Assembly (NCBI RefSeq): GCF_024320785.1
Contig: NZ_JANDBC010000002.1
Coordinates: forward strand, 631,124 to 695,123
Source: Gracilimonas sediminicola
GTDB lineage: Bacteria > Bacteroidota > Rhodothermia > Balneolales > Balneolaceae
Reading direction: 5' to 3'
DNA length: 64,000 nt
Shown here: positions 1 to 64,000 of the stretch, one piece after another
How positions within the stretch are numbered: the first letter of the stretch is position 1
Layout: the number at the start of each line of letters is the position of its first letter
Notes under the pieces: generated by a model
The model's input: only the letters and a program-made list of their open reading frames with translations
Told to the model about the DNA's origin: nothing
Databases searched by the model: none
Translations under genes and position numbers: made by a program

Positions 1-37
1 AGTACATTCTACCTTTTACTCTTATAAACATTTTGAA

Positions 38-1129
38 ATGCCCTGCTTTCTCAAGAAAAATATAATCGCCTGTGTTATCCTGCCCGCGGTTCTGTTATTT
101 GTGGCATTTCCCTTTGTATCTGTTATCGGGCAGTCTTCACAATCCATCACAATACAGGGACGGGTTTTAGATAAAGAGAATGGCTCGCCGCTGGTTTCCG
201 CTCATGTTTACATTTCACAAACCAAAGTGGGCACGGCCACCGATCGTAATGGAGAGTTTAGCTTTACCACAAAAATGAGTGGAGAAAAAACCCTGGTTGT
301 TAGTTTTTTGGGATTTAAAACCAATGCCAAATTGATTGATCTTGATGAGGAGAAAACGCCGCTGACTTTTGTTTTTGAGATGGAGCCGAATCAATTTGAT
401 CTGGACCAGGTGAATGTATCAACCTCAAATAAAGAGTGGCTGAATAACTTCGGGAAGTTCAGAAGGTATTTTATCGGTGATGATGCCCTGGCTCAGCAAA
501 CATCCATTGAGAATCCGTGGAGCATAAGTTTTGAAACAGATAAAAATGATAATCTGGTGGCCACTGCCTCCCAGCCTTTGATTGTCAAAAACGATGCTCT
601 TGGCTATGAAATTGAAATTGACCTGGTGAATTTCACCTTGTATAAAAATGAAGATGCCAGTGCTTACACCTACTATTCCAGTTTTACAGAAATGTCGCCG
701 GAAAAAAATTCGGACATCAATAGCTGGAATACCAATCGCGAACGAGCATACAAAGGCTCCTTCGAGCATTTCCTGATTAGTTTGTATAACGATAACCTTC
801 GAGTCAATGATTTTGAGGTAGTGTACCTGGGCAGCTTTGATCCGTTTACCATTAATGAGTTTATAAAAACCACCCCCGAGGAAAACATCACAAATGAGCA
901 GGGTGTAAAAGTGTATCGCCTTGAAGACCCCGTTGACGTTTTATATGGAGATAGAAATAACAACTTTCATCAGAGAGAACGCTCCCGGATTACTCCCCTC
1001 ACAGAGGTAGGTGTATTTATAGTTACTGAAGACGGGAAACTGAAAAACCCAAAGTCATTACGACTCGATGGAGTTTGGGCTTCGCACCTGATCGCTAATC
1101 TTTTACCTATAGAGTATTATAAGAATTAG
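38..1129 (+). CDS. secreted CarboxypepD_reg-like domain protein
   Basis: The 363-residue product begins with a hydrophobic segment (about residues 8-31) that reads as a signal peptide ending near IGQSS. A carboxypeptidase-regulatory-like beta-sandwich follows (about 38-115), with the typical G-R-V-L-D opening and a DRNGEFSF turn. In Bacteroidota this domain is common in exported and outer-membrane proteins. The rest (about 120-363) matches no family I can name with certainty. The ATG at 38 is the first start in frame. The gene stands alone before the dcw cluster, with about 345 bp between them. Its substrate and role are unknown. The domain call is good; any specific function would be a guess. 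Confidence 0.75.
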   Translation: MPCFLKKNIIACVILPAVLLFVAFPFVSVIGQSSQSITIQGRVLDKENGSPLVSAHVYISQTKVGTATDRNGEFSFTTKMSGEKTLVVSFLGFKTNAKLIDLDEEKTPLTFVFEMEPNQFDLDQVNVSTSNKEWLNNFGKFRRYFIGDDALAQQTSIENPWSISFETDKNDNLVATASQPLIVKNDALGYEIEIDLVNFTLYKNEDASAYTYYSSFTEMSPEKNSDINSWNTNRERAYKGSFEHFLISLYNDNLRVNDFEVVYLGSFDPFTINEFIKTTPEENITNEQGVKVYRLEDPVDVLYGDRNNNFHQRERSRITPLTEVGVFIVTEDGKLKNPKSLRLDGVWASHLIANLLPIEYYKN

Positions 1130-1367
1130 GTTTTCTCGGCTGTTTATTCCTTTATATATACTCGATTGAAAGGCCGCTCTTAAATAGTCTACCACTCTCT
1201 CCCACAACCCAAAAATTACCCCTCATTTTCCGCACTGAATAATCTTCAATCCGGCATAGAGCGTGTTTACCCCATATATATACAAGATATGTTTGGCTTT
1301 TAAAAAAGTTGCTTCAATAGGCAAAAAACCCACACCGGCATTGATTTAACTTTCTGAGGGAAAGCTC

Positions 1368-1400
1368 TTGACACAAAGTGGTACTTTAGGGTACATTGTG
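1368..1400 (+). promoter_or_regulatory. probable dcw (mraZ) promoter
   Basis: A TTGACA hexamer starts at 1368, and TACATTGTG, resembling the Bacteroidota -7 element TAnnTTTG, starts at 1392. The distance between them (24 bp from TTG to TA) suits the known TTTG-N19-TAnnTTTG arrangement. The element lies directly before the MraZ boxes and about 75 bp before the mraZ start. Confidence 0.5.
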
Positions 1401-1423
1401 GGGTGAAGTGGGAGATAGTGGGG
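1399..1423 (+). promoter_or_regulatory. MraZ operator, three TGGGN boxes
   Basis: TGGGG, TGGGA and TGGGG start at 1399, 1409 and 1419, exactly 10 bp apart with 5-bp spacers. MraZ is known to bind TGGGN boxes with 5-bp spacers in front of its own operon. The boxes overlap the putative transcription start, which fits autorepression of the dcw cluster. Confidence 0.85.
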
Positions 1424-1474
1424 ACTGCTCTCCTTTTGATCTAATTTAAGCAATCTAAAACACGCAGGGATATC

Positions 1475-1942
1475 GTGCCAAGTTTTAAAGGACAATACGA
1501 GCATAGTATAGATGCCAAAGGCCGCGTAGCCTTCCCTGCCAAGTTACGCAAATCTTTAAGCCCCGCCGCACAAGAACGCTTCACTATTGTACGCGGACAG
1601 GAACCTTGTCTTTATTTATATCCCGAAGACGAGTGGTCGAATGTTGAAGAGAAACTGTCGCGCATAAATAACTTCACAAAAAAAGGCCGCCTGGCTAAAC
1701 GAAACTTCCTGCGCTACGCGGAAGATGTGTCCCTTGATAAGCAAAACCGGATAGCCCTGCCCTCTGACCTCACTGAATATGCAGAAATTAACGGGAAAGC
1801 CGTATTCCTCGGAATGGGCGAGTATATAGAGGTATGGGATCCTGAGAAATTGGCCGAGGTTGATGAAGCAATGGACGACGGTGCCTTCGAAGAGATTTTT
1901 GAACAAGTGATGGGAGATGAACCGGAAACCGATGGTGCTTGA
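1475..1942 (+). CDS. mraZ: MraZ transcriptional regulator
   Basis: The 155-residue protein has the two SpoVT/AbrB-like half-domains of MraZ, with DAKGR at 13-17 and the related DKQNR at 88-92. It is the DNA-binding regulator at the head of the division and cell-wall cluster and forms rings on TGGGN boxes. Three such boxes lie 50-75 bp upstream. The start is GTG at 1475, preceded by AGGGA at about 1466. The C-terminal tail is acidic. The gene is followed after one base by rsmH. Confidence 0.95.
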   Translation: MPSFKGQYEHSIDAKGRVAFPAKLRKSLSPAAQERFTIVRGQEPCLYLYPEDEWSNVEEKLSRINNFTKKGRLAKRNFLRYAEDVSLDKQNRIALPSDLTEYAEINGKAVFLGMGEYIEVWDPEKLAEVDEAMDDGAFEEIFEQVMGDEPETDGA

Positions 1943-1943
1943 G

Positions 1944-2870
1944 ATGACGACATATCACCAACATATCCCGGTTTTACTTAATGAATCGGTAGAAGGACTT
2001 ATCACCGACAAGGATGGCCTATATATAGATGGTACGCTTGGCGGCGGAGGCCATTCCAAAGAAATTTTAAAACACCTTGGTGAAAACGGACGGCTATACG
2101 GCATCGACCAGGATGATGAGGCACTTGAAGCTGCTTCATCCAATATTGGCGATGACCCCCGTTTTACCCCCATAAAAGGTAATTTTGGCTACCTGTCCAC
2201 CCTTCTACCTCCCCAAACCCACGGACAGGTAGCCGGAATCCTTTTGGATTTAGGAGTTTCAACCCACCAGATTAAAGAAGCAGAACGGGGATTCAGCTTT
2301 CAGGAAGACGGACCGCTGGATATGAGAATGGGAAATCTTTCCGGTGTATCTGCTTACCAGGTGGTTAATGAATATGAATACGAAAAGCTGCGCGATGTCA
2401 TCTTCCACTATGGAGAAGAAAAGCAGAGCCGGCAAATTGCCCGGGCCATTATTGAAAATCGCCCAATCGAAACAACCGGTGAATTACAATCCGTGGTTTC
2501 ATCCGTTGTAAACAAACGTTTTGAAGTGAAATCACTGGCGCGGGTATTTCAAGGTATCCGCATTGAGGTAAACCGCGAGCTCGATATGCTTAAGCGAGTG
2601 ATGGAAGAGTCACTGGAAGTTCTGAAGCCCGGCGGACGTATTGTAGCTATTTCGTACCACTCTCTCGAAGACCGTATTGTAAAACGCTTTTTCAAAGCCG
2701 GCAACTTCGAAGGTAAAGTGGAAAAAGACTTTTATGGAAACCCGATATCCCCCATAAAGCCTGTAAACAAGCAGGTTATTACCCCCAAAAAAGAAGAGGT
2801 TTCCGTAAACCCGGCCTCCCGAAGCGCTAAACTTCGGATAGCCGAGAAGATAGAAGGAGGCGACTCATGA
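1944..2870 (+). CDS. rsmH: 16S rRNA m4C1402 methyltransferase RsmH
   Basis: RsmH (MraW) N4-methylates C1402 of 16S rRNA using S-adenosylmethionine. I chose the ATG at 1944 because the reading then opens with the conserved YHxHIPVLLNE-type N-terminus, and it sits one base after the mraZ stop; an in-frame ATG at 1917 would overlap mraZ. The SAM-binding GTLGGGGHS lies at about 30-38. DLGVSTHQ, GPLDMRM and SYHSLEDR follow further on, as is usual in the family. The length (308 aa) is normal. The end overlaps the ftsL start by four bases, so the two are translationally coupled. Confidence 0.95.
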   Translation: MTTYHQHIPVLLNESVEGLITDKDGLYIDGTLGGGGHSKEILKHLGENGRLYGIDQDDEALEAASSNIGDDPRFTPIKGNFGYLSTLLPPQTHGQVAGILLDLGVSTHQIKEAERGFSFQEDGPLDMRMGNLSGVSAYQVVNEYEYEKLRDVIFHYGEEKQSRQIARAIIENRPIETTGELQSVVSSVVNKRFEVKSLARVFQGIRIEVNRELDMLKRVMEESLEVLKPGGRIVAISYHSLEDRIVKRFFKAGNFEGKVEKDFYGNPISPIKPVNKQVITPKKEEVSVNPASRSAKLRIAEKIEGGDS

Positions 2871-3277
2871 TCGTGCAATCCCCACTTAAAAAGCATGACA
2901 TTCGTCCCAACCTTCGCAAAGTATCTCTGCCCGACAATAAATCTTCCTCCCCAAAACAACGTCGGACAAAGCATACGGCAAAAGCGAACTCCAAAATTGG
3001 CCTCCCCAAGGTCAAACCCTGGAAGGTGATTGTAGGAAGTATCATCATCGGGGCACTGGGTTTGCTCTATCTTACCCATGTATTCTCAACCCAGCGACTG
3101 TTAGATGAAGTTCAGACGCTGGAGGCGGAATACAATCGGGCACGGGCTCAGTACGATGAGCTCAAACTTCGCTACGACCGAATGATCGGTCCGGCCGAGA
3201 TATACCGAAAAGCCGAAGAACAGGGTTTCGTAAACGGCGGTCCGGCAGATAAAGTCATCATCATAAAAAAGGATTAG
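2867..3277 (+). CDS. ftsL: FtsL-like division protein
   Basis: This 136-residue protein has a basic cytoplasmic N-terminus (1-52), one transmembrane helix (about 53-72) and a periplasmic coiled coil (about 76-105). That is the layout of FtsL, which bridges FtsQ-FtsB and FtsW-FtsI in the divisome. Sequence similarity within FtsL is always weak, so the call rests on topology and on the position between rsmH and ftsI. The start overlaps the rsmH stop (ATGA-type). The cytoplasmic tail is long and Lys/Arg-rich. Confidence 0.85.
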   Translation: MIVQSPLKKHDIRPNLRKVSLPDNKSSSPKQRRTKHTAKANSKIGLPKVKPWKVIVGSIIIGALGLLYLTHVFSTQRLLDEVQTLEAEYNRARAQYDELKLRYDRMIGPAEIYRKAEEQGFVNGGPADKVIIIKKD

Positions 3278-3282
3278 TAGTG

Positions 3283-5454
3283 ATGGATGAACGCACTGCC
3301 ATATTAAGCCGAATGTTTATCGTTCTTGGGTTGATACTCCTCATCCCCTGCGCCTTGGGTTTCCAGCTCATTCGCATTAATTATGTGGAAGGAGAAGAAT
3401 TGCGCGAACTCTGGAGCAAGCAAGCCGTGGATCAGATCCCGATACCTGCCCAGCGCGGCAACATCTATGATGCCAATGGCACCCTGCTGGCAACCAATGC
3501 CGTGGACTACAAACTGGCTTTTGACCCTAAAGTAACGGTAAACGGGAAAGCCGGCGTACCCAAAGAGCAGGTTGAGCAGCTGATCACCAAACTATCCGCT
3601 TTAACCAAAAAGAGTGACTCTTTTTACAGAACAAAAATAAATTCAGCACCTGCCCGCTCCCGCTACATCGTTCTTGAAACCAACTTATCGGTATTAGCCA
3701 AAGATCAGATCAAAGCTCTGGATATTGATGGCGTTATACTGGAAGAAAACTACCGGCGTAAATATACCTTCGGTACGCTTGCGGCTCATACGTTAGGGTT
3801 TGTGAATCATGAAACCAACGGACGAATTGGACTGGAGGCCTATTATAATGAGGAATTAAAAGGAGAAGATGGTGTCCGCCAGGTACGCCGCGATCCCTTT
3901 AACCGGATTTTCGAATATGTTGGGGCACCCAAAAAACTTCCCCGCAACGGATACTCATTACATACCACCATTGATGCCTACCTGCAGGCCATCCTCGAAG
4001 ATGAACTAAAGGCCGGCGTAGATAAGCATCTTGCCAATTACGGGACGGGCATCATCCTGGATCCTAAAACCGGAGCCATTAAAGCCCTGGCAAATTATCC
4101 AACATTTGATCCCAACTATCCCGGGAGTAACAATGAAGAAAACCGCCGGAACTTTGCTATTTCTGACATGATCGAGCCCGGTTCTACCTTCAAACTGGTT
4201 ACAGCCATTGCTGCTGTAGAACAAGGTGTGGTTGATTTTAATGAAGTTTTTGAGACGCCCGATGACGGTGAAGTTGTAATACATGATCTTGTACTAAGAG
4301 ATCATGATCCGCTGGGCGACCTTACCTTTAAAGAGGTTATCCAGAAATCATCCAACGTAGCAACGGCAGAAATTGCCATGCGGATGGACAAGGAAGTCTT
4401 TTACCAGTATGCCCGAAATATGGGTTTTGGCTCCAGCACCAACATTGACCTGATTGGTGAAGTGGAGGGAAGGCTTGCAAAACCTTACGAATGGAGTTTG
4501 GTAACGCTGCCCTGGATGTCGCACGGATATGAAATCCAAACCACTCCGCTGCAAATCGCACAGGCTTATGCGGCTTTTGCAAACAACGGAAAGATGATGC
4601 GGCCTTACCTGGTAGAGCGAATTGAGGACAAAAACGGGGAAGTTGTTTCTGAACACGAACCGGTAGAAATCCGCCGAATTGCTAAGAAATCTACCTTAGA
4701 CAAACTGTATCCTATTTTTGAAAGTGTAGTTGCTGATTCCGGAACGGGTGACCTCGCCCAGGTGAACGGGCTGAGAATAGCCGGGAAAACCGGAACCGCC
4801 AAGAAAGTGGTTAATGGCCGGTACACCAATAACTATCGGGGCTCATTTGTAGGCTTCTTCCCGGTTGAAGATCCACAGTATGTATGCCTGATTCTTTTGG
4901 ATGAACCCCGAACAAGTGGTTATGGAGGATTTACCGCTGCACCTATTTTCCAAAATGTGGCTAAGCGAATTGCGGGACTGGATAACAACATTCAGCAGAA
5001 TATGAAAGTTGGTGAAGAGCAGAATCCAAATTTTGTGCAGGTTCCGTTTTTGAAAGGACTTAAAAAGAAACAAGCTATTGAATTACTTACCGGGTTGAAC
5101 ATTCCTTATGAAGTAAATGGTAAAGCCGGCTATATCACGAAGCAAACTCCTGAAGCAGGCACTCAAATTAACATTGGACAAGAAATTTCTTTAACGCTTT
5201 CGGAAACTTATGCGGCTTCTGACAGTGCAAAAGTGAAAGACGGATATGCTGAGATTCCCAACCTGATTGGCATGAACATGCGTCAGGCCACCAACCTGCT
5301 TACCGAGCGTGGACTCGAAACCGAGATCATTGGCTCAGGAACCGTATTTGCACAGTATCCCAAAAAGGGAGAACTCCTTCGAAAAGGATACAGCGTAACG
5401 ATTCGCGGTAAAGCGAAATCACTGGAATTACTCACTCAAACTGAAAAGCGATAA
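3283..5454 (+). CDS. ftsI: FtsI-type penicillin-binding protein with two PASTA domains
   Basis: This is a class B penicillin-binding transpeptidase for septal peptidoglycan, anchored by an N-terminal helix (about 10-30). The catalytic motifs are complete: STFK at 301-304, SSN at 356-358 and KTGT at 502-505. Two PASTA repeats at the C-terminus, about 585-640 and 655-710, make it resemble SpoVD/PBP2x more than enteric FtsI; many Bacteroidota dcw clusters have the same form. GTG (3280) and ATG (3283) are adjacent; I use the ATG. The stop is followed directly by the murE start. Confidence 0.93.
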   Translation: MDERTAILSRMFIVLGLILLIPCALGFQLIRINYVEGEELRELWSKQAVDQIPIPAQRGNIYDANGTLLATNAVDYKLAFDPKVTVNGKAGVPKEQVEQLITKLSALTKKSDSFYRTKINSAPARSRYIVLETNLSVLAKDQIKALDIDGVILEENYRRKYTFGTLAAHTLGFVNHETNGRIGLEAYYNEELKGEDGVRQVRRDPFNRIFEYVGAPKKLPRNGYSLHTTIDAYLQAILEDELKAGVDKHLANYGTGIILDPKTGAIKALANYPTFDPNYPGSNNEENRRNFAISDMIEPGSTFKLVTAIAAVEQGVVDFNEVFETPDDGEVVIHDLVLRDHDPLGDLTFKEVIQKSSNVATAEIAMRMDKEVFYQYARNMGFGSSTNIDLIGEVEGRLAKPYEWSLVTLPWMSHGYEIQTTPLQIAQAYAAFANNGKMMRPYLVERIEDKNGEVVSEHEPVEIRRIAKKSTLDKLYPIFESVVADSGTGDLAQVNGLRIAGKTGTAKKVVNGRYTNNYRGSFVGFFPVEDPQYVCLILLDEPRTSGYGGFTAAPIFQNVAKRIAGLDNNIQQNMKVGEEQNPNFVQVPFLKGLKKKQAIELLTGLNIPYEVNGKAGYITKQTPEAGTQINIGQEISLTLSETYAASDSAKVKDGYAEIPNLIGMNMRQATNLLTERGLETEIIGSGTVFAQYPKKGELLRKGYSVTIRGKAKSLELLTQTEKR

Positions 5455-6915
5455 TTGACGATAGATAAACTCATAGAAATTTGTAACCCGCTGCACGTCA
5501 CAAATAAAGATTTTGATGGTGAGATAACTACGTTCGCCATCGATTCCCGTGAGGTGAAGGAAGGTACAGTCTTTATCGCCATTCGCGGCACACAGGTTGA
5601 CGGGCATATGTTTTTGGAAGATGCCATCGGCCGTGGAGCCAAGGTTATTATCTGTGAGGAATCCTACTACACTGAAGCTGATGTATGTGTGATTGAAGTT
5701 GAAAACACACAGAAACTGGCCGGACCTATTGCCCAGGCTTTTGCGGGGAACCCGGCAGAACAACTCAAAGTGATTGGCATTACCGGAACAAACGGCAAGA
5801 CCACTACCGCAACCCTGGTGTACCAGGTTTTATGCGCCTGTGGTGAAAAAGCCTCGCTCCTTGGAACGGTAAGTAAACGAATTTTAGAAGAAGTACTCGA
5901 CAGCAAGCTTACCACTTCCGACCCTATTGAACTTGCCAATGACATGAAGACCATGGTAGAAGCCGGTTCTGATTACCTGGTTATGGAAGTTTCATCTCAT
6001 GCTTTAGATCAGGACCGGGTGGCCGGAATTGATTTTGAAGTAGCTGCTTTCACGAATCTCAGCCAGGATCATCTTGATTATCATGAAAACCTGGATGAAT
6101 ACGCAAAGGCCAAAAAGATTTTATTCGACAATCTCCCCGAATCCTCAACCGCTGTCATAAACGCTGATGATGTGCAGGGAGAGTTTATGCTGAAGGATTG
6201 CAAAGCCGGGAAATCATTACTCAGCTTTGATAATGAATCGGCTCATATCCTGAAAAATTCTTCTGATGGAATTACCATTGTGGTGAATGAGGAAAAAATT
6301 GAGAGTCCGCTTATAGGAACCTTTAACGCCTATAATGTAGGTGAAGCATTTCTCATTTGCCGGGCACTGGGCCTGGATGCCAAAGATATTGCAGCCGCAT
6401 TAAGTAATGCTAAAGGGGCCGCCGGACGTATGGAGCCGGTTACTGTTGAAGGAGATAACCTCCCCATCGTTATAGTGGATTATGCCCACACCCCGGATGC
6501 CCTTGAAAACGTTTGTTCTACCCTTTCTTCTGTGAAAGAAGCTAACCAAACTCTGACTGTGATATTTGGCGCCGGTGGAGATCGGGATTCAAGCAAACGC
6601 CCGAAAATGGCCAAAGCAGCGGCTGAGTTTGCTGACAAAATTATTGTAACCAGTGACAATCCCCGCACAGAAAATCCTGATTTAATTATCGCAGATATAC
6701 TGGACGGATTTGAAGTGCTTGATAACGTGAAAAGCATTACCGATCGAAGACAAGCGATTCAACAAGCGATTGCAGATGCAAACGGAAATGAAATTATCCT
6801 GATTGCCGGAAAAGGCCATGAGGATTATCAGGAAGTAGATGGCAAGCGCCATCACTTTGACGACCGGGAAATTGCCCGCGAATCTTTAACACAAAAAGCC
6901 GGGGGAGGAAACTGA
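5455..6915 (+). CDS. murE: UDP-MurNAc-tripeptide synthetase MurE (mDAP type)
   Basis: MurE adds the third amino acid to UDP-MurNAc-L-Ala-D-Glu in the cytoplasm. The ATP loop GTNGKT is at 111-116. The DNPR motif at about 401-404 is the recognised signature of meso-diaminopimelate-adding enzymes, which predicts an mDAP cell wall. The three Mur-ligase domains are present and the length (486 aa) is normal. The start is TTG at 5455, immediately after the ftsI stop, so re-initiation is likely. The end overlaps the mraY start (TGATG). No murF lies between murE and mraY, as in other Bacteroidota clusters. Confidence 0.95.
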   Translation: MTIDKLIEICNPLHVTNKDFDGEITTFAIDSREVKEGTVFIAIRGTQVDGHMFLEDAIGRGAKVIICEESYYTEADVCVIEVENTQKLAGPIAQAFAGNPAEQLKVIGITGTNGKTTTATLVYQVLCACGEKASLLGTVSKRILEEVLDSKLTTSDPIELANDMKTMVEAGSDYLVMEVSSHALDQDRVAGIDFEVAAFTNLSQDHLDYHENLDEYAKAKKILFDNLPESSTAVINADDVQGEFMLKDCKAGKSLLSFDNESAHILKNSSDGITIVVNEEKIESPLIGTFNAYNVGEAFLICRALGLDAKDIAAALSNAKGAAGRMEPVTVEGDNLPIVIVDYAHTPDALENVCSTLSSVKEANQTLTVIFGAGGDRDSSKRPKMAKAAAEFADKIIVTSDNPRTENPDLIIADILDGFEVLDNVKSITDRRQAIQQAIADANGNEIILIAGKGHEDYQEVDGKRHHFDDREIARESLTQKAGGGN

Positions 6916-8051
6916 TGCTGCACGAACTTTTTACCTGGCTTGATGCTACTTATGACGTTCCCGGTACCGGAGCCGTCGCTTTCATTTCTACCCGAACAGC
7001 GCTGGCTGCCGTTACTTCCTTGCTGATCAGCCTGTTTGTTGGTAAGAAAATCATTCACTGGCTGAGTAAACTTCAGCTGCGGGAAGTGATTCGGGACGAC
7101 ATTGGATTAGACAGCCACCTCGCCAAAGGCGAAACGCCAACCATGGGCGGTGTCATTATTATCCTGGCAATCGTTATTCCTGCCCTTTTGTGGATGAAGA
7201 TGGAAAGCATCTACAGCTGGCTGATTGTATTCGTAGTCCTGGCCTTGGGAATCGTTGGCTTTATTGATGATTACATCAAAGTGGTGAAAAAGGATAAAAG
7301 CGGACTCGCTGGATGGTTTAAAATTGCCGGTCAGGTAATTGTTGGTCTGGTTGTGGGTGCCGTACTGTACTTCCATCCTGATTTTGAGACCTTTAATTCC
7401 CTTTCAACGGTTCCTTTTCTAAAGAATGTAAACATTGATTACGCCTATTTCGGTGAAACTTTAGGCTGGATGATTTATCTCGGGGTGGCTGTTTTTGTGA
7501 TTACAGCCGTGAGCAACGCAACCAACTTAACGGATGGTTTAGACGGACTTGCTGCCGGAACATCCGCCATTTGTGGGATTGTATTCGCCATTTTTGCCTA
7601 CGTGTCCGGCCGGGTTGACTTCTCCGGATTCCTCGACATTATGTACCTGCCGGGAGCCGGTGAGCTCACCATTTTTGCGGCTTCACTGATTGGAGCCTGT
7701 ATCGGTTTTCTGTGGTATAACACGAATCCGGCCTCGGTTTTTATGGGAGATACCGGTTCACTCGCATTAGGCGGAGCCTTTGGAGCCGTGGCTTTGATGC
7801 TGCACAAAGAACTTCTGCTCCCCTTCATTTGTGGAATCTTTTTTATTGAAACGCTTTCGGTGATTGTTCAAACAACCTGGTTCAAATACACCAAAAGAAA
7901 GTATGGTGAAGGCCGGCGTGTTTTTCTTATGACGCCCATCCACCATCATTATGAAAAGAAAGGGTGGCCTGAACAGAAAATCGTAGTCCGATTCTGGATC
8001 ATCACTGTTTTATTGGGAATTCTAAGCCTGTTAACGCTCAAAATCCGATGA
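6915..8051 (+). CDS. mraY: phospho-MurNAc-pentapeptide transferase MraY
   Basis: MraY transfers phospho-MurNAc-pentapeptide to undecaprenyl phosphate, making lipid I in the inner membrane. The protein has about ten hydrophobic segments. It keeps the family motifs NLTDGLDG (around residue 203), FMGDTGSLALGG and HHHYEKKGWPE near the C-terminus. An inserted loop before NLTDGLDG (about 155-175) is common in Bacteroidota MraY. Starts and stops overlap with murE and murD (four-base ATGA at 8048), so translation is coupled. Confidence 0.95.
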   Translation: MLHELFTWLDATYDVPGTGAVAFISTRTALAAVTSLLISLFVGKKIIHWLSKLQLREVIRDDIGLDSHLAKGETPTMGGVIIILAIVIPALLWMKMESIYSWLIVFVVLALGIVGFIDDYIKVVKKDKSGLAGWFKIAGQVIVGLVVGAVLYFHPDFETFNSLSTVPFLKNVNIDYAYFGETLGWMIYLGVAVFVITAVSNATNLTDGLDGLAAGTSAICGIVFAIFAYVSGRVDFSGFLDIMYLPGAGELTIFAASLIGACIGFLWYNTNPASVFMGDTGSLALGGAFGAVALMLHKELLLPFICGIFFIETLSVIVQTTWFKYTKRKYGEGRRVFLMTPIHHHYEKKGWPEQKIVVRFWIITVLLGILSLLTLKIR

Positions 8052-9403
8052 GAGAAGTGAAAGACCAACATATCGTTGTGATTGGCGCTGCCCGTAGTGG
8101 TATTGCCGCTGCTCTCCTCCTTCATAAAAAGGGAGCGGATATTTTTGTGTCTGATTACGGAACCATCTCGGAAGATGCGAAGAAGAAGTTGGAGTCAGCC
8201 GGAATTCCTTTTGAAGAAAACGGACACACAGACAAAGCAAAACAAGGTGATTTTGCCGTAGTAAGTCCGGGCGTGCCAACGGAAGCTCCTATTGTTCAGT
8301 ATTACCTGAATGAAGGCAAGGAAGTGTTTTCTGAAATTGAAGTTGCCGGATGGTTCACTGATCAAAACATCATTGCCGTAACCGGAAGTAATGGAAAAAC
8401 GACGGTTGCTAACTGGCTTGATCATGTATGGAAGACCGCCAAGCGGAAACACGCCCTCGCCGGAAACATCGGTGTGGCCTTTTCAGATGAAATTGACAGG
8501 AATAAAGGTGATTTCCTGCTGGAAGTGAGCAGCTTTCAGCTCGATCATATTAAAGATTTTAAACCGGCTGTGAGCTTGATTCTGAACATCACTCCTGATC
8601 ATCTGAACCGCTACCAGCACAGCCTTGAGGCATATGCTGCTGCAAAATTCAGAATTACAGAAAATCAGACGGGGGATGACCGGTTCATCTTCAATTACGA
8701 TGACCCCATCATCCAAAAACATGTTGAACAGCTAAAGCAAAAACAATCGGCTCCACAATTATGGGCGTTCTCCAACAAGCGGGAAGTACCTGAAGGAGCC
8801 TTTGTTCGCGACAATCAAATCATCTTCAAATTCAACAACAAAGAAGAATCCCTTATGTCAGTAGAAGAAATAGGACTACGTGGCAAGCACAATTTAAGTA
8901 ATGGACTTGCCACCGCATTGGCAGCTCGTGCGGCTGAAATTAAGAATGAGGCGATACGCGAGAGCCTGAAAAGCTTCACCGGTGTGGAGCATCGCCTGGA
9001 ACTGGCCCGCGAAGTTGATGGCGTGAAGTATATAAATGATAGTAAAGCGACCAATGTAAATGCGGTTTGGTTTGCTTTAGACAGTTTTCACGTGCCGGTT
9101 ACGCTGATTTTAGGTGGCCGCGACAAAGGGAATGATTACAGCGAGCTGGAAGCTCAAATCCGCGAGAAAGTTCACACCATCATTGCAATTGGCGAATCCA
9201 AAGACCGGATTGAGAAACAGCTTGGGAAAGTAGCTCCCAACTTTGTTCGGGTGGAAACCATGGGCGGTGCTGTAAGGGCTGCAAAGAAAGTAGCTAAACG
9301 GGGTGAAGTCGTGCTTTTAAGTCCGGCCTGCGCCTCTTTTGATATGTTTGACAGCTACGAACATCGCGGCAAAATTTTTAAAGAAGAAGTGAATAAACTG
9401 TGA
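8048..9403 (+). CDS. murD: UDP-MurNAc-L-Ala:D-Glu ligase MurD
   Basis: MurD adds D-glutamate to UDP-MurNAc-L-alanine. It opens with a Rossmann-like UDP-binding segment (VVIGAARSGIA, about 10-20) and has the ATP loop TGSNGKTT at about 111-118. NITPDHLNR and the NDSKATN segment are typical of the family. At 451 residues it is of usual length. It overlaps mraY by four bases. Behind it comes a 97-bp gap holding a large perfect hairpin, the only real gap in this half of the cluster. Confidence 0.95.
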   Translation: MREVKDQHIVVIGAARSGIAAALLLHKKGADIFVSDYGTISEDAKKKLESAGIPFEENGHTDKAKQGDFAVVSPGVPTEAPIVQYYLNEGKEVFSEIEVAGWFTDQNIIAVTGSNGKTTVANWLDHVWKTAKRKHALAGNIGVAFSDEIDRNKGDFLLEVSSFQLDHIKDFKPAVSLILNITPDHLNRYQHSLEAYAAAKFRITENQTGDDRFIFNYDDPIIQKHVEQLKQKQSAPQLWAFSNKREVPEGAFVRDNQIIFKFNNKEESLMSVEEIGLRGKHNLSNGLATALAARAAEIKNEAIRESLKSFTGVEHRLELAREVDGVKYINDSKATNVNAVWFALDSFHVPVTLILGGRDKGNDYSELEAQIREKVHTIIAIGESKDRIEKQLGKVAPNFVRVETMGGAVRAAKKVAKRGEVVLLSPACASFDMFDSYEHRGKIFKEEVNKL

Positions 9404-9421
9404 ATGGATGCAAAGTAACAT

Positions 9422-9473
9422 AGTGACAGAGTTACAAAGTGTGTTTAAGTACACACTTTGTAACTCTGTCACT
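9422..9473. repeat. perfect 23-bp inverted repeat between murD and ftsW
   Basis: Arms 9422-9444 and 9451-9473 are perfectly complementary (23 bp, beginning AGTGACAGAGTTAC) around a 6-base loop. Partial copies of the same words (GCAAAGTAAC, ACTTTGTCACTTT) flank it. No T-tract follows, so it does not look like a plain terminator. It is more likely a REP-like palindrome, and it may tune expression of the downstream genes. Confidence 0.85.
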
Positions 9474-9500
9474 CCAACACTTTGTCACTTTAAATAAAAC

Positions 9501-10691
9501 ATGATATACACGAGTCCACATAGCAATATTTCCAACATCATCGGCACTTCTGCTGAAGATATCGATACGCGCAAGCAAGGCAGCGATCGGTACCTGTTGA
9601 TGTCGGTTGTGATCCTGATGACGTTCGGGATGCTGGCGGTGTATTCGTCTATCGCATTTTTTGCGGAAACCAAATCTACCACGGCCGGAACTTTGATTGT
9701 TGGCCACCTGGTGAAGCTTGGGATCGCATTCTTTGTAATGCTGATTGCCTCAAAGATGAATTATCACACCATTGCCAAATTCAGCCGGGTCGGTATGGTT
9801 ATAAGTTTGCTTCTTTTACTGGCTGTTCTTGCATTTGGAACCGAACAGTTTGGAGCCAAGCGCTGGCTGAATGTAGGCGGATTTTCTTTCCAGCCGTCGA
9901 TGGTTGCCACCGTGGCCCTTATGATTCACGTTTGTGTGCTGCTAAGTGAGAAGCAGGAATACATCAAGGATTTCAAAAAGACCTTCCTCCCCATCATGTT
10001 TTGGGTGATTCTGACCTGTGGGCTTATTGGTATCGAAGACTTCAGTAGTGCAGCCATCCTGATGGGGATTTGCCTGGTCATTATGTTTGTAGGCAGAGTA
10101 AGCGTAATTCAACTGGGCTCCCTGGTTGCCATTGGGATTTTGGGTGGAGCCTTACTGCTTGGCCAATCCACAAACCGTCAGGATAGAATTGAACAGTACC
10201 TGAATCAGATTAAAGAGATTCCAAGCGAGCACATCATCCAAGGCAGTGGATACCAGGCACAACAGGCTCATATCGCTATTGCCAAAGGTGAACTTATGGG
10301 CGTTGGTATTGGGAAAAGCTCACAACGCGACTTTCTCCCTGCCCCATACAACGATTTTATTTTTGCGATTATCGCCGAGGAATATGGACTGATCGGTGCG
10401 ATGTCACTCATTTTTATTTTCACACTGATTTTATTCCGGGGCATCGTGTTCATCGCCCGGAATGCGGAAGACCACCTGGGTTCTCTTTTGGCCGTGGCCT
10501 GTACGCTCACTATTGTTTTTTATGGATTTGTAAACGCCGGGGTTGCCAGTGGCATCCTTCCGGTAACGGGACTCCCCATGCCTTTTGTAAGCTATGGCGG
10601 AACCAGCATGCTTTTTGCCGGCCTGATGGTGGGCATCCTCCTCAACATCTCGAAACATAACCGGGACCGGAGGACCTTGTTCTATGGATAA
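9501..10691 (+). CDS. ftsW: FtsW septal peptidoglycan polymerase
   Basis: This is a SEDS-family glycosyltransferase that polymerises lipid II at the division septum together with FtsI. The 396-residue protein has about ten membrane segments. It carries the family signatures AKRWLNVGGFSFQPS (around 115-130) and PVTGLPMPFVSYGG near the C-terminus. About 30 residues precede the first helix. The ATG at 9501 comes after the hairpin region and has no strong ribosome-binding site. The end overlaps murG by eight bases. Confidence 0.93.
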   Translation: MIYTSPHSNISNIIGTSAEDIDTRKQGSDRYLLMSVVILMTFGMLAVYSSIAFFAETKSTTAGTLIVGHLVKLGIAFFVMLIASKMNYHTIAKFSRVGMVISLLLLLAVLAFGTEQFGAKRWLNVGGFSFQPSMVATVALMIHVCVLLSEKQEYIKDFKKTFLPIMFWVILTCGLIGIEDFSSAAILMGICLVIMFVGRVSVIQLGSLVAIGILGGALLLGQSTNRQDRIEQYLNQIKEIPSEHIIQGSGYQAQQAHIAIAKGELMGVGIGKSSQRDFLPAPYNDFIFAIIAEEYGLIGAMSLIFIFTLILFRGIVFIARNAEDHLGSLLAVACTLTIVFYGFVNAGVASGILPVTGLPMPFVSYGGTSMLFAGLMVGILLNISKHNRDRRTLFYG

Positions 10692-11793
10692 GAACCCACG
10701 CATTTTATTAGCTGCCGGCGGAACAGGCGGACACGTATATCCGGCTATTGCTATTGCAGATGCTCTGAAGAAAGAGCAAGCTGAAACGGAAATCCTGTTT
10801 GTTGGAACCAGAGACCATATGGAATGGCAGGCTGTTCCCAAAGCAGGCTATGATATCAGAAATGTATGGATCAGTGGTTTCCACCGTCGGTTCACCCTCA
10901 AGAATTTACTATTTCCGGTGAAACTGATGACCAGTATTGTACAAAGCCTTAGAATATTGTCGAGCTATAAACCGCATGTGGTGGTTTCCTGTGGAGGATA
11001 TGTAGCCGGTCCTGTTGGATGGGTAGCCGGCAAAAAAGGTATTCCTATTGTGATTCAGGAGCAGAACAGCTTCCCTGGAGTCACTAACCGGCTGCTGGCG
11101 AAGTTCGCAACTAAGATATTTACGGCCTTTAAAGAGGCGGATCGATATCTACCCGAGGATAAAACGGAGATTACCGGAAACCCAACCCGTGCCACTTTAA
11201 CCGGAGCTGACAGATCAAAAGCATTACAGTCTTTTGGGTTTGATGAGAGCAAGCCGGTGTTGTTAGTGATGGGTGGAAGCGGTGGAGCTAAAACCATAAA
11301 CGAGGCGATGAAAGCCAATATCGAGCAGCTTCATAACAGTGCCGGATTACAGGTTATCTGGCAATGCGGAGCCCGATATTATGACGAGCTCTCTACCGAA
11401 GTCAATGAAAAAGAATTAGAAAACCTGCGGCTCACGGCCTTCCTCGATAATATGGCGGAAGCATACGCGGCTGCAGATTTGGTAATAAGCCGTGCGGGTG
11501 CAAGTTCCTGCTCGGAGTTAATGCTAACGGGAAAACCAAGTGTATTGGTCCCCTCTCCTAATGTTGCAGGAGATCACCAGACACAAAACGCTAAAGCAAT
11601 GGTGGATGCAGGTGCATCTAAACTGTTGGAGGATACTGCTATGAAAGAGACCATGACAGAACTGGTGGAGCAATTAATCTTTGATCAGGAAAACCTGAAA
11701 CGCATGAATCAGGCTGCATTGAATTTAGCAAAACCCGATGCCGCCAAGCTGATTGCCAAGGAAATATTAGAAATCGCAAAATCGAAGTTATAA
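10684..11793 (+). CDS. murG: MurG N-acetylglucosaminyltransferase
   Basis: MurG adds GlcNAc to lipid I to form lipid II on the inner face of the cytoplasmic membrane. GGTGGHVYP at 12-20 is the classic N-terminal glycine loop. VVSCGGYVAGP (around 100) and SRAGASSCSEL in the C-terminal UDP-GlcNAc domain are also diagnostic. The length (369 aa) is normal. The start lies inside the ftsW 3' end. Confidence 0.95.
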   Translation: MDKNPRILLAAGGTGGHVYPAIAIADALKKEQAETEILFVGTRDHMEWQAVPKAGYDIRNVWISGFHRRFTLKNLLFPVKLMTSIVQSLRILSSYKPHVVVSCGGYVAGPVGWVAGKKGIPIVIQEQNSFPGVTNRLLAKFATKIFTAFKEADRYLPEDKTEITGNPTRATLTGADRSKALQSFGFDESKPVLLVMGGSGGAKTINEAMKANIEQLHNSAGLQVIWQCGARYYDELSTEVNEKELENLRLTAFLDNMAEAYAAADLVISRAGASSCSELMLTGKPSVLVPSPNVAGDHQTQNAKAMVDAGASKLLEDTAMKETMTELVEQLIFDQENLKRMNQAALNLAKPDAAKLIAKEILEIAKSKL

Positions 11794-11803
11794 GAACGCA
11801 GTA

Positions 11804-13231
11804 GTGGAAAAACGCATCGAAACACAACCCGTATTTGGCCGCACAAAACATATCCACATGGTGGGTATAGGTGGCATTGGTATGAGCGGGATGGCCGAAA
11901 TATTGTTGCAGCGCGGATATAAAGTAACCGGCTCGGACGGTGCGGTAACCGAAACCACCAAGCGCCTGCAGGAACTCGGCGCTACGGTTCACAAAGGCCA
12001 TAAGGCTGAATACATTGAAGGGGCAGACGTAGTTGTTTACACCAGCGCCGTTAAAGCCGATGAGAATGTAGAAACCAAAGCGGCTATTGAAGAGCGTATC
12101 CCGACCATCAAACGGGCGGAAATGCTGGCCGAGCTGATGAAAATGAAATTCGGCATTGGCGTAGCCGGCACCCATGGCAAAACTACAACCACCACTATGG
12201 TGGGCCATGTAACCCAGGATGGAAATTACGATCCGACCATTATTGTAGGTGGCAAAGTACACAGTTTCGACAAAACCAACGCTGTGGTAGGTAAAGGAGA
12301 CTTAATTGTTGTAGAAGCTGATGAGTTTGACCGCACCTTCCTCCGCCTCTCTCCTTCTCTGGCCATTATCACAAATATTGAAGCCGAGCATCTCGACATC
12401 TATGACGACCTCGAAGATGTGAAGCAGGCGTTCATTGAATACGCCAACAAAGTACCGTTCTATGGAGCTATAATCGTTTGCCTGGATGATCCAAATGTCC
12501 GAAGTATATTACCCGAACTTGAAAAACGGGTTATCACTTATGGGCTAACACCCCAAGCTCAGCTTCGTGCCACCGATATCCGTTCTGATGCTTTTACCAG
12601 TACGTTTTCTGTGATCTGGGAAGACGAAAAACTTGGAGTGGTCACACTGAAAGCTCCCGGCGAGCATAATGTGAAAAATGCCCTTGCTGCTATCGCAACC
12701 GGTTTAGAGCTCGATATTGATTTTAAGCTGATTAAAAAAGGATTGGAGCGATATGAAGGTGTATTCCGTCGCTTCCAACTGAAGTATGACAATGGCTGTA
12801 TGGTAATTGATGATTATGCCCACCACCCCACCGAAGTTCATGCAACCTTACAGGCGGCAAACAAAGGCTGGCCCGATCGCCGGGTAGTTGCTGTTTTTCA
12901 GCCGCACTTGTACTCACGTACCCAGGATTTATACAAGGAATTTGGGCTCTCGTTCTTTGATGCGGAGATGCTGATTGTGACCGATGTGTATCCCTCCCGC
13001 GAAAAGCCTATTGAAGGTGTAACCGGGAAATTGATTGCGGATACCGCTGAACAGTATGGCCACAAGAATGTAATGTACGTGGAGAATAAAGAGGACGTCA
13101 CCAAAACTCTGAAAGAAATTGCAGAACCCGGCGACATCATCATCACGATGGGTGCCGGAGATATTTACCGCTTTGGCGAAGAGTTCGTGGAAGCATTGAA
13201 ATCAGGAAAATTCAAACCAAAAGCCAAGTAG
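11804..13231 (+). CDS. murC: UDP-MurNAc:L-alanine ligase MurC
   Basis: MurC adds L-alanine to UDP-MurNAc, the first step of stem-peptide synthesis. GIGGIGMSG at 21-29 is the nucleotide-sugar binding loop and GTHGKTTTT (about 122-130) the ATP loop. HPHLYSRT-like residues (QPHLYSRTQ) and DDYAHHPTE are typical MurC signatures. The start is GTG at 11804, ten bases after murG. The stop is followed directly by ftsQ. Confidence 0.95.
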   Translation: MEKRIETQPVFGRTKHIHMVGIGGIGMSGMAEILLQRGYKVTGSDGAVTETTKRLQELGATVHKGHKAEYIEGADVVVYTSAVKADENVETKAAIEERIPTIKRAEMLAELMKMKFGIGVAGTHGKTTTTTMVGHVTQDGNYDPTIIVGGKVHSFDKTNAVVGKGDLIVVEADEFDRTFLRLSPSLAIITNIEAEHLDIYDDLEDVKQAFIEYANKVPFYGAIIVCLDDPNVRSILPELEKRVITYGLTPQAQLRATDIRSDAFTSTFSVIWEDEKLGVVTLKAPGEHNVKNALAAIATGLELDIDFKLIKKGLERYEGVFRRFQLKYDNGCMVIDDYAHHPTEVHATLQAANKGWPDRRVVAVFQPHLYSRTQDLYKEFGLSFFDAEMLIVTDVYPSREKPIEGVTGKLIADTAEQYGHKNVMYVENKEDVTKTLKEIAEPGDIIITMGAGDIYRFGEEFVEALKSGKFKPKAK

Positions 13232-13960
13232 TTGAACAACCAAGGTTCAAATAAAAGCCTGCTCCCCTGGATTACCACCGTATTGATGGTAACGGGAATT
13301 GCTGTGCTTGCTGCGCTCTACTGGAACAGGAATGTGACCGTGCAGGATGTGCAGGTAAACAGCTTGTACTACACCGACTATGAGCAGGTGAAGCAAGCCG
13401 CGGATATTCCAATGGGCATTAAGCCGGACAGTTTGAACCTGGATGCAGTTGTTCAGCGGGTAGAAAAATTGGATTACGTACGCTCGGTGAAACCCTATAT
13501 CGAACCAAGCGGTGATTTGCGGCTCACTGTAGCAGAACGACAGCCCATTGCCCTTTTGGTGAATGGTTCCGACCGGTTGTATGTGGATGCCGAAGGCGTA
13601 CGTTTGCCTATACTGGATGGAAAAACGCAGGATGTTCCGCTTTTGTATGGATACAGCGCAACATCTGGTGATACAATCAAAACAGAAGAATTTGTACAGG
13701 TACGAGACTTTTTGATGCGAGCCAAAATAGATGGCTTTGGATGGACTACCATCAGCGAGGTGGTATATGATGAAACCGACGGCGTGGTAGCTTTAAGTCA
13801 TGAAAATGGAGTGAAGCTGCTGTTTGGCCGAAATGACTTTCAAACCAAACTGGAGAACTGGAAAGCCTTTTATACGGATGTAATTAAGGTGAAAGGAATT
13901 CAATCGATGCGACAAGTTGATCTCCGGTTTACAAATCAGGTGGTGACCCGTGAAATTTGA
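13232..13960 (+). CDS. ftsQ: FtsQ/DivIB-like division protein
   Basis: The 242-residue protein has a short cytoplasmic tail, one transmembrane helix (about 12-29), then a POTRA-like region (about 34-98) and a beta domain. That is the FtsQ layout, and the position between murC and ftsA agrees. FtsQ recruits and controls FtsL/FtsB and FtsW/FtsI. The TTG at 13232 follows the murC stop with no gap. The similarity is of the weak kind usual for FtsQ, but context makes the assignment safe. Confidence 0.87.
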   Translation: MNNQGSNKSLLPWITTVLMVTGIAVLAALYWNRNVTVQDVQVNSLYYTDYEQVKQAADIPMGIKPDSLNLDAVVQRVEKLDYVRSVKPYIEPSGDLRLTVAERQPIALLVNGSDRLYVDAEGVRLPILDGKTQDVPLLYGYSATSGDTIKTEEFVQVRDFLMRAKIDGFGWTTISEVVYDETDGVVALSHENGVKLLFGRNDFQTKLENWKAFYTDVIKVKGIQSMRQVDLRFTNQVVTREI

Positions 13961-14255
13961 TTTCAATCACATATCGTTCGCCGATGTTCAGGGATATTCT
14001 ATGCTGAAAGAAGAATCATCCAATCGTTCCGACGCAGAGCGTACGGAACGAGGTGGACAAATGAAACAAGCAGAACGGGCGGAACGGATAAAGCAGGCAG
14101 GAAGTCTTTTGAATACACTGCTAACGGAACCGGATAAAGGATTACTTAAAAAAGATTCTGTCTCAGACTTTTACTCTGACTTGGCTTCGCCATCAACCCA
14201 GAAAAGAAAATTAGCAATCAACAAAAACACAGCGGATCGTCATGGAAGAACATGA
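13950..14255 (+). CDS. small ORF bridging ftsQ and ftsA
   Basis: This 101-codon ORF (GTG start) overlaps the ftsQ end by 11 bases and the ftsA start by 14 bases. It fills the whole gap between them, which suggests a coupled gene. The predicted product is hydrophilic and charge-rich. Part of it (about residues 26-34) is the in-frame translation of a palindromic repeat at 14025-14050. I recognise no family. It may be a real small protein that has taken in a repeat, or a spacer that is open by chance. Confidence 0.45.
   Translation: MKFDFNHISFADVQGYSMLKEESSNRSDAERTERGGQMKQAERAERIKQAGSLLNTLLTEPDKGLLKKDSVSDFYSDLASPSTQKRKLAINKNTADRHGRT
14025..14050. repeat. palindromic repeat, GTTCCGACGCAGA family
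   Basis: CGTTCCG at 14025 pairs with CGGAACG ending at 14050. The core GTTCCGACGCAGA(G/A)CG recurs on the minus strand at 34941-34966 between hemF and hemE, so it is a dispersed repeat. Here it lies in frame inside the small ORF between ftsQ and ftsA. Confidence 0.7.
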
Positions 14256-15501
14256 AAACATTATGGTAGGTCTCGATATCGGGACCACCAAAATTTGCGC
14301 AATCGTAGCTTCAATCGATGAACAGGAACGGATTCACATCCTCGGGGTGGGCAAAGCTCAAAGCGATGGCCTGAACCGTGGCGTGGTGGTGAACATCGAT
14401 AAAACCGTAAATGCCATCAAAGATGCCATTGCCCAGGCAGAACTGGCTTCCGGCATACAGGTAAACTCGGTGAATGTGGGTATTGCCGGCGATCATATCC
14501 GCAGTATGCGCAGCAAAGGCGTGATCACCATCAACAACAAAGACAACGAAATTACAGCTAAAGATGTAGAGCGCCTTCTTGAAGACTGCCAGCGCATCAT
14601 GCTTCCGACTGACCAGCAGATTCTGCACGTAATTCCACAGGAGTTCGTAGTGGATGGGCAGGATGGAATCAGTGATCCGGTAGGAATGAGCGGCATGCGC
14701 ATGGAAGCCGAAGTTCACATCATAACCGGACTGGTATCTGCGGCCAAAAATATATATCGCTGTGTGGAACGCGCCGGATACCAGGTTGCCGACATCATTT
14801 TAGAACCACTGGCTTCCTCCTACTCCGTGTTAGACGAAGAGGAAAAAGAAGCCGGTGTGGTGCTGGTGGATATCGGAGGTGGAACTACCGACGTGGCCAT
14901 CTTCCAGGATAACACGATCCGCCATACGGCCGTAATTGCCATTGCCGGGCAAAAAGTAACCGACGACATTCGCCTCGGGCTCAGCGTGCTTGACGATCAG
15001 GCCGAAACCCTGAAACGGAAGCACGGCGAAAGTTATGCTGATCTGATCGAAGAGGATGAAGTCATAACGGTACCCGGCATTGCGGGACGTCCTCCAAAGG
15101 AAATCACAAAGAGTATTCTCGCCAAGATTGTTCAGGCTCGGATGGAAGAGATCCTGGAAATCGTGGGAATTGAAATTAAGCGCAGCGGATATGCCGACTC
15201 CATGAGTGCCGGCGTCGTTATTACCGGCGGCGGGTCGCTTGTGAAGAATGTATGTCCCCTTGCAAACGAAATATTAGGACTGGATGCCAAAGTGGGAATT
15301 CCATTAGGCATTACAGGCGGACTGAAAGAAGAAGTAAACAGCCCGATTTACGCTACCGGCGTAGGCCTGGTGATGCACGCTCTTCGTTCAGGTACTGCCA
15401 ACAATCAAACGATGATGCCATCATCATCGAAAGGAACCAACGTGGAACAAGTGATGCAGAAAATCACCGACCGCATGAAAAGTTGGTTCAAAGAGCTTTA
15501 G
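14242..15501 (+). CDS. ftsA: FtsA actin-like division protein
   Basis: FtsA is the actin-like ATPase that tethers FtsZ rings to the membrane. The protein begins with the phosphate-1 motif GLDIGTTKICA (about 10-20) and has DIGGGTTD in the phosphate-2 position (about 211-218). The C-terminus (VMQKITDRMKSWFKEL) is the amphipathic membrane-targeting helix. The length (419 aa) is normal. The last 20 bases around the stop codon are repeated 156 bp downstream, which marks an insertion at its 3' end. Confidence 0.95.
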   Translation: MEEHENIMVGLDIGTTKICAIVASIDEQERIHILGVGKAQSDGLNRGVVVNIDKTVNAIKDAIAQAELASGIQVNSVNVGIAGDHIRSMRSKGVITINNKDNEITAKDVERLLEDCQRIMLPTDQQILHVIPQEFVVDGQDGISDPVGMSGMRMEAEVHIITGLVSAAKNIYRCVERAGYQVADIILEPLASSYSVLDEEEKEAGVVLVDIGGGTTDVAIFQDNTIRHTAVIAIAGQKVTDDIRLGLSVLDDQAETLKRKHGESYADLIEEDEVITVPGIAGRPPKEITKSILAKIVQARMEEILEIVGIEIKRSGYADSMSAGVVITGGGSLVKNVCPLANEILGLDAKVGIPLGITGGLKEEVNSPIYATGVGLVMHALRSGTANNQTMMPSSSKGTNVEQVMQKITDRMKSWFKEL

Positions 15502-15506
15502 AAGTA
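15487..15506 (+). repeat. ftsA 3'-end direct repeat, copy 1
   Basis: The 20 bases TTCAAAGAGCTTTAGAAGTA include the last codons and stop of ftsA. They recur with one mismatch at 15643-15662. Confidence 0.85.
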
Positions 15507-15642
15507 TGAATATTTTAGAAATCAGATATCGAACGAAGCAACCTTTAAGCGTCTTACGGACCTTGAAGCGTTGCGCTTTCGAATTCAACACCGTAAACGC
15601 TTCGAGGACCTATCGGACCCTCGAAGGTTTACCCGGACTGAT

Positions 15643-15662
15643 TTCAAAAAGCTTTAGAAGTA
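15643..15662 (+). repeat. ftsA 3'-end direct repeat, copy 2
   Basis: TTCAAAAAGCTTTAGAAGTA matches the true ftsA 3' end at 19 of 20 bases. It closes a 156-bp segment rich in the words CTTCGAGG and CCTCGAAGG. Confidence 0.85.
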
Positions 15663-15707
15663 AAATCAGCAATCAAAAACGCTATGGAAATAGAAGTAAA
15701 TAAAGAT

Positions 15708-15843
15708 TGTCATTGCGAGGAGCCAACCATGTTTACGGTTGATATCCAAAGTCTTTCGACGACGCAATCTCCCTTTAAAAAATCCCCAAGTGGGTCAAGG
15801 AGATTGCTTCGGCATTCGCAAAGCTCATTTCTCGCAATGACGA
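15708..15843. repeat. GTCATTGCGAGGAG palindromic repeat (single copy)
   Basis: The unit begins TCATTGCGAGGAG and ends CTCGCAATGACG, terminal inverted repeats of about 12-14 bp. It contains an inner inverted pair, GACGCAATCTCC and GGAGATTGC. It belongs to the same family as the five tandem units at 41.2-42.1 kb. It lies between ftsA and ftsZ. Confidence 0.85.
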
Positions 15844-15915
15844 CTCGTTTCCTGCAGCAATCATCTACAACAATAACAATCCAGTAAAATACAACAACTC
15901 AAATAGGAGTTAACA

Positions 15916-17244
15916 ATGGCTAACAATTCACGTTTCTTTTTTGACGAACAGAGCCAGGAAAACGCCAAGATCAAAGTGATCGGCGTTGGCGGCGGTGGCG
16001 GTAACGCCATAAACAATATGATAAACATGGGCCTTGAAAGTGTGGAGTATATCGCTCTGAACACCGACGCACAGGCCCTGAAGAACAGCATGGCAGATAT
16101 CAAGGTTCAGGTAGGCTCAGCCCTTACCAATGGACTTGGAGCCGGGGCACGTCCCGAAATCGGACGTGAAGCGGTGGAAGAAAACCGCCATGAAATCGAA
16201 GAATCTATCGAAAATGCCGACATGGTATTTGTAACGGCCGGTATGGGTGGTGGAACCGGAACCGGGGGAGCTCCCGTGGTTGCCGGAATCGCCAAGCGCC
16301 GTGGCATTCTTACCGTGGGTATTGTAACCACCCCTTTTGAATGTGAGGGCAAAGTTCGGAAGAAATATGCCCTGGAAGGCATCACCGAACTAAAGAAAAA
16401 TTGCGATACGGTAATAGTGATTCCAAATGAGCGACTGCTCGATATCGCCGACGAAAACACCTCCCTTATGGATGCCTTTGCGATGGCGAACGAAGTGCTC
16501 TACAACGCAACGCGGGGTATCAGTGATCTTATCCTGATGCCGGGTCTGATTAACCTTGACTTTGCTGACGTTCGCACAACTATGAGCGACGGTGGAGCTG
16601 CCATCATGGGATCGGCTACTGCAGAAGGTGCCGACCGTGCCGAGAAAGCCGCCCGTGCTGCGATTAACTCTCCGTTATTAGATGGGGTAAGCATTCGCGG
16701 AGCCCGCAACGTGTTGGTGAATATTTCGGCCGGCTCCAACCTTGGAATGCGCGAAACTACGACTGCTACCAACATCATACACGATGAAGCCGGTGAAAAT
16801 GCCGAAATCATTCTGGGTACGGTACTTGATGAGAACTTCGGTGATGATATCCGAGTGACGGTTATTGCCACCGGTTTTGATCTCGCTGAAGACCGAACCA
16901 CAGCTAAAGTAGCCAGCAATGATAAAGGCTCGCTGAATAAAGCGGCTGAAAATGCACAGGCTAACATGCAGACCAACAGTAAGAAACCCGATGTACCTAA
17001 GCGCTTTCAGCGTGGTACCGGTGATTACTACAAGGGTGAAAACAACCTTAAAAAATTAGACACTCCGTCTTACCTGCGCCGCGATTTAAACGTGCGCAAG
17101 CAGGAAGACAGTATTGAAGTCCCTGAAGAAGAGGAACAAAAGAATGAAGCGCAGGATAACATCGCGCCATTCCAAAGCCGCACGGAACGCATCCGCAAGG
17201 ATGATACCGACCAGCCGGCTTTCCTCCGCAAAATCATGGACTAA
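15916..17244 (+). CDS. ftsZ: FtsZ tubulin-like division GTPase
   Basis: FtsZ polymerises into the Z ring. The GTP-binding tubulin signature GGGTGTGGAP lies at about 112-121, after a typical N-terminus (KVIGVGGGGGNA, about 17-28). A variable charged linker (about 325-425) leads to the C-terminal peptide QPAFLRKIMD, which matches the FtsA-binding tail. AGGAG at 15905 is a good ribosome-binding site for the ATG at 15916. It is the last gene of the cluster, and a terminator stands about 110 bp behind. Confidence 0.97.
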   Translation: MANNSRFFFDEQSQENAKIKVIGVGGGGGNAINNMINMGLESVEYIALNTDAQALKNSMADIKVQVGSALTNGLGAGARPEIGREAVEENRHEIEESIENADMVFVTAGMGGGTGTGGAPVVAGIAKRRGILTVGIVTTPFECEGKVRKKYALEGITELKKNCDTVIVIPNERLLDIADENTSLMDAFAMANEVLYNATRGISDLILMPGLINLDFADVRTTMSDGGAAIMGSATAEGADRAEKAARAAINSPLLDGVSIRGARNVLVNISAGSNLGMRETTTATNIIHDEAGENAEIILGTVLDENFGDDIRVTVIATGFDLAEDRTTAKVASNDKGSLNKAAENAQANMQTNSKKPDVPKRFQRGTGDYYKGENNLKKLDTPSYLRRDLNVRKQEDSIEVPEEEEQKNEAQDNIAPFQSRTERIRKDDTDQPAFLRKIMD

Positions 17245-17356
17245 GGAGTTGCCATTGAACCGGTTCGCCCCCGATGCCATGGGAATGGTATCTCCGTGAA
17301 CCACTGAATTTTACTGGAATATAGCTTCATTCAAGCTATAGATTGCTAACAATAGA

Positions 17357-17387
17357 AGAAGCCTCTTGATCGGGGCTTCTTTTTTTA
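17357..17387 (+). terminator. intrinsic terminator after ftsZ
   Basis: AGAAGCC (17357-17363) pairs with GGCTTCT (17374-17380), and seven T residues follow. It ends the dcw transcript. Confidence 0.85.
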
Positions 17388-17478
17388 ATCGCAGTTTTTT
17401 GGATTACACAGACTGCAACTGCATGTCTCACTCTGAAACACTATAATGGCATCCAGTTACCAACAAAATGATCTAATA

Positions 17479-17955
17479 ATGAAACAACTACATATCAGTT
17501 TATCGGGCTTATTTGCACTTATATTAATCGTTTTTTTGAGCAGTTGCTCACGGATCAATCCCCAGCAGGAAAAAGCAGATTTGACTGAGCTATTGGATGA
17601 GTTCCTGACAAATGTAGATGACCCCGACATGCACAACCGGCTTTGGGCCGAAGACCTGATATATACCGGCTCGGCAGGCACCCGCCACGGGAAAGATGTG
17701 ATTATGGATGGGATGATGGATTCAGAATCGGATACTGCAGAATCAGCGGGCCCTGCTTATTCTTTTGACAACCTTCAGGTGAAAATTTTCGGTAATACGG
17801 CAGCCCTCACTTTCCGATTAATAGCCGAAAGCCCTTCAGAATCGGGTGTGGACACAAGTTACTACCTCAACAGCGGATTCTTTGAGAAAAGAAATGGTCT
17901 ATGGAAGGCAGTTGTCTGGCAGGCTACCCGTATGGCGGAGTCTTCGGAGGATTAG
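17479..17955 (+). CDS. lipoprotein with NTF2/SnoaL-like (DUF4440-type) domain
   Basis: From the ATG at 17479 the product is 158 residues with a signal peptide ending in the lipobox LSSC (Cys at about 20). It should therefore be a lipoprotein. The rest has the pattern of an NTF2/SnoaL-like cone fold: a helical start, then TGSAGTRHGKD and later strands. An upstream in-frame ATG (17446) would hide the signal peptide, so I prefer 17479. No catalytic function can be read. The gene stands alone and converges on the glycosyltransferase. Confidence 0.7.
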   Translation: MKQLHISLSGLFALILIVFLSSCSRINPQQEKADLTELLDEFLTNVDDPDMHNRLWAEDLIYTGSAGTRHGKDVIMDGMMDSESDTAESAGPAYSFDNLQVKIFGNTAALTFRLIAESPSESGVDTSYYLNSGFFEKRNGLWKAVVWQATRMAESSED

Positions 17956-19097
17956 TGGAGAAGTGTGATTACATCTTTCACTTTTCTACTCCAATTCCCC
18001 CAATTCATCTGATTTTTATATCGGGCATAAGCTTGCTGAGATAAGTTACTGTATCTCTGCCGATCTTTTCGGACAGCTATGATCCAATCTGCCACTTCTT
18101 CCGAGGTGTGTGAAGATCTGTATATAAATCCTGTTTCACCATCGATAACGGCTTCGGGAACGCCGCCGGTTTCAGAACCAATGGCCGGTAATGCGTACGA
18201 GGCGGCTTCTATAAACGACATCCCCACACACTCAGCCTGGGTGGGCATAATAAAAAATGTGGCGTCTTTATAGAGCTGATCCAAACGCATTCTGCCCTCT
18301 TCTGTCTCCTTATCTACGAACCCGATCACATTTATCCCTTCCGGTTGGTTGGGGATGTCAGGTTCACTGCCTACAATGTTTAATTCGGCGTTCATTCCTT
18401 TCTCTAACAGTGAGCGCAACACTTTCACTGCAAAAGGGCCTCCCTTTTCTTCCCAGCGAATACCTACAAAGAGCAGCTTTATTATTGGTGATTCCCGGCG
18501 GTGTTGAAGTAGTTGCCCCACTTCATCTTCTGAAATTTCAGTATCCAGATTAGCTCCGTAGGGAATCACTTCTATTTTGGATGATGGAACCCCGTAGTCT
18601 TTCATCGCAGAATCGGCCAGCCATTGGAGGGGAAGAATAAGTTTAGTGGCTTTCTCAAACGCCTTTTTTTCGAGATGCATGGCTTCTCTAACGCTCAACG
18701 GATGAAGGTTGGAATGACTGCCATACACTTCATTCAGTAGAACGGAAGTAGCATCTGAGGTCAGATAAAAAGGCACATCCGATTTCACATACGCCATCTC
18801 CGGATTCATCAATGAGGCCAACAGCGCATCGGGCTGATGGTCCTCAATTTTTTGATCAATGATGGAAGCCATTCGTTTGGCCAGCCCGATATCATACTGG
18901 TATTTGTACACCTTACCCGTCAGTAATCGAAGCAATCGGCCTTTTGCCTTCGGAATGATTTTATAGTTGGAATCAACAGGGCTGAATGGAACTACCTCTT
19001 CAAAGCTTTGCTCCAGCGCCTTGAACATATAATAATGCGTACCGGAATATGCTTTTCGGTTTGAAGGATGCTGCTTTGTGATGTAGCCTATTTTCAT
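17952..19097 (-). CDS. family 4-type glycosyltransferase
   Basis: This 381-residue protein has the GT-B fold of glycosyltransferase group 1. The C-terminal half has the family's nucleotide-sugar-binding region, LLFVGIRWEEKGG and then E-C-V-G-M-S-F-I-E-A-ASYALP with SETGGVPE (about 300-330), the E-x7-E motif region. It probably transfers a sugar from a nucleotide sugar in surface polysaccharide or glycolipid synthesis; donor and acceptor cannot be told. It has no glycan-cluster neighbours. Its 3' end overlaps the convergent lipoprotein gene by four bases. Confidence 0.85.
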   Translation of the reverse strand: MKIGYITKQHPSNRKAYSGTHYYMFKALEQSFEEVVPFSPVDSNYKIIPKAKGRLLRLLTGKVYKYQYDIGLAKRMASIIDQKIEDHQPDALLASLMNPEMAYVKSDVPFYLTSDATSVLLNEVYGSHSNLHPLSVREAMHLEKKAFEKATKLILPLQWLADSAMKDYGVPSSKIEVIPYGANLDTEISEDEVGQLLQHRRESPIIKLLFVGIRWEEKGGPFAVKVLRSLLEKGMNAELNIVGSEPDIPNQPEGINVIGFVDKETEEGRMRLDQLYKDATFFIMPTQAECVGMSFIEAASYALPAIGSETGGVPEAVIDGETGFIYRSSHTSEEVADWIIAVRKDRQRYSNLSQQAYARYKNQMNWGNWSRKVKDVITLLH

Positions 19098-19127
19098 TTA
19101 TATCATCTTTTATGATTCCGAATATAG

Positions 19128-19940
19128 CTACAGAACTCCCCAAATCAACCGGCCGGCCATGGCCACGGCAAGTACTGCAAATCCCCATTGCAGGTATGTA
19201 CGGTTTATTTTGTGATTCAGGAAAGCGCCACCAAATCCACCGGCTAATCCTCCAAGAGAAAGAGGTAATGCCGCCCCGAAATCCACATAACCCACAGAGA
19301 ATTCCGTTATCCCTGAAATGGCTCCGGGCTCAAAAGCCAGCTGCAACCAACCGGAGGTCACCATAATAATCATCGCCAAATGAGAAACGCTTACCGCTTT
19401 GCGAAAGGGTTGTTTGTAAAACAGGTTCATGATGGGAACCATAATCCCGCCGCCGCCAACTCCGGCTAAAGCAGCTACAAATCCACCTAACCCGCCGGTA
19501 ATCGATGTTTCCTTAAGTCCCATACGGGTGTACTCCCGGTCGTACTCATTCTCTTTATCGCTGCCACGGCGGAACATCATAAAAGCCACATAAATCAGCA
19601 TACAGCTGAAAAATATCACGAATTCGGTGCGACTGTAATATGGTGAAGTGATCAGCAGTTTCCCGATGTACACACCCACGGCTCCCAACGCTCCCAGTTT
19701 GATTCCCTCCAGCCAAAAAACATGCTTCTGAACATATTGCCGAATGGTGCTTCCGGAAGCAGCCACAAACGTGCAGAACAAGCCGGATGCCACCGTCCAA
19801 AGTACCGGGTTCTCTACCCCTTCAGCTTCAAATAAAAAGAAAAGCACCGGGGTGAAAATGATTCCCCCTCCAATACCTAAAAGTCCGGCCAGCACTCCCG
19901 CAGCCAGTCCCAATGCCAATAGAATCAAAATCTCAACCAA
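19128..19940 (-). CDS. TauE/SafE-family membrane transporter
   Basis: The 270-residue protein has about eight hydrophobic helices and the TauE/SafE signatures: GLLGIGGGIIFTP near the N-terminus (about 20-32) and its internal repeat GVGGGGIMVP in the second half. The family exports sulfite, sulfoacetate or other anions. The start is TTG at 19940, overlapping the phzF-like gene by eight bases, so the two are probably co-transcribed. The substrate is unknown. Confidence 0.85.
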   Translation of the reverse strand: MVEILILLALGLAAGVLAGLLGIGGGIIFTPVLFFLFEAEGVENPVLWTVASGLFCTFVAASGSTIRQYVQKHVFWLEGIKLGALGAVGVYIGKLLITSPYYSRTEFVIFFSCMLIYVAFMMFRRGSDKENEYDREYTRMGLKETSITGGLGGFVAALAGVGGGGIMVPIMNLFYKQPFRKAVSVSHLAMIIMVTSGWLQLAFEPGAISGITEFSVGYVDFGAALPLSLGGLAGGFGGAFLNHKINRTYLQWGFAVLAVAMAGRLIWGVL

Positions 19941-20718
19941 GGAAAATCTCCCCTTTCAGATAGGTTACCGCCTGCCCCAAAATATCAACCCGGTCACCTT
20001 TGAGCCGACAAGTCAGGTCACCTCCTCTTTCTGAAATCTGGCGGGCTTTCATCTCCGTTTTCCCCAGTTCGCGACTCCAGTACGGTGTTGTTTTGGTATG
20101 AGCTGAACCGGTTACGGGGTCTTCATCAATGCCAGACTGGGGGGCAAAAAACCGGGAAACGAAATCGACCTTGTCTCCGGGAGCCGTCACGATAATCCCC
20201 CGGGCATCAACTTCGTTAAGCATGCGAAAATCGGGCTGAAGATTGGCTACTTCTTCTTCAGAATCCAGCACAATCATATAGTCATCCGACTTATAAACGT
20301 TTGAAGTCCGCTCAATACCAAGCGCCTGAAACAGGATAGCCGGGCCTTCGGCTTGTTCCGGTTCCACGGCAGGAAAGTTCATCGACAGCTGGCCGTTCTC
20401 TTTCTTTACAGTCAGCAGTCCACTTCGCGTTTTGAATATGATTTCGTCTTTATCATACCCCAGCTCTTCAAACAAAATATGAGCCGTCGCCAGTGTGGCA
20501 TGTCCGCATAAATCGACCTCAACAGCCGGAGTGAACCACCTAAGGCGATACCCATCACCCTCTTCAACAAAAAAGGCGGTTTCTGAAAGGTTATTTTCCG
20601 CGGCAATCTGCTGCATTAGCTCGTCTGAAAGCCACTCCGTTAACGGCACAATCGCTGCCGGATTTCCATTAAAAAGTTTGTTCGTGAAGGCATCAACCTG
20701 ATATAGCGGTAACTTCAT
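19933..20718 (-). CDS. PhzF-family isomerase/epimerase
   Basis: The 261-residue protein is a member of the PhzF (diaminopimelate-epimerase-like) fold. It opens with QVDAFTNKLFNGNPAAI, and the catalytic Glu lies in NNLSETAF (about 46). The second-domain loop VTGSAH precedes the substrate-binding area. DLCGHATLATAH is also a family mark. PhzF itself isomerises a phenazine intermediate, but most relatives, likely including this one, act on unknown small molecules. It is the first gene of a pair with the TauE-like transporter. Confidence 0.88.
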   Translation of the reverse strand: MKLPLYQVDAFTNKLFNGNPAAIVPLTEWLSDELMQQIAAENNLSETAFFVEEGDGYRLRWFTPAVEVDLCGHATLATAHILFEELGYDKDEIIFKTRSGLLTVKKENGQLSMNFPAVEPEQAEGPAILFQALGIERTSNVYKSDDYMIVLDSEEEVANLQPDFRMLNEVDARGIIVTAPGDKVDFVSRFFAPQSGIDEDPVTGSAHTKTTPYWSRELGKTEMKARQISERGGDLTCRLKGDRVDILGQAVTYLKGEIFLG

Positions 20719-20848
20719 AGTCTTAGTCTTTTGTTTCCATTAATGTAGGGGCAATCATGGAGTAAGTAAACCATTGGTTTCATTGCTTCAATCTCACGAA
20801 AAATAAATTAAATGTCTTTCTGATTCGTCTTTACAGATGCTCCTTTAT

Positions 20849-20856
20849 TATCTTTG
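20849..20856 (+). promoter_or_regulatory. TAnnTTTG promoter element before the TonB receptor gene
   Basis: TATCTTTG is an exact match to the Bacteroidota -7 consensus and lies 47 bp before the start codon. I see no good TTTG at -33, so the call is tentative. Confidence 0.35.
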
Positions 20857-20902
20857 ATCGTTTTCCTGAGGACCCCAAAATACTATTCAATTAAATAGAC
20901 CT

Positions 20903-22900
20903 ATGAGAATCTTAACCTCTATTGTTCTTTCATTTATTATAACCTTTCCTGCTTTTGGGCAGCTAACTGCTGAACTTGACTCCATTGATGTAACAGCCTC
21001 ACGCATCACTACCACTATATCCGAAAGTGGGAAAAGTGTTGCCGTCATCACACAGACTGATATTCAGAATATGCCGGTGCAGTCGGTAGATGATCTTTTA
21101 CGCAGTCTCCCCGGTATCAATATTAATGCACGTGCCGGTTTTGGAGTACAAACCGATGTGGGCGTGAGAGGAAGTACCTTTTCCCAAGTGCTTTTTATGC
21201 TTGACAACGTGCCCCTTAACGACCCCTTGACCGCTCATTTCAACACCAATATTCCGGTAGCTTTATCCGAGATTGGGCAAATTGAACTGATTCGCGGACC
21301 GGCCAGCACCTCTTTCGGTGCCGATGCCGTTGGCGGAGTGGTTCATATTAAGACCAAAGCCTACTTAATGAAAGATTCGGAAGCCCCGGAGAGCCTGCAA
21401 ACCCGCACGAACGTGGATGTGGCAGCCGGTGAACACAACCTGCAAATCCTGGATGCAAGCGTTGGCGTTGCCAGGAAGAACTGGCGGTTCAACACTTCCT
21501 TCCGAACAGCACAATCGGACGGAGAGTCTTTCCGTAATCCCGGCTTTGATGAGGGCGTATCCACTGCCGAAACTTTTAATTCTTATTTTGACATCACCAA
21601 CCTTTCGTCGGCTATGTCGGTGAAGCTGAATGACAAATGGACCTGGTACACCCGAGGAGGTGTGGAGAATCGCGAATTCAATGCTCGTTATTTTTATACC
21701 CGCAGTATTTACGACGAATCGGAAGAGCAAATTGAAAGCCGATGGGCCCTTACCGAACTGACTTATGAAAATGGTGCTCATCGTTCCGAGCTTACAGCTT
21801 CCTATCGCGATGTTGAGGATGTATTCGACTTTAATTCCGCATTGTCACCGGCCAACGTACATCAGACCGGGGCTTTTTATGTAAACGGATCTCACCAATA
21901 CGAATTAAATACCGATCAGCTGAATACTCTTTCTTCTTCTCTGAGGTACATGCGGTTTATGGCCGGTGCTCAAGTGCTGAATAAAGAAATCGAGAGTACC
22001 GACAGAGGTAACCACGGAAATACATCGTGGGGAGTGTATGGCATCCACACCATGAACTTTGATTTCGGCCTCAGCATGACCTCCAGCCTGCGGTTACAGT
22101 TCAACCCTATCAGTGATTTGAGCTTTCTTCCTCAGGTTAGTGCTTCATTTGATCTGGGCTCTATTGTACTGCGTTCGTCTGTAGGACGGGCCATCCGGGA
22201 AGGTGATTTCACCGAGCGATATATTTCTCACCAAATTCCAAACCTGACTCCCGGAAGAAATGTAGGAAACCCGGATTTACTCCCTGAAGAATCCACCTCT
22301 TTTGATGTTGGCTTTGACTGGACTCCGGTTGCCCAGCTTCGGTTTTCTCCCACTTTCTTTTACCGCAGTTCCTCTAACCTGATTGATTACAGCCTGACTA
22401 ACTCAAATCAGATAGACAATGCCGATAACCTGATGGCAGATGCCGAATACTTCTATGCATCCAACATCTCTGAAAGTGATGTAACCGGAGTAGAACTGCT
22501 TTCAGCATTCACTCAAAAGTTTGCATCCAATAGCACCCTTCGCTCGCAGCTTGGCTATACCTACATCAATACCACCAGTGATCAAAATACCGTATCAAGA
22601 TATATTGCCAATCACCCCGAGCATCAGGCAAGCCTGGATCTCAGTCTTCAGGCCGGATCGTTTTCCGTAAACTCCCAGTCGTCCTTTAACGTGCGCTCCG
22701 AAGAGTCGGCAGAACTGATTAATGCGGAAGTACCGGATCAATATTTTATCACGAATCTGAATGTGGGATACACCTTGTTCGGCGATCGTTTTAAGGTCTA
22801 TATGGAAGTGCTGAACCTCACAGATACACAGTACCAGGAGATTCTGGGAGCTCCCATGCCCGGACGCTGGGTTCTCGGCGGTATCAAATACTCCATGTAA
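20903..22900 (+). CDS. TonB-dependent outer-membrane receptor
   Basis: The 665-residue protein has a signal peptide (about 1-19, ending FGQ), a plug domain (about 35-135) with SVDDLLRSLPGI and the VELIRGPAS-type signature (IELIRGPASTSFG), and a large beta-barrel. The barrel end contains LNLTDTQYQEILGAPMPGR, a common TonB receptor ending. It resembles BtuB-like small receptors rather than SusC, since it has no CarboxypepD_reg extension. It takes up a vitamin, siderophore or similar ligand; which one cannot be read. It stands alone on the plus strand. Confidence 0.9.
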   Translation: MRILTSIVLSFIITFPAFGQLTAELDSIDVTASRITTTISESGKSVAVITQTDIQNMPVQSVDDLLRSLPGININARAGFGVQTDVGVRGSTFSQVLFMLDNVPLNDPLTAHFNTNIPVALSEIGQIELIRGPASTSFGADAVGGVVHIKTKAYLMKDSEAPESLQTRTNVDVAAGEHNLQILDASVGVARKNWRFNTSFRTAQSDGESFRNPGFDEGVSTAETFNSYFDITNLSSAMSVKLNDKWTWYTRGGVENREFNARYFYTRSIYDESEEQIESRWALTELTYENGAHRSELTASYRDVEDVFDFNSALSPANVHQTGAFYVNGSHQYELNTDQLNTLSSSLRYMRFMAGAQVLNKEIESTDRGNHGNTSWGVYGIHTMNFDFGLSMTSSLRLQFNPISDLSFLPQVSASFDLGSIVLRSSVGRAIREGDFTERYISHQIPNLTPGRNVGNPDLLPEESTSFDVGFDWTPVAQLRFSPTFFYRSSSNLIDYSLTNSNQIDNADNLMADAEYFYASNISESDVTGVELLSAFTQKFASNSTLRSQLGYTYINTTSDQNTVSRYIANHPEHQASLDLSLQAGSFSVNSQSSFNVRSEESAELINAEVPDQYFITNLNVGYTLFGDRFKVYMEVLNLTDTQYQEILGAPMPGRWVLGGIKYSM

Positions 22901-22931
22901 ATTCACCTTACTGTATTTATCTACCCTTCTC

Positions 22932-23004
22932 TCGTCCCCAAGCCCCCTGCTTCTCTCGTCCCCAAGCCCCTGCTTGGGGACGAACATGGGAAGCTCCGGC
23001 TTCC
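22932..23004. repeat. cluster of CGTCCCCAAGC and GGAAGCTCC palindromes
   Basis: CGTCCCCAAGC (22957-22967) pairs with GCTTGGGGACG (22972-22982), and a truncated copy of the left arm precedes it at 22932. GGAAGCTCCGGCTTCC (22989-23004) is a second hairpin. Its core recurs at 32776-32791. These are dispersed palindromic repeats between the TonB receptor gene and mutS2. Confidence 0.75.
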
Positions 23005-23099
23005 AACTCCATGTCTTATCTCTCTCATTAGTTACACAAACCTCTCTCACCTCTAATTCTCTTCCCCAATTCAACTTCGATATACAACCATATTCCCCT

Positions 23100-23107
23100 T
23101 ATCTTTG
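23100..23107 (+). promoter_or_regulatory. TAnnTTTG promoter element before mutS2
   Basis: TATCTTTG exactly matches the -7 consensus and lies 32 bp before the mutS2 ATG. No clear -33 element is visible. Confidence 0.4.
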
Positions 23108-23138
23108 TTGGGCTAATTAAAGGCAACTAAACTCCTGA

Positions 23139-25547
23139 ATGAAACTTTACCCTGACACTCTTTTAGAAAAGCTCGGTTTCGACCAAATCCGGTATGCGAC
23201 CCTTGAACTAACCCAATCGGTGCGTTCGGAGGAGCTGATGGAGGCTCTTTCTCCCACATCCAACCCACAGCGGGTGGAATTGCTGACCGAACAAACCAAA
23301 GAGATGTTGGAAGTGATTGCCTCAGCCGACCCCTTCCCTTTGGGGGAATTTCCCGAAGTCCGGGATTACCTCGGTGCCGCAAAGGCTGAGGGAAGTATTA
23401 TCCCCCTCCCTGCATTTGTGGATATTCTGAAAATCTCGGCTATGTCGCGACAGGTAAAAAGTTTTTTTAAGTCGCGGTCTGATCAACTGCCCCGGATGTC
23501 GAAGCTTTCGGAAGGGCTCATTCCGATGAAGGAACTTGAAAAGAGCATCAAAGAAAAAATTTCTGAACACGGAGAACTGCGTGACAATGCCAGCCCGGAA
23601 TTACGAGCCATTCGAAAGAAATTAAACAAACGGAAGTCAGATTTACGGACCACCATAAACCGATCGATGAAAGATGCCAGCAAGGATGGCATGGCATCGG
23701 ATGAAGGGCCTACAATCCGTAACGGGCGAATGGTAATTCCAATTCAGGCTGAATTTAAGCGAAAGATCCAGGGCTTTGTGCATGATGTTTCGGCCAGCGG
23801 TCAAACGGTTTACATTGAACCGGTAGAAGCACTGAACCTGAATAATGAAATCCGGCAGTTTGAGGCTGAAGAACAGCGTGAAATTGAGCGCATCCTGAAA
23901 GAGCTGACACGCCACGTGAATAATAACTCAGAATACATTGACCAGAATCTTTCTTTCCTGGCCGAAATTGATGTGGTTTTTGCCAAAGCCAAACTCACTC
24001 AAAAGCTGGACGGGGAAATTCCCATCATAGCCAAAAATCAGTATTTGAGCGTTAAGGAGGCTTACAATCCTATTCTCCGGCTCAAGAATCTGAGCGCAAA
24101 AAAGAAAGAAGAAAAGGAAACCATCATCCCGCTTTTTCTGCGCCTTGAGGAAGACGAGCAGTGCCTGATGATTACCGGTCCTAATGCCGGGGGAAAATCC
24201 GTAGCCATGAAAACCGTAGGGCTGCTGGCGCTGATGATACAATCCGGTTATGGCGTACCTGCCGATCCCACATCCGAAATTCCCATTTTCTCCGGGCTTT
24301 TTGTGGATCTCGGTGATGATCAATCCATAGAGAATGATCTGAGCACCTTCTCATCCCGCTTAAAATGGATGCGGGAAACCTTAGAAGAATTTGAGCCCGG
24401 AAGCCTGGTACTTATTGATGAAGCAGCTGCCGGAACCGACCCTGAAGAAGGCGGAGCCTTATTTCAGTCGTTTATTGAGAAGCTGCTGGATCGAAATGGC
24501 AAAATCATTGTAACGACGCATCACGGCTCGCTGAAGGTATTTGCTCACGAACATCCCAAAGCCGTGAATGGCTCTATGGAATTTGATCAGGCTACCCTTT
24601 CCCCCACCTATAAATTCAAGAAAGGAATTCCCGGCAGCAGTTATGCTTTTGAAATTGCGGAGCGGATGAACCTGGATAAGAAAGTGCTGGAGCGATCGCG
24701 CGTGCTTCTGGGTGAAGCCAAAGACAAGATGGAATCTCTGATTACCGAGCTGGAAACCAAATCTCAGCAGGCTGCCGACTTAAAAGAGAAGTACTCCAGG
24801 TTGCAGGATAAAGCGGAATCGGAGCGCAAAAAGTATGAGAACAAGATTCAGGCTATCGAGAAAGACAAAGAGAAAATCCGTGAGAAGGCCCTGAAAGAAG
24901 CCAAGTCGATTATGGATTCTGCCAACCAACGTGTGGAGCAGGCAGTTCAGAAGATCGTCGAGCAAAACAAGGCCGATAAGGATGAGATCAAGGAAATCCG
25001 CAAAGAAGTAGATCAGGAGAAAGAGGATATAAATCGTTCTCTGGAAGAAATAGAAGACCGGAAAGAAGAGCGCGAACAGGTAACCGACGATCCGCCCCAA
25101 AAAGGTGACCATGTTCGGTTCAAAGATGGAAATACGACGGGAGAATTGGTGGAGATTAATGGTAACAACGCGGTGGTTCAGGCAGGTGGACTCCGCCTTA
25201 AAACCAAATACAAAAACCTGGTAAAGGTAGAAAAACAGAAAAAGAAGAAATCCAAAGCCCGTTCTTCCATCATGGTAGGCGATAACAGCCTGACTACCGA
25301 AATGGTGAAGCCATCTATCGAAGTGCGGGGAATGCGAACAGAGGATGCCTTACACGAAGTGACTCAATATATCGACCGGGCGGTATACCGGAATATGAAT
25401 CATGTGGAAATCATCCACGGGAAGGGCGACGGGATTTTACGCAGCCAAATCCAGTCTTATCTCAATACGCGTAAAGATGTGAAAAGTGTGGAAACGGCAC
25501 CTATTGAACGTGGCGGGTCTGGATGCACCATTGTGGAGTTGAAATAG
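23139..25547 (+). CDS. mutS2: MutS2 ATPase/endonuclease
   Basis: MutS2 acts on branched DNA and in ribosome-collision rescue. The ATPase has the P-loop GPNAGGKS (about 347-354) and the Walker B segment LVLIDEAAAGTDP. A long coiled coil (about 530-660) and a KOW-like segment (GDHVRF, then GELVEI) follow. The C-terminal Smr domain runs from IEVRGM (about 727) through HGKGDGILR (about 760-768) to the end. All domains are present in 802 residues. Its last 29 codons are duplicated, with mostly silent changes, at 29672-29758 behind the next gene. Confidence 0.95.
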   Translation: MKLYPDTLLEKLGFDQIRYATLELTQSVRSEELMEALSPTSNPQRVELLTEQTKEMLEVIASADPFPLGEFPEVRDYLGAAKAEGSIIPLPAFVDILKISAMSRQVKSFFKSRSDQLPRMSKLSEGLIPMKELEKSIKEKISEHGELRDNASPELRAIRKKLNKRKSDLRTTINRSMKDASKDGMASDEGPTIRNGRMVIPIQAEFKRKIQGFVHDVSASGQTVYIEPVEALNLNNEIRQFEAEEQREIERILKELTRHVNNNSEYIDQNLSFLAEIDVVFAKAKLTQKLDGEIPIIAKNQYLSVKEAYNPILRLKNLSAKKKEEKETIIPLFLRLEEDEQCLMITGPNAGGKSVAMKTVGLLALMIQSGYGVPADPTSEIPIFSGLFVDLGDDQSIENDLSTFSSRLKWMRETLEEFEPGSLVLIDEAAAGTDPEEGGALFQSFIEKLLDRNGKIIVTTHHGSLKVFAHEHPKAVNGSMEFDQATLSPTYKFKKGIPGSSYAFEIAERMNLDKKVLERSRVLLGEAKDKMESLITELETKSQQAADLKEKYSRLQDKAESERKKYENKIQAIEKDKEKIREKALKEAKSIMDSANQRVEQAVQKIVEQNKADKDEIKEIRKEVDQEKEDINRSLEEIEDRKEEREQVTDDPPQKGDHVRFKDGNTTGELVEINGNNAVVQAGGLRLKTKYKNLVKVEKQKKKKSKARSSIMVGDNSLTTEMVKPSIEVRGMRTEDALHEVTQYIDRAVYRNMNHVEIIHGKGDGILRSQIQSYLNTRKDVKSVETAPIERGGSGCTIVELK

Positions 25548-25718
25548 GATCCCAAATTAATTCTGGTTTTGTGTCTTAATAAACAAGGTTCTTTTATTCC
25601 CCTAGATCAGTTCTTACTCAAAACTAAATATTTCTGTTTGAGTCTTTTTCTATAAAAATAGCTTTTCCCAAATTTGAATAATACATTCAGAAGAATCAGC
25701 TATTTAAATAGAATCTCT

Positions 25719-28700
25719 ATGGAGAATATACATAAGCTCAATCAAGTTAGCCCTAATGATATTGATCAACTAAGTTCAACACAACTTGTCGAGCTACTAA
25801 ACCATTTACTAAAATCTGAGGTCTTTAAGAATAATTTAGAGGTTAAAGACCATTATGTACCAACTGTAAAAATTACAGTTGCAGATGGCGGTGAGGATGG
25901 TAGAATTATATTTAATGGTAATACGACTGAATACTTACCTAATAATAAATGTTTTTTTCAATCTAAGGCCTCTTCTCTTACTACAGTTGAATGTGCAAAT
26001 GAAATAGTTACTACTTCTAATGAATTAAAATCACAAGTAAGAGAGGTTATTCAGGGAGGTGGTTGTTATATCCTTTTTATGGGATATAATCTTGGAGCTA
26101 AAATAGGTATTGAGAATAGAGAGAAAAAAATAGAAGAAGAAGTCAATGCGCGGATAAACGCAATAAAATCAAAGGTAGAGAATCATGAAATCGATATAGA
26201 TGAAAGTCAAATAAGAGTATATGATTCTAATTATATCGCAAAATGGGCAAATGAACACATATCTGCAGTAAAAATAATAGATAGGTTTCGTGGAAGGTTA
26301 AACATTAGATCATTTTTACCTTGGGACCACTTTCTAGAGAGATATGATGACACAATTTTTAATGTAGACTTTTATTGGGCAGATCAATTAATTGAAATAA
26401 GAAATGAGTTGTTTTCTTTATTAAAAGAAAACAAATGTGCACGAATTGTGGGTTACTCTGGTATTGGAAAAACGAGATTCGTCGGAGAGTGTTTTAGAGA
26501 CAGCAATAAAGAGGATAAAAACATATTCAATAGTGCATTTTGCTACTTAGATTTTAACAATTCTAATGAAGAAGAAGTCTATTCTTTTTTAATGAATCAT
26601 AAATCATATGCAGGGATTTTAGTTATAGACAACTGCCCGCTAGACTCTCATAATTCTTTTACTTCTCACGTTAGGAAATTCTGTGATTATATAAACCTAA
26701 TTACCATAGATAATGACCTAGAAAATAATAGCAATGATGTCATATTTATAGATCAGTCTACACAAGAAGATACATGTAGCGCTATTTTGGCACCAATAAA
26801 GGATAGGTTTGACAAATCTGAATTCGAAGAAATTTTGTCTATTTGTGAAGGGTATCCTTTTTTTGCAAACGCGATTCTAAATCACATACAAGAAAAAGAC
26901 ATAAAAGTAGTCTCATTAGAATTAGAAGAGAAAGAATTCAAAAATGGGATTGTAAAAAAACTACTTTCTGGAAATGAGGTAATTGATGATTTTCAAAATT
27001 CCGATCTTTTAGCAGTTGCAAAAGGAATATCCATTTTTAGGCGTTTCCCATTCATAGATGATGAGTATGAAGAAATAGATGAAATTGATAAAGAAAGTTT
27101 TCATAAAAAAACTGAAACGGTAATTAATGACGTTTTAAATACTGACATTACTATTGATCGATTTCATGATATTGCTAAAAATGAATTTAAAGAAAAAAGA
27201 AAAATCATTGATAGACGTGGATTAAATTACTCTATTAGACCTGAGATATTAGCAGTCAATCTTGCTGCTGATTGGCTTAAAAGATTTCCGCCCACTCGTG
27301 TAGATGATCTTATAACCAGTCTGGAAGAATCAAATTTAATTGTTGAGTTTTGCGAACGTCTAAAAAGTTTAGATCAGATCGAACGATCTAGAGTACTAAT
27401 TGAGAAATATTGGGGAGTCAACCGCCCTTTTGTTAAAGCGGAAGTTTTAAATACAGAGCTGGGTTCACGCCTCTTCCGCTCAGTTGTAGAAGTGAACCCC
27501 AATGCTTGTGTGAAAGGATTAGATAAAACACTCTCAACGTTTACAATTGAAGAACTTAAGAACGAATTTGGAGAAGGTAGAAGAAATATAGTATGGGCTC
27601 TTGAGAAATTAGTTTTTAGAGAGGAAACATTTAATAAATCTGCTACAATTTTAGCTAAACTAGCACTAGCAGAAAATGAAAGTTACGGAAATAACGCTAC
27701 CGGTCAATTTCTTCAACTTTTCCACCTTTATTTACCCGGTACCGAAGCGAATTTAGAAAAAAGAAGTAGTTTATTAGTAAAACTTTTAGAGCAAGAGGAT
27801 TATCATAAATTAATACTTAGGGCTATAGGGACAGGACTTGAGTATGATCATTTTAGTCGCGCAGGATCCGCAAATAAACAGGGTACAAAAGTTTTAAAAG
27901 ACTACCGACCAGAAACATCTGATGAAATAAGTAATTACTGGGAAATCTTAATAACATTATGGGCTAAAATATTTGATGATAATTCTGAATTACAAAAAGA
28001 AGCTCTTAATGAAGTAGAAACAAAAATCAGATCTTTGGTAAGATTGAAAAGATGGGAAGATTTAGAGAAAATAGTTTCAAGAGCCGAAGCTATGAAAACT
28101 GATTTTGTGTGGATTAACGGCATTCAACATCTTAAAAGGTTAATCTCATATAAGCTTGTTGAAGGTGATGATATTATAGAAGTTGAAAAAATTATCAAAA
28201 GACTTGAGCCAACAAATGACGTTGCTCGACTTATTGACTTAAGAGTAGTTAAACCTCCTTACGAACATAAAAAAATTAACAAGGGAGGGAAGAATACCTA
28301 TGAAGATCTAGCGATTACTAATCTGAAAAGATTTTCAGATTATTTTTTAGAACAAGGTGAAAATCCTACTGATTATTTTGATCAATTATTAATTGACCGT
28401 CCAAGATTAGGTTTTCAGTTTGGGAAAGAAATTGGAGATAGATTAGAAGCTAAGACTGCAATTGAATATTTAGAAAAAGGGATTCAGTATTATAAGGATT
28501 TACCTGAAAACAATAGAAGCATTGAGTTTCTTGGAGGTTTGTACACAACTCTATCAAGAGAAAACAAAGAAAGTATAATTGATCTCACAATATCAGAAAC
28601 ACTCAACAATGAAGCTCTGTATTTGACGGGGCTGGGAACTCCTGATAAGAACTCCCTAAAAAAAATACTCCAATTATCTAAGTCTGGTTCATTGGAGGTA

Positions 28701-29618
28701 AAAGAATTCAATCGGTTCCAATATGGAATGCAATTAAAACATTTGGGAATAGAAACGATACTATGGCTGGGAAATAGATTAGGTGAGATTGATAAAAATG
28801 GATACGTAGTTGGATTGAATATTCTTTACATGCATACAGATTTTGGTAAAGACATCATTCCAGAATATAAAGAAGAGGTTAAAAAATGGCTCACTTCTGT
28901 AAATATCGCTCTGATTGAATCTGAGTTTTCTCACGACAGTTATAAGTGGTCCGAAGTGGTTGGACTTATCTTGAAGGAGAAGAACGAAGAAGAATTTGCT
29001 GTTCAGATATTGGAGCAATTAATAGAAGCCTCAGAAGATTCACGGCATCATATTTTTGATCACTACGAAAGAAATGTTTTTGGTCTTCTATTCCAACACT
29101 ATTTTGAAAAGGTCTGGACTAAATTTGCAGAAGCACTTTTAAATAGCTCAGGCTTCTTTCAATTAATGCTTACTCTCCAGTCTAAAAATGATAAGGATAC
29201 TAATGAGGGTATACTATTTTCAAATATTGATGAAAAAGATTATCCAACTATCTTAGCTTGGTGCAAAGCAAATCCTGAAAAAGGAGCAAAAAGAATGGCT
29301 TACATTATGCCCTGTATGAAAAAAATAGAAAGGGATGGAATTGTAACCTTTGAATGGCATCCATTTGCATCATTAATGATTGACACATTTGGTAAAGATG
29401 AAGAATTCATGGCTGAGGTAGGAGCAAATCTTAGTGGAGTATCATGGGTTGGAAACATTGCAAAATATTATGAGCGAGTAAAAAAATTAGTAAAACAACT
29501 ATCTGATCATAAACTAATTACGGTTCAAGAATGGGCTAAGTTTAAAATTGAGTCACTTGATAAGCAAATCAAATTAGAGAATCTCAGACATGAAGAAATG
29601 TATGGAAGGCTTGATTGA
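25719..29618 (+). CDS. nuclease-STAND NTPase fusion, probable anti-phage protein
   Basis: About 1300 residues. Counted from an upstream in-frame TTG (25674), the N-terminal domain has DGGEDGRI (71-78) and QSKAS (96-100). This is the D...(Q/E)xK pattern of PD-(D/E)xK nucleases such as the Mrr and DUF4297/Cap4-like effectors. The P-loop GYSGIGKT is at 260-267 and Walker B GILVIDN at 314-320. The rest is a long, mainly helical sensor region. The build matches the antiviral STAND (Avs) plan: effector, NTPase, sensor. The gene is much richer in A+T than its neighbours and sits at the 3' end of mutS2, so it was probably acquired. I prefer the ATG at 25719; neither start has a good ribosome-binding site. 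Confidence 0.75.
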   Translation: MENIHKLNQVSPNDIDQLSSTQLVELLNHLLKSEVFKNNLEVKDHYVPTVKITVADGGEDGRIIFNGNTTEYLPNNKCFFQSKASSLTTVECANEIVTTSNELKSQVREVIQGGGCYILFMGYNLGAKIGIENREKKIEEEVNARINAIKSKVENHEIDIDESQIRVYDSNYIAKWANEHISAVKIIDRFRGRLNIRSFLPWDHFLERYDDTIFNVDFYWADQLIEIRNELFSLLKENKCARIVGYSGIGKTRFVGECFRDSNKEDKNIFNSAFCYLDFNNSNEEEVYSFLMNHKSYAGILVIDNCPLDSHNSFTSHVRKFCDYINLITIDNDLENNSNDVIFIDQSTQEDTCSAILAPIKDRFDKSEFEEILSICEGYPFFANAILNHIQEKDIKVVSLELEEKEFKNGIVKKLLSGNEVIDDFQNSDLLAVAKGISIFRRFPFIDDEYEEIDEIDKESFHKKTETVINDVLNTDITIDRFHDIAKNEFKEKRKIIDRRGLNYSIRPEILAVNLAADWLKRFPPTRVDDLITSLEESNLIVEFCERLKSLDQIERSRVLIEKYWGVNRPFVKAEVLNTELGSRLFRSVVEVNPNACVKGLDKTLSTFTIEELKNEFGEGRRNIVWALEKLVFREETFNKSATILAKLALAENESYGNNATGQFLQLFHLYLPGTEANLEKRSSLLVKLLEQEDYHKLILRAIGTGLEYDHFSRAGSANKQGTKVLKDYRPETSDEISNYWEILITLWAKIFDDNSELQKEALNEVETKIRSLVRLKRWEDLEKIVSRAEAMKTDFVWINGIQHLKRLISYKLVEGDDIIEVEKIIKRLEPTNDVARLIDLRVVKPPYEHKKINKGGKNTYEDLAITNLKRFSDYFLEQGENPTDYFDQLLIDRPRLGFQFGKEIGDRLEAKTAIEYLEKGIQYYKDLPENNRSIEFLGGLYTTLSRENKESIIDLTISETLNNEALYLTGLGTPDKNSLKKILQLSKSGSLEVKEFNRFQYGMQLKHLGIETILWLGNRLGEIDKNGYVVGLNILYMHTDFGKDIIPEYKEEVKKWLTSVNIALIESEFSHDSYKWSEVVGLILKEKNEEEFAVQILEQLIEASEDSRHHIFDHYERNVFGLLFQHYFEKVWTKFAEALLNSSGFFQLMLTLQSKNDKDTNEGILFSNIDEKDYPTILAWCKANPEKGAKRMAYIMPCMKKIERDGIVTFEWHPFASLMIDTFGKDEEFMAEVGANLSGVSWVGNIAKYYERVKKLVKQLSDHKLITVQEWAKFKIESLDKQIKLENLRHEEMYGRLD

Positions 29619-29671
29619 AGTTTGAACATCGCTAGATACACTATGAAATGATACAGACACCTATCTATGAC

Positions 29672-29758
29672 CTCAACACCCGTAAAGATGTCAAGAATGT
29701 GGAAACGGCACCTATTGAGCGTGGCGGGGCTGGTTGTACGATCGTGGAGTTGAAGTAG
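29672..29758 (+). pseudogene. second, diverged mutS2 3' end
   Basis: From CTCAACACC to the TAG, these 87 bases align without gaps with the last 87 bases of mutS2 at about 86% identity. They encode LNTRKDVKNVETAPIERGG and onward to ELK-stop, with two amino-acid changes against the real mutS2 end. Nearly all changes are silent, so the copy evolved under protein selection in another genome or before the insertion. It marks the right edge of the inserted defence gene. Confidence 0.9.
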
Positions 29759-29792
29759 GGCTCCGGTTTGTTACCGCTCTTCTAAATCGAGT

Positions 29793-30737
29793 TTATTCCT
29801 CCCGGTCCGATCTATATTCAAGAACAGTGTATACACCTCCATTCGCATCCACCTTACGAACACGAGGAATAATTACATCATCCTCCCAAAACTCCCACCA
29901 CTTCGAAGTTCCAAACGTTGACTCCAGCACATACACCTCCCCATTAAAAACATCTACTCCATGGGGTGACCACGGCCCCTCCGATTCCAGAAATACAGAT
30001 ACTTCTCCAGCCGGACTTACCTTCAATACTCTTCGATTACCATAGTACGCCAGATACACATTCCCGGTTTTATCCACTGTAAAATCGAACAGGATATTAG
30101 CCCCGGAGAACGGGATGTTTTCCGGGTTTTCTTCTTTCAGTCCGGTAGCCAACACCGAAACCGAACCATCTTCTTCCATCACCTTTATACTTTCCCTGTC
30201 CAGAATGTACAGCTTGTTATTCAATCCCCACGCGAGGTCATCAATGCGATCAATGTCTGATGGCAATTCAATTTCGGTTACCTCCCCACCATCACTCCGC
30301 TCAAACAGGCGGTTCTCCCGGGCAAAGTAAACCATGCCATCTTCAGCTACGGCATAGGCCTGAATGAAAAAAACATCTTCATTTGTAGTAGGATTAATGA
30401 TGAGTTCATTCCCTGAACCATTAACCCTCCATAGCCTTGCCTGAAAACCACCCGCGGCATTATTCCTTTCTGCGCCATAAATCACCCGGTCCGGGCTTCG
30501 CGAAAGGATGATGTCGCTGGGAGAATAAGAGGATTCCAGTACTTGCTTTAGGTTCTGCTGATCATCTATTTGCCAGACACAGGCGTAGTGATCTTCATCC
30601 ACGAAAGGACAAATAAAGGTGAAGTAAATATTACCCTGTTGATCGATAACCAACCCGCCCCAGGGATGTGCGGATGCAATTCTTGTATTCAACAGCAGCA
30701 GCAACAGCAGTGGCAGGAAATAGAGAAATTTCTTCAT
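29793..30737 (-). CDS. secreted beta-propeller-like (SMP-30/NHL-type) protein
   Basis: From the ATG at 30737 the product (314 aa) starts with a clear signal peptide ending at ASAHP. Repeated segments such as GLVIDQQGNIYFTF, AVAEDGMVYFAREN and FTVDKTGNVYLAYY are NHL/SMP-30-style propeller blades. It is probably a periplasmic or surface protein. An upstream start (30773) would place 12 residues before the signal peptide. No catalytic residues can be named, so function is unknown. Confidence 0.7.
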   Translation of the reverse strand: MKKFLYFLPLLLLLLLNTRIASAHPWGGLVIDQQGNIYFTFICPFVDEDHYACVWQIDDQQNLKQVLESSYSPSDIILSRSPDRVIYGAERNNAAGGFQARLWRVNGSGNELIINPTTNEDVFFIQAYAVAEDGMVYFARENRLFERSDGGEVTEIELPSDIDRIDDLAWGLNNKLYILDRESIKVMEEDGSVSVLATGLKEENPENIPFSGANILFDFTVDKTGNVYLAYYGNRRVLKVSPAGEVSVFLESEGPWSPHGVDVFNGEVYVLESTFGTSKWWEFWEDDVIIPRVRKVDANGGVYTVLEYRSDREE

Positions 30738-30813
30738 AAACCCATTAATCGTTTTAGTGTTTTCAGAGTTCATGATAGAACGATCAGGTGTGAGTCGGGT
30801 TGCAGGAGATCGG

Positions 30814-31254
30814 CTAATTATTCGATTCGCAATAATTTTTTACAGCGACCATATCTTTCTCGAGCGCTTTTTTCATCATGCCTTTCATAAAAGGGTTGAT
30901 AATTTTTGACATGAGTTTATACGCTTTGGCATCCATGATCAGCGTGAGCTCCGTTCCGTCTTCTTTCTTTTCGACGGTGAATAGCGAATCCCATACCGTG
31001 CCCATCGTATCCGAGACTATCCGAATGTGAGCGTTTTCGACCAGTTCAGTCACCTCAAGTTCTGTAGAAGCTTTCCGCCCGTTCATATCCCGGGTTTCCC
31101 TGAATTTGGTTCCCACTCCGTATTCCTGTTCTGTCAAAAACTCTACGTTTGTAATATCAGGAACCGCGTTGGAAAAGTTCTTTATATCTGAAACCGTTTT
31201 AAAAACGAGTTCCTTGGGAGCATGTATCCGTTTGGTAACTGTGATGGTGCTCAT
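30814..31254 (-). CDS. SRPBCC-family (polyketide cyclase/START-like) protein
   Basis: The 146-residue protein begins with TVTKRIHAPKELVFKTVSDI, the standard first strand and helix of the SRPBCC helix-grip fold. Alternating strands and a long C-terminal helix (about 118-143) follow. Members bind hydrophobic ligands; the ligand here is unknown. It lies between hemL and the propeller gene on the same strand and may be read through from the heme operon, though an 84-bp gap separates them. Confidence 0.8.
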   Translation of the reverse strand: MSTITVTKRIHAPKELVFKTVSDIKNFSNAVPDITNVEFLTEQEYGVGTKFRETRDMNGRKASTELEVTELVENAHIRIVSDTMGTVWDSLFTVEKKEDGTELTLIMDAKAYKLMSKIINPFMKGMMKKALEKDMVAVKNYCESNN

Positions 31255-31338
31255 AGCCTTATCCGGTTTGTGAATGGATAAAGCTAAGTTAATAGAATGG
31301 AAATTAAGTGCAAGAGGGAACCCATTTCCGGCAACCTG

Positions 31339-32634
31339 TTAAGCAGATTTTATCTCTGAAATCGTCTCCTCAAAAGCAGTCAATATAAAGCTGAGATCAT
31401 CTGTTGTCAGCGAATTAGCCAGAAAGAAAGCCTCAAAGGGAGACGGAGGCAAATGAACGCCTCGCTTCAGCATGCCATGAAAGATCTTACCAAACAGTTC
31501 CTTGTCGGTGCGGTTGGCGTCGTCGAAAGTCTCAACCGGACCTTCACAGTAGAACACCCCGATCATGGAGCCTACCCGGTTCATCGCGTGAGGAATGTCG
31601 TACTCTTCAAGTATTTTGGTGATGCCTGTAGCTAATACCTGTGATTTCTTCTCCAGCTCGTCATACACTTCCGGGTGATCTTTCAGCTTCTTCAGAAGAG
31701 TAAATCCGGCCGCCATCGCCAGCGGATTTCCGGACAAAGTACCTGCCTGATAAACCGGCCCTGTCGGTGCCACATAATCCATGATTTCTTCTTTTCCGCC
31801 ATAGGCTCCCACCGGTAAACCGGCCCCGATGATTTTACCATAGGTGACCATATCGGCAGTTACGCCGTACACTTTCTGGGCACCCTGGAAATCCACACGA
31901 AAACCGGTCATCACTTCATCAAAAATCAGTACAATGTTGTGTTCATCACAAAGTGCTCGCAATCCTTCCAGGAATCCTTCATTAGGAGGAATACATCCCA
32001 TATTTCCGGCAATGGGTTCCAGGATGATCGCAGCCATGTCATCCTTATTGGCCTCCACCAGTTTTTTTACGGAATCCAGGTTGTTGTACTCTGCGTTCAA
32101 TGTGTCTTTGGCTGTTCCTTCCGTAACACCCGGGCTGCTCGGCTCGCCCATGGTGAGGGCACCGCTTCCTGCTTCAATCAAAAAGGAATCACCATGGCCA
32201 TGATAGTTTCCTTTAAACTTAATGATCTTATTTTTCCCGGTATATCCACGAGCAACACGAATGGCACTCATGGTAGCTTCGGTTCCTGAATTTACCATCC
32301 GGATTTTATCTACTCCCGGAACAGAGCTGGTAATCAGCTCCGCCATTTCAACTTCCAGTCGGGTTGGTGCTCCGAAAGAAGTCGAGTTTTCTGCAGTTTG
32401 CTGAACTGCTTTGATAACATCCGGCTCAGCATGACCCAACAGCATTGGTCCCCACGAACTGATGAGATCGATATAACGATTCCCTTCCTCATCCCAGAGA
32501 TACGATCCCTGAGCGCGGGTGATAAACAAGGGGGTTCCGCCCACACTGTTAAAAGCCCGCACCGGAGAATTTACTCCGCCGGGAATCACTTTTGATGCTC
32601 GTTCGTAAAGTTCTTTGCTCTTTGGGTAATCCAT
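31339..32634 (-). CDS. hemL: glutamate-1-semialdehyde 2,1-aminomutase HemL
   Basis: HemL converts glutamate-1-semialdehyde to 5-aminolevulinate using pyridoxal phosphate. The family start KSKELYERASKVIPGGVNSPVR is present. The PLP lysine lies in TYGKIIGAGLPVGAYGG, and NSGTEATMSAIR and FDEVMTGFR are conserved. The ATG at 32634 (MDYPKS) is better than the TTG at 32649. It is the last gene of the heme run and is separated from hemB by about 190 bp of palindromic repeats. Confidence 0.95.
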   Translation of the reverse strand: MDYPKSKELYERASKVIPGGVNSPVRAFNSVGGTPLFITRAQGSYLWDEEGNRYIDLISSWGPMLLGHAEPDVIKAVQQTAENSTSFGAPTRLEVEMAELITSSVPGVDKIRMVNSGTEATMSAIRVARGYTGKNKIIKFKGNYHGHGDSFLIEAGSGALTMGEPSSPGVTEGTAKDTLNAEYNNLDSVKKLVEANKDDMAAIILEPIAGNMGCIPPNEGFLEGLRALCDEHNIVLIFDEVMTGFRVDFQGAQKVYGVTADMVTYGKIIGAGLPVGAYGGKEEIMDYVAPTGPVYQAGTLSGNPLAMAAGFTLLKKLKDHPEVYDELEKKSQVLATGITKILEEYDIPHAMNRVGSMIGVFYCEGPVETFDDANRTDKELFGKIFHGMLKRGVHLPPSPFEAFFLANSLTTDDLSFILTAFEETISEIKSA

Positions 32635-32685
32635 ATTTCTGTTTATCAATTAAAAAATTTCTTTTGTGCCTCAACCAAATTCCAC

Positions 32686-32721
32686 CACCGCAGGGGCAAT
32701 TCGTGAATTGCCCCTGCGGTG
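32686..32721. repeat. palindrome with GGGGCAATTC core (hemB-hemL gap)
   Basis: Arms 32686-32702 and 32705-32721 are perfectly complementary (17 bp) with a 2-base centre. The core GGGCAATTC is shared with the palindrome at 34886-34919, while the outer stems differ but stay paired. Confidence 0.9.
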
Positions 32722-32743
32722 ATTTTTCTTCTCGCTTCTTCTC

Positions 32744-32791
32744 GTTGTGAAGCTCCTGCTTCGCAACAACTGCCCGGAAGCTCCAGCTTCC
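32744..32791. repeat. two GAAGCTCC hairpins
   Basis: GTTGTGAAGC (32744) pairs with GCTTCGCAAC (ending 32767), with one G-T pair. GGAAGCTCCAGCTTCC (32776-32791) is a second stem whose core also occurs at 22989. Both stand between hemB and hemL. Confidence 0.75.
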
Positions 32792-32827
32792 CTTCCCACA
32801 CCTAAAATCATGAAAAATTCACAATCA

Positions 32828-33847
<1,020 letters not shown>

Positions 33848-33879
33848 TTACGTTTGTCTTTTCACTTTTCCCCTTTCAC

Positions 33880-34809
33880 TTAGCTATAATTAATCCAATC
33901 AATGGGTTTCAGGTGTTCCACCAGCTCGGCTTCGGGGCTGCCCGGCTCCGGATGATGATCGTACACCCACTGTACTTTCGGCGGCAGGCTCATCAAAATA
34001 GATTCAATCCGGCCTTTGGTCTTCAGCCCGAATAAGGTACCGCGATCGTGAATTAAATTAAATTCCACATAACGGCCACGGCGGATTTCCTGCCAGTCCC
34101 GGTGTTCCTGGCTAAACTCATCATCCTTCCGCTTTTTCATGATCGGAACGTAGGCATCGGTGAAGGCAAAGCCGGCCGCCTTACAAAACTCGAATAAATC
34201 ATCTGCAGAACGGTTCTTATCCGGGCGCTGATAATCAAAAAACAGTCCGCCGATTCCACGGGCTTCCTCCCGGTGATGATTGTAGAAATAGGCATCACAT
34301 TCAGCTTTAAAGTCAGAATAATACTCCGGGCTGAACCGGTCGCATACTTCTTTATGAACCTGGTGAAAATGTTTTGCATCCTCCGGAAACAGGTAATAGG
34401 GCGTCATGTCGGCCCCGCCGCCAAACCACTGATCTTTCAGCTCTCCGGTGTCTTTATCATACAGTTCAAAATACCGGTAGTTGGCGTGAACAGTGGGCAC
34501 AAAGGGGTTTTGGGGATGTATTACCAGTGAGACTCCCGTGGCAAAAAACTCGGATTCAGGTACCTCAAATTTCTTTTGCATCGCTTCCGGCAGAGGACCG
34601 CCCACGGCCGACACATTCACCCCGCCTTTTTCTATCACATCGCCACCGGAAATAATGCGCGTGCTGCCTCCTCCAAATCCTTCCCGCTCCCAATCCTCAA
34701 TACGGAATTTTTGGGTTCCATCCACAGCCTCTAATTCATCACAGATGTGCTGTTGCACATCCTTAACGAACCGGCTGAATTCTTCTTTTTTGGATTTCAA
34801 ATCTGGCAT
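33880..34809 (-). CDS. hemF: oxygen-dependent coproporphyrinogen III oxidase HemF
   Basis: HemF decarboxylates coproporphyrinogen III to protoporphyrinogen IX using molecular oxygen. Family marks include GGGSTRI (about 46-52), the VHANYRYFE region, WFGGGADMTPYY (about 128-139) and GGLFFDYQR. The length (309 aa) is normal. An aerobic enzyme points to life with oxygen. A perfect palindrome lies in the 163-bp gap to hemE, upstream. Confidence 0.95.
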   Translation of the reverse strand: MPDLKSKKEEFSRFVKDVQQHICDELEAVDGTQKFRIEDWEREGFGGGSTRIISGGDVIEKGGVNVSAVGGPLPEAMQKKFEVPESEFFATGVSLVIHPQNPFVPTVHANYRYFELYDKDTGELKDQWFGGGADMTPYYLFPEDAKHFHQVHKEVCDRFSPEYYSDFKAECDAYFYNHHREEARGIGGLFFDYQRPDKNRSADDLFEFCKAAGFAFTDAYVPIMKKRKDDEFSQEHRDWQEIRRGRYVEFNLIHDRGTLFGLKTKGRIESILMSLPPKVQWVYDHHPEPGSPEAELVEHLKPIDWINYS

Positions 34810-34885
34810 AATATCAATTTTACAATAGGTAGTGACACAAAATCTTGTGTCTCTGCTTATTTAGACATTCATTTTGCATTCACTC

Positions 34886-34919
34886 ATCGTAAGGGCAATT
34901 CATGAATTGCCCTTACGAT
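34886..34919. repeat. 34-bp perfect palindrome with GGGCAATTC core (hemE-hemF gap)
   Basis: ATCGTAAGGGCAATTC (34886-34901) pairs perfectly with GAATTGCCCTTACGAT (34904-34919). It is the second copy of the family seen at 32686-32721. Confidence 0.9.
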
Positions 34920-34940
34920 TAAAACCGGTAATTCTTCTCT

Positions 34941-34966
34941 GGTTCTGATCGTTCTGCGTCGGAACC
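34941..34966. repeat. GTTCCGACGCAGA-family palindrome
   Basis: GGTTCTGA (34941) pairs with TCGGAACC (ending 34966). On the minus strand it reads GGTTCCGACGCAGAACG, matching the repeat at 14025-14050. A short T run follows on the plus strand. Confidence 0.65.
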
Positions 34967-34972
34967 AATTTT

Positions 34973-36004
34973 TCAATATCTAAAATCCTTAACCGTATCT
35001 ACGAATCGTTTGGCATTTTCGACCGGGACGTTTGGCAAAATGCCATGCCCCAAATTCGCGATGTAATTTCCTTTGCCGAACCTTTTCATCATCTCTGTTG
35101 CTTCGGCTTCGATTTTATCGGGGCTCATTAATAATTTGGACGGATCAAAATTTCCCTGAACTACCTTATCACCGGCAAATTCGCGGGCATGTTCGGGGGT
35201 GCATCCCCAGCCTATTCCAAAACCAGATACATTCGTATCTACAAAATAAGGGTAGCTCCATTCTGCATCCTTGCAAAACATAATTAACGGCACGCCATAG
35301 TCTTCTTTGGCAATACGCTGCAAGTGCGGCAGGGCTAATTTCCGGAAATCATCCGGGCCCAGTGCGGCCGCCCACGATTCAAACACCTGAAGCACTTGTG
35401 CCCCGGCTTTCACCTGATGATGCAAGTATTGAATGGTTTGGTCCGTCATCACTTCCAGCAACTTTTGAGCAGCCTCCGGTTGTGAGAACAAAAAGGATTT
35501 TGCTGTAGAGAAGGTTTTTGAACCCTGCCCTTCAACCAGGTAACAGAAGAGCGTCCACGGGGCGCCGGCGAAACCGATTAAGGGAACACGGCCGTCCAGC
35601 GTTTTTCGGGTGAGCGACAGTGCATCGTACACATAGCTCAGTTGTTCCTCTGCCGGAATGATGTTCAGGTTTTCCACCTGCTCCACTGTTCGGATTGGTT
35701 CCGGCAGGTAAGGACCAAAACCCGGCTTCAACTGTACTTCCACATCCAGGCATTCAATCAAAACCAGGATATCGGAAAAAAGGATGGCTGCATCGGTGCC
35801 TACAATATCGATGGGCTGAATGGTGATTTCACAAGCCAGTTCCGGGGTTTTAACCCGCTCAAAAAAGCCGTACTTCTTTTTAATCTCCATGTATTCCGGA
35901 AGGTATCGCCCGGCCTGACGCATCATCCATACCGGTGGACGTTCAGTTTCATTGCCTTCAAGTACATCCAGCAGTAATCGGTTCTTCAGTTCAGGAAAAT
36001 TCAT
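34973..36004 (-). CDS. hemE: uroporphyrinogen decarboxylase HemE
   Basis: HemE removes four carboxyl groups from uroporphyrinogen III to give coproporphyrinogen III. The signature PPVWMMRQAGRYLPEY (about 23-38) and the second motif GFAGAPWTLFCYLVEG are intact, and NLGHGILP lies near the end. The length (343 aa) is normal. The start follows the hemD stop by two bases, so the genes are co-transcribed. Confidence 0.96.
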   Translation of the reverse strand: MNFPELKNRLLLDVLEGNETERPPVWMMRQAGRYLPEYMEIKKKYGFFERVKTPELACEITIQPIDIVGTDAAILFSDILVLIECLDVEVQLKPGFGPYLPEPIRTVEQVENLNIIPAEEQLSYVYDALSLTRKTLDGRVPLIGFAGAPWTLFCYLVEGQGSKTFSTAKSFLFSQPEAAQKLLEVMTDQTIQYLHHQVKAGAQVLQVFESWAAALGPDDFRKLALPHLQRIAKEDYGVPLIMFCKDAEWSYPYFVDTNVSGFGIGWGCTPEHAREFAGDKVVQGNFDPSKLLMSPDKIEAEATEMMKRFGKGNYIANLGHGILPNVPVENAKRFVDTVKDFRY

Positions 36005-36006
36005 GA

Positions 36007-36696
36007 TCAGTTAAAATAATTTTGAATGGATTCAGTCAGGTCGTCCAGAGTAGAGTATTCCGGGGTGATACAATTTTCAAAGCCTACTTCTTCAGCTGCG
36101 GCCTCTGTGGTAGGTCCAATACAAAAAACTTTAGCCGTTCCGTTTATCTCATTCCGTTCAGAAAATGACTCCACCGCGCTTGGGCTCATAAAAACAATGC
36201 CGTCGTAGTTGGAAATATTTAAGGTATGAGGAGCCAGTTTAGTTCGGTAAACTTCCACGGAAGTAAGGTTTACATCCTCGCCCAGCAGTTTATTTAAGTC
36301 TCCGGCTTTTAAATTTCCGCAGAAATGAGTCACGTTTGTTAGTTCAAGCTCTTTCATCTTTTCAGCGAGAGCGACAACATTGTACTCGTCCGGAATGGTA
36401 ACTTCAAGATTCAGTTCCTCCAGCATCTCAGCAGTTTTAGAACCTACGGCAAAAATGTGTTCGGGTACTTCCAGGTCTTTAAAGGCCGGCTTGATAGCTT
36501 TTACTGCTTTCTTGCTGGTAAATATCCACGCATCGGTTTGGTCGGGAAGCTGGCTAATCCACATGGCGGGGATCACATACTCGAAGGTTATAAAGGGCAC
36601 GCTCTCCACTGAGAAGCCGGACGACTGCAAGGCTGCCAACCTTTGCTTTTTAAGCCGTGTGGTGAATAAAATTCTGGGCTTGTTTTGGTTAATCAT
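36007..36696 (-). CDS. hemD: uroporphyrinogen-III synthase HemD
   Basis: HemD closes and rearranges hydroxymethylbilane to uroporphyrinogen III. Sequence conservation is low in this family. The two-lobed pattern, IFTSKKAVKAI in the first lobe and VFMSPSAVESF in the second, together with the place between hemC and hemE, supports the call. The product is 229 residues. The start overlaps hemC by eight bases. Confidence 0.88.
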   Translation of the reverse strand: MINQNKPRILFTTRLKKQRLAALQSSGFSVESVPFITFEYVIPAMWISQLPDQTDAWIFTSKKAVKAIKPAFKDLEVPEHIFAVGSKTAEMLEELNLEVTIPDEYNVVALAEKMKELELTNVTHFCGNLKAGDLNKLLGEDVNLTSVEVYRTKLAPHTLNISNYDGIVFMSPSAVESFSERNEINGTAKVFCIGPTTEAAAEEVGFENCITPEYSTLDDLTESIQNYFN

Positions 36697-37591
36697 TGGA
36701 ATTTCGGTGGGTTAATAATTCAACCGCTCCGTCATTCTTCAATAAATCAGCCCATTGATGCCCTTTTTCAGCCGTTGCTTCTGAAACCGGAATTTCCCGT
36801 TCTACATCCATTCGTCGTGAACCATCCAGAGCTAACACCGCTCCTGTGAAGTAAAGCATATCTTTTTTGATGTAGGCATGAGCCCCAACCGGTGATGAAC
36901 ACCCCGCTTCCAGTTCATTCAAAAACGCCCGTTCAATATCTACACAAATCCGTGTCTCGTTGTGATTCAGCTTATTAAATAATTCCCGATGGGTGGTATC
37001 TTTTCTCGCTACTACTCCAACGGCTCCCTGCGATGGCGCCGGGATCATCCAATCCAATACCTCGCTGATCCTGTTTTCAAAACCAATACGCTCCAAACCG
37101 GCATAGGCAAATACCGCTCCGTACCAATCGTTGTCATCCACTTTTTGTAGGCGGGTTGGTACATTTCCTCTCAGGCCAACTACTTCATCTCCCGGAAAAC
37201 GATTTTTCCAGAAGGCGGTCCGGCGTATGCTCCCGGTTGCGATCGTTCGCCGGGTATTTTCTTTTTCCTCTTTGGGCTTCACCAGTACATCGCGGGGATT
37301 GCCTCTTTCCAGTACCGAAACCAAATCGAGGTCATTCAGCAATACGGTGGGTACATCTTTCAGAGAATGCACCGCAAGATCCACCTCTCCTTTAATAAGT
37401 GCATCATCCAGAGCCTTGGTAAAAACTCCTTTATCGCCCAGTTTGTGAATGGGAATATCCTGCTCTTTGTCGCCAAACGATTCAATTTCCACCAGCTGTG
37501 TTTGCACATCAAGGGCGTTCAGCTTTTTGCTGACTAATTCTGCCTGCCAAAGAGCGAGTGTACTTTTTCGGGTACCGATTTTAAGCTTCAT
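36689..37591 (-). CDS. hemC: hydroxymethylbilane synthase HemC
   Basis: HemC polymerises four porphobilinogens on its dipyrromethane cofactor. The N-terminus KIGTRKSTLALWQAE and the ATGSIRR region are typical, and the cofactor cysteine is in LEAGCSSPVGAHA (about residue 231). The length (300 aa) is normal. It overlaps hemA upstream by 11 bases and hemD downstream by eight, showing tight coupling. Confidence 0.95.
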   Translation of the reverse strand: MKLKIGTRKSTLALWQAELVSKKLNALDVQTQLVEIESFGDKEQDIPIHKLGDKGVFTKALDDALIKGEVDLAVHSLKDVPTVLLNDLDLVSVLERGNPRDVLVKPKEEKENTRRTIATGSIRRTAFWKNRFPGDEVVGLRGNVPTRLQKVDDNDWYGAVFAYAGLERIGFENRISEVLDWMIPAPSQGAVGVVARKDTTHRELFNKLNHNETRICVDIERAFLNELEAGCSSPVGAHAYIKKDMLYFTGAVLALDGSRRMDVEREIPVSEATAEKGHQWADLLKNDGAVELLTHRNSND

Positions 37592-38759
37592 TTTGTGCCT
37601 TCTCGAATTCTTTGTCGATTCGATCTATATGAATGGCCATGATTTTCTTTTTGATGCGGCGGGTCACTTCTTCCATCTTCGCATAAGAGTCGTCATCCAT
37701 CTTATGTTTTACGCGGTCCAGTTCCGCATCGGTAATATCACTTAAGCGGTGATCAATTTCTTTGATGCGGGGTAACAGATACCTGGAGCGTTTTACACCT
37801 TTGAGAAAATCTGCTTTTTCTTCCTCTATGATTTCCTTGATTTTTGGAATGGCATTCTCTCTCTTTTCCAGCGCCTTTTGGTTGTCTTCATGAATGGAAT
37901 CCATATCAACCAGCGTAACTTGCTCTAATTCACCCACGGCCGGCTCTACATTCCGTGGCACGCTTAAATCAAGTACCAGCTGGGATCTCTCAACCCCTTT
38001 AAAATGCTCCGGGAGCAAGATGGGTTTATTAGCGCCGGTAGCGGCAATGATGAGATCCGCTTTTTTGATTTCTTCATCCAGCTCTGAAAATGCATGAGCT
38101 TTTATGTCGAATGTGGAAGCCAGCTCTTTGGCCCTGTCGATGGTTCGGTTCACCACAGAAATGTGTTCTGCACCATTGGAAACCAGGTTTTTACAGGAAA
38201 CCTTACCCATTTTCCCGGCTCCCACCAACAGGATGTTGATAGAGCTCAGGTCCTTAAAGTGATCAAGGGCATGCTGGGTGGCGGCAAAACCCACAGAAGC
38301 CGTACCTCGGCCGAAATCGGTTTCAGTACGGCTTCTTTTGTGTGCTCGGAAAACGGATTGTACCAGCTGGTGAAATTCACCGGAAAGCTGGTCTTTAGAT
38401 TTTTTATAGGCCTGCTTAACCTGCTGGATGATCTGCACATCTCCCAAAACCTGGGAATCGAGCCCCGTGCCTACCTTATACAAATGATTGTAGGCATCCT
38501 CTTCTTCATAAACATACCCGTGCTCTTTAAAAAACTTGCGATCGGTATTGGTTGATTTGCAAAGCGCAGAAATCAACACCTCCGAATCACAAAAAGCATA
38601 TAGCTCGGTCCGGTTACAGGTATCCAGCATCATCACACCTCCGGGAATATCTTTGGTGTGAAAATCCAAAAGCTCCCTGCGATGATTGTCTAAATAAAAT
38701 AATTCACGAATAGAGACCTCACTTTTCCAGTGAGAAATTCCTATTGCACTAAACCTCAT
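37581..38759 (-). CDS. hemA: glutamyl-tRNA reductase HemA
   Basis: HemA reduces glutamyl-tRNA to glutamate-1-semialdehyde, the committed and usually regulated step of C5 tetrapyrrole synthesis. The catalytic cysteine lies in LDTCNRTELYAF (about 48). The NADPH loop is LLVGAGKMGK (about 176-185). A helical dimerisation domain (about 295-392) closes the protein. It is the first gene of the operon, and the region upstream carries several TGTGAA half-sites. Confidence 0.95.
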   Translation of the reverse strand: MRFSAIGISHWKSEVSIRELFYLDNHRRELLDFHTKDIPGGVMMLDTCNRTELYAFCDSEVLISALCKSTNTDRKFFKEHGYVYEEEDAYNHLYKVGTGLDSQVLGDVQIIQQVKQAYKKSKDQLSGEFHQLVQSVFRAHKRSRTETDFGRGTASVGFAATQHALDHFKDLSSINILLVGAGKMGKVSCKNLVSNGAEHISVVNRTIDRAKELASTFDIKAHAFSELDEEIKKADLIIAATGANKPILLPEHFKGVERSQLVLDLSVPRNVEPAVGELEQVTLVDMDSIHEDNQKALEKRENAIPKIKEIIEEEKADFLKGVKRSRYLLPRIKEIDHRLSDITDAELDRVKHKMDDDSYAKMEEVTRRIKKKIMAIHIDRIDKEFEKAQNEA

Positions 38760-38810
38760 AAATAGCTTCTAAAAAATTTCCGGCACATTGAATGACAAAG
38801 TAGTTTCTGA

Positions 38811-38895
38811 ATGTGAAGATTATGTGAAGAAAATGATTCACATAACTTTAAAAACGCTCCTGAATAGATGTATAAGCTGATTTTGATCTTCACAT
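38811..38895 (-). promoter_or_regulatory. TGTGAA half-site cluster before hemA
   Basis: ATGTGAAGA occurs at 38811-38819 and 38822-38830, 11 bp apart. TTATGTGAA (38820-38828) pairs perfectly with TTCACATAA (38837-38845), and TCTTCACAT recurs at 38887-38895. A dimeric regulator of the heme operon could bind here. The spacing does not fit the CRP/FNR consensus. Confidence 0.45.
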
Positions 38896-39004
38896 TTCAT
38901 GAAAGCGTGCCAAAGATAAGCCTCTTTCTGTTTAGAATTAATTCAAATTCTTTATTTCCCTGATAAGCAATAGTTTTCCCTCTACACCAGAACCCTATCT
39001 CTGT

Positions 39005-39029
39005 CTCTTTCCCTTTGGGAGGGAAAGAG
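39005..39029. repeat. CTCTTTCCC/GGGAAAGAG hairpin repeat
   Basis: Nine-base arms (39005-39013 and 39021-39029) flank TTTGGGA. It resembles the CTTTCTCCC...GGGAGAAAG element inside the restriction gene at about 43930-43953. Confidence 0.65.
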
Positions 39030-39241
39030 GACGCCTTGGTGGGATTGGTTTTGGGGTCTGGTTTCTGTTTGTATGGCCGGAATCTGTACGCACTCTTTTT
39101 TCAACATTATTCCCGGATAGCCTGATGGATGCCCGTGATGGTTGGTGCAGCTAATATCTAAACATCAACATCCCAACTCGATGTTAAATAGCTCAATGAC
39201 TATATTCTCTCTTCTTCAAAAATATTAAATAAGCGTTTTTT

Positions 39242-39598
39242 ATGGATCTTCAGTTAACAGGAAAAGTCACACAAATATTAGATGAGCAATCAGGTCAGGG
39301 GAAAAATGGTCCATGGAGAAAAAGAGATTTTATTCTCGAAACCAAAGGGCAGTACCCCAAGCAGGTGTGTATTACACAATGGGGTGATAACATCGATCAG
39401 CAGGCGGTTAATAAAGGAGATGAAGTCACTGTTTCCATTGACATCCAAAGCCGGGAATATAAAGGGAATTGGTACACCGACGTAAAGGCCTGGAAAGTTG
39501 AAAAAGCCCAGGGTGATGTGCAGGCCCCGCCAAGTGCCCCCGGTTTAACCCGCGAAGGCAATCAGGAAATGGACCTGGATGACGACCTGCCGTTTTAG
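39242..39598 (+). CDS. DUF3127 family protein
   Basis: The 118-residue protein looks like the small DUF3127 family common in Bacteroidota. It has an OB-fold-like N-terminal part (GKVTQILDEQSGQG, then RDFILET and WGD) and an acidic tail ending DLDDDLPF. The acidic C-terminus with a terminal aromatic resembles the tail of single-stranded DNA-binding proteins, so a nucleic-acid role is possible but unproven. It is a single gene with its own leader. Confidence 0.75.
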   Translation: MDLQLTGKVTQILDEQSGQGKNGPWRKRDFILETKGQYPKQVCITQWGDNIDQQAVNKGDEVTVSIDIQSREYKGNWYTDVKAWKVEKAQGDVQAPPSAPGLTREGNQEMDLDDDLPF

Positions 39599-39631
39599 CC
39601 GAAATAGGAAGTTACTTGCCCAACAAAAAAA

Positions 39632-39653
39632 CCACCGCCCTCACAAGCGGTGG
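39632..39653 (-). terminator. hairpin terminator serving the aldo/keto reductase gene
   Basis: CCACCGC (39632-39638) pairs with GCGGTGG (39647-39653), and on the minus strand TTTTTTTG follows. It lies behind the minus-strand reductase gene and just after the DUF3127 stop, so it could act for both. Confidence 0.65.
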
Positions 39654-39799
39654 CCGTTGGATCAACCTTTGAAAAGCTACTTTCAGAATTGATACCCATA
39701 ACTCAATACACTATTAAATAACGATAGTACAGCCTCTTTTTCACCGCATATCTGTGTAGTATTTACCAAAACGTGTATTGAGCTTTTAAATGACTCGGT

Positions 39800-40801
39800 T
39801 TAATTCCGTCTCCAGTCGATATCTTCCTTTGGCTTGTTGTCCAGGATTTCCTCAATTTTACCCATCACTTCCTCATCTACCTTATCGAGGATGTCCATGG
39901 TTTTCATGTTTTGCTCCACCTGTTCCACAGTAGAAGCCCCGGTAATTACAGTGCTGACATTCTCATTGTTCAGGCACCATGCCAGTGCAAGTTGAGGCAT
40001 CGGAACGCCTATTTCATCAGATACAGCTGCCAGGTTAGCTACTTTTCTAAGCTTGGCTTTTCCCTCTTCGCTTTCAAGCAGCTTTTTTCGGAGCCAGCTG
40101 TACTTTTCCAAATCCAGTCGCGAACCTTCCGGGATTCCATCATTGTACTTTCCGGTGAGCAAGCCACTGGCCAGCGGACTCCAAATGGTAGTCCCCAATC
40201 CAATATCTTCATACAGGGCTGAAAATTCTTTCTCCACCTTATCCCGCTTGAACATGTTGTATTCCGGCTGCTCCATCAGCGGTGGACGTAAATGATTCTC
40301 CCGGGCAAAATCGTAGGCTTTGCGGATTTGATCGGCACTCCACTCGCTGGTTCCCCAGTATAGGGCCTTGCCTTCGTTAATCATTTGATTCATAGCCCAA
40401 ACGGTTTCTTCCACCGGGGTGAACTTGTCGGGGCGGTGGCAAAAAATGAGATCTACATAATCCGTTTGTAGTCGCCTCAGGGAAGCTTCTGTTCCCTCTT
40501 TAATATGCTTAAATGACAAGCCCTGATCGTTTTCACCTTCGCCGCCCCAGAATATTTTGGTTGAAAGCACCAGATCCGACCGTTTCCATTCAGCTTTTTT
40601 GATAACCTGTCCCATAATGGTTTCCGACTTCCCCATCTCATACGCCTCAGCATTATCAAAGAAATTCACGCCGGCATCATAAGCCGTTTTCATTTGATTG
40701 TAGGCGAGATCTGTATCCACCTGTTCGCCAAAAGTAACCCACGATCCAAATGACAGCGCTGATACTTTAAGTCCTGATCTTCCTAAAAACCTGTATTCCA
40801 T
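39800..40801 (-). CDS. aldo/keto reductase, Kv-beta-like
   Basis: The 333-residue protein is a TIM-barrel aldo/keto reductase. The catalytic residues can be followed: Asp and Tyr in FFDNAEAYEMGKSE (about 48-61), Lys in LVLSTKIFW (about 82) and His in LIFCHRPD (about 118). The opening YRFLGRSGLKVSALSFGSW and the tail VITGASTVEQVEQN fit the voltage-channel beta-subunit-like branch of NADPH-dependent reductases. The substrate is unknown. It is a single gene. Confidence 0.9.
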   Translation of the reverse strand: MEYRFLGRSGLKVSALSFGSWVTFGEQVDTDLAYNQMKTAYDAGVNFFDNAEAYEMGKSETIMGQVIKKAEWKRSDLVLSTKIFWGGEGENDQGLSFKHIKEGTEASLRRLQTDYVDLIFCHRPDKFTPVEETVWAMNQMINEGKALYWGTSEWSADQIRKAYDFARENHLRPPLMEQPEYNMFKRDKVEKEFSALYEDIGLGTTIWSPLASGLLTGKYNDGIPEGSRLDLEKYSWLRKKLLESEEGKAKLRKVANLAAVSDEIGVPMPQLALAWCLNNENVSTVITGASTVEQVEQNMKTMDILDKVDEEVMGKIEEILDNKPKEDIDWRRN

Positions 40802-41190
40802 AACCTGTATTTCTGATTTAATTTTTCTTTTCAGTGATTCAATGTGTTAACAGCTCATAACTGTAATGCGTTCTGCGTATTCCGAAAAAGTAGTGAAGAA
40901 CAGAATAGCGATTTCAGATTAAAATGAACGGCTGATATCTATATAGTGAGCATCATATTACCTACATCTCAGCAGCTATAAATATAGTATTACCTGTTAT
41001 TACTTACCTATAAGAAACCATTGAATAACAAAAGTAAAACAGATTTGGTCAGCCGGGCACCTCTGCCGTATATTGATTGGAGTTACTTGAAACAAAAGCC
41101 CTTCTACAAGTAATTTTATCTCTTTCCTTCCATTTCTCCCTTCTTCTTTGGTGAAATAACTATGTCTGATTACATCGATGAAAGCAAAAC
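40802..41190. other. gap upstream of the reductase gene
   Basis: This AT-rich stretch has no ORF I accept. It must hold the reductase promoter, but no element stands out. The tandem repeat array begins at its right edge. Confidence 0.5.
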
Positions 41191-42117
41191 CCGGCCATCG
41201 CGAGGAGTAGTGTGTGGTTAGTAGTAAAAGCCGGTCATCGCGAGGAGGAACCTTGCAGAATCTATGGCAACCCAGCTTGGCGACGAAGCGATCTCCTTAA
41301 CCTACTTGGGATGTCGGTTCAGGGAGATTGCCGCGTCGGTATGCATCACAGCCCTGCATTCGGATTTACGGGCTCCTCGCAATGACGCGCGGGGGGTTAA
41401 TGAGTAGAAAAAACCCGTCATCGCGAGGAGTAGTATATGGTAAATCAGGACTCCCCTGCCTGGCCACGACGCGATCTCCTTAAGCTACTTGGGATATCGA
41501 TTCGGGGAGATTGCCGCGTCGGCATGCATCCCAGTCCTGCATTCGGATTTACGGGCTCCTCGCAATGACGCGCGGGGGGTTAATGAGTAGAAAAAACCCG
41601 TCATCGCGAGGAGTAGAGTGTGGTGAAGCAGGACTCCCTTGCCGGACGACGACGCGATCCCCTTGATGTGCTTGGGAGGTCGGTTCGGGGAGATTGCCGC
41701 GTCGGTATGCATCCCAGCCCTGCATTCGGATTTACGGCTCCTCGCAATGACGCGTGGGGGGGTTAATGAGTAGAAAAAACCTGGTCATCGCGAGGAGTAG
41801 AGTGTGGTGAAGCAGGACTCCCCTGCCGGACGACTCGATCTCCTTGATGTGCCTGGGATGTCGGTTCAGGGAGATTGCCGCGTCGGTTTGCACCCAGCCC
41901 TACGTTCGGATTTACGGGCTCCTCGCAATGACGCGTGCGGGGTTAATGAGTAGAAAAAAGACGGTCATCGCGAGGAGTAAAGTGTGGTGAAGCCGGACTC
42001 CCTTGCCGGGCGACGACGCGATCTCCTTGAGCTACTTGGGAGGTCGATTCGGGGAGATTGCCGCGTCGGTATGCATCCCAGCCCTGCATTCGGATTTACG
42101 GGCTCCTCGCAATGACG
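41191..42117. repeat. tandem array of GTCATCGCGAGGAG palindromic units
   Basis: Five units lie at 41234-41387, 41416-41570, 41599-41752, 41783-41933 and 41963-42117, with a left-end fragment at about 41191. The period is 180-184 bp. Each unit starts with (C)GTCATCGCGAGGAG and ends with CTCCTCGCAATGACG, so it has 15-bp terminal inverted repeats. It also holds an inner inverted pair around GCGATCTCC and GGAGATTGC. Spacers share GGGGTTAATGAGTAGAAAAAA. A single relative sits between ftsA and ftsZ. Confidence 0.93.
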
Positions 42118-42147
42118 GGGGCGCCGGGCGGGGTGTGGGTTTGTTAA

Positions 42148-45100
42148 TTACCCCACACTCTCTTCCACGATGGCTATTTCTTCTTCGGTGAGGCCGTAGA
42201 GCTGGTACACCAGCTGATCGATTTCCGCCTCCAACGCGCCGGTGTCGGCTTCGGGGTTTTCTTTTTTGGCGGTGAGGATTTGTGTTACGCATTCCTTTAA
42301 TGAATCTGTTTTAACGATAGGAATTTCAGAAACATACATTGGTTTGTATTCATAATACCCACCTCTTTTTGTCGATGAAGTATGAGTTATTACAAAGTCA
42401 GCTACTTTGGAATTTAAAACTCCTAAAAGATTTAAGTCTTCAATGGGAATAATCGAAGTCTTATCATTCGAATATTTCCCTTCCTTATCAAAAGTATAAT
42501 TAGCCTGATTTGTGATAGCTGGTATTATAATTTTAGGTTTTTCAAATTCTTCGAAATAGTCAACCGCATCCTGAATTTCATACCACTTGTAACTTCCGGG
42601 TTTTCTTCCCGGCCAATCTTTATTTGGGACATCTTTTGGTCTTGGTTCAAGTTCTTTTTTAAAGCCTTCTAAATATTTTTTTATTGCCGGGTATTTATCA
42701 AGATCTGTCCCTCTTCTTGTAAAGATTAAATAATTCTCTTGATCCGGCTGCTGATACCTTTTAATATCTCGTCCAGCCAAAAACGGTTTAATAATTTCTG
42801 CACTGGAAGCATCTTCTTCAATCAGTCGGTCTTTGGTTTCTTCATCAATCACAAAAGCTTTGTTATAACCCGTCAATACACCGCGATAAATTTTTCCGTC
42901 CACATATTCTCCCAAAGGGATTCCGGCTTTTTTTAACTTCTCCAGTAATTTTTGAGTTCTCAAAGGCACTAACGACCACCCTTCCTCACTTAGTTTTGAT
43001 GCATCTACCTCAAAAGCCTGTTCTTCTTCCAGTACATCAAAATCTTCTACCGGTAGGGTTTCCACTTCCAGCGCTTTAAATACCGTTGGGTTATCAGATT
43101 TCCTTATTTCCAATAAACAGGGGTAAGTGGTGGCTTCCTCAAATACAGATAAATCCCCAAAATCGGTAATGGCTGTAATTTGTTTTTGTTGTAGCCAGGT
43201 TCGGAGTGGCTTTCCATAATTTGCCCGCATCCATTTGTTGGCTACAATGTAATGGAAGTAGCCATTTTCTTTATTCAGCTTCACCCCTTGCTCAATAAAG
43301 TAAGCGTATAAATCTGCGGTTCCCGCATATACCTCAAAATGAGTTTTCAGAAAGGGTTTTATATCGCCTAAGGCTTCCTGCCGTACATAAGGCGGATTCC
43401 CAATCACCACATCAAAACCGATGTACTTTCCTTCTTCATCGAGCACTTCCGGGAATTCGAAGCGCCATTCAAAAGCTTCGCGGTAAAAGGCGCCGGCTTC
43501 TTCTTCGGCTTTCTGCTCTTCCAGTTTAGCAACTTTCTTTTCCTGCTTTTTGAGCTCTTTCTTCGTCGCCTTGCCTTCCCCGAATAAATCTTCGTTCTGC
43601 ATCAGCTCCAGCTTACCGCGGGCTTTACTCAGCTTTTTGTTAATGGGCTTGTTGTTGAGCAGGTTTTCGCTGTATTCGGCTTTTATATCATCAATCAATT
43701 TTTGCAGGCGCTGCTTTTCGTTTCGGTCGCGCGTTTCGCGGTAGTTTCGTACGGCCTGCTTGTAATCGTGCAGCGAGTGCTCGCTTTTCTTAAAGATGGA
43801 GCTGAGGTCTTCATCCAGCCCGAACCGGCTTACCAGCGAGTTCCCCTGCTTTATGTTGATGTCGATGTTGGGGAGGACTTCGAGCTCGGAATAGGGAGAA
43901 ACACCTCCCTCTACCTGTCCTTCGGACATCTTTCTCCCTTCTGAGGGAGAAAGAGCCTCTTCTTTATTGTCATCTTGGACCTGATCCGGGATCTCTTGCG
44001 GGCCGGATGTATAATAGGCGTGCTTCAGCAGTTCGATCCACAGGCGGAGGCGGCATATTTTTACCGAGTTGGGATTGATATCTACCCCAAACAGGCAGTT
44101 TTCAATCAGGAATTTCTTTTCATGGAACAGCGCCTCCTGAATACGCTGGCTTTCTTTGCCGGCGGGTTTGCGTTCTACCTTGCCATTTTTCCAGTGGTGA
44201 TTGAGCTTGTACTCAAACAATTCGCCGTTGTGCTCTATCGCCAGCTCATCGTTTTCCACAGAAATATCCAGGCGGGAAATATACTTACCCTCGTGATCTG
44301 TCAGCACCTTCAGTTCCGATTTGATGGCAATCAGTTCATTCAGGCACGAAACCAGGAAGTGCCCCGACCCCACCGCCGGGTCACAAATGGTAATGGAATT
44401 GATCACCTCATTCACTTCCGAAAGCTCTTTGGCTTCAATTTTCCGGGGAAGTTCATCAAAACTCCCGCAATCCCAGCCAAAGGCTTCATTCAGCTTATCC
44501 GTCACCGATTTACGCAGCGTTTCCCGCGCCATATATTCGGTGATGAAGCCGGGGGTAAAAAACGAGCCGTCTTTGTAGCCGTTGATCTTCTCAAAAATCA
44601 GGCCCAGCACCGAAGCGTTGATCAGCGTTTTATCTTCGGTTTGAATGCCGCCCGAACTTTCGGCACTGAAGTTATAGGCATCCAGAAAGCGGAGCAGGTA
44701 ATCGAGGGTGCTCAGTTTTTCTTTAGGCGGCTTTGCTCCCTTTTTCAGGATACTCCGGGAATGCAAATCCAGCGTGGCTTTATCATCCAGCCCGGAAATC
44801 TGAATGGTGGTTTTCTCCAGCCTGGTGGAATCGAATAACGAGGAGTTCAGGTACGGTATATGCCCGAAGCGTTCCTGCACCGATGCCGGTCGTTCCTGGT
44901 TCCGCAGTGCCAGCACCCGGAAAAAGAGCTTGTTGAGTTCGTCGTACTCATCAATGGTTTCGTAACTCAGAAATTTAAATTTCTCATCATATTGGTGATA
45001 CGCCAGCAGCTGGGCTTCCATCAGTTTCAGGAACAGCACCCGGTTCATCCAGGTAATCACCAATTCCAGCGCCACCCCAAACAGCTGATCGTCTTCCTCA

Positions 45101-46038
45101 TCCCCATAGTGCACGGTGGCATCACGCACTTCGTTCATGTGCTGGTCGTACCGTAAAATCTCGATGGTATTTTCAATCAGCGACCCGCGGTGGCGTTCTT
45201 TTTTCGGCAGACGCTGAATCAACCGGCTCCCTTTCTCTTTCACTTCCTGCAGTCCGAGTATATGCAGCAGTTCGTTGTAGAAGCCTTTGTCGAGGGAGTT
45301 ACTGTCGTTGGCAAAGTTCTTCTTCACCAGGTGTTCCGGTGAAAAGAGCTTGTATAAAGGAATCAGCTTTTTGTCGGACTCTTCATTGGCTTCGGCTGCC
45401 AGCTGTTTTTGATATTTGCTGAGATCAGCGTGCGTTACGGTTATATCAGCATCAGACTCGTTAATAAACGCTTCAAATTTTTGGTAGATGAAATCCGTCT
45501 TCCCAGAAACTTTTTCATCATTCTTCCACTGGCGATAGGTTTTTAGCAGTTTCTTTTTGGAATAAAAATGGCGTTCGATTTCCCGGGCATCAAAAATGAA
45601 GAACTCGATATAATTTGTAATGACTACCTGTTTCAGGTCATCATTCCCGCTTTCCCTTTGGTCAAAATAATAGTGAAGGGCTTCCTGCAGGGCCTTTCGG
45701 TTGGGGTTATCTTTGCTGATCATTTCAGCTTTGTTATCCGGACGCTTGGCTTCAATAATCACATCCACCGAGGAGGAAGTCGTTTTACCTGAATAGATGG
45801 CCAGGTCAATTCTGTCGCTGGTGTTTACAAGCTTTTCTTCCCTTTCATAAAACGACCTGGAGAGAAAATCTTTGAGGTAGGCTTTCAGATGTTCTTCACT
45901 TTCACTGCCTGCTTCCTCAATCTGATTCAGGTATCTCGTTGCTTCGATTTTAAAGGCATCCAGGTCTGCTCTTTTAACATTTACTTTCAGGTAAGCTTTG
46001 TTGATCCCCTGCCGAACGGTTTTAGTCTGTAGCTGCAT
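42148..46038 (-). CDS. type IIG-like restriction-modification enzyme (Eco57I-type methylase)
   Basis: The single 1296-residue chain combines cutting and methylation. The N-terminus has DRIDLAIYSG and DVIIEAKRP (about 75-100), a PD-(D/E)xK nuclease pattern with E96 and K98. A helical middle leads to the N6-adenine methylase with CDPAVGSGHF (motif I, about 548) and GNPPYVRQ (motif IV, about 877). A TaqI-like target-recognition region follows. It should methylate adenine in its site and cut unmethylated DNA. Residues about 679-715 are an in-frame insertion of repeat DNA. No separate methylase or specificity gene is beside it. The stop lies 31 bp from the tandem array. Confidence 0.88.
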   Translation of the reverse strand: MQLQTKTVRQGINKAYLKVNVKRADLDAFKIEATRYLNQIEEAGSESEEHLKAYLKDFLSRSFYEREEKLVNTSDRIDLAIYSGKTTSSSVDVIIEAKRPDNKAEMISKDNPNRKALQEALHYYFDQRESGNDDLKQVVITNYIEFFIFDAREIERHFYSKKKLLKTYRQWKNDEKVSGKTDFIYQKFEAFINESDADITVTHADLSKYQKQLAAEANEESDKKLIPLYKLFSPEHLVKKNFANDSNSLDKGFYNELLHILGLQEVKEKGSRLIQRLPKKERHRGSLIENTIEILRYDQHMNEVRDATVHYGDEEDDQLFGVALELVITWMNRVLFLKLMEAQLLAYHQYDEKFKFLSYETIDEYDELNKLFFRVLALRNQERPASVQERFGHIPYLNSSLFDSTRLEKTTIQISGLDDKATLDLHSRSILKKGAKPPKEKLSTLDYLLRFLDAYNFSAESSGGIQTEDKTLINASVLGLIFEKINGYKDGSFFTPGFITEYMARETLRKSVTDKLNEAFGWDCGSFDELPRKIEAKELSEVNEVINSITICDPAVGSGHFLVSCLNELIAIKSELKVLTDHEGKYISRLDISVENDELAIEHNGELFEYKLNHHWKNGKVERKPAGKESQRIQEALFHEKKFLIENCLFGVDINPNSVKICRLRLWIELLKHAYYTSGPQEIPDQVQDDNKEEALSPSEGRKMSEGQVEGGVSPYSELEVLPNIDINIKQGNSLVSRFGLDEDLSSIFKKSEHSLHDYKQAVRNYRETRDRNEKQRLQKLIDDIKAEYSENLLNNKPINKKLSKARGKLELMQNEDLFGEGKATKKELKKQEKKVAKLEEQKAEEEAGAFYREAFEWRFEFPEVLDEEGKYIGFDVVIGNPPYVRQEALGDIKPFLKTHFEVYAGTADLYAYFIEQGVKLNKENGYFHYIVANKWMRANYGKPLRTWLQQKQITAITDFGDLSVFEEATTYPCLLEIRKSDNPTVFKALEVETLPVEDFDVLEEEQAFEVDASKLSEEGWSLVPLRTQKLLEKLKKAGIPLGEYVDGKIYRGVLTGYNKAFVIDEETKDRLIEEDASSAEIIKPFLAGRDIKRYQQPDQENYLIFTRRGTDLDKYPAIKKYLEGFKKELEPRPKDVPNKDWPGRKPGSYKWYEIQDAVDYFEEFEKPKIIIPAITNQANYTFDKEGKYSNDKTSIIPIEDLNLLGVLNSKVADFVITHTSSTKRGGYYEYKPMYVSEIPIVKTDSLKECVTQILTAKKENPEADTGALEAEIDQLVYQLYGLTEEEIAIVEESVG
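43893..44003. repeat. repeat DNA inserted in frame in the restriction gene
   Basis: Two dispersed-repeat types adjoin here. On the minus strand GATCCCGGATCAGGTCC is read as IPDQVQDD. A hairpin of CTTTCTCCCT and AGGGAGAAAG is read as SPSEGRK, and the part behind it as MSEGQVEGGVS. The insertion separates two conserved blocks, LLKHAYYT and PNIDINIKQGNSL. Confidence 0.8.
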
Positions 46039-46241
46039 CTATTTTTCTTTTATTAACAACGGATTATAGGGAAAGGAGGATTGATTAGAAAGCCGGAAAG
46101 GAAAACTCACCCTGCTTTTCATCAGCCGAAAAGCGGGTCTCTTTTCAAATACACAAACGCACACTTATGTGGTGAGTTAAATTCGAATATTCTATAGCAT
46201 ATGCTCAGTGGTGCTTATACGTACATAAAACTGAGGTCAAT

Positions 46242-47357
46242 ATGAATAAGACAAAAACTATAATAATTGCTTTACCCCTTCTGTTGCTTGGTAGTCTATC
46301 CCTACACGCACAATCTAAGTGTCATGATGAATTAATTAACTGCCATATTATTGAAATTCAGTACAACAAAGATCTTCAGGTGCCAGTATTTAATTCAAAT
46401 CACTTTAAACACTTACCCGCCGATACTCCTTTATATTTAAAGCTGACGAGTGATGCCTTTAGCACTTTTAAGGTTGAATTAGATACGGTTGTTGTGAGAG
46501 AGTTTAATCCTTTAGCAGATCTTGTTCCCTTTACAAGTCCTGAAAAAATGGGCCCACCAATTAGAGAAGTTCGGGATAGCGGGGCCTTTTTCTATTTGGG
46601 TATGTTTGAAGCCGGAAACCAAGCTACTTTTAACCTTCACAGAAAGGCACCGGATAATAGTTGGGATCCGTTAGGTAGTTTTGCAATACAGATACCAAAA
46701 AAATATCGGTTCAGGGTTAGAGCCGGGTTCAGCGCTACCTATTATAAAACTCAGGATGTTAATATTCAGTCAAGAACCGCAAATATTGGAGATATTGAGA
46801 ACCTAAGTAATAATGATTTAAAGCTTGGCTTTCGGCAATCTCAGTTTTTAGCCGATACAACTACTATTTACAGAATACAGGGAATCTCCTCAAAAGACTG
46901 GGGTTTTGCTCCTACCATGATGCTTTCATTTTATCCATTTGCTAAAAAAGACCTAACGGACAACACTTCTTTTTTCGGCATCATGAGTAATGAAAATTCT
47001 TTTAAAGATTTTCTTTCACACTCATTATCACTTCATGTTGGCACCAGTTTAAATAAAGATGTGTTTTCTGATTTTTATGGTGGGATTAATGTTGAAGTTA
47101 TAGAGGGAGTTGATCTTGGGCTTTCTTACCTGTCCCACAATGTGAAAAAAATCGATACGCCTTATGATTACCGTGATGAGGAATTCGATGGTTCTATACC
47201 CTATTTCACTAATTCTGATGCACCCGAATCAAGCAATTTTCTAACTGAAAAGCGTGTGTTTGATATCTCTTATTCCATATCCGTAGATGCTGTGGTATTT
47301 CAAAAGGCTTTTGTCTCAATATTTAGCACCTTGAAGAAGGGAATAACGGGAGGCTAA
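46242..47357 (+). CDS. secreted protein, probably outer-membrane beta-barrel
   Basis: The 371-residue protein has a signal peptide (about 1-23, ending LHAQS). A region with two cysteines (about 26 and 33) and a predicted beta-rich second half follow, from about RFRVRAGFSATYY. Alternating hydrophobic patterns such as LSLHVGTSL, FYGGINVEV and DLGLSYLSH suggest barrel strands. I recognise no family. It stands alone between the restriction gene and the GIY-YIG gene, and its base composition is somewhat A+T-rich. Confidence 0.6.
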   Translation: MNKTKTIIIALPLLLLGSLSLHAQSKCHDELINCHIIEIQYNKDLQVPVFNSNHFKHLPADTPLYLKLTSDAFSTFKVELDTVVVREFNPLADLVPFTSPEKMGPPIREVRDSGAFFYLGMFEAGNQATFNLHRKAPDNSWDPLGSFAIQIPKKYRFRVRAGFSATYYKTQDVNIQSRTANIGDIENLSNNDLKLGFRQSQFLADTTTIYRIQGISSKDWGFAPTMMLSFYPFAKKDLTDNTSFFGIMSNENSFKDFLSHSLSLHVGTSLNKDVFSDFYGGINVEVIEGVDLGLSYLSHNVKKIDTPYDYRDEEFDGSIPYFTNSDAPESSNFLTEKRVFDISYSISVDAVVFQKAFVSIFSTLKKGITGG

Positions 47358-47365
47358 AAAAGTAA

Positions 47366-47401
47366 CCCCGGTCTCCATAGCTTCAGCGAAGGAGACCGGG
47401 G
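47366..47401. terminator. bidirectional hairpin terminator with CATAGCTTCAGCGAAG loop
   Basis: CCCCGGTCTCC (47366-47376) pairs with GGAGACCGGGG (47391-47401). On the minus strand TTACTTTTTT follows, so it serves the GIY-YIG gene and may stop the plus-strand gene as well. The loop contains a 16-bp word repeated at 47817-47832. Confidence 0.75.
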
Positions 47402-47411
47402 GTTGAGTTTG

Positions 47412-47657
47412 TTAGCCAGGCATCAGGCGTTTGTTCATCCATGCTATGCCTGAACCTGTTTTAAGATACTTTTCAAGTTTAATGGCAGTGGCTTTGTCTT
47501 TAACTGCTACATAACAGACCAAATCAAAAGGCTTATAATTCTTGGTGGCCGTACTTTTGCCCTCATTATGTTGCTTAAACCTCTTTTTCAGATCATGGGT
47601 AAACCCCACATATCGCCAATCTCTAACCTTACTCTTCAGGATATATACGTAATACAT
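47412..47657 (-). CDS. GIY-YIG nuclease-domain protein
   Basis: From the ATG at 47657 the product has 81 residues, the usual size of stand-alone GIY-YIG (URI-type) proteins. The YVYILKS and WRYVGFTHDLKKRFKQHN segments give the GIY...YIG-like pair and the catalytic Arg. A TTG at 47684 would add nine residues and is less likely. Relatives are common as solitary genes in Bacteroidota and their role is unknown. An identical 16-bp word lies on both sides of the gene. Confidence 0.85.
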   Translation of the reverse strand: MYYVYILKSKVRDWRYVGFTHDLKKRFKQHNEGKSTATKNYKPFDLVCYVAVKDKATAIKLEKYLKTGSGIAWMNKRLMPG

Positions 47658-47742
47658 ATCAGTCGCTTTTAATATTGATATCAAATAGTAAGAGCGACAA
47701 AAAAGCTATTCCTTACAAAATATTTTATTCTTTAGAGGGGAG

Positions 47743-47832
47743 AAGGGCCTGCTTATCATAGCTTCACAAAAGAAATGCCTTACCATCAAAGCTTCAGAAA
47801 AGAAGGGCCTGCTCTTCATAGCTTCAGCGAAG
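47743..47832. repeat. three 30-bp tandem repeats
   Basis: Units at 47743-47772, 47773-47802 and 47803-47832 follow the pattern AAGGGCCTGC..TCATAGCTTCA...AAG. The third carries the exact word CATAGCTTCAGCGAAG that also fills the terminator loop at 47376-47391. They end six bases before the tRNA. Confidence 0.85.
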
Positions 47833-47837
47833 AAGAG

Positions 47838-47911
47838 TGGGCCCGGAGGGACTTGAACCCCCGACCAATCGATTATGAGTCGACTGCTCTAACCAACTGA
47901 GCTACGGGCCC
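47838..47911 (-). tRNA. tRNA with CAT anticodon (Met elongator or Ile2)
   Basis: The 74-base gene folds fully: acceptor GGGCCCG with CGGGCCC, D-stem GCTC/GAGC, anticodon stem GTCGA/TCGAT with loop CTCATAA, a TTCAAGT loop and discriminator A. The anticodon is CAT. Elongator tRNA-Met and lysidine-modified tRNA-Ile share this loop; the stem resembles tRNA-Ile2, but I cannot decide. CCA is not encoded. The mobile element begins on its 5' side. Confidence 0.93.
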
Positions 47912-47964
47912 TCAGATATCATAAACAACGATTTCTGACCTCATAAGCTAAAACTGAATCAAAA

Positions 47965-48060
47965 TTGTACATAGTTTTGTACATAGTTCCATTTTCTCCA
48001 CCGATTGTACATAGTACATTGGCATTAAAATTAAGATTTATGTTTTTAGCTTTGTACAAT
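47965..48060. repeat. TTGTACATAGT repeats
   Basis: TTGTACATAGT occurs exactly at 47965-47975, 47977-47987 and 48005-48015, and TTTGTACAA at 48051-48059. The core TGTACA is a palindrome. The cluster lies between the tRNA and the repressor gene and may be a protein-binding or recombination site. An ORF running through it is not convincing. Confidence 0.7.
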
Positions 48061-48078
48061 CCTGTTCCTTTTCGTTCG

Positions 48079-48093
48079 CTTACATTGTGTAAG
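48079..48093. promoter_or_regulatory. repressor operator candidate, left
   Basis: CTTACA-TTG-TGTAAG is a 15-bp palindrome, followed by TAA. The same palindrome with one changed centre base stands on the other side of the repressor gene. Confidence 0.65.
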
Positions 48094-48121
48094 TAAATAT
48101 AGAAATAAAAAGCGCCTCGAC

Positions 48122-48541
48122 TCAATGTAATTTTGAGTGTTTTTTAAGAAGCATTACTAATGCCTCTGCTACTTTTATTTCAAGTTCTCTGGCTTCTGAA
48201 ATTCCTTTCTGCCCTTCACTAAAATCAAAATTTAGAAGAAGTGTGAGGGCATTCTTCATTTTTTCTTTCTCTGAAATGGTAAAACCTGCATTTTCGGATA
48301 CGCTTCCAAACATCTCTCCTTTTCCGGTGAGAAGCCAAGTCCCATCGCATCCAGATCCAAGTACGATTTGAGCTAATACTTCTGAACCTGGTTTTTTTAT
48401 TCTCCCATATTTCAAATCAGTAATTAACGAATAATTGTTAATTCCACATTTGTCTAAAAATTCTTTAGCCGAACCATATTTACTACTAATTAATATAATT
48501 CTTTCGGCGATACTGTTTTTTTTGATTGTGCTTGAATGCAT
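48122..48541 (-). CDS. CI-like phage repressor
   Basis: The 139-residue protein has an N-terminal helix-turn-helix region (about 12-60) followed by GTWLLTGKGEMF. That ending is typical of bacteriophage CI-type repressor DNA-binding domains. It has no LexA/CI self-cleaving domain, only a helical C-terminal part. It is the only minus-strand gene of the element and is divergent from the early genes. Palindromic CTTACA-N3-TGTAAG sites lie on both sides, so it probably controls its own region and the early promoter. Confidence 0.8.
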   Translation of the reverse strand: MHSSTIKKNSIAERIILISSKYGSAKEFLDKCGINNYSLITDLKYGRIKKPGSEVLAQIVLGSGCDGTWLLTGKGEMFGSVSENAGFTISEKEKMKNALTLLLNFDFSEGQKGISEARELEIKVAEALVMLLKKHSKLH

Positions 48542-48552
48542 TTAATCTGTAA

Positions 48553-48580
48553 TTTTGCCAATTCGTTAATTAACTATAAT
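48553..48580 (+). promoter_or_regulatory. early promoter of the element
   Basis: TATAAT at 48575-48580 is preceded 16 bp upstream by TTTTGC (48553-48558). The operator palindrome at 48588-48602 lies directly downstream, where a bound repressor would block transcription. Confidence 0.4.
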
Positions 48581-48587
48581 TCATCTA

Positions 48588-48602
48588 CTTACAGTGTGTA
48601 AG
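48588..48602. promoter_or_regulatory. repressor operator candidate, right
   Basis: CTTACA-GTG-TGTAAG, then TAA, is a 15-bp palindrome 15 bp before the first early gene. It matches the palindrome at 48079-48093 except in the centre. Confidence 0.7.
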
Positions 48603-48617
48603 TAACTAAATATTATT

Positions 48618-48896
48618 ATGTCTAATCAAATACCTAATACACATTCACAATTAAAGTTTGCGTTGGGTATCAGTCAAAGAAGTTTGAAAGGTTTTGCTAA
48701 CACTCTAACTAAGCCAAATGGTTCCATTGGGATTTCACATGCCGCTTTAATTCGGGTAGCGCAAGACACTGACAAAACCCCTTGGATACGTGAAGTAATA
48801 AATAGAACCATTAATCAAAGCAAAAAGAAGCACCCAAGTATTTGGGAAGAATTTTTAAATGGAAATGACTCAGATAAAACAAAAACAAATAATTAA
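48618..48896 (+). CDS. small early protein, possible Cro-like regulator
   Basis: The 92-residue basic protein is the first plus-strand gene after the repressor, in the place where phages carry Cro-like regulators. The segment ISQRSLKGFANTLTKPNGSIGIS followed by ALIRVAQ could form a helix-turn-helix, but I do not recognise a family. It overlaps the next ORF by 38 bases. The call rests on position. Confidence 0.55.
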   Translation: MSNQIPNTHSQLKFALGISQRSLKGFANTLTKPNGSIGISHAALIRVAQDTDKTPWIREVINRTINQSKKKHPSIWEEFLNGNDSDKTKTNN

Positions 48897-49128
48897 TGCA
48901 ATTGATGGACTTTCCAATCAATTGGAGCTGATACGGTCACTGGTAAACGATACTCTTCTACAAAACAAAGAATGGCTGAATTCAAAAGAATTCGCGCTAT
49001 TAGCTAACATAAATTCTAAATCTGTTTCAAATTATGCCGGAAAAGGCAGGTACAAGAAGATCAAGAGAGATTGTAATGGTAAACACCTAATACATGTCTC
49101 GGAACTAAAGAGGCACCTTAATGAATAG
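48859..49128 (+). CDS. helix-turn-helix (excisionase-like) protein
   Basis: The 89-residue product ends with WLNSKEFALLANINSKSVSNY and then a KKIKRDCNGKHLIHVSELKRHL stretch. This is the HTH_17/excisionase-type winged helix: a first helix, a recognition helix and a wing. An N-terminal coiled-coil-like part (about 1-32) precedes it. It may be an excisionase or a small regulator of the element. It overlaps both neighbours. Confidence 0.65.
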   Translation: MEMTQIKQKQIINAIDGLSNQLELIRSLVNDTLLQNKEWLNSKEFALLANINSKSVSNYAGKGRYKKIKRDCNGKHLIHVSELKRHLNE

Positions 49129-49309
49129 GAAGCCGCTTACTAAAGATTTAAGAACTACTATTTGGGGACTTGCTGCATTCATAGATACCGATGTGAATCT
49201 TAATGATTTTTCAATACTGATTCGGGATAAAAAGAACTCAGATATCAAAAAAGTCGCAGTTATTCTGATTGAGGCTAAACAAAAACTTAACCGAGTGATC
49301 TTGCAATAG
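49121..49309 (+). CDS. small hypothetical protein
   Basis: A 62-codon ORF that overlaps the preceding gene by eight bases and ends 11 bases before the primase-like gene. The coupling suggests that it is real. The product is basic at both ends. I recognise no domain. Confidence 0.45.
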   Translation: MNRKPLTKDLRTTIWGLAAFIDTDVNLNDFSILIRDKKNSDIKKVAVILIEAKQKLNRVILQ

Positions 49310-49320
49310 ATCAAACCTGA

Positions 49321-50085
49321 TTGACATTCTACGAAGCGATACCCCATGTGAGGGAAGCATCCAGAAATGATATTATCGAAATCATTTCTGAACGCATTTC
49401 TTTAAAAAAATCTGGCAGTTACTACAAGGCGTGTTGTCCATTTCACTCTGAAAAGACTCCATCTTTTTATGTGCATGAGAATAAAGGCACATATAAATGC
49501 TTTGGCTGCCAGGCATGGGGTGATGCCATAAGTTTCGTAGAGTTTTTTGATGGGCTGACCTTTACTGAAGTCATTTATTTATTGGCCGACCGATATCACC
49601 TAACCATATCACATAAAAGTAGGAAGAAATCTCAACAGGCTGTAAAAAAAGAAGACGACACACTTCCAGGTTATTCCTCGGTGAAGTCCGAAATCCTCAA
49701 AACCGGGAAAGTTTATATAGCATTTAAACAAGGCATCGCACCATTCACACCACTTCTTTTCATAGATGGCCAGCTAAGCCTTGAAGCTGCAAAACTTTTA
49801 AGAAAAAGAGCGCAGAAAATCATATTCGTTGCTCAGGGCACTTCCTGGAAAATACTTAAACCCTCCTTTGAAGCGGCTTTAAAAGCTGAATTGGAAGTAT
49901 TCGCTATTCCAGATTATTCCAAAGAATTCCAGGAAATGGACTGGGTGGACTATTGCTCCGCTCAGACTACCCAAAAAATTACAAATAAGGATGTGATACA
50001 GCTCATTGCAGGGATACCTGACAACATCACCCGGTCTGTGTACATCACTTATGCAACAGATAATTTCAAAGAATTGACCACATAA
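49321..50085 (+). CDS. CHC2 zinc-finger primase-like protein
   Basis: The N-terminal part (about 15-90) is a DnaG-type CHC2 zinc domain. It has IIEIISERISLKKSG, the metal ligands in CCPFH and CFGC, and EKTPSFYVHENKG between them. The second half (about 105-254) has a Toprim-like rhythm (PLLFIDGQ, IIFVAQG, FAIPDYSKEFQEMDW) but lacks the clear Toprim Glu and DxD. It may bind or prime DNA together with the helicase behind it. The start is TTG at 49321. The end touches the helicase gene. Confidence 0.8.
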   Translation: MTFYEAIPHVREASRNDIIEIISERISLKKSGSYYKACCPFHSEKTPSFYVHENKGTYKCFGCQAWGDAISFVEFFDGLTFTEVIYLLADRYHLTISHKSRKKSQQAVKKEDDTLPGYSSVKSEILKTGKVYIAFKQGIAPFTPLLFIDGQLSLEAAKLLRKRAQKIIFVAQGTSWKILKPSFEAALKAELEVFAIPDYSKEFQEMDWVDYCSAQTTQKITNKDVIQLIAGIPDNITRSVYITYATDNFKELTT

Positions 50086-52400
50086 TGACAAACCCAATGT
50101 TCAACGCCGATTTTTGGCGTTGGTATCTGCGTAAAGAGTTTAAAGAATTTGCCCATTTAGCAGATACAACCATACTTATTGAACGAATTCCGAATGTATT
50201 TTCTGAAAACAATCCCGATTCTTTTCTCACCTTAAACCTCGACACGGAAATTTGTACTGATTCCGAGGGCAATGAATTCAATATGGTTGAATTTATTGCA
50301 ATAAAAGAAGACTCCGAACGGCAGTATGCGGAAATGAACCTGGCCGTTGACTATGAGCGCTGGTTGGCCCAAAAATTTCAAGAAAACGCAGCCAAAGAAT
50401 ACGAACGGGATTTCGACAACTACCAATGGGTACGTAAACGGGGTGGAGAAAAAGTACCTGTAACCGATTTTGATCTCATACTGGAGTCCATTATCGAAAA
50501 ATGGAATCCGGAAAAGAAAGAATGGGAACGCACCTATGTTGGCCAGCTCCGGTACCTTCGGGGAGGCATTCCCATGTACAAGCCCTTCAATTTCGAGCCC
50601 GGTCAAACCCACAGCGTAGAGGAATTTTCCAAAAGCGTATGGAATAAAGACGTGCTCCAGGTGAAAAACATGAAGAACGAAGACATGCGCAGCTTTTGGC
50701 TGCATGTAAACATCGAGTTTAAACCCCGCATTGTCCGTGAGTTTGATCACTTTGGGATCATTTCTTTTGAAAAAACCCGGTATTTACTTGCCGGTAACGT
50801 GCTGGTAAGCTTTCCAAAGAAACCATTTGATCACATTAAACTCATTGCCCAGCGAGATGGAGCTTTTCCCGTAGGCGATAACAAGTTTTTAAAGCCCCCA
50901 GAAGATGCTATTCACTTACCGCATTATGATTTAGGGATAGCCAATCCTGATGGTTATTTCCAAAATGCTCAGGAAAGCCTGTACAATGACCAAGAATTTT
51001 ATAAAAAACTCGTGGAAGTTGAGCATCACTTTTGTGGCATGATTGGAGGCATTACAGATTTCAGACTTTGGGGGAAATTTATCATCGCTTACGTGTTTGC
51101 GTTTGTTTTTTTTGACGAAATCTACACGCTTCACAAGCATGTCATCTTTCTCTACCTGTATGGTGAAGGAAACGTGGGTAAAGGAGAAATGGCTAAGCTC
51201 ATTCAGGATTTCTTTGGAATAAATCACCTGGATAGTTTGAACACACCACCGGCCCGATCGGTAGATGAGGCGCTGGAGCAAAAATCCCACATCCCCCAAT
51301 GGATAGATGAGCACGTTCCTCAAGTTCCTGGTAAAAAAGCCAAGATTGAAGACCAGATTTGGAACTCTTGGTTTGAACTCAAGCCACGACCTACTAACAT
51401 CAAGAAAGGCAACAAATGGGGCAAGGAACATAAAGTAGTGCGTACCATGCCTCTGTTTTGCAGCAACTTTTTGCCCGCCACCGATCACCTGCTTAGCCGC
51501 TCGCTAATCATTCATTACAGCAAAAAAACCCGTGGTCCAGAAGATCACGTAAAAGAGCTACTCAATGATCGGGTTACCCTACAGCGGCTTATGCTTTCTT
51601 TTCTAAAAAACTACCACCTGCTCAACCGAAAAGACTTTATAAGGGACATGGAACGTATCCGGCTCAAGCTCAAAGATGCGGTTAAAACCGAGCTGGGTGA
51701 TAAAATGAAGGATGTGGTGCTCCAAGACCGGCAAATTAATCAGTTTGCCTCGTTGGTTACGGTTTCCTACTGGCTAAATCCTGACTACCGGAACCTGATA
51801 TCGGGTTCGCTGGACGAGCTGGAAGAGATCAAAGACAAAGCCATGTACGATGATTATTACCGCAATTTCACCAAGGAACGTAATGAGGAACGGCTTCTCT
51901 CGGTTACCGGGGAAGATCTTTTCCTTTTTGCTCGGGATGAAGTCGTTAAAACAGCCATCCGTTACTCTTCTCAAGATCCGCTTACCGAATTTATTGAAAC
52001 CATCGGTACACTTATCCAATCTTTGAAGGTCACCGTACATCATTTCAATTGGACCAAGGACGGCACACTCAAAATTTGGGCCAAGGCGATCTGGGACATC
52101 TACGAATACGAAAAAAGAGGCACCGATGGCATGGTTCGCCGTGATATCGTGGATGAGAAGCTTCGGGATTTAAGCGATTTGACTCCGGAAGGCGAACTTA
52201 AGGTGGTGAACTGGACCATTGTTGACAGTTACAGCAACCTAAAGACCGATACCATTCGTCAGCGGGGCTATTACCTCCCGAATGCGGTAGAAAACGAGCT
52301 GTTTCGCAACGCCTTTAACTGGGACAAATTTAAGCCTGCTGGAAGCCAGCCCTGGACGGAAAACACCGAACTGTTTAAAGAAGAAATAGCTTCGGCGTGA
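50085..52400 (+). CDS. SF3/D5-type replicative helicase
   Basis: The 771-residue protein has a helicase core of the phage/plasmid D5 (DUF5906-like) type: Walker A YGEGNVGKGEM (about 360-370), Walker B QWIDEHVP (about 405), and a sensor/arginine-finger region MPLFCSNFLPATDHLLSRSL (about 455-475). The N-terminal 300 residues have no motif I know. It would unwind the element's DNA at its origin. It overlaps the primase-like gene by one base, and an iteron field lies directly behind. Confidence 0.82.
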   Translation: MTNPMFNADFWRWYLRKEFKEFAHLADTTILIERIPNVFSENNPDSFLTLNLDTEICTDSEGNEFNMVEFIAIKEDSERQYAEMNLAVDYERWLAQKFQENAAKEYERDFDNYQWVRKRGGEKVPVTDFDLILESIIEKWNPEKKEWERTYVGQLRYLRGGIPMYKPFNFEPGQTHSVEEFSKSVWNKDVLQVKNMKNEDMRSFWLHVNIEFKPRIVREFDHFGIISFEKTRYLLAGNVLVSFPKKPFDHIKLIAQRDGAFPVGDNKFLKPPEDAIHLPHYDLGIANPDGYFQNAQESLYNDQEFYKKLVEVEHHFCGMIGGITDFRLWGKFIIAYVFAFVFFDEIYTLHKHVIFLYLYGEGNVGKGEMAKLIQDFFGINHLDSLNTPPARSVDEALEQKSHIPQWIDEHVPQVPGKKAKIEDQIWNSWFELKPRPTNIKKGNKWGKEHKVVRTMPLFCSNFLPATDHLLSRSLIIHYSKKTRGPEDHVKELLNDRVTLQRLMLSFLKNYHLLNRKDFIRDMERIRLKLKDAVKTELGDKMKDVVLQDRQINQFASLVTVSYWLNPDYRNLISGSLDELEEIKDKAMYDDYYRNFTKERNEERLLSVTGEDLFLFARDEVVKTAIRYSSQDPLTEFIETIGTLIQSLKVTVHHFNWTKDGTLKIWAKAIWDIYEYEKRGTDGMVRRDIVDEKLRDLSDLTPEGELKVVNWTIVDSYSNLKTDTIRQRGYYLPNAVENELFRNAFNWDKFKPAGSQPWTENTELFKEEIASA

Positions 52401-52798
52401 GCTATTTTTTTAGCTATAGAATAGAAAAGACCGAAAAAGAAGAAAATCTATGTTTCAATGTTTCAAAATACTAAAAACATACTTTATGATACTTTTAATA
52501 CACTTTTTTATGAAACTTTTGCTGAAACATTTATGAAACACCATGAAACATTCACCCTTTTTACTGAAACAGGAATGTTTCATCTGTGTTTCACGGGTAT
52601 TTCTTCTAAATCATTGAAATTATTTACCCCAAAAATAAACGCAATCCATCGTGAAACAGGCATGTTTCAGGAAATGTTTCATAGAAATCAGCCTTTAAAT
52701 ATGCCTCAGTGTAATTTTTAGGTATTTGAAACATTTTTTTGGAATAAAATGAGTTTTACCGGAAAATCAATACATAACCATCACTAATTAGAAACTCC
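52401..52798. other. 398-bp noncoding region with candidate origin
   Basis: The region between the helicase gene and the next gene holds the TGAAACA/TGTTTCA field (52451-52733). An 87-codon ORF inside it consists mainly of repeat translation and I reject it. AT-rich tracts flank the field on both sides, as in replication origins. Confidence 0.7.
52451..52733. repeat. iteron-like TGAAACA/TGTTTCA field, candidate origin
   Basis: Twelve exact copies of the 7-mer occur, in both orientations: TGTTTCA at 52451, 52459, 52576, 52587, 52663 and 52675; TGAAACA at 52523, 52534, 52544, 52565, 52652 and 52727. TGAAACT at 52511 is a near copy. Many are 10-12 bp apart, about one helical turn. Two form the same 18-bp palindrome TGAAACA-N4-TGTTTCA (52565-52582, 52652-52669). 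Phased iterons behind a replicative helicase suggest an origin or a dense operator. Confidence 0.88.
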
Positions 52799-53041
52799 AT
52801 GCAGACTGAAAAATCCATGCAAGAAATAATTGACCGCGAAGTAATGACCATCAAAGAAGCCCAGGTATATGTAGAGGAAAAAACGGGGATGAAAAGCAGC
52901 CTTTTTTATGATTGCGTGCGTCCTCTTCTTTCTCCCCGTCCCATGGCTATCAATCAACGCACCCGAAAACCCGCTCATTTTGTAGTTGCTAAAGAACAAG
53001 TTGAGCAGGTCATTTTCAGCATGAAAAAACAAATTGAGTAA
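52799..53041 (+). CDS. small DNA-binding-like protein
   Basis: The 80-residue product contains MTIKEAQVYVEEKTGMKSSLFYDCVRPLL, which has the spacing of a HTH_17/excisionase-like helix-turn-helix. HFVVAKEQVEQVIFSM follows in the wing and last helix. It follows the iteron field directly and might bind it, though this is an inference. The upstream region is A+T-rich with no clear ribosome-binding site. No exact family is recognised. Confidence 0.6.
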   Translation: MQTEKSMQEIIDREVMTIKEAQVYVEEKTGMKSSLFYDCVRPLLSPRPMAINQRTRKPAHFVVAKEQVEQVIFSMKKQIE

Positions 53042-53168
53042 AAAAGAATAATTCCAATTCACTCAATAAATTTTTTCCAATTTTTTGTGCTTACAGAAAA
53101 TTTTTACTTGCTCACATCCCCAGTTATTCCTCCAAGGGCCATTTAACTCCATTTATATCCTGCCTATT

Positions 53169-53194
53169 CTGTGTTCGAACCAAACAGAACACAG
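53169..53194. promoter_or_regulatory. inverted repeat before the structural-like cassette
   Basis: CTGTGTTC (53169-53176) and GAACACAG (53187-53194) are perfect 8-bp arms with a 10-bp spacer, ending directly at the ATG. It could be an operator, or a leader hairpin controlling translation of the following gene. Confidence 0.5.
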
Positions 53195-53923
53195 ATGGCA
53201 GATCATTCAGAACATATACACGACACGCTTGCTGATGATAAAATAGGCGGAGCTATAAAAGCTTCTCCCGGCCGACCGCCGGCTGAGTTTTATTCGAGTA
53301 TGAATATTCCGGCTAAGTTTTCTATGGCTGGAAATTATTACCACGAGCGCTGCCTCCAGCTCGAAGGACAACTAACGGATGCAAATCGCAAAATCCAACA
53401 GATTACCGACGAGCTTTTTCAAGCCAGAAAAGACCTTTCCCAAGATAAAACCGAATTACTGTTAGCCCACCAGAATGAGATCGCCAGGCTGAAGGAGGAA
53501 TTCAGAGATAAACTCGATGGGCTTAAAGAAGCTAACACGTCAAAGGTCCATGAATTGGAAAAAGAAATTGAAAAACTGGACCGTGAACAGTTCAAAAAAG
53601 ACCTGGAATATCAAAATGCTCAGCAGTCTCCGGGAAATCAACTTGTAGAACAGTTCGTCAAAAAGACCCCGGAGGTAATTGATACCCTTGGCGGATTAAT
53701 AAGCATCATCGTTGGGCAGCGGCATGGATTAGGCCCTATTGCAACCTATACACCTCCTTCGGAGACCATTAACACTGCACCTGAAAACGAAGCAACCTCA
53801 TCTGGTGAACCTACAGAACATTTTCCTGAAACTTCCAGGCCATCACAACCAGAGCCCCTTTTAGAGGAAGCTCAGCCGAAAGAGCAAACTCAGGCAAATA
53901 ACCCAACTACCCCCAATCAATGA
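53195..53923 (+). CDS. coiled-coil protein, first gene of the cassette
   Basis: From the ATG at 53195 the product has 242 residues. An upstream GTG at 53171 lies inside the inverted repeat and is less likely. A long coiled coil runs from about 45 to 145. A short hydrophobic stretch (GGLISIIVGQRHGLGP, about 170-185) and a Pro/Glu/Thr-rich acidic tail follow. No family is recognised; a scaffold or spacer role is conceivable. The end overlaps the next gene by four bases. Confidence 0.65.
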   Translation: MADHSEHIHDTLADDKIGGAIKASPGRPPAEFYSSMNIPAKFSMAGNYYHERCLQLEGQLTDANRKIQQITDELFQARKDLSQDKTELLLAHQNEIARLKEEFRDKLDGLKEANTSKVHELEKEIEKLDREQFKKDLEYQNAQQSPGNQLVEQFVKKTPEVIDTLGGLISIIVGQRHGLGPIATYTPPSETINTAPENEATSSGEPTEHFPETSRPSQPEPLLEEAQPKEQTQANNPTTPNQ

Positions 53924-54351
53924 GCATGCACTTCCCCTATCAAAAATTAATACAGGCTGCTTTGGATTTTATGGCTATCGACTCCCCCTCTGCGGCCCGC
54001 TATATAACCTATGTACGGGCCATACAATCACAAATTGGAATCATTCAGGGCATTGAAAACAGATCTTTGACGGCCAAGGACTGGATCAGTATCGCTATTG
54101 AATTGGGCAGAAGGGCATTGGAAAGAGATATCGGCGCGAAACGAATTGCAGAAAGTATATATCCCTTAGTGGATGGATCAGGGCAATTTTCGACCTATGC
54201 CGGTATCTCTGCCAGTGCTGCCACCAACCTATTACTCATTTGGTCGGGTACTTTTTCACTTCGACCAGAAGAAAAAGCGCTATTGGTTGATGTAATTGCA
54301 GAACTGCAGAAGTTATACATAACGCGAACTAATCCAATTGCCCACTCATGA
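53920..54351 (+). CDS. unknown helical protein of the cassette
   Basis: A 143-residue, mostly helical protein without signal peptide. A moderately hydrophobic stretch lies near residue 105 (ATNLLLIW), too short for a sure membrane helix. It overlaps its neighbours by four bases on each side, so it is coupled in translation. I recognise no family. Confidence 0.6.
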   Translation: MSMHFPYQKLIQAALDFMAIDSPSAARYITYVRAIQSQIGIIQGIENRSLTAKDWISIAIELGRRALERDIGAKRIAESIYPLVDGSGQFSTYAGISASAATNLLLIWSGTFSLRPEEKALLVDVIAELQKLYITRTNPIAHS

Positions 54352-54569
54352 GGACAGTCCAAACTAAAACGATCTCCCAACTGCGAAATCAGCTGTTCTC
54401 CATAGCCGAGGAAGCAAGTATTACCACCGTGACCCGAAATGGACAATTTATTGGAGTCTTAATTACCGAAAATTTTCCCACATATGGATTGGCATCTTTA
54501 ACCCATAAAAGAATCAAGGAAAATCCCGTCCACTCGATTAGCCAGCTTACCAAAGGGTTGATACGTTGA
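54348..54569 (+). CDS. Phd/YefM-like antitoxin-fold protein
   Basis: The 73-residue product has the Phd-type N-terminal pattern: KTISQLRNQLFSIAEEASITTVTRNGQFIGVLI, that is a helix, then VTRNG and a last strand. Such proteins bind DNA and neutralise Doc- or YoeB-type toxins. No small toxin gene is next to it; the following gene is the transglutaminase-like protein. It may be an orphan regulator, or pair with an unrecognised toxin. It starts in an ATGA overlap. Confidence 0.6.
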   Translation: MRTVQTKTISQLRNQLFSIAEEASITTVTRNGQFIGVLITENFPTYGLASLTHKRIKENPVHSISQLTKGLIR

Positions 54570-55582
54570 TGCAAAGTGGCTACGTACAGATATTACCAGA
54601 TACCCAGCAGCAACATGCCAGAGCACGGGCTGTGGATGCTTCTTTGGAAGCATCCACAGTACCTCTTTCTACACGACGCCAGGCCTACCCCGGTGTGGAA
54701 GGCGTAATTTCGGCAGCCAGCAGGTTGGTTACTAAATATACCGGCGACGAGCGCATTCGCTCACTTGCTCTCAAAATTACAAGCACAATCCGGCGACACC
54801 GGCTTACCGGACAACCCGACCTGCGAAACATTGACGCTATTGCCTCCGCCATATACAAGTGGATGGTGCGCAACGTGAATTACGTGCGCGACCCATGGGA
54901 TGTCGAGCGTATTCAATCGCCCTTTGTCACCATTACTCAGCGAGCCGGTGACTGCGATGATCATGCCATTTTAGGTGCTGCCTTGCTGCAAAGCTTAGGT
55001 ATTCAAACGGGCTTTCGCATTGTCTCGCGAACGGGACGTCACTTTGACCATATTTACGCGGTGTACCAATCACCTACCGGCTGGAAATCTTTCGATACAA
55101 CTGTGCTGAAATATCCAGGTTACGTATTTGATGAGCGGCTCATTAAAAAATCCAGGCACGTCACCAACCTGATGCCGGAAGGTTTGGGGCTTGACCCTAT
55201 TACGCTACTCACCACGGCTACAACAATGGCCAGTACCGGGATGACACTAAAAAATACCTTGTCCAGCATATTTGGAGCCAAGGATTCTGGTGAGCGCCAA
55301 ATGCGCGGAGCCCTTCGAGATCACCTCATGCAGCGAGGCGTGCAATCCGAGGTCATCAGTCTTTCCCAAAAGGATAATGCCACCCTTCAGCGCTACGCAC
55401 AGATTATAGATGAACTTGGTGCCCCGGCGGTTCAGCAACTGAATCGCTACGGGCAACTTTCCCCAGTTTGGATTACTCAACAACAAGCAGCAAATAAAAC
55501 CAAAAAAATGGGGCTGTATGCTGGTCTTGCCATTGGAACCTTGGTTCTGATTGGTGGCGGGTATATGCTCCTAAATAAATAG
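54569..55582 (+). CDS. transglutaminase-like protein with C-terminal membrane anchor
   Basis: The ATG at 54569 gives 337 residues and shares a base with the upstream stop. The transglutaminase/cysteine-protease-like core has Cys129 in RAGDCDDHAILG, His161 in HFDHIYAVY and Asp176 in WKSFDTT. A hydrophobic helix (about 312-334, LYAGLAIGTLVLIGGGYMLL) closes the protein, followed by NK. The N-terminus is MQSGYV. It could cross-link or cleave peptides at a membrane or in peptidoglycan. It is the first of seven tail-anchored genes. Confidence 0.78.
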   Translation: MQSGYVQILPDTQQQHARARAVDASLEASTVPLSTRRQAYPGVEGVISAASRLVTKYTGDERIRSLALKITSTIRRHRLTGQPDLRNIDAIASAIYKWMVRNVNYVRDPWDVERIQSPFVTITQRAGDCDDHAILGAALLQSLGIQTGFRIVSRTGRHFDHIYAVYQSPTGWKSFDTTVLKYPGYVFDERLIKKSRHVTNLMPEGLGLDPITLLTTATTMASTGMTLKNTLSSIFGAKDSGERQMRGALRDHLMQRGVQSEVISLSQKDNATLQRYAQIIDELGAPAVQQLNRYGQLSPVWITQQQAANKTKKMGLYAGLAIGTLVLIGGGYMLLNK

Positions 55583-55585
55583 ACC

Positions 55586-56008
55586 ATGAGTAAAAGTGGA
55601 TTTATCATTCCCTTAGAGGATACTGTCATTGGAGAGGAAAATGCGGTGATTGCCGTGGCCATCAGTCCCGGACTGGGCAATTGGGAAGAAACCGACCCGT
55701 GCCGGTACGCCAACCAAAGCTGTAAAGGCAAAATGTTTGGCAAGCTGAAAAGCTGCCGCCGTCAACGCGAGAAAAGTCAGGCGCTTTGCAAAGCGCACGA
55801 AGCTTCCCTTCAAAAGAAAGCCCAGTGGGAAGGCCAGCGCGAAGAAATGATGCAGGCGCTCCAGACCAATCTTACCACTACCGCTTCCCAGCAGCAGACA
55901 GCCAATTCGACCATGAAGTCGGGTATCGCTGTGGGTGGAGTTGCTCTTACCGGAGCTATTGCTTTGGCGGTTTTGATGCTGAAACGAAAAAAGAAATCTT
56001 CTAAATAA
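55586..56008 (+). CDS. small Cys-containing tail-anchored membrane protein
   Basis: The 140-residue protein starts MSKSGFII, then has DPCRYANQSCKGK and KSCRRQREKSQALC, four cysteines that could form disulfides or bind metal. A charged helical part follows. One hydrophobic helix (about 111-131) and the basic tail KRKKKSSK end the protein. No family is recognised. It starts three bases after the transglutaminase-like gene. Confidence 0.7.
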   Translation: MSKSGFIIPLEDTVIGEENAVIAVAISPGLGNWEETDPCRYANQSCKGKMFGKLKSCRRQREKSQALCKAHEASLQKKAQWEGQREEMMQALQTNLTTTASQQQTANSTMKSGIAVGGVALTGAIALAVLMLKRKKKSSK

Positions 56009-56021
56009 GCAGGCCTGTCCC

Positions 56022-56345
56022 ATGACCAAACAACCCAGCGGTTATACCAGTTTTGACCTTCTCAACCAACGAGCAGCTACCGTTTCCCAGCCCACCCAAA
56101 CCAAATTTGGCTCGGCTTTAACCTCTATCAACGACTTACTTAAGACCGCAACCGATACCGTGGTGACCATAGATGGGGTCGTCAACAAAGGCGGAAACAA
56201 GTCTGGAGGCGGACAACCGCCGGTGCTATATCCCGGCCAAGGCGCACCTGCTCCCAGCGGCTCGGGAGAGTTGATCAAGTATGCGGGCATAGCAGGAATC
56301 GCCATAGTCGGTGGGATCATTCTACTCAAAGTGCTGAAGAAGTAA
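56022..56345 (+). CDS. small tail-anchored membrane protein
   Basis: The 107-residue protein begins MTKQPSGYTS. It has a Gly/Pro-rich middle (about 50-80) and a C-terminal membrane helix (about 86-104) with a KVLKK end. It has the same layout as its neighbours but no sequence likeness beyond the ends. Function is unknown. Confidence 0.65.
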   Translation: MTKQPSGYTSFDLLNQRAATVSQPTQTKFGSALTSINDLLKTATDTVVTIDGVVNKGGNKSGGGQPPVLYPGQGAPAPSGSGELIKYAGIAGIAIVGGIILLKVLKK

Positions 56346-56347
56346 GT

Positions 56348-56617
56348 ATGCAAGCAGGACGAATTTCAACGTATTTAGACGGTGGCGTTCCAGGTGGCCA
56401 TGCCCCTATGGTATTGCCTGACACGGAAGATACTTCTTACGAGCAGCCGGATATGCAGGTCATAGAAATGGGCGAAGGCGAAGAGCCTGCGGCCAAAAAA
56501 CTATGCCAGCGACTTCAGGAGCAGCCGATTTCACTTTCGCAGTGGATTCGGGATAACCAGAACACCTTACTAATCGCAGGTGGCCTTTATGTAGGCTACC
56601 GCTTGCTAAGGAGGTAA
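56348..56617 (+). CDS. small tail-anchored membrane protein
   Basis: The 89-residue protein begins MQAGRIST. An acidic middle follows (EMGEGEEP, about 45-52), then a helix (about 72-86, LLIAGGLYVGYRLL) and a terminal RR. It starts two bases after the previous stop. No family is recognised. Confidence 0.62.
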   Translation: MQAGRISTYLDGGVPGGHAPMVLPDTEDTSYEQPDMQVIEMGEGEEPAAKKLCQRLQEQPISLSQWIRDNQNTLLIAGGLYVGYRLLRR

Positions 56618-56618
56618 A

Positions 56619-57302
56619 ATGAACGCGCAATCTGGATATATCGACACCGGACTCGGGCAGCTCAACCTGTCCAGCAATATCATAAGCTCCGAGGCTGTAG
56701 AACTTCGCATTATCGGGCGTAACCCCGCCTCGGGGAACCCGCCCAGCGGGGTTCCGTTTTCGCTTGACCTTGAAATTGAAACCTTCCGTAATTGGGCAAA
56801 AGTTCTTTTTCTACCGTTTATGGCCAGCTGGGGTCAATGTCCCGACGCCCTTGTGGTGGTTCGCTCGGAGCAGACCAGATCGGTGTTAGGCTTCCAGCGG
56901 TTCCGAACGTCGATGATGGACGGTTGCCGCGCACAGGGACGACTCGTTTTTGACCGCTCGTTTGTTCCAACCTCGGGCCATAAAGTAATTTTTGAAGTGT
57001 ACCCGGATGATGTTGATTTAAGCAAGCTACCCGCTTCAGATCTCATCGAAAAGTCAGCACCCATTTCCCTCGACCTGGACCAGAAAACCGGCGAGCAGTC
57101 CGGGGTGTATTCTCCACCCACCGAGTCGTGGTACAAGATGCCCGAACTTGGACCGGGTAACACCCTTGGGGAGGTGAATACGCTACTCAAACGGGTGATC
57201 ATTATATCGGTTGCTGGTGCGGGGCTTTATTTCTTAGCCCCCATGCTCCCTGGACTTCGGGCGGGTGTAAAAGCCTTAGCTCCTAAAGTACCTGCCGAAT
57301 GA
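56619..57302 (+). CDS. beta-rich tail-anchored membrane protein
   Basis: The 227-residue protein begins MNAQSGYIDTG. Its middle (about 25-150) is strand-rich, with SLDLEIETF, ALVVVRSEQTRSVLGFQRF and KVIFEVYPDD, and could be a jelly-roll or Ig-like domain, which I cannot prove. A hydrophobic helix (about 189-207) is followed by a short hydrophobic-basic tail, so the end is less sharp than in its neighbours. AGGAGG at 56608-56613 is a good ribosome-binding site. It overlaps the next gene. Confidence 0.65.
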   Translation: MNAQSGYIDTGLGQLNLSSNIISSEAVELRIIGRNPASGNPPSGVPFSLDLEIETFRNWAKVLFLPFMASWGQCPDALVVVRSEQTRSVLGFQRFRTSMMDGCRAQGRLVFDRSFVPTSGHKVIFEVYPDDVDLSKLPASDLIEKSAPISLDLDQKTGEQSGVYSPPTESWYKMPELGPGNTLGEVNTLLKRVIIISVAGAGLYFLAPMLPGLRAGVKALAPKVPAE

Positions 57303-57694
57303 AATCAACTTTTATACCACATACCGGTACTGCATTACACGGCATGGACGATTACCTGCAACGCACCTCGCAAAACGCCTTTAAGCTGTTTGCGGGGAAA
57401 CTTCAGAGCGCCACAAGTGGTCGTCGCGGCCAGCTTGCCACGATGGGACTCAACCTGGCCAACCTGACCACCAGTAAAGCAGGTATCACCAGGGTATATG
57501 AACAGAACGCCGGAGTCATTGACGCCTACTTCGAGTATGTGGATCTGGTGGCTCTGGCAAAGAAATTAACTACCGATGATCCTTTATCATCCTCAGCTAA
57601 ATCACCACTGATAAAGTATAGCTCTACGCTTCTGATCGGTATCACAATAGGTGTGCTTGCACATCGAACGTATAACTCAAAATCGAAGAAATGA
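57299..57694 (+). CDS. small tail-anchored membrane protein
   Basis: The 131-residue protein begins MKSTFIPHTG. A helical part (about 15-85) follows. A single hydrophobic helix (about 104-122) and the tail RTYNSKSKK end it. ATGA overlaps on both sides couple it to its neighbours. No family is recognised. Confidence 0.63.
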   Translation: MKSTFIPHTGTALHGMDDYLQRTSQNAFKLFAGKLQSATSGRRGQLATMGLNLANLTTSKAGITRVYEQNAGVIDAYFEYVDLVALAKKLTTDDPLSSSAKSPLIKYSSTLLIGITIGVLAHRTYNSKSKK

Positions 57695-58011
57695 CTCTCA
57701 GTAAAGGCGCCTCAGGACAACAGGTAATCAGGCTCCAAGCAGGATTGCAAAAAGCAGGATTTGATCTACCTCAATATGGTATTGACGGAAAATTTGGAAG
57801 TGAAACACAATCTGCCGTTATGAAAGCTCAACGTAGGTATTCTCTTCCGGTAACCGGAGAGGCCGGGCCAACACTACTTTCAAAACTGGGGGTATCCAAT
57901 GCTCAAATAAACATGAAAACAGATAAAAAAGCCATGCTGACCAAAGCTGTTCTGGCTGGCATTGCCATCGGTGCTTTAATTGTGATCGCTAAAAAAATGA
58001 GGAACCGTTGA
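57691..58011 (+). CDS. peptidoglycan-binding protein with C-terminal membrane anchor
   Basis: Residues about 3-70 form a PG_binding_1 domain: LSKGASGQQVIRLQAGLQKAG, then DGKFGSETQSAVMKAQRRY and the usual LPVTGEAGP-type turn. One hydrophobic helix (about 86-102) with the basic tail KKMRNR follows. The domain binds cell-wall peptidoglycan and is used by lysins and by trans-envelope machines. Here the anchor would fix it to a membrane. It overlaps its upstream neighbour by four bases and starts just before the ATPase gene. Confidence 0.82.
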   Translation: MTLSKGASGQQVIRLQAGLQKAGFDLPQYGIDGKFGSETQSAVMKAQRRYSLPVTGEAGPTLLSKLGVSNAQINMKTDKKAMLTKAVLAGIAIGALIVIAKKMRNR

Positions 58012-58012
58012 T

Positions 58013-59431
58013 ATGGACATCCAGAACACTCTGAGCGCCAAAGAACTGGCAAAAATAAACATCAAAGGCATCAAGATTGCCGAACCTTATGGTACACTTC
58101 TTGGGGAACCGGAGAAAAATGCCGTCATCTTTATCTGGGGTGAGAAAGGGGCCGGAAAGTCCACCTTCAGTTTAGGCCTTGCAAACGCTCTTGCACAGCA
58201 CGGTAGAGTCGAATATATACCAGCCGAAGAACATTTCGGTAAAACACTCATTGACCGAGTCAAGCGATTAAAAGCGACCCACAACAACCTGAACTTTACT
58301 AAGTGGAAATCACTCACATCGCTAAAAGAAACCCTGCTGAAAAACAGATCTGCCTTTTGCGTATTGGATTCCATTTCTGTCATTGACGCCAAAGACGCCT
58401 CCACTGTAGAACTGGCACAGTGGTGCCGCGAACAAGGCATTGGGTTCATCATGGTGGCCCATGCGACCAAAGATGGCAAGTATAAGGGCAACACCAGTAT
58501 CGCACACGAATGCGACATTGAAATTAAAGTAACCAAAGAGGGACTGGCTGAGACCGAAAAAAACCGCTATCAGGTATTAAATGCCATCGACGTTCCTTTT
58601 GGTTCGTCAGGCACTGCCGAAACTCTAAAAATTATTCCCCCGCTTACGCAAAGCCAGCATGAAGGAGTGGAAGACCAGCTATCTAATAATGAGACCTCAA
58701 CAGATGAGGAACTCATCGACTTCTTTCAGGGTGAATTTGATCTCACTAAACAGCAGGCAGCCCATTGGGCCTCAAAAAGAGGAAGCTATTTAATGAATCC
58801 CACGCACAGCGAGCCACGCGATAATCCCGTAGAGTTGCCATTTACGATCTCACTCAAAAAAATTAATACCCTCCACAAACTGCGCTCCTGGAAACGGGTG
58901 AATTCCCTGCTCGGCTCCAAAATGCCGTGTTACGCCAAACAGCATTCCGGGGAGTCCGAACGGGCAACACTGAGCATTCGCTATGTGCCCGACTACTACA
59001 ACAAACGTTACATCGTGGAGCTGCTCATTGACGGGGAGCTGAAAACCCAGATCTGCACCGAAGGGGCCAAAGGCGGATTTGCCGCTTCCTGGGCTCAGCT
59101 GGTGAAAAAGCACGGCAATCTGGAAGTGCAGATTCTGGCCCAGGATCATGCAAAGAAAGTGTTGGGCGCGCGAGAATACCGGAGGCAGGAAAAGTTGCAA
59201 GATGGCACCGCGGATTGCCCGCCAACCGGCAAAGCCAAAGCCAAGAAAACACCTAAGCGCAAACCTACTCCGCCCACCAAGAAAACCGCCAAGAAAAAAT
59301 CGGCGGTAAAGAAATCCAAACCAGCACCTAAGCCTAAAGAGCAGACGCCTCCAAAGGCTGAAGTAGACCTAGAAGCCGCCCGAAAAAGCCAGGCCAAACT
59401 CGATGCCTTTTTAGAAAAAGTCCTTAGCTAA
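58013..59431 (+). CDS. RadA/RecA-like ATPase with basic C-terminal tail
   Basis: The ATPase core has the P-loop WGEKGAGKSTF (about 42-52). A Walker B strand (FCVLDSISVID) follows, and then the RadA-like stretch IMVAHATKDGKYKGN with AHECD. These point to the RecA/RadA family that moves along or loads on DNA. A middle region (about 225-385) is unknown. A Lys/Pro-rich tail (about 405-455) could bind DNA. It lies between the membrane cassette and the giant fusion gene. A role in DNA handling or packaging is possible but not shown. Confidence 0.75.
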   Translation: MDIQNTLSAKELAKINIKGIKIAEPYGTLLGEPEKNAVIFIWGEKGAGKSTFSLGLANALAQHGRVEYIPAEEHFGKTLIDRVKRLKATHNNLNFTKWKSLTSLKETLLKNRSAFCVLDSISVIDAKDASTVELAQWCREQGIGFIMVAHATKDGKYKGNTSIAHECDIEIKVTKEGLAETEKNRYQVLNAIDVPFGSSGTAETLKIIPPLTQSQHEGVEDQLSNNETSTDEELIDFFQGEFDLTKQQAAHWASKRGSYLMNPTHSEPRDNPVELPFTISLKKINTLHKLRSWKRVNSLLGSKMPCYAKQHSGESERATLSIRYVPDYYNKRYIVELLIDGELKTQICTEGAKGGFAASWAQLVKKHGNLEVQILAQDHAKKVLGAREYRRQEKLQDGTADCPPTGKAKAKKTPKRKPTPPTKKTAKKKSAVKKSKPAPKPKEQTPPKAEVDLEAARKSQAKLDAFLEKVLS

Positions 59432-59434
59432 GCC

Positions 59435-62400
59435 ATGCCCGTAGTTAAAACAAATATCGACCAGATTACCCACCTGTCCACCGGCGACTTTGATCACTGG
59501 TTGGGCGACTGGGACTCCGACGGGATTGTCAATATTGATGATCCTAACCCGCTTACACCGGGCGATACCGCCCCGGTTTCTGAGGCCGAACTGGCCCCGC
59601 AGATCAAAGCGGTTATTGAGACCAAAAACAACTACATCCCAGCCCTGAAAAAGGTTATGAACGGCCTTATCGGGATGAATTTGGCGCTGATCGTAAAGGG
59701 GCGCATTAAAGAAGTGTATTCCACGCTCGGTAAACTCATTCGCAAGCGGTTTCCGTTTACCGAAAAGATTGCTGCCAAAGCCGGAGAAAAATATACTACC
59801 GGCCTGACCGATGTGGCAGGCTGTATGGCTATTGCCGAAACACAGGCGCAGGTCGATCAGATGGTGAAGCGTATCCTCTCGGGCGAATTAGGTGAAGTCT
59901 GGGAACACGAAGACAAATATAAACATCCGGCAAATGGCTACCGCGCTCATCATTTTATCCTTGTTGTGGACGAGCAGTATCCGGTCGAAATCCAGGTAAA
60001 AACCAAACGCATGTCCATGATTTCGGCGGCCTCGCACCAGCCCTATAAAGTGGGCCAGCTTAACGGGGCACTGCTGGAAGAACTCACCCAACTCGCGTGG
60101 AAAGCCGACAAAGGCGACACCGAATCAGCGGAAAAACTCGAACCTTATTTGGTCGATTTGGAAGCGCTTGAAACCCAGCTTACCCTTCGATCCAATCCAA
60201 GTGGAGAACTCCAGCAACTTCAGGCAGATTTTGAACGGACCATAGGAAAACTGGCTCTGGCGTTTCAGTTGGAAAAGTTTCCAGCGGAGCATAAGCAGGA
60301 AGCCCTGGAACTATTTCGGGCACACGGTCGCATCATCGGCGTCGATTTTGACGGGGTATTTAACCGAGCCACATCTAAGAAACCAACACCTGCCAAACAG
60401 CCCAAAAAGAAATCAGGCCAATCAACTTTTAGGTTTAGCGACACCGAACTTTCGGAATTTGCGCCCATCAAGCTAACCGCCTCCGAGCGTCGCAAAGCCA
60501 ACGAAGCGGCCATCGGGGTGCTTCAAAAAGAAGACCGTGCGATTACCAAATCCGATATCGACCTACTCCGCTCTTACACCGGGGCGGGCGGGTTAGGCTA
60601 CACCGAATCCACCGAGCAGTCCAAGCGGGGCTTGCTAAATGAGCACTACACCTCGTACCCCGTGGTCAAACTCATTTGGGATAAGCTTCAACAAATGGGT
60701 GTCACGGGTGGCAATATTTTAGAGCCGGGCGCTGGCGTGGGCAACTTTGCCGGATTCCTTCCCGACCGCGACAAGTTTCGGATGGTCATGATCGAACGCT
60801 CGGCCATTAGTTCCCGTATTGCGAGTCTGCTATACCCAATGCAGACCGTGCGCCACGAAAACTTTGCCGACACCGATCTTTCCCTATACAACCTGACTGG
60901 CGTGGTTGGGAACGTGCCCTTTGGGGACCTGAAAATTCATACTTCCCGCGACCCGCTGGCCCCGCTTAGCCCCCGCATTCACGACTATTTTATCCTAAAA
61001 TCCCTGGACGCTCTTAAACCCGGTGGTTTCTTGGCGGTGATCACCTCGACGGGCACAATGGATAAAAAAGACCCGTCCATTCGTCAGGCTATGATACAAC
61101 GCGCCCATTTTGTAGGGGCCTACCGGCTGCCTTCAACGGCGTTTAAAGACAACGCCGATACCACGGTAACTACCGATATTCTTTTCTTCCAGAAATATGG
61201 AGAGCATCAGGGCGACATTCATCCGGACGTGGACTCGAAACTCAACCGACTTTTTGCCCAAGAGGAGCTGATTGAAAGTCAGGTCTCCTATAATGGTGAA
61301 ACCTATACCGCTTCTTACAACCCGTACTATAAAGAACACCCAAGCCACGTGTTGGGTGAGCATATTCAGGGGCACCACGTACAGTTTTATTCCCGCATGG
61401 GCGTTAAAGGCGAGCTTTCCGAAGGCCTCATTCAAAGGGTACTTTCTGACGGACTAACTTTTCCTTACGCGCTTCCGGGCGAGATGCCGTTGTACAACAT
61501 TCCCGATGATGGGATTATGCTCGACCTTCCAAGGTCGTATCATCCGGGAAATATTGTCTTCCACGAGAACCATTTTTACGAGAAGCAGCGACGGTTTTTC
61601 AAGCGGCTTTCGCTCAAAGGCGGCTCCGGGCTGGATGCCCGCATTCGTTCGGCCTGCCAGCTACTGGACAAATACGATGATTACATCACGGCTTTAGCCC
61701 AAGAAACGGGCGAAAAAGACGCCCTCCGCGCTGAGTTCAAACAGCTGCTTGCGGGGCACATCCAGCAGTACGGGATTCCTGATGAAGACGAGGACATCCG
61801 CAAAGTGTTCAAGTTCGACAACCGGCTTTACAAACTCACGACGCTCGTGAAGCGAGATCCGCTTAACGGGGAACTGGTGCACGCCGATATCATTGACGCT
61901 GACTCCATGTTCAACCGCAACTACGTGCCCGCGGTAAAGGACTCCGACGATCTGGCCGAACTGGCGATGTTCGGACGTAGTATTGGCGAGTCCTTAGATA
62001 TTGACTTCTACCAGTCGGTGTACAAAGGGGGGACAGCGAGCAAAGAGGAGCTGGAAAAAGCGTTGGAAGATCACCCTGACTTTTACTGGAATCCGGCCAC
62101 GTCAAACCACGAATTTCGCTACCAGTACCTCTCGGGTAACGTGCGCGAGAAACTGCAACTGGCCCAGGAGCACGAGCTGGAAAAGAACATCAAGGCGCTA
62201 CAAGAGGTGGTGCCCGAATGGATCGACGTGTACAACATTACCGTGGACCCGCAGCATGTGTTTACTTACCTGCCTGCCAAAGCTATTGAAGAGTGGATCA
62301 AAGATGAAATGAACTACGACAAAGTGGAAATCGGCCTTGTCAAAGACAAAGCCGAGCTCGGCAACCGGTTCTACATGAAGCTTCGGAAATGGGGCCGTTA

Positions 62401-64000
62401 TGTGGGCACGGGCGATGAAACCCCCGACGACAACAACCTGGGCTGGGGCGAGACGCCATTTACCAAAATCATTACCTCGTACATTCAGGACAGCACCTTT
62501 CCGCTGAAATTCTATGATGAGGACGACAACCTCATGCCGTCTATGACGCTCAAAGAAGCGCAATCCATGAAGGGAGAACGCGGTCAGATGCTCATCGAAC
62601 GGGCGCGAAAAATACAGCGCCAGAACAACAACCGGATGCTTACGCACGTGCCCAAAAAGTTCAACAACTGGGTGCGCACCAAAGCTTCCTCCGAAGTCCG
62701 AGGCATGATCGAGGCCGCCTACAACCATACCTATAACGCGGTGATCAACCCGCCTTTTGACGGGCGCACCCTTCGGGTTCGAGGCATGAGCGACACCTTT
62801 TACGGGGTGAAAGACTTTACCGTGTACAAGCACAATCGCGCCATTGCCGAAAAGCTGGTGTGGAACGGCAAAGGTGCCAACTGCCACGATGTGGGAGCCG
62901 GAAAAACGCTGGCTTCCATTATCACCTCCCAAGTGCTCCTCCAGCAGGGAGCCGCCCGAAAACCGATGTTTGTCGTGCCTGGAAAAGTGCAGGAAAAATG
63001 GGTGGAAGAATACCTGATGCTGTTTCCCGACGCCAAAGTCCTCAACATGAAAATGGCCGGTGGCGACAAGCATAAAGAACTTACGATGGCCCAGCTCTAC
63101 AACTGGGACGCTATCTTTATCGCCGACCACGCCTTTAAATCACTTCCATTGTCTCCGGCAGAGCAGGCTCGTATTTACCAGGAGCGCATCGACTACTTCA
63201 ACCAAATGCTGGAAAATTTTGAGGATCTGCTTGAAGAAGACGAGGCCATCTCGAAAGCGGCCAAAACCTCCATGATCAAACGCATGGAAAAGCAGATGGA
63301 AGAATGGGAAACCAAGCTCCGCAATGTGGCGCATTCCAAGCGCCTTGAAACCGATATTTTCTTTGACGAGCTGGGCGTGGACTGCCTGTTCTTTGACGAG
63401 GCGCATTTCTACAAAAACGCCCTGGGTTCGGCCAAAGCCGCCAAGCTGGGAATCTCGGCGAACAAGCCTTCCCAGCGAGCCGAAGACACCCTGCAAAAAA
63501 CGCGGTGGCTGTTCAGCAAAGTGGGCCATAAAAACGTGTTTGTGCTTACCGCAACCCCGGTCGTGAACTCTCCGGTAGAGGTGTGGCACATGCTTAACCT
63601 ATGCGCCCCGGATCTGCTGGCCAAATACGAAATTGAAAACCTCGATAACTTCATTAACCTGTTTGTCCGGGAAGAAGAAAAGATCGTCAAAAAGACCAAC
63701 GGAGAATACCGCTCCGAGCGTGTGGTGGCCGGGTACTACAACCTGCCGGAAATGCGCAAGATCATTGACGAGGTAATGGACATCAAGAGCTACGATCAGC
63801 TGATTGGTTTTTACAAGGAATTCCCAGACTATATTCAGGATGAGGACGGTAAAACGGTCAATGGCAAGGATGGAAAACCCAAGGTGCTCGAACCCAAATT
63901 CAAGCGCCCCAAGGCCAGTACCCGAAACGTGATTATTGAGCCCAGCGAGCTGCATAAGCTTCTTTTTGATGACATTATCCTCCGGGCCAACGAGGTCATC
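59435..64000 (+). CDS. giant RelA/SpoT-like, N6-methylase and helicase fusion (partial)
   Basis: The frame is open for 1522 codons to the window end. A TSP3-like calcium loop (DWDSDGIVNIDD, 25-36) comes first. A RelA/SpoT-like synthetase fold (about 65-205) follows with GRIK (89-92), D126, Y169 and E185 in VEIQVKT, matching the family's catalytic positions. A basic linker leads to a class I methylase with ILEPGAGVGNF (about 427) and GNVPFGD (about 491, an NPPY variant). A helicase has DVGAGKT (about 1151), FFDEAHF (about 1319) and TATPVVNSP (about 1371). The methylase-helicase part resembles phage P1 DarB-like anti-restriction proteins. The RelA/SpoT part is unexpected. Confidence 0.85.
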   Translation, partial: MPVVKTNIDQITHLSTGDFDHWLGDWDSDGIVNIDDPNPLTPGDTAPVSEAELAPQIKAVIETKNNYIPALKKVMNGLIGMNLALIVKGRIKEVYSTLGKLIRKRFPFTEKIAAKAGEKYTTGLTDVAGCMAIAETQAQVDQMVKRILSGELGEVWEHEDKYKHPANGYRAHHFILVVDEQYPVEIQVKTKRMSMISAASHQPYKVGQLNGALLEELTQLAWKADKGDTESAEKLEPYLVDLEALETQLTLRSNPSGELQQLQADFERTIGKLALAFQLEKFPAEHKQEALELFRAHGRIIGVDFDGVFNRATSKKPTPAKQPKKKSGQSTFRFSDTELSEFAPIKLTASERRKANEAAIGVLQKEDRAITKSDIDLLRSYTGAGGLGYTESTEQSKRGLLNEHYTSYPVVKLIWDKLQQMGVTGGNILEPGAGVGNFAGFLPDRDKFRMVMIERSAISSRIASLLYPMQTVRHENFADTDLSLYNLTGVVGNVPFGDLKIHTSRDPLAPLSPRIHDYFILKSLDALKPGGFLAVITSTGTMDKKDPSIRQAMIQRAHFVGAYRLPSTAFKDNADTTVTTDILFFQKYGEHQGDIHPDVDSKLNRLFAQEELIESQVSYNGETYTASYNPYYKEHPSHVLGEHIQGHHVQFYSRMGVKGELSEGLIQRVLSDGLTFPYALPGEMPLYNIPDDGIMLDLPRSYHPGNIVFHENHFYEKQRRFFKRLSLKGGSGLDARIRSACQLLDKYDDYITALAQETGEKDALRAEFKQLLAGHIQQYGIPDEDEDIRKVFKFDNRLYKLTTLVKRDPLNGELVHADIIDADSMFNRNYVPAVKDSDDLAELAMFGRSIGESLDIDFYQSVYKGGTASKEELEKALEDHPDFYWNPATSNHEFRYQYLSGNVREKLQLAQEHELEKNIKALQEVVPEWIDVYNITVDPQHVFTYLPAKAIEEWIKDEMNYDKVEIGLVKDKAELGNRFYMKLRKWGRYVGTGDETPDDNNLGWGETPFTKIITSYIQDSTFPLKFYDEDDNLMPSMTLKEAQSMKGERGQMLIERARKIQRQNNNRMLTHVPKKFNNWVRTKASSEVRGMIEAAYNHTYNAVINPPFDGRTLRVRGMSDTFYGVKDFTVYKHNRAIAEKLVWNGKGANCHDVGAGKTLASIITSQVLLQQGAARKPMFVVPGKVQEKWVEEYLMLFPDAKVLNMKMAGGDKHKELTMAQLYNWDAIFIADHAFKSLPLSPAEQARIYQERIDYFNQMLENFEDLLEEDEAISKAAKTSMIKRMEKQMEEWETKLRNVAHSKRLETDIFFDELGVDCLFFDEAHFYKNALGSAKAAKLGISANKPSQRAEDTLQKTRWLFSKVGHKNVFVLTATPVVNSPVEVWHMLNLCAPDLLAKYEIENLDNFINLFVREEEKIVKKTNGEYRSERVVAGYYNLPEMRKIIDEVMDIKSYDQLIGFYKEFPDYIQDEDGKTVNGKDGKPKVLEPKFKRPKASTRNVIIEPSELHKLLFDDIILRANEVI

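What the first reader, a model, noticed from the sequence alone, without database searches (positions are those of the whole stretch)
59435..64000. RelA/SpoT-like synthetase fused to a DarB-like methylase-helicase
Residues about 65-205 keep the synthetase pattern (R90, K92, D126, NGY169, VE185IQVKT) and are joined to an N6-adenine methylase and an SF2 helicase in a chain longer than 1500 residues. DarB-like proteins protect incoming phage DNA from restriction. A nucleotide pyrophosphokinase head could make an alarmone, modify a tRNA as toxSAS enzymes do, or disable a defence system on entry.
Basis: partly seen in the sequence, partly recalled or inferred. Interest (0 to 1): 0.88.

Follow-up and report, generated by a model that had tools for sequence, protein, structure and literature searches.

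The report
Phage antirestriction protein with alarmone-synthetase head
Dormant tailless viruses in salt-loving bacteria carry one giant protein that joins a starvation-signal-type enzyme to DNA-shielding machinery, and it is probably packed into the virus particle and delivered into the next cell.

Summary
The ORF starts at 59435 and runs past the window; the whole gene is 2409 aa with no stop. Its head (res. 89-206) matches Pfam RelA_SpoT above cut-off, followed by an N6-type methylase, an SNF2 helicase and a tail. AlphaFold places the head on the small alarmone synthetase fold (best RelP, Z 14.6). Ten catalytic positions are invariant in 13 aligned heads; omega is 0.04-0.13.

[quoted passage not shown] The gene takes the place of SSIP-1 gp43, annotated in GenBank as a structural protein, and shares its C-terminal tail ending RGILN. 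Four distant proviruses carry other cargo (such as ArdC-N, metallopeptidase, ddrB-ParB) on that tail, so this is a modular, probably virion-borne 'polyvalent protein'. In 395 genomes searched, 16 of 16 close proviruses have the synthetase head and 0 of 4 distant ones.

RelA/SpoT domains in phage polyvalent proteins were described by Iyer et al. 2017: a new variant of a known kind. My reading: injected with the DNA, it shields the DNA and makes an alarmone, more likely (p)ppGpp than (p)ppApp; tRNA modification is not excluded. Activity, packaging and injection are untested.

The parts
59435..64000 (+). Polyvalent gene (first 1522 of 2409 codons; ends outside the window at L003:8788)
59504..59551 (+). 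Thrombospondin-type-3-like acidic loop GDxDxDGxxNxDDxNP (residues 24-39) before the synthetase; motif name recalled, no Pfam hit
   Evidence: present before the RelA head in all 5 head-bearing sources scanned, no other match in the 13 stretches scanned
59627..60052 (+). RelA/SpoT synthetase domain (residues 65-206; Pfam match 89-206)
   Evidence: structure
60053..60364 (+). Helical continuation of the head (residues 207-310)
60365..60469 (+). Fast-evolving linker (residues 311-345)
   Evidence: omega 0.17-1.07 in the 8 of 9 pairs that gave a value
60470..61294 (+). N6-adenine-type methylase region (about residues 346-620)
62735..64000 (+). SNF2/SF2 helicase, first part (from about residue 1101; Helicase_C lies beyond the window)
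58013..59431 (+). Packaging-type ATPase, homologue of SSIP-1 gp40; 3 bases lie between its stop codon and the polyvalent start codon
   Evidence: 36% identity, E 8e-23; phmmer 1.3e-30
57691..58011 (+). Peptidoglycan-binding protein with C-terminal hydrophobic segment
   Evidence: PG_binding_1 6.1e-16
57299..57694 (+). Homologue of SSIP-1 gp36
56619..57302 (+). Homologue of SSIP-1 gp35
54566..55582 (+). Homologue of SSIP-1 structural protein gp34, transglutaminase-like
   Evidence: phmmer 5.2e-31; Transglut_core
53920..54351 (+). Homologue of SSIP-1 gp33
49321..50085 (+). DnaG-type zinc-ribbon primase gene
   Evidence: Zn_ribbon_DnaG 1e-31
48122..48541 (-). Putative repressor at the left end of the provirus (no Pfam hit; function guessed from position and sequence)
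   Evidence: also found beside the element in G056, G006 and G054, not in the stretches held of the other 9 copies searched
47837..47911 (-). tRNA-Met at the left end; probable integration target
   Evidence: a tRNA-Met lies at both ends of the G054 provirus

Best explanation
The gene is the cargo protein of a tailless, internal-membrane, SSIP-1-like provirus of Balneolaceae. It is made with the virion genes, packed into the particle through its constant C-terminal tail, and enters the next cell with the DNA. The methylase-helicase dyad shields the incoming DNA from restriction in cis, as P1 DarB does. The head is an active RelA/SpoT-type 3'-pyrophosphokinase that raises an alarmone, most likely (p)ppGpp, in the infected cell and so curbs host transcription, translation and growth while the virus establishes itself. 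Shown by computation: the domains, their intact catalytic positions and selective constraint, the provirus and its synteny with SSIP-1, the shared tail, the different cargo on that tail. Inferred: packaging, injection, the role of the tail, catalytic activity, product, and benefit to the virus.
For: RelA_SpoT above cut-off; 10 of 10 catalytic positions invariant in 13 heads; omega of the synthetase region 0.04-0.13 in 9 pairs, near the methylase's 0.02-0.10. Fold: RelP Z 14.6, 2.7 A over 164 residues; RelQ 14.2; CapRel 13.0; SaEAS 10.8; Tas1 10.2; FaRel2 7.7. Sequence profile: RelP 2.9e-11, YwaC 1.4e-9, CapRel about 7e-4. Published signatures: Syn3 SxH and Syn4 IR in guanosine enzymes against GxN and YH in Apk2; here AxH in 13 of 13 heads and VK, IK or AK, nearer the guanosine type. 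Virus: 10 of 34 SSIP-1 proteins compared (gp33-36, gp40, gp44-47, gp54) match ORFs of the element in the same order, with the polyvalent gene in gp43's place; gp43 is annotated 'structural protein'. Tail: a profile of 5 tails that excludes gp43 finds gp43 at 1.4e-14 and nothing among 33 other SSIP-1 proteins and 200 shuffles of gp43. DarB is a component of the P1 head and protects DNA in cis (PMC5512222, passage). Same tail with other cargo in 4 distant proviruses.
Against: No virion proteomics for this element. SSIP-1 gp43 has no RelA or SNF2 match, and 'structural' is GenBank's word (the 2012 paper, PMC3344969, is not held). Full-length gp43 did not match the polyvalent protein in phmmer, even at E 10; only its tail alone did, at 6.4e-9, and pairwise BLASTP aligned just the last about 100 residues well (8e-9). 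Syn2 is GCM or GTM, matching neither the guanosine (AVR) nor the Apk2 (RYT) signature, and the Asn of NGY is not conserved, so the substrate is uncertain; swapping motifs did not change specificity in Apk2. CapRel, a tRNA enzyme, is close in fold (Z 13.0). An alarmone could be useless or harmful to the virus. The window's own copy has no PF00589 integrase match on its contig and no right attachment site was found.
Confidence: 0.55

Rival explanations
1. The head is a tRNA 3'-CCA pyrophosphokinase like toxSAS enzymes, delivered to stop host translation. (The rivals overlap in part with the best reading, so the odds need not sum to one.)
For: Fold close to CapRel (Z 13.0; FaRel2 7.7). toxSAS enzymes of this fold act on the CCA end of tRNA, bound by a basic groove (PMC11559606, abstract and passages). 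The run K100, R103, K104, R105 is invariant in 13 heads, but K100 is also a general catalytic position.
Against: Best sequence and fold matches are RelP/RelQ. No antitoxin-like partner was recognised among the neighbours scanned. Stopping translation would also hurt the virus.
Confidence: 0.2
2. The enzyme serves the lysogen: an alarmone made in the carrier cell blocks competing phages, with delivery incidental.
For: The gene is retained in resident proviruses; type IIG restriction genes and a Schlafen/AlbA_2 gene lie around this copy; CapRel shows a RelA-fold enzyme in antiphage defence (PMC12691689, passage; listings).
Against: The gene lies directly behind the packaging ATPase gene: 3 bases apart here and 3-7 bases in 9 of 10 other copies measured, 262 bases in G054. 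The tail is shared with an annotated virion protein.
Confidence: 0.12
3. The head binds nucleotides but no longer catalyses; it senses alarmone or ATP state and regulates the methylase-helicase.
For: Syn2 arginine position is Met in all 13 heads, Asn of NGY variable.
Against: 10 of 10 catalytic positions invariant, including the E185 base, and low omega.
Confidence: 0.1
4. The head makes (p)ppApp like the phage MuF toxins Apk2.
For: The phage head-associated RelA-fold enzymes whose activity I found described make (p)ppApp (PMC12226406, first of four parts and passages).
Against: Syn3 AxH and Syn4 VK/IK/AK instead of GxN and YH; no MuF domain in the Pfam list; the only HD_4 alarmone hydrolase in the genome is in the host's own Rel, whereas apk2 has a neighbouring hydrolase gene.
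Confidence: 0.12

Closest known systems
Phage-type polyvalent proteins with RelA/SpoT domains (Iyer et al. 2017, PMC5512222)
   Same: Giant multidomain conflict protein near virion genes; RelA/SpoT domain; methylase-SWI2/SNF2 dyad described there as a recurrent module; same proposed role.
   Different: [quoted passage not shown] Salisaeta does not occur in the main text. The figure showing architectures could not be seen, so a RelA plus methylase-helicase chain there is not excluded.
SSIP-1 gp43
   Same: Same gene position between gp40-type ATPase and capsid-type genes; methylase; same C-terminal tail.
   Different: No RelA and no SNF2 match; has a ParB_N match; annotated as virion structural protein.
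P1 DarB
   Same: Methylase-helicase; PHROG family 'DarB-like antirestriction' matches at 4e-174.
   Different: RelA head and SSIP-1-type tail are extra; protection not tested here. P1 DarB itself was not aligned.
RelP / RelQ small alarmone synthetases
   Same: Fold (Z about 14) and catalytic positions.
   Different: Part of a 2409-aa phage protein; GCM at Syn2, AxH at Syn3.
Apk2 MuF toxins
   Same: RelA-fold enzyme fused to a phage head-associated protein.
   Different: No MuF domain, other Syn signatures, no HD_4 hydrolase neighbour.

Membership tests
RelA/SpoT synthetase domain (PF04607) | Profile match above curated cut-off | tested here: met
   42.3 bits against 27 in the full chain, 45.3 in the head alone
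RelA/SpoT synthetase domain (PF04607) | Conserved catalytic positions (R..K, D, Y, E.Q) | tested here: met
   10 of 10 positions invariant in 13 heads; which positions are catalytic is recalled, checked against the RelP alignment
RelA/SpoT synthetase domain (PF04607) | Guanosine-type Syn2 signature (AVR) | tested here: not met
   GCM in 12 of 13 heads, GTM in L071; signature. This bears on substrate, not on fold membership
RelA/SpoT synthetase domain (PF04607) | Pyrophosphokinase activity | not testable with these tools
   needs biochemistry
Polyvalent protein (phage type) | Several conflict-type domains in one chain | tested here: met
   RelA_SpoT, methylase, SNF2
Polyvalent protein (phage type) | Encoded beside virion genes | tested here: met
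   synteny with SSIP-1 structural genes
Polyvalent protein (phage type) | Inclusion in the virion and injection | not testable with these tools
   indirect only: gp43 annotated structural
DarB-like antirestriction | Methylase-SNF2 dyad of this family | tested here: met
   PHROG 10089 at 4e-174, best stretch residues 735-1947
DarB-like antirestriction | Protection of DNA from restriction in cis | not testable with these tools
   needs infection assays
SSIP-1-like viruses | Homologous packaging ATPase and capsid-type proteins in the same order | tested here: met
SSIP-1-like viruses | Jelly-roll major capsid protein | tested here: inconclusive
   gp47-like model has pLDDT 63.9 only; resembles STIV (Z 10.1) and PM2 (8.6) capsids but also enzymes such as PHM (12.0)
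Apk2 MuF toxins | N-terminal MuF domain | tested here: not met
   no MuF among Pfam hits to E 1
Apk2 MuF toxins | Syn3 GxN and Syn4 YH | tested here: not met
   AxH and VK/IK/AK
toxSAS (FaRel2, CapRel) | Cognate antitoxin next to or within the protein | tested here: inconclusive
   none recognised, but unknown antitoxins cannot be excluded
toxSAS (FaRel2, CapRel) | tRNA CCA-end modification | not testable with these tools
   needs biochemistry

The most novel reading that the evidence does not exclude
A tailless membrane-containing virus injects, as one physical unit with its antirestriction machine, an enzyme that switches on an alarmone response in the cell it enters; the tail shared by these proteins is a general virion-loading module onto which proviruses swap weapons, synthetase heads included.
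Probability: 0.35. Interest if true: 0.8.

Novelty: new variant of a known kind. Interest (0 to 1): 0.55.

Why it matters
It ties an alarmone-synthetase fold to DNA protection in one probably injected protein, in a virus group where such cargo has a virion-annotated counterpart. It makes a prediction of Iyer et al. directly testable (does an invading element deliver an alarmone enzyme?) and suggests a C-terminal loading module that could identify other delivered proteins in tailless phages. The principle itself is not new.

Tried and rejected
Chance or misread frame: rejected. Recent capture of the host's own rel: unlikely, only 30% identity over about 100 residues. Degenerate domain: not supported. 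Conjugative element: no sign among the genes scanned; the neighbours are SSIP-1-type virion genes. Search of viral contigs: 4 scans with heads and 1 with the tail gave no relatives; these scans rest on short peptide patterns and can miss. INPHARED phages: 178 records match the head at E up to 10, the best at 7e-3 being a bacterial GTP diphosphokinase; 1 weak record for the L071 head. A dedicated alarmone hydrolase: only host Rel for HD_4; other hydrolase families were not searched. Attachment repeats for the window's own copy: none found in the stretches compared; integrase PF00589: 7 matches in the genome, none on contig C2; other recombinase families were not searched. A tail copy in G009 lies in a 450-aa frame and no head was found in that genome; the assembly is in 290 contigs, so it was left out of the counts of complete copies. 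Literature: searches showed no paper on a RelA head joined to a methylase-helicase; only CC-licensed PMC text is searched, each listing shows at most 20 papers, and the 2012 SSIP-1 paper is not held. Omega values are pairwise Nei-Gojobori estimates; dS is near saturation in some pairs, and G000 against G056 shows dS from 0 to 0.73 by region, which suggests recombination, so no tree was built. The structure-search lists do not exclude folds they omit (note).
Full report
What was checked. The ORF at 59435 is open to the window end. In the assembly it is 2409 aa with no stop (L003:1559-8788). Pfam finds RelA_SpoT at residues 89-206 (1e-10, above cut-off), SNF2, ResIII and Helicase_C above cut-off, and Eco57I methylase below cut-off. 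PHROG families of DNA methyltransferases and DarB-like antirestriction match at about 1e-174. The genome has two RelA_SpoT loci: one in a 749-aa frame, the host Rel, and this one.

Is the head a real enzyme domain? Thirteen heads (window plus 12 loci from genome contigs, 40-93% identical to the window's) keep R90, K92, K100, D126, Y169, H173, E185, Q187, K189 and T190 without exception. The archaeal plasmid protein keeps them too. Omega of residues 65-206 is 0.04-0.13 in 9 pairs; methylase 0.02-0.10; linker up to 1.07. An AlphaFold model (mean pLDDT 75.8; the acidic loop 21-46 and most of 102-124 below 50) matches RelP best: Foldseek 7.3e-8 for S. aureus SAS2, VIA-align Z 14.6 over 164 residues at 2.7 A; RelQ 14.2, CapRel 13.0, SaEAS 10.8, Tas1 10.2, FaRel2 7.7. 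A profile search of PDB sequences ranks RelP first (2.9e-11), then RelSeq at 7.4e-9, with CapRel far lower at about 7e-4.

Which product? PMC12226406 (first of four parts, and passages) reports Syn2, Syn3 and Syn4 signatures: guanosine enzymes AVR, SxH, IR; Apk2 (p)ppApp enzymes RYT, GxN, YH. Here Syn2 is GCM in 12 heads and GTM in one, Syn3 is AxH in 13 of 13, and Syn4 is VK in 11, IK in one and AK in one. Two of three thus lean to the guanosine type and one to neither; the same paper shows that motif swaps did not convert the enzyme, so this is weak evidence. The only HD_4 hydrolase in the genome is that of the host Rel, unlike apk2 loci with their own hydrolase gene. A tRNA target is not excluded, given CapRel's fold similarity.

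What carries it? The ATPase gene just before it (3 bases between) is 36% identical to SSIP-1 gp40 (8e-23) and a gene downstream resembles SSIP-1 gp47 (7e-5). Of 34 of the 57 SSIP-1 proteins, compared by phmmer with ORFs of the element, 10 matched at E up to 0.01 (gp33, 34, 35, 36, 40, 44, 45, 46, 47, 54), in the same order; gp45 and gp46 hit the same ORF, and gp38, the annotated primase, and full-length gp43 did not match. SSIP-1 is a membrane-containing phage with two major capsid protein types and PRD1-like architecture (PMC6356626, passages). The gp47-like model (pLDDT 63.9) resembles double jelly rolls: STIV capsid Z 10.1 and PM2 8.6, but enzymes such as PHM score higher (12.0), so this supports only the kind of fold. 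The Rhodohalobacter copy (G054; its contig length equals that of NZ_MDWE01000012.1) has tRNA-Met at both ends; the first 52 bases of the two genes are identical (a 53-base exact repeat) while their 3' parts differ, and an integrase match lies inside. It is therefore probably a provirus of about 39 kb. The window's copy has the tRNA-Met and a putative repressor at the left; its right end was not found.

Counterpart and tail. SSIP-1 gp43 (2319 aa, 'DNA methyltransferase', 'structural protein') holds the same place. It has methylase and ParB matches, no RelA and no SNF2 match. At strength it shares only the C-terminal part: 32% over 103 residues, 8e-9, ending IDERGILN. A profile of five tails without gp43 finds gp43 at 1.4e-14, G324 at 2.3e-36, G400 at 4.3e-31 and G416 at 8.9e-37, and none of 33 other SSIP-1 proteins or 200 shuffles of gp43. 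That the tail loads the protein into the virion is inference.

Head distribution. In 96 genomes (own and relatives) the fused head occurs as 12 loci in 11 genomes; the other listed matches are weak and lie in frames of Rel size. The core occurs at 73% identity or more in the same 12 loci; G067 has a distant core, 34-46%, without a head. In 395 genomes of the phylum, drawn from a larger group, there are 16 strong head loci in 14 genomes (E below 1e-150), all in frames of 2410-2525 aa; the remaining matches shown are at 1e-11 or weaker, most in frames of Rel size (list cut). The capsid profile finds 20 loci in the same 395 genomes: 16 close ones, all with the head, and 4 distant ones, none with it (regions read). 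Those 4 carry the same tail with different cargo: methylase-SNF2 (G067; SNF2 by Pfam, methylase by alignment); ATPase, ArdC-N, metallopeptidase MPTase-PolyVal and ddrB-ParB (G324, G400); ATPase and ddrB-ParB (G416). MPTase, ArdC-N and DdrB-type ParB are domains that Iyer et al. describe in polyvalent proteins (passages), which places the system there.

Head elsewhere. In a Phaeodactylibacter bin (L071) the same acidic loop and RelA domain follow a zeta-toxin domain (9.5e-15 and 4.4e-27) in an 874-aa protein behind separate methylase, ddrB-ParB and SNF2 genes. In an archaeal plasmid (LC711081) they stand in a 1003-aa protein; there tblastn finds the head (6e-11) but Pfam RelA_SpoT does not reach E 0.1. 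The loop-plus-synthetase unit thus occurs in at least three kinds of element.

Prior art. Iyer et al. 2017 (PMC5512222; section 22 read whole, other passages) describe RelA/SpoT domains in phage polyvalent proteins and propose an alarmone-like response that shuts down or alters host expression; the methylase-SNF2 dyad and DarB in the P1 head are described there too. BFVD also holds large phage proteins with this fold. What is added here: the SSIP-1-like setting, the conserved tail with different cargo, the catalytic and selection evidence, and the lean to guanosine-type.

Mechanism and confidence. My estimates: active synthetase about 0.85; packaged in the virion about 0.7; product (p)ppGpp about 0.5, tRNA about 0.2, (p)ppApp about 0.12.

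Noticed in passing
L003:8306-8785 (outside the window); SSIP-1 gp43 C-terminus: A C-terminal module of about 120 residues ending ID[GE]RGILN or RGLLN, without a Pfam hit, is shared by virion-locus proteins with quite different cargo.
   Followed up: yes
window 59504-59551; L071:10007; L005:12007: An acidic GDxDxDGxxNxDD loop precedes the RelA domain in bacterial proviruses and an archaeal plasmid alike; possible calcium site.
   Followed up: partly
L071:8588-11212: Zeta-toxin domain fused to a RelA/SpoT domain in one protein, behind methylase, ddrB-ParB and SNF2 genes.
   Followed up: partly
L071:11254-12273; L005:5734-6927; SSIP-1 gp25: PAPS-reductase-like genes occur in three elements of this study.
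   Followed up: no
window 42148-46038 and L004:2-2635: Type IIG restriction-methylation genes on both sides of this provirus.
   Followed up: no
L003:15855-17435: Schlafen/AlbA_2 gene with a RecG-like C-terminal domain next to the provirus, also beside the G004 copy at 95% identity; possible cargo.
   Followed up: no
L064: A 71% identical head on an 11.5-kb contig named with 2.1x coverage in a Pleurocapsales assembly, probably a contaminant from Balneolaceae.
   Followed up: no
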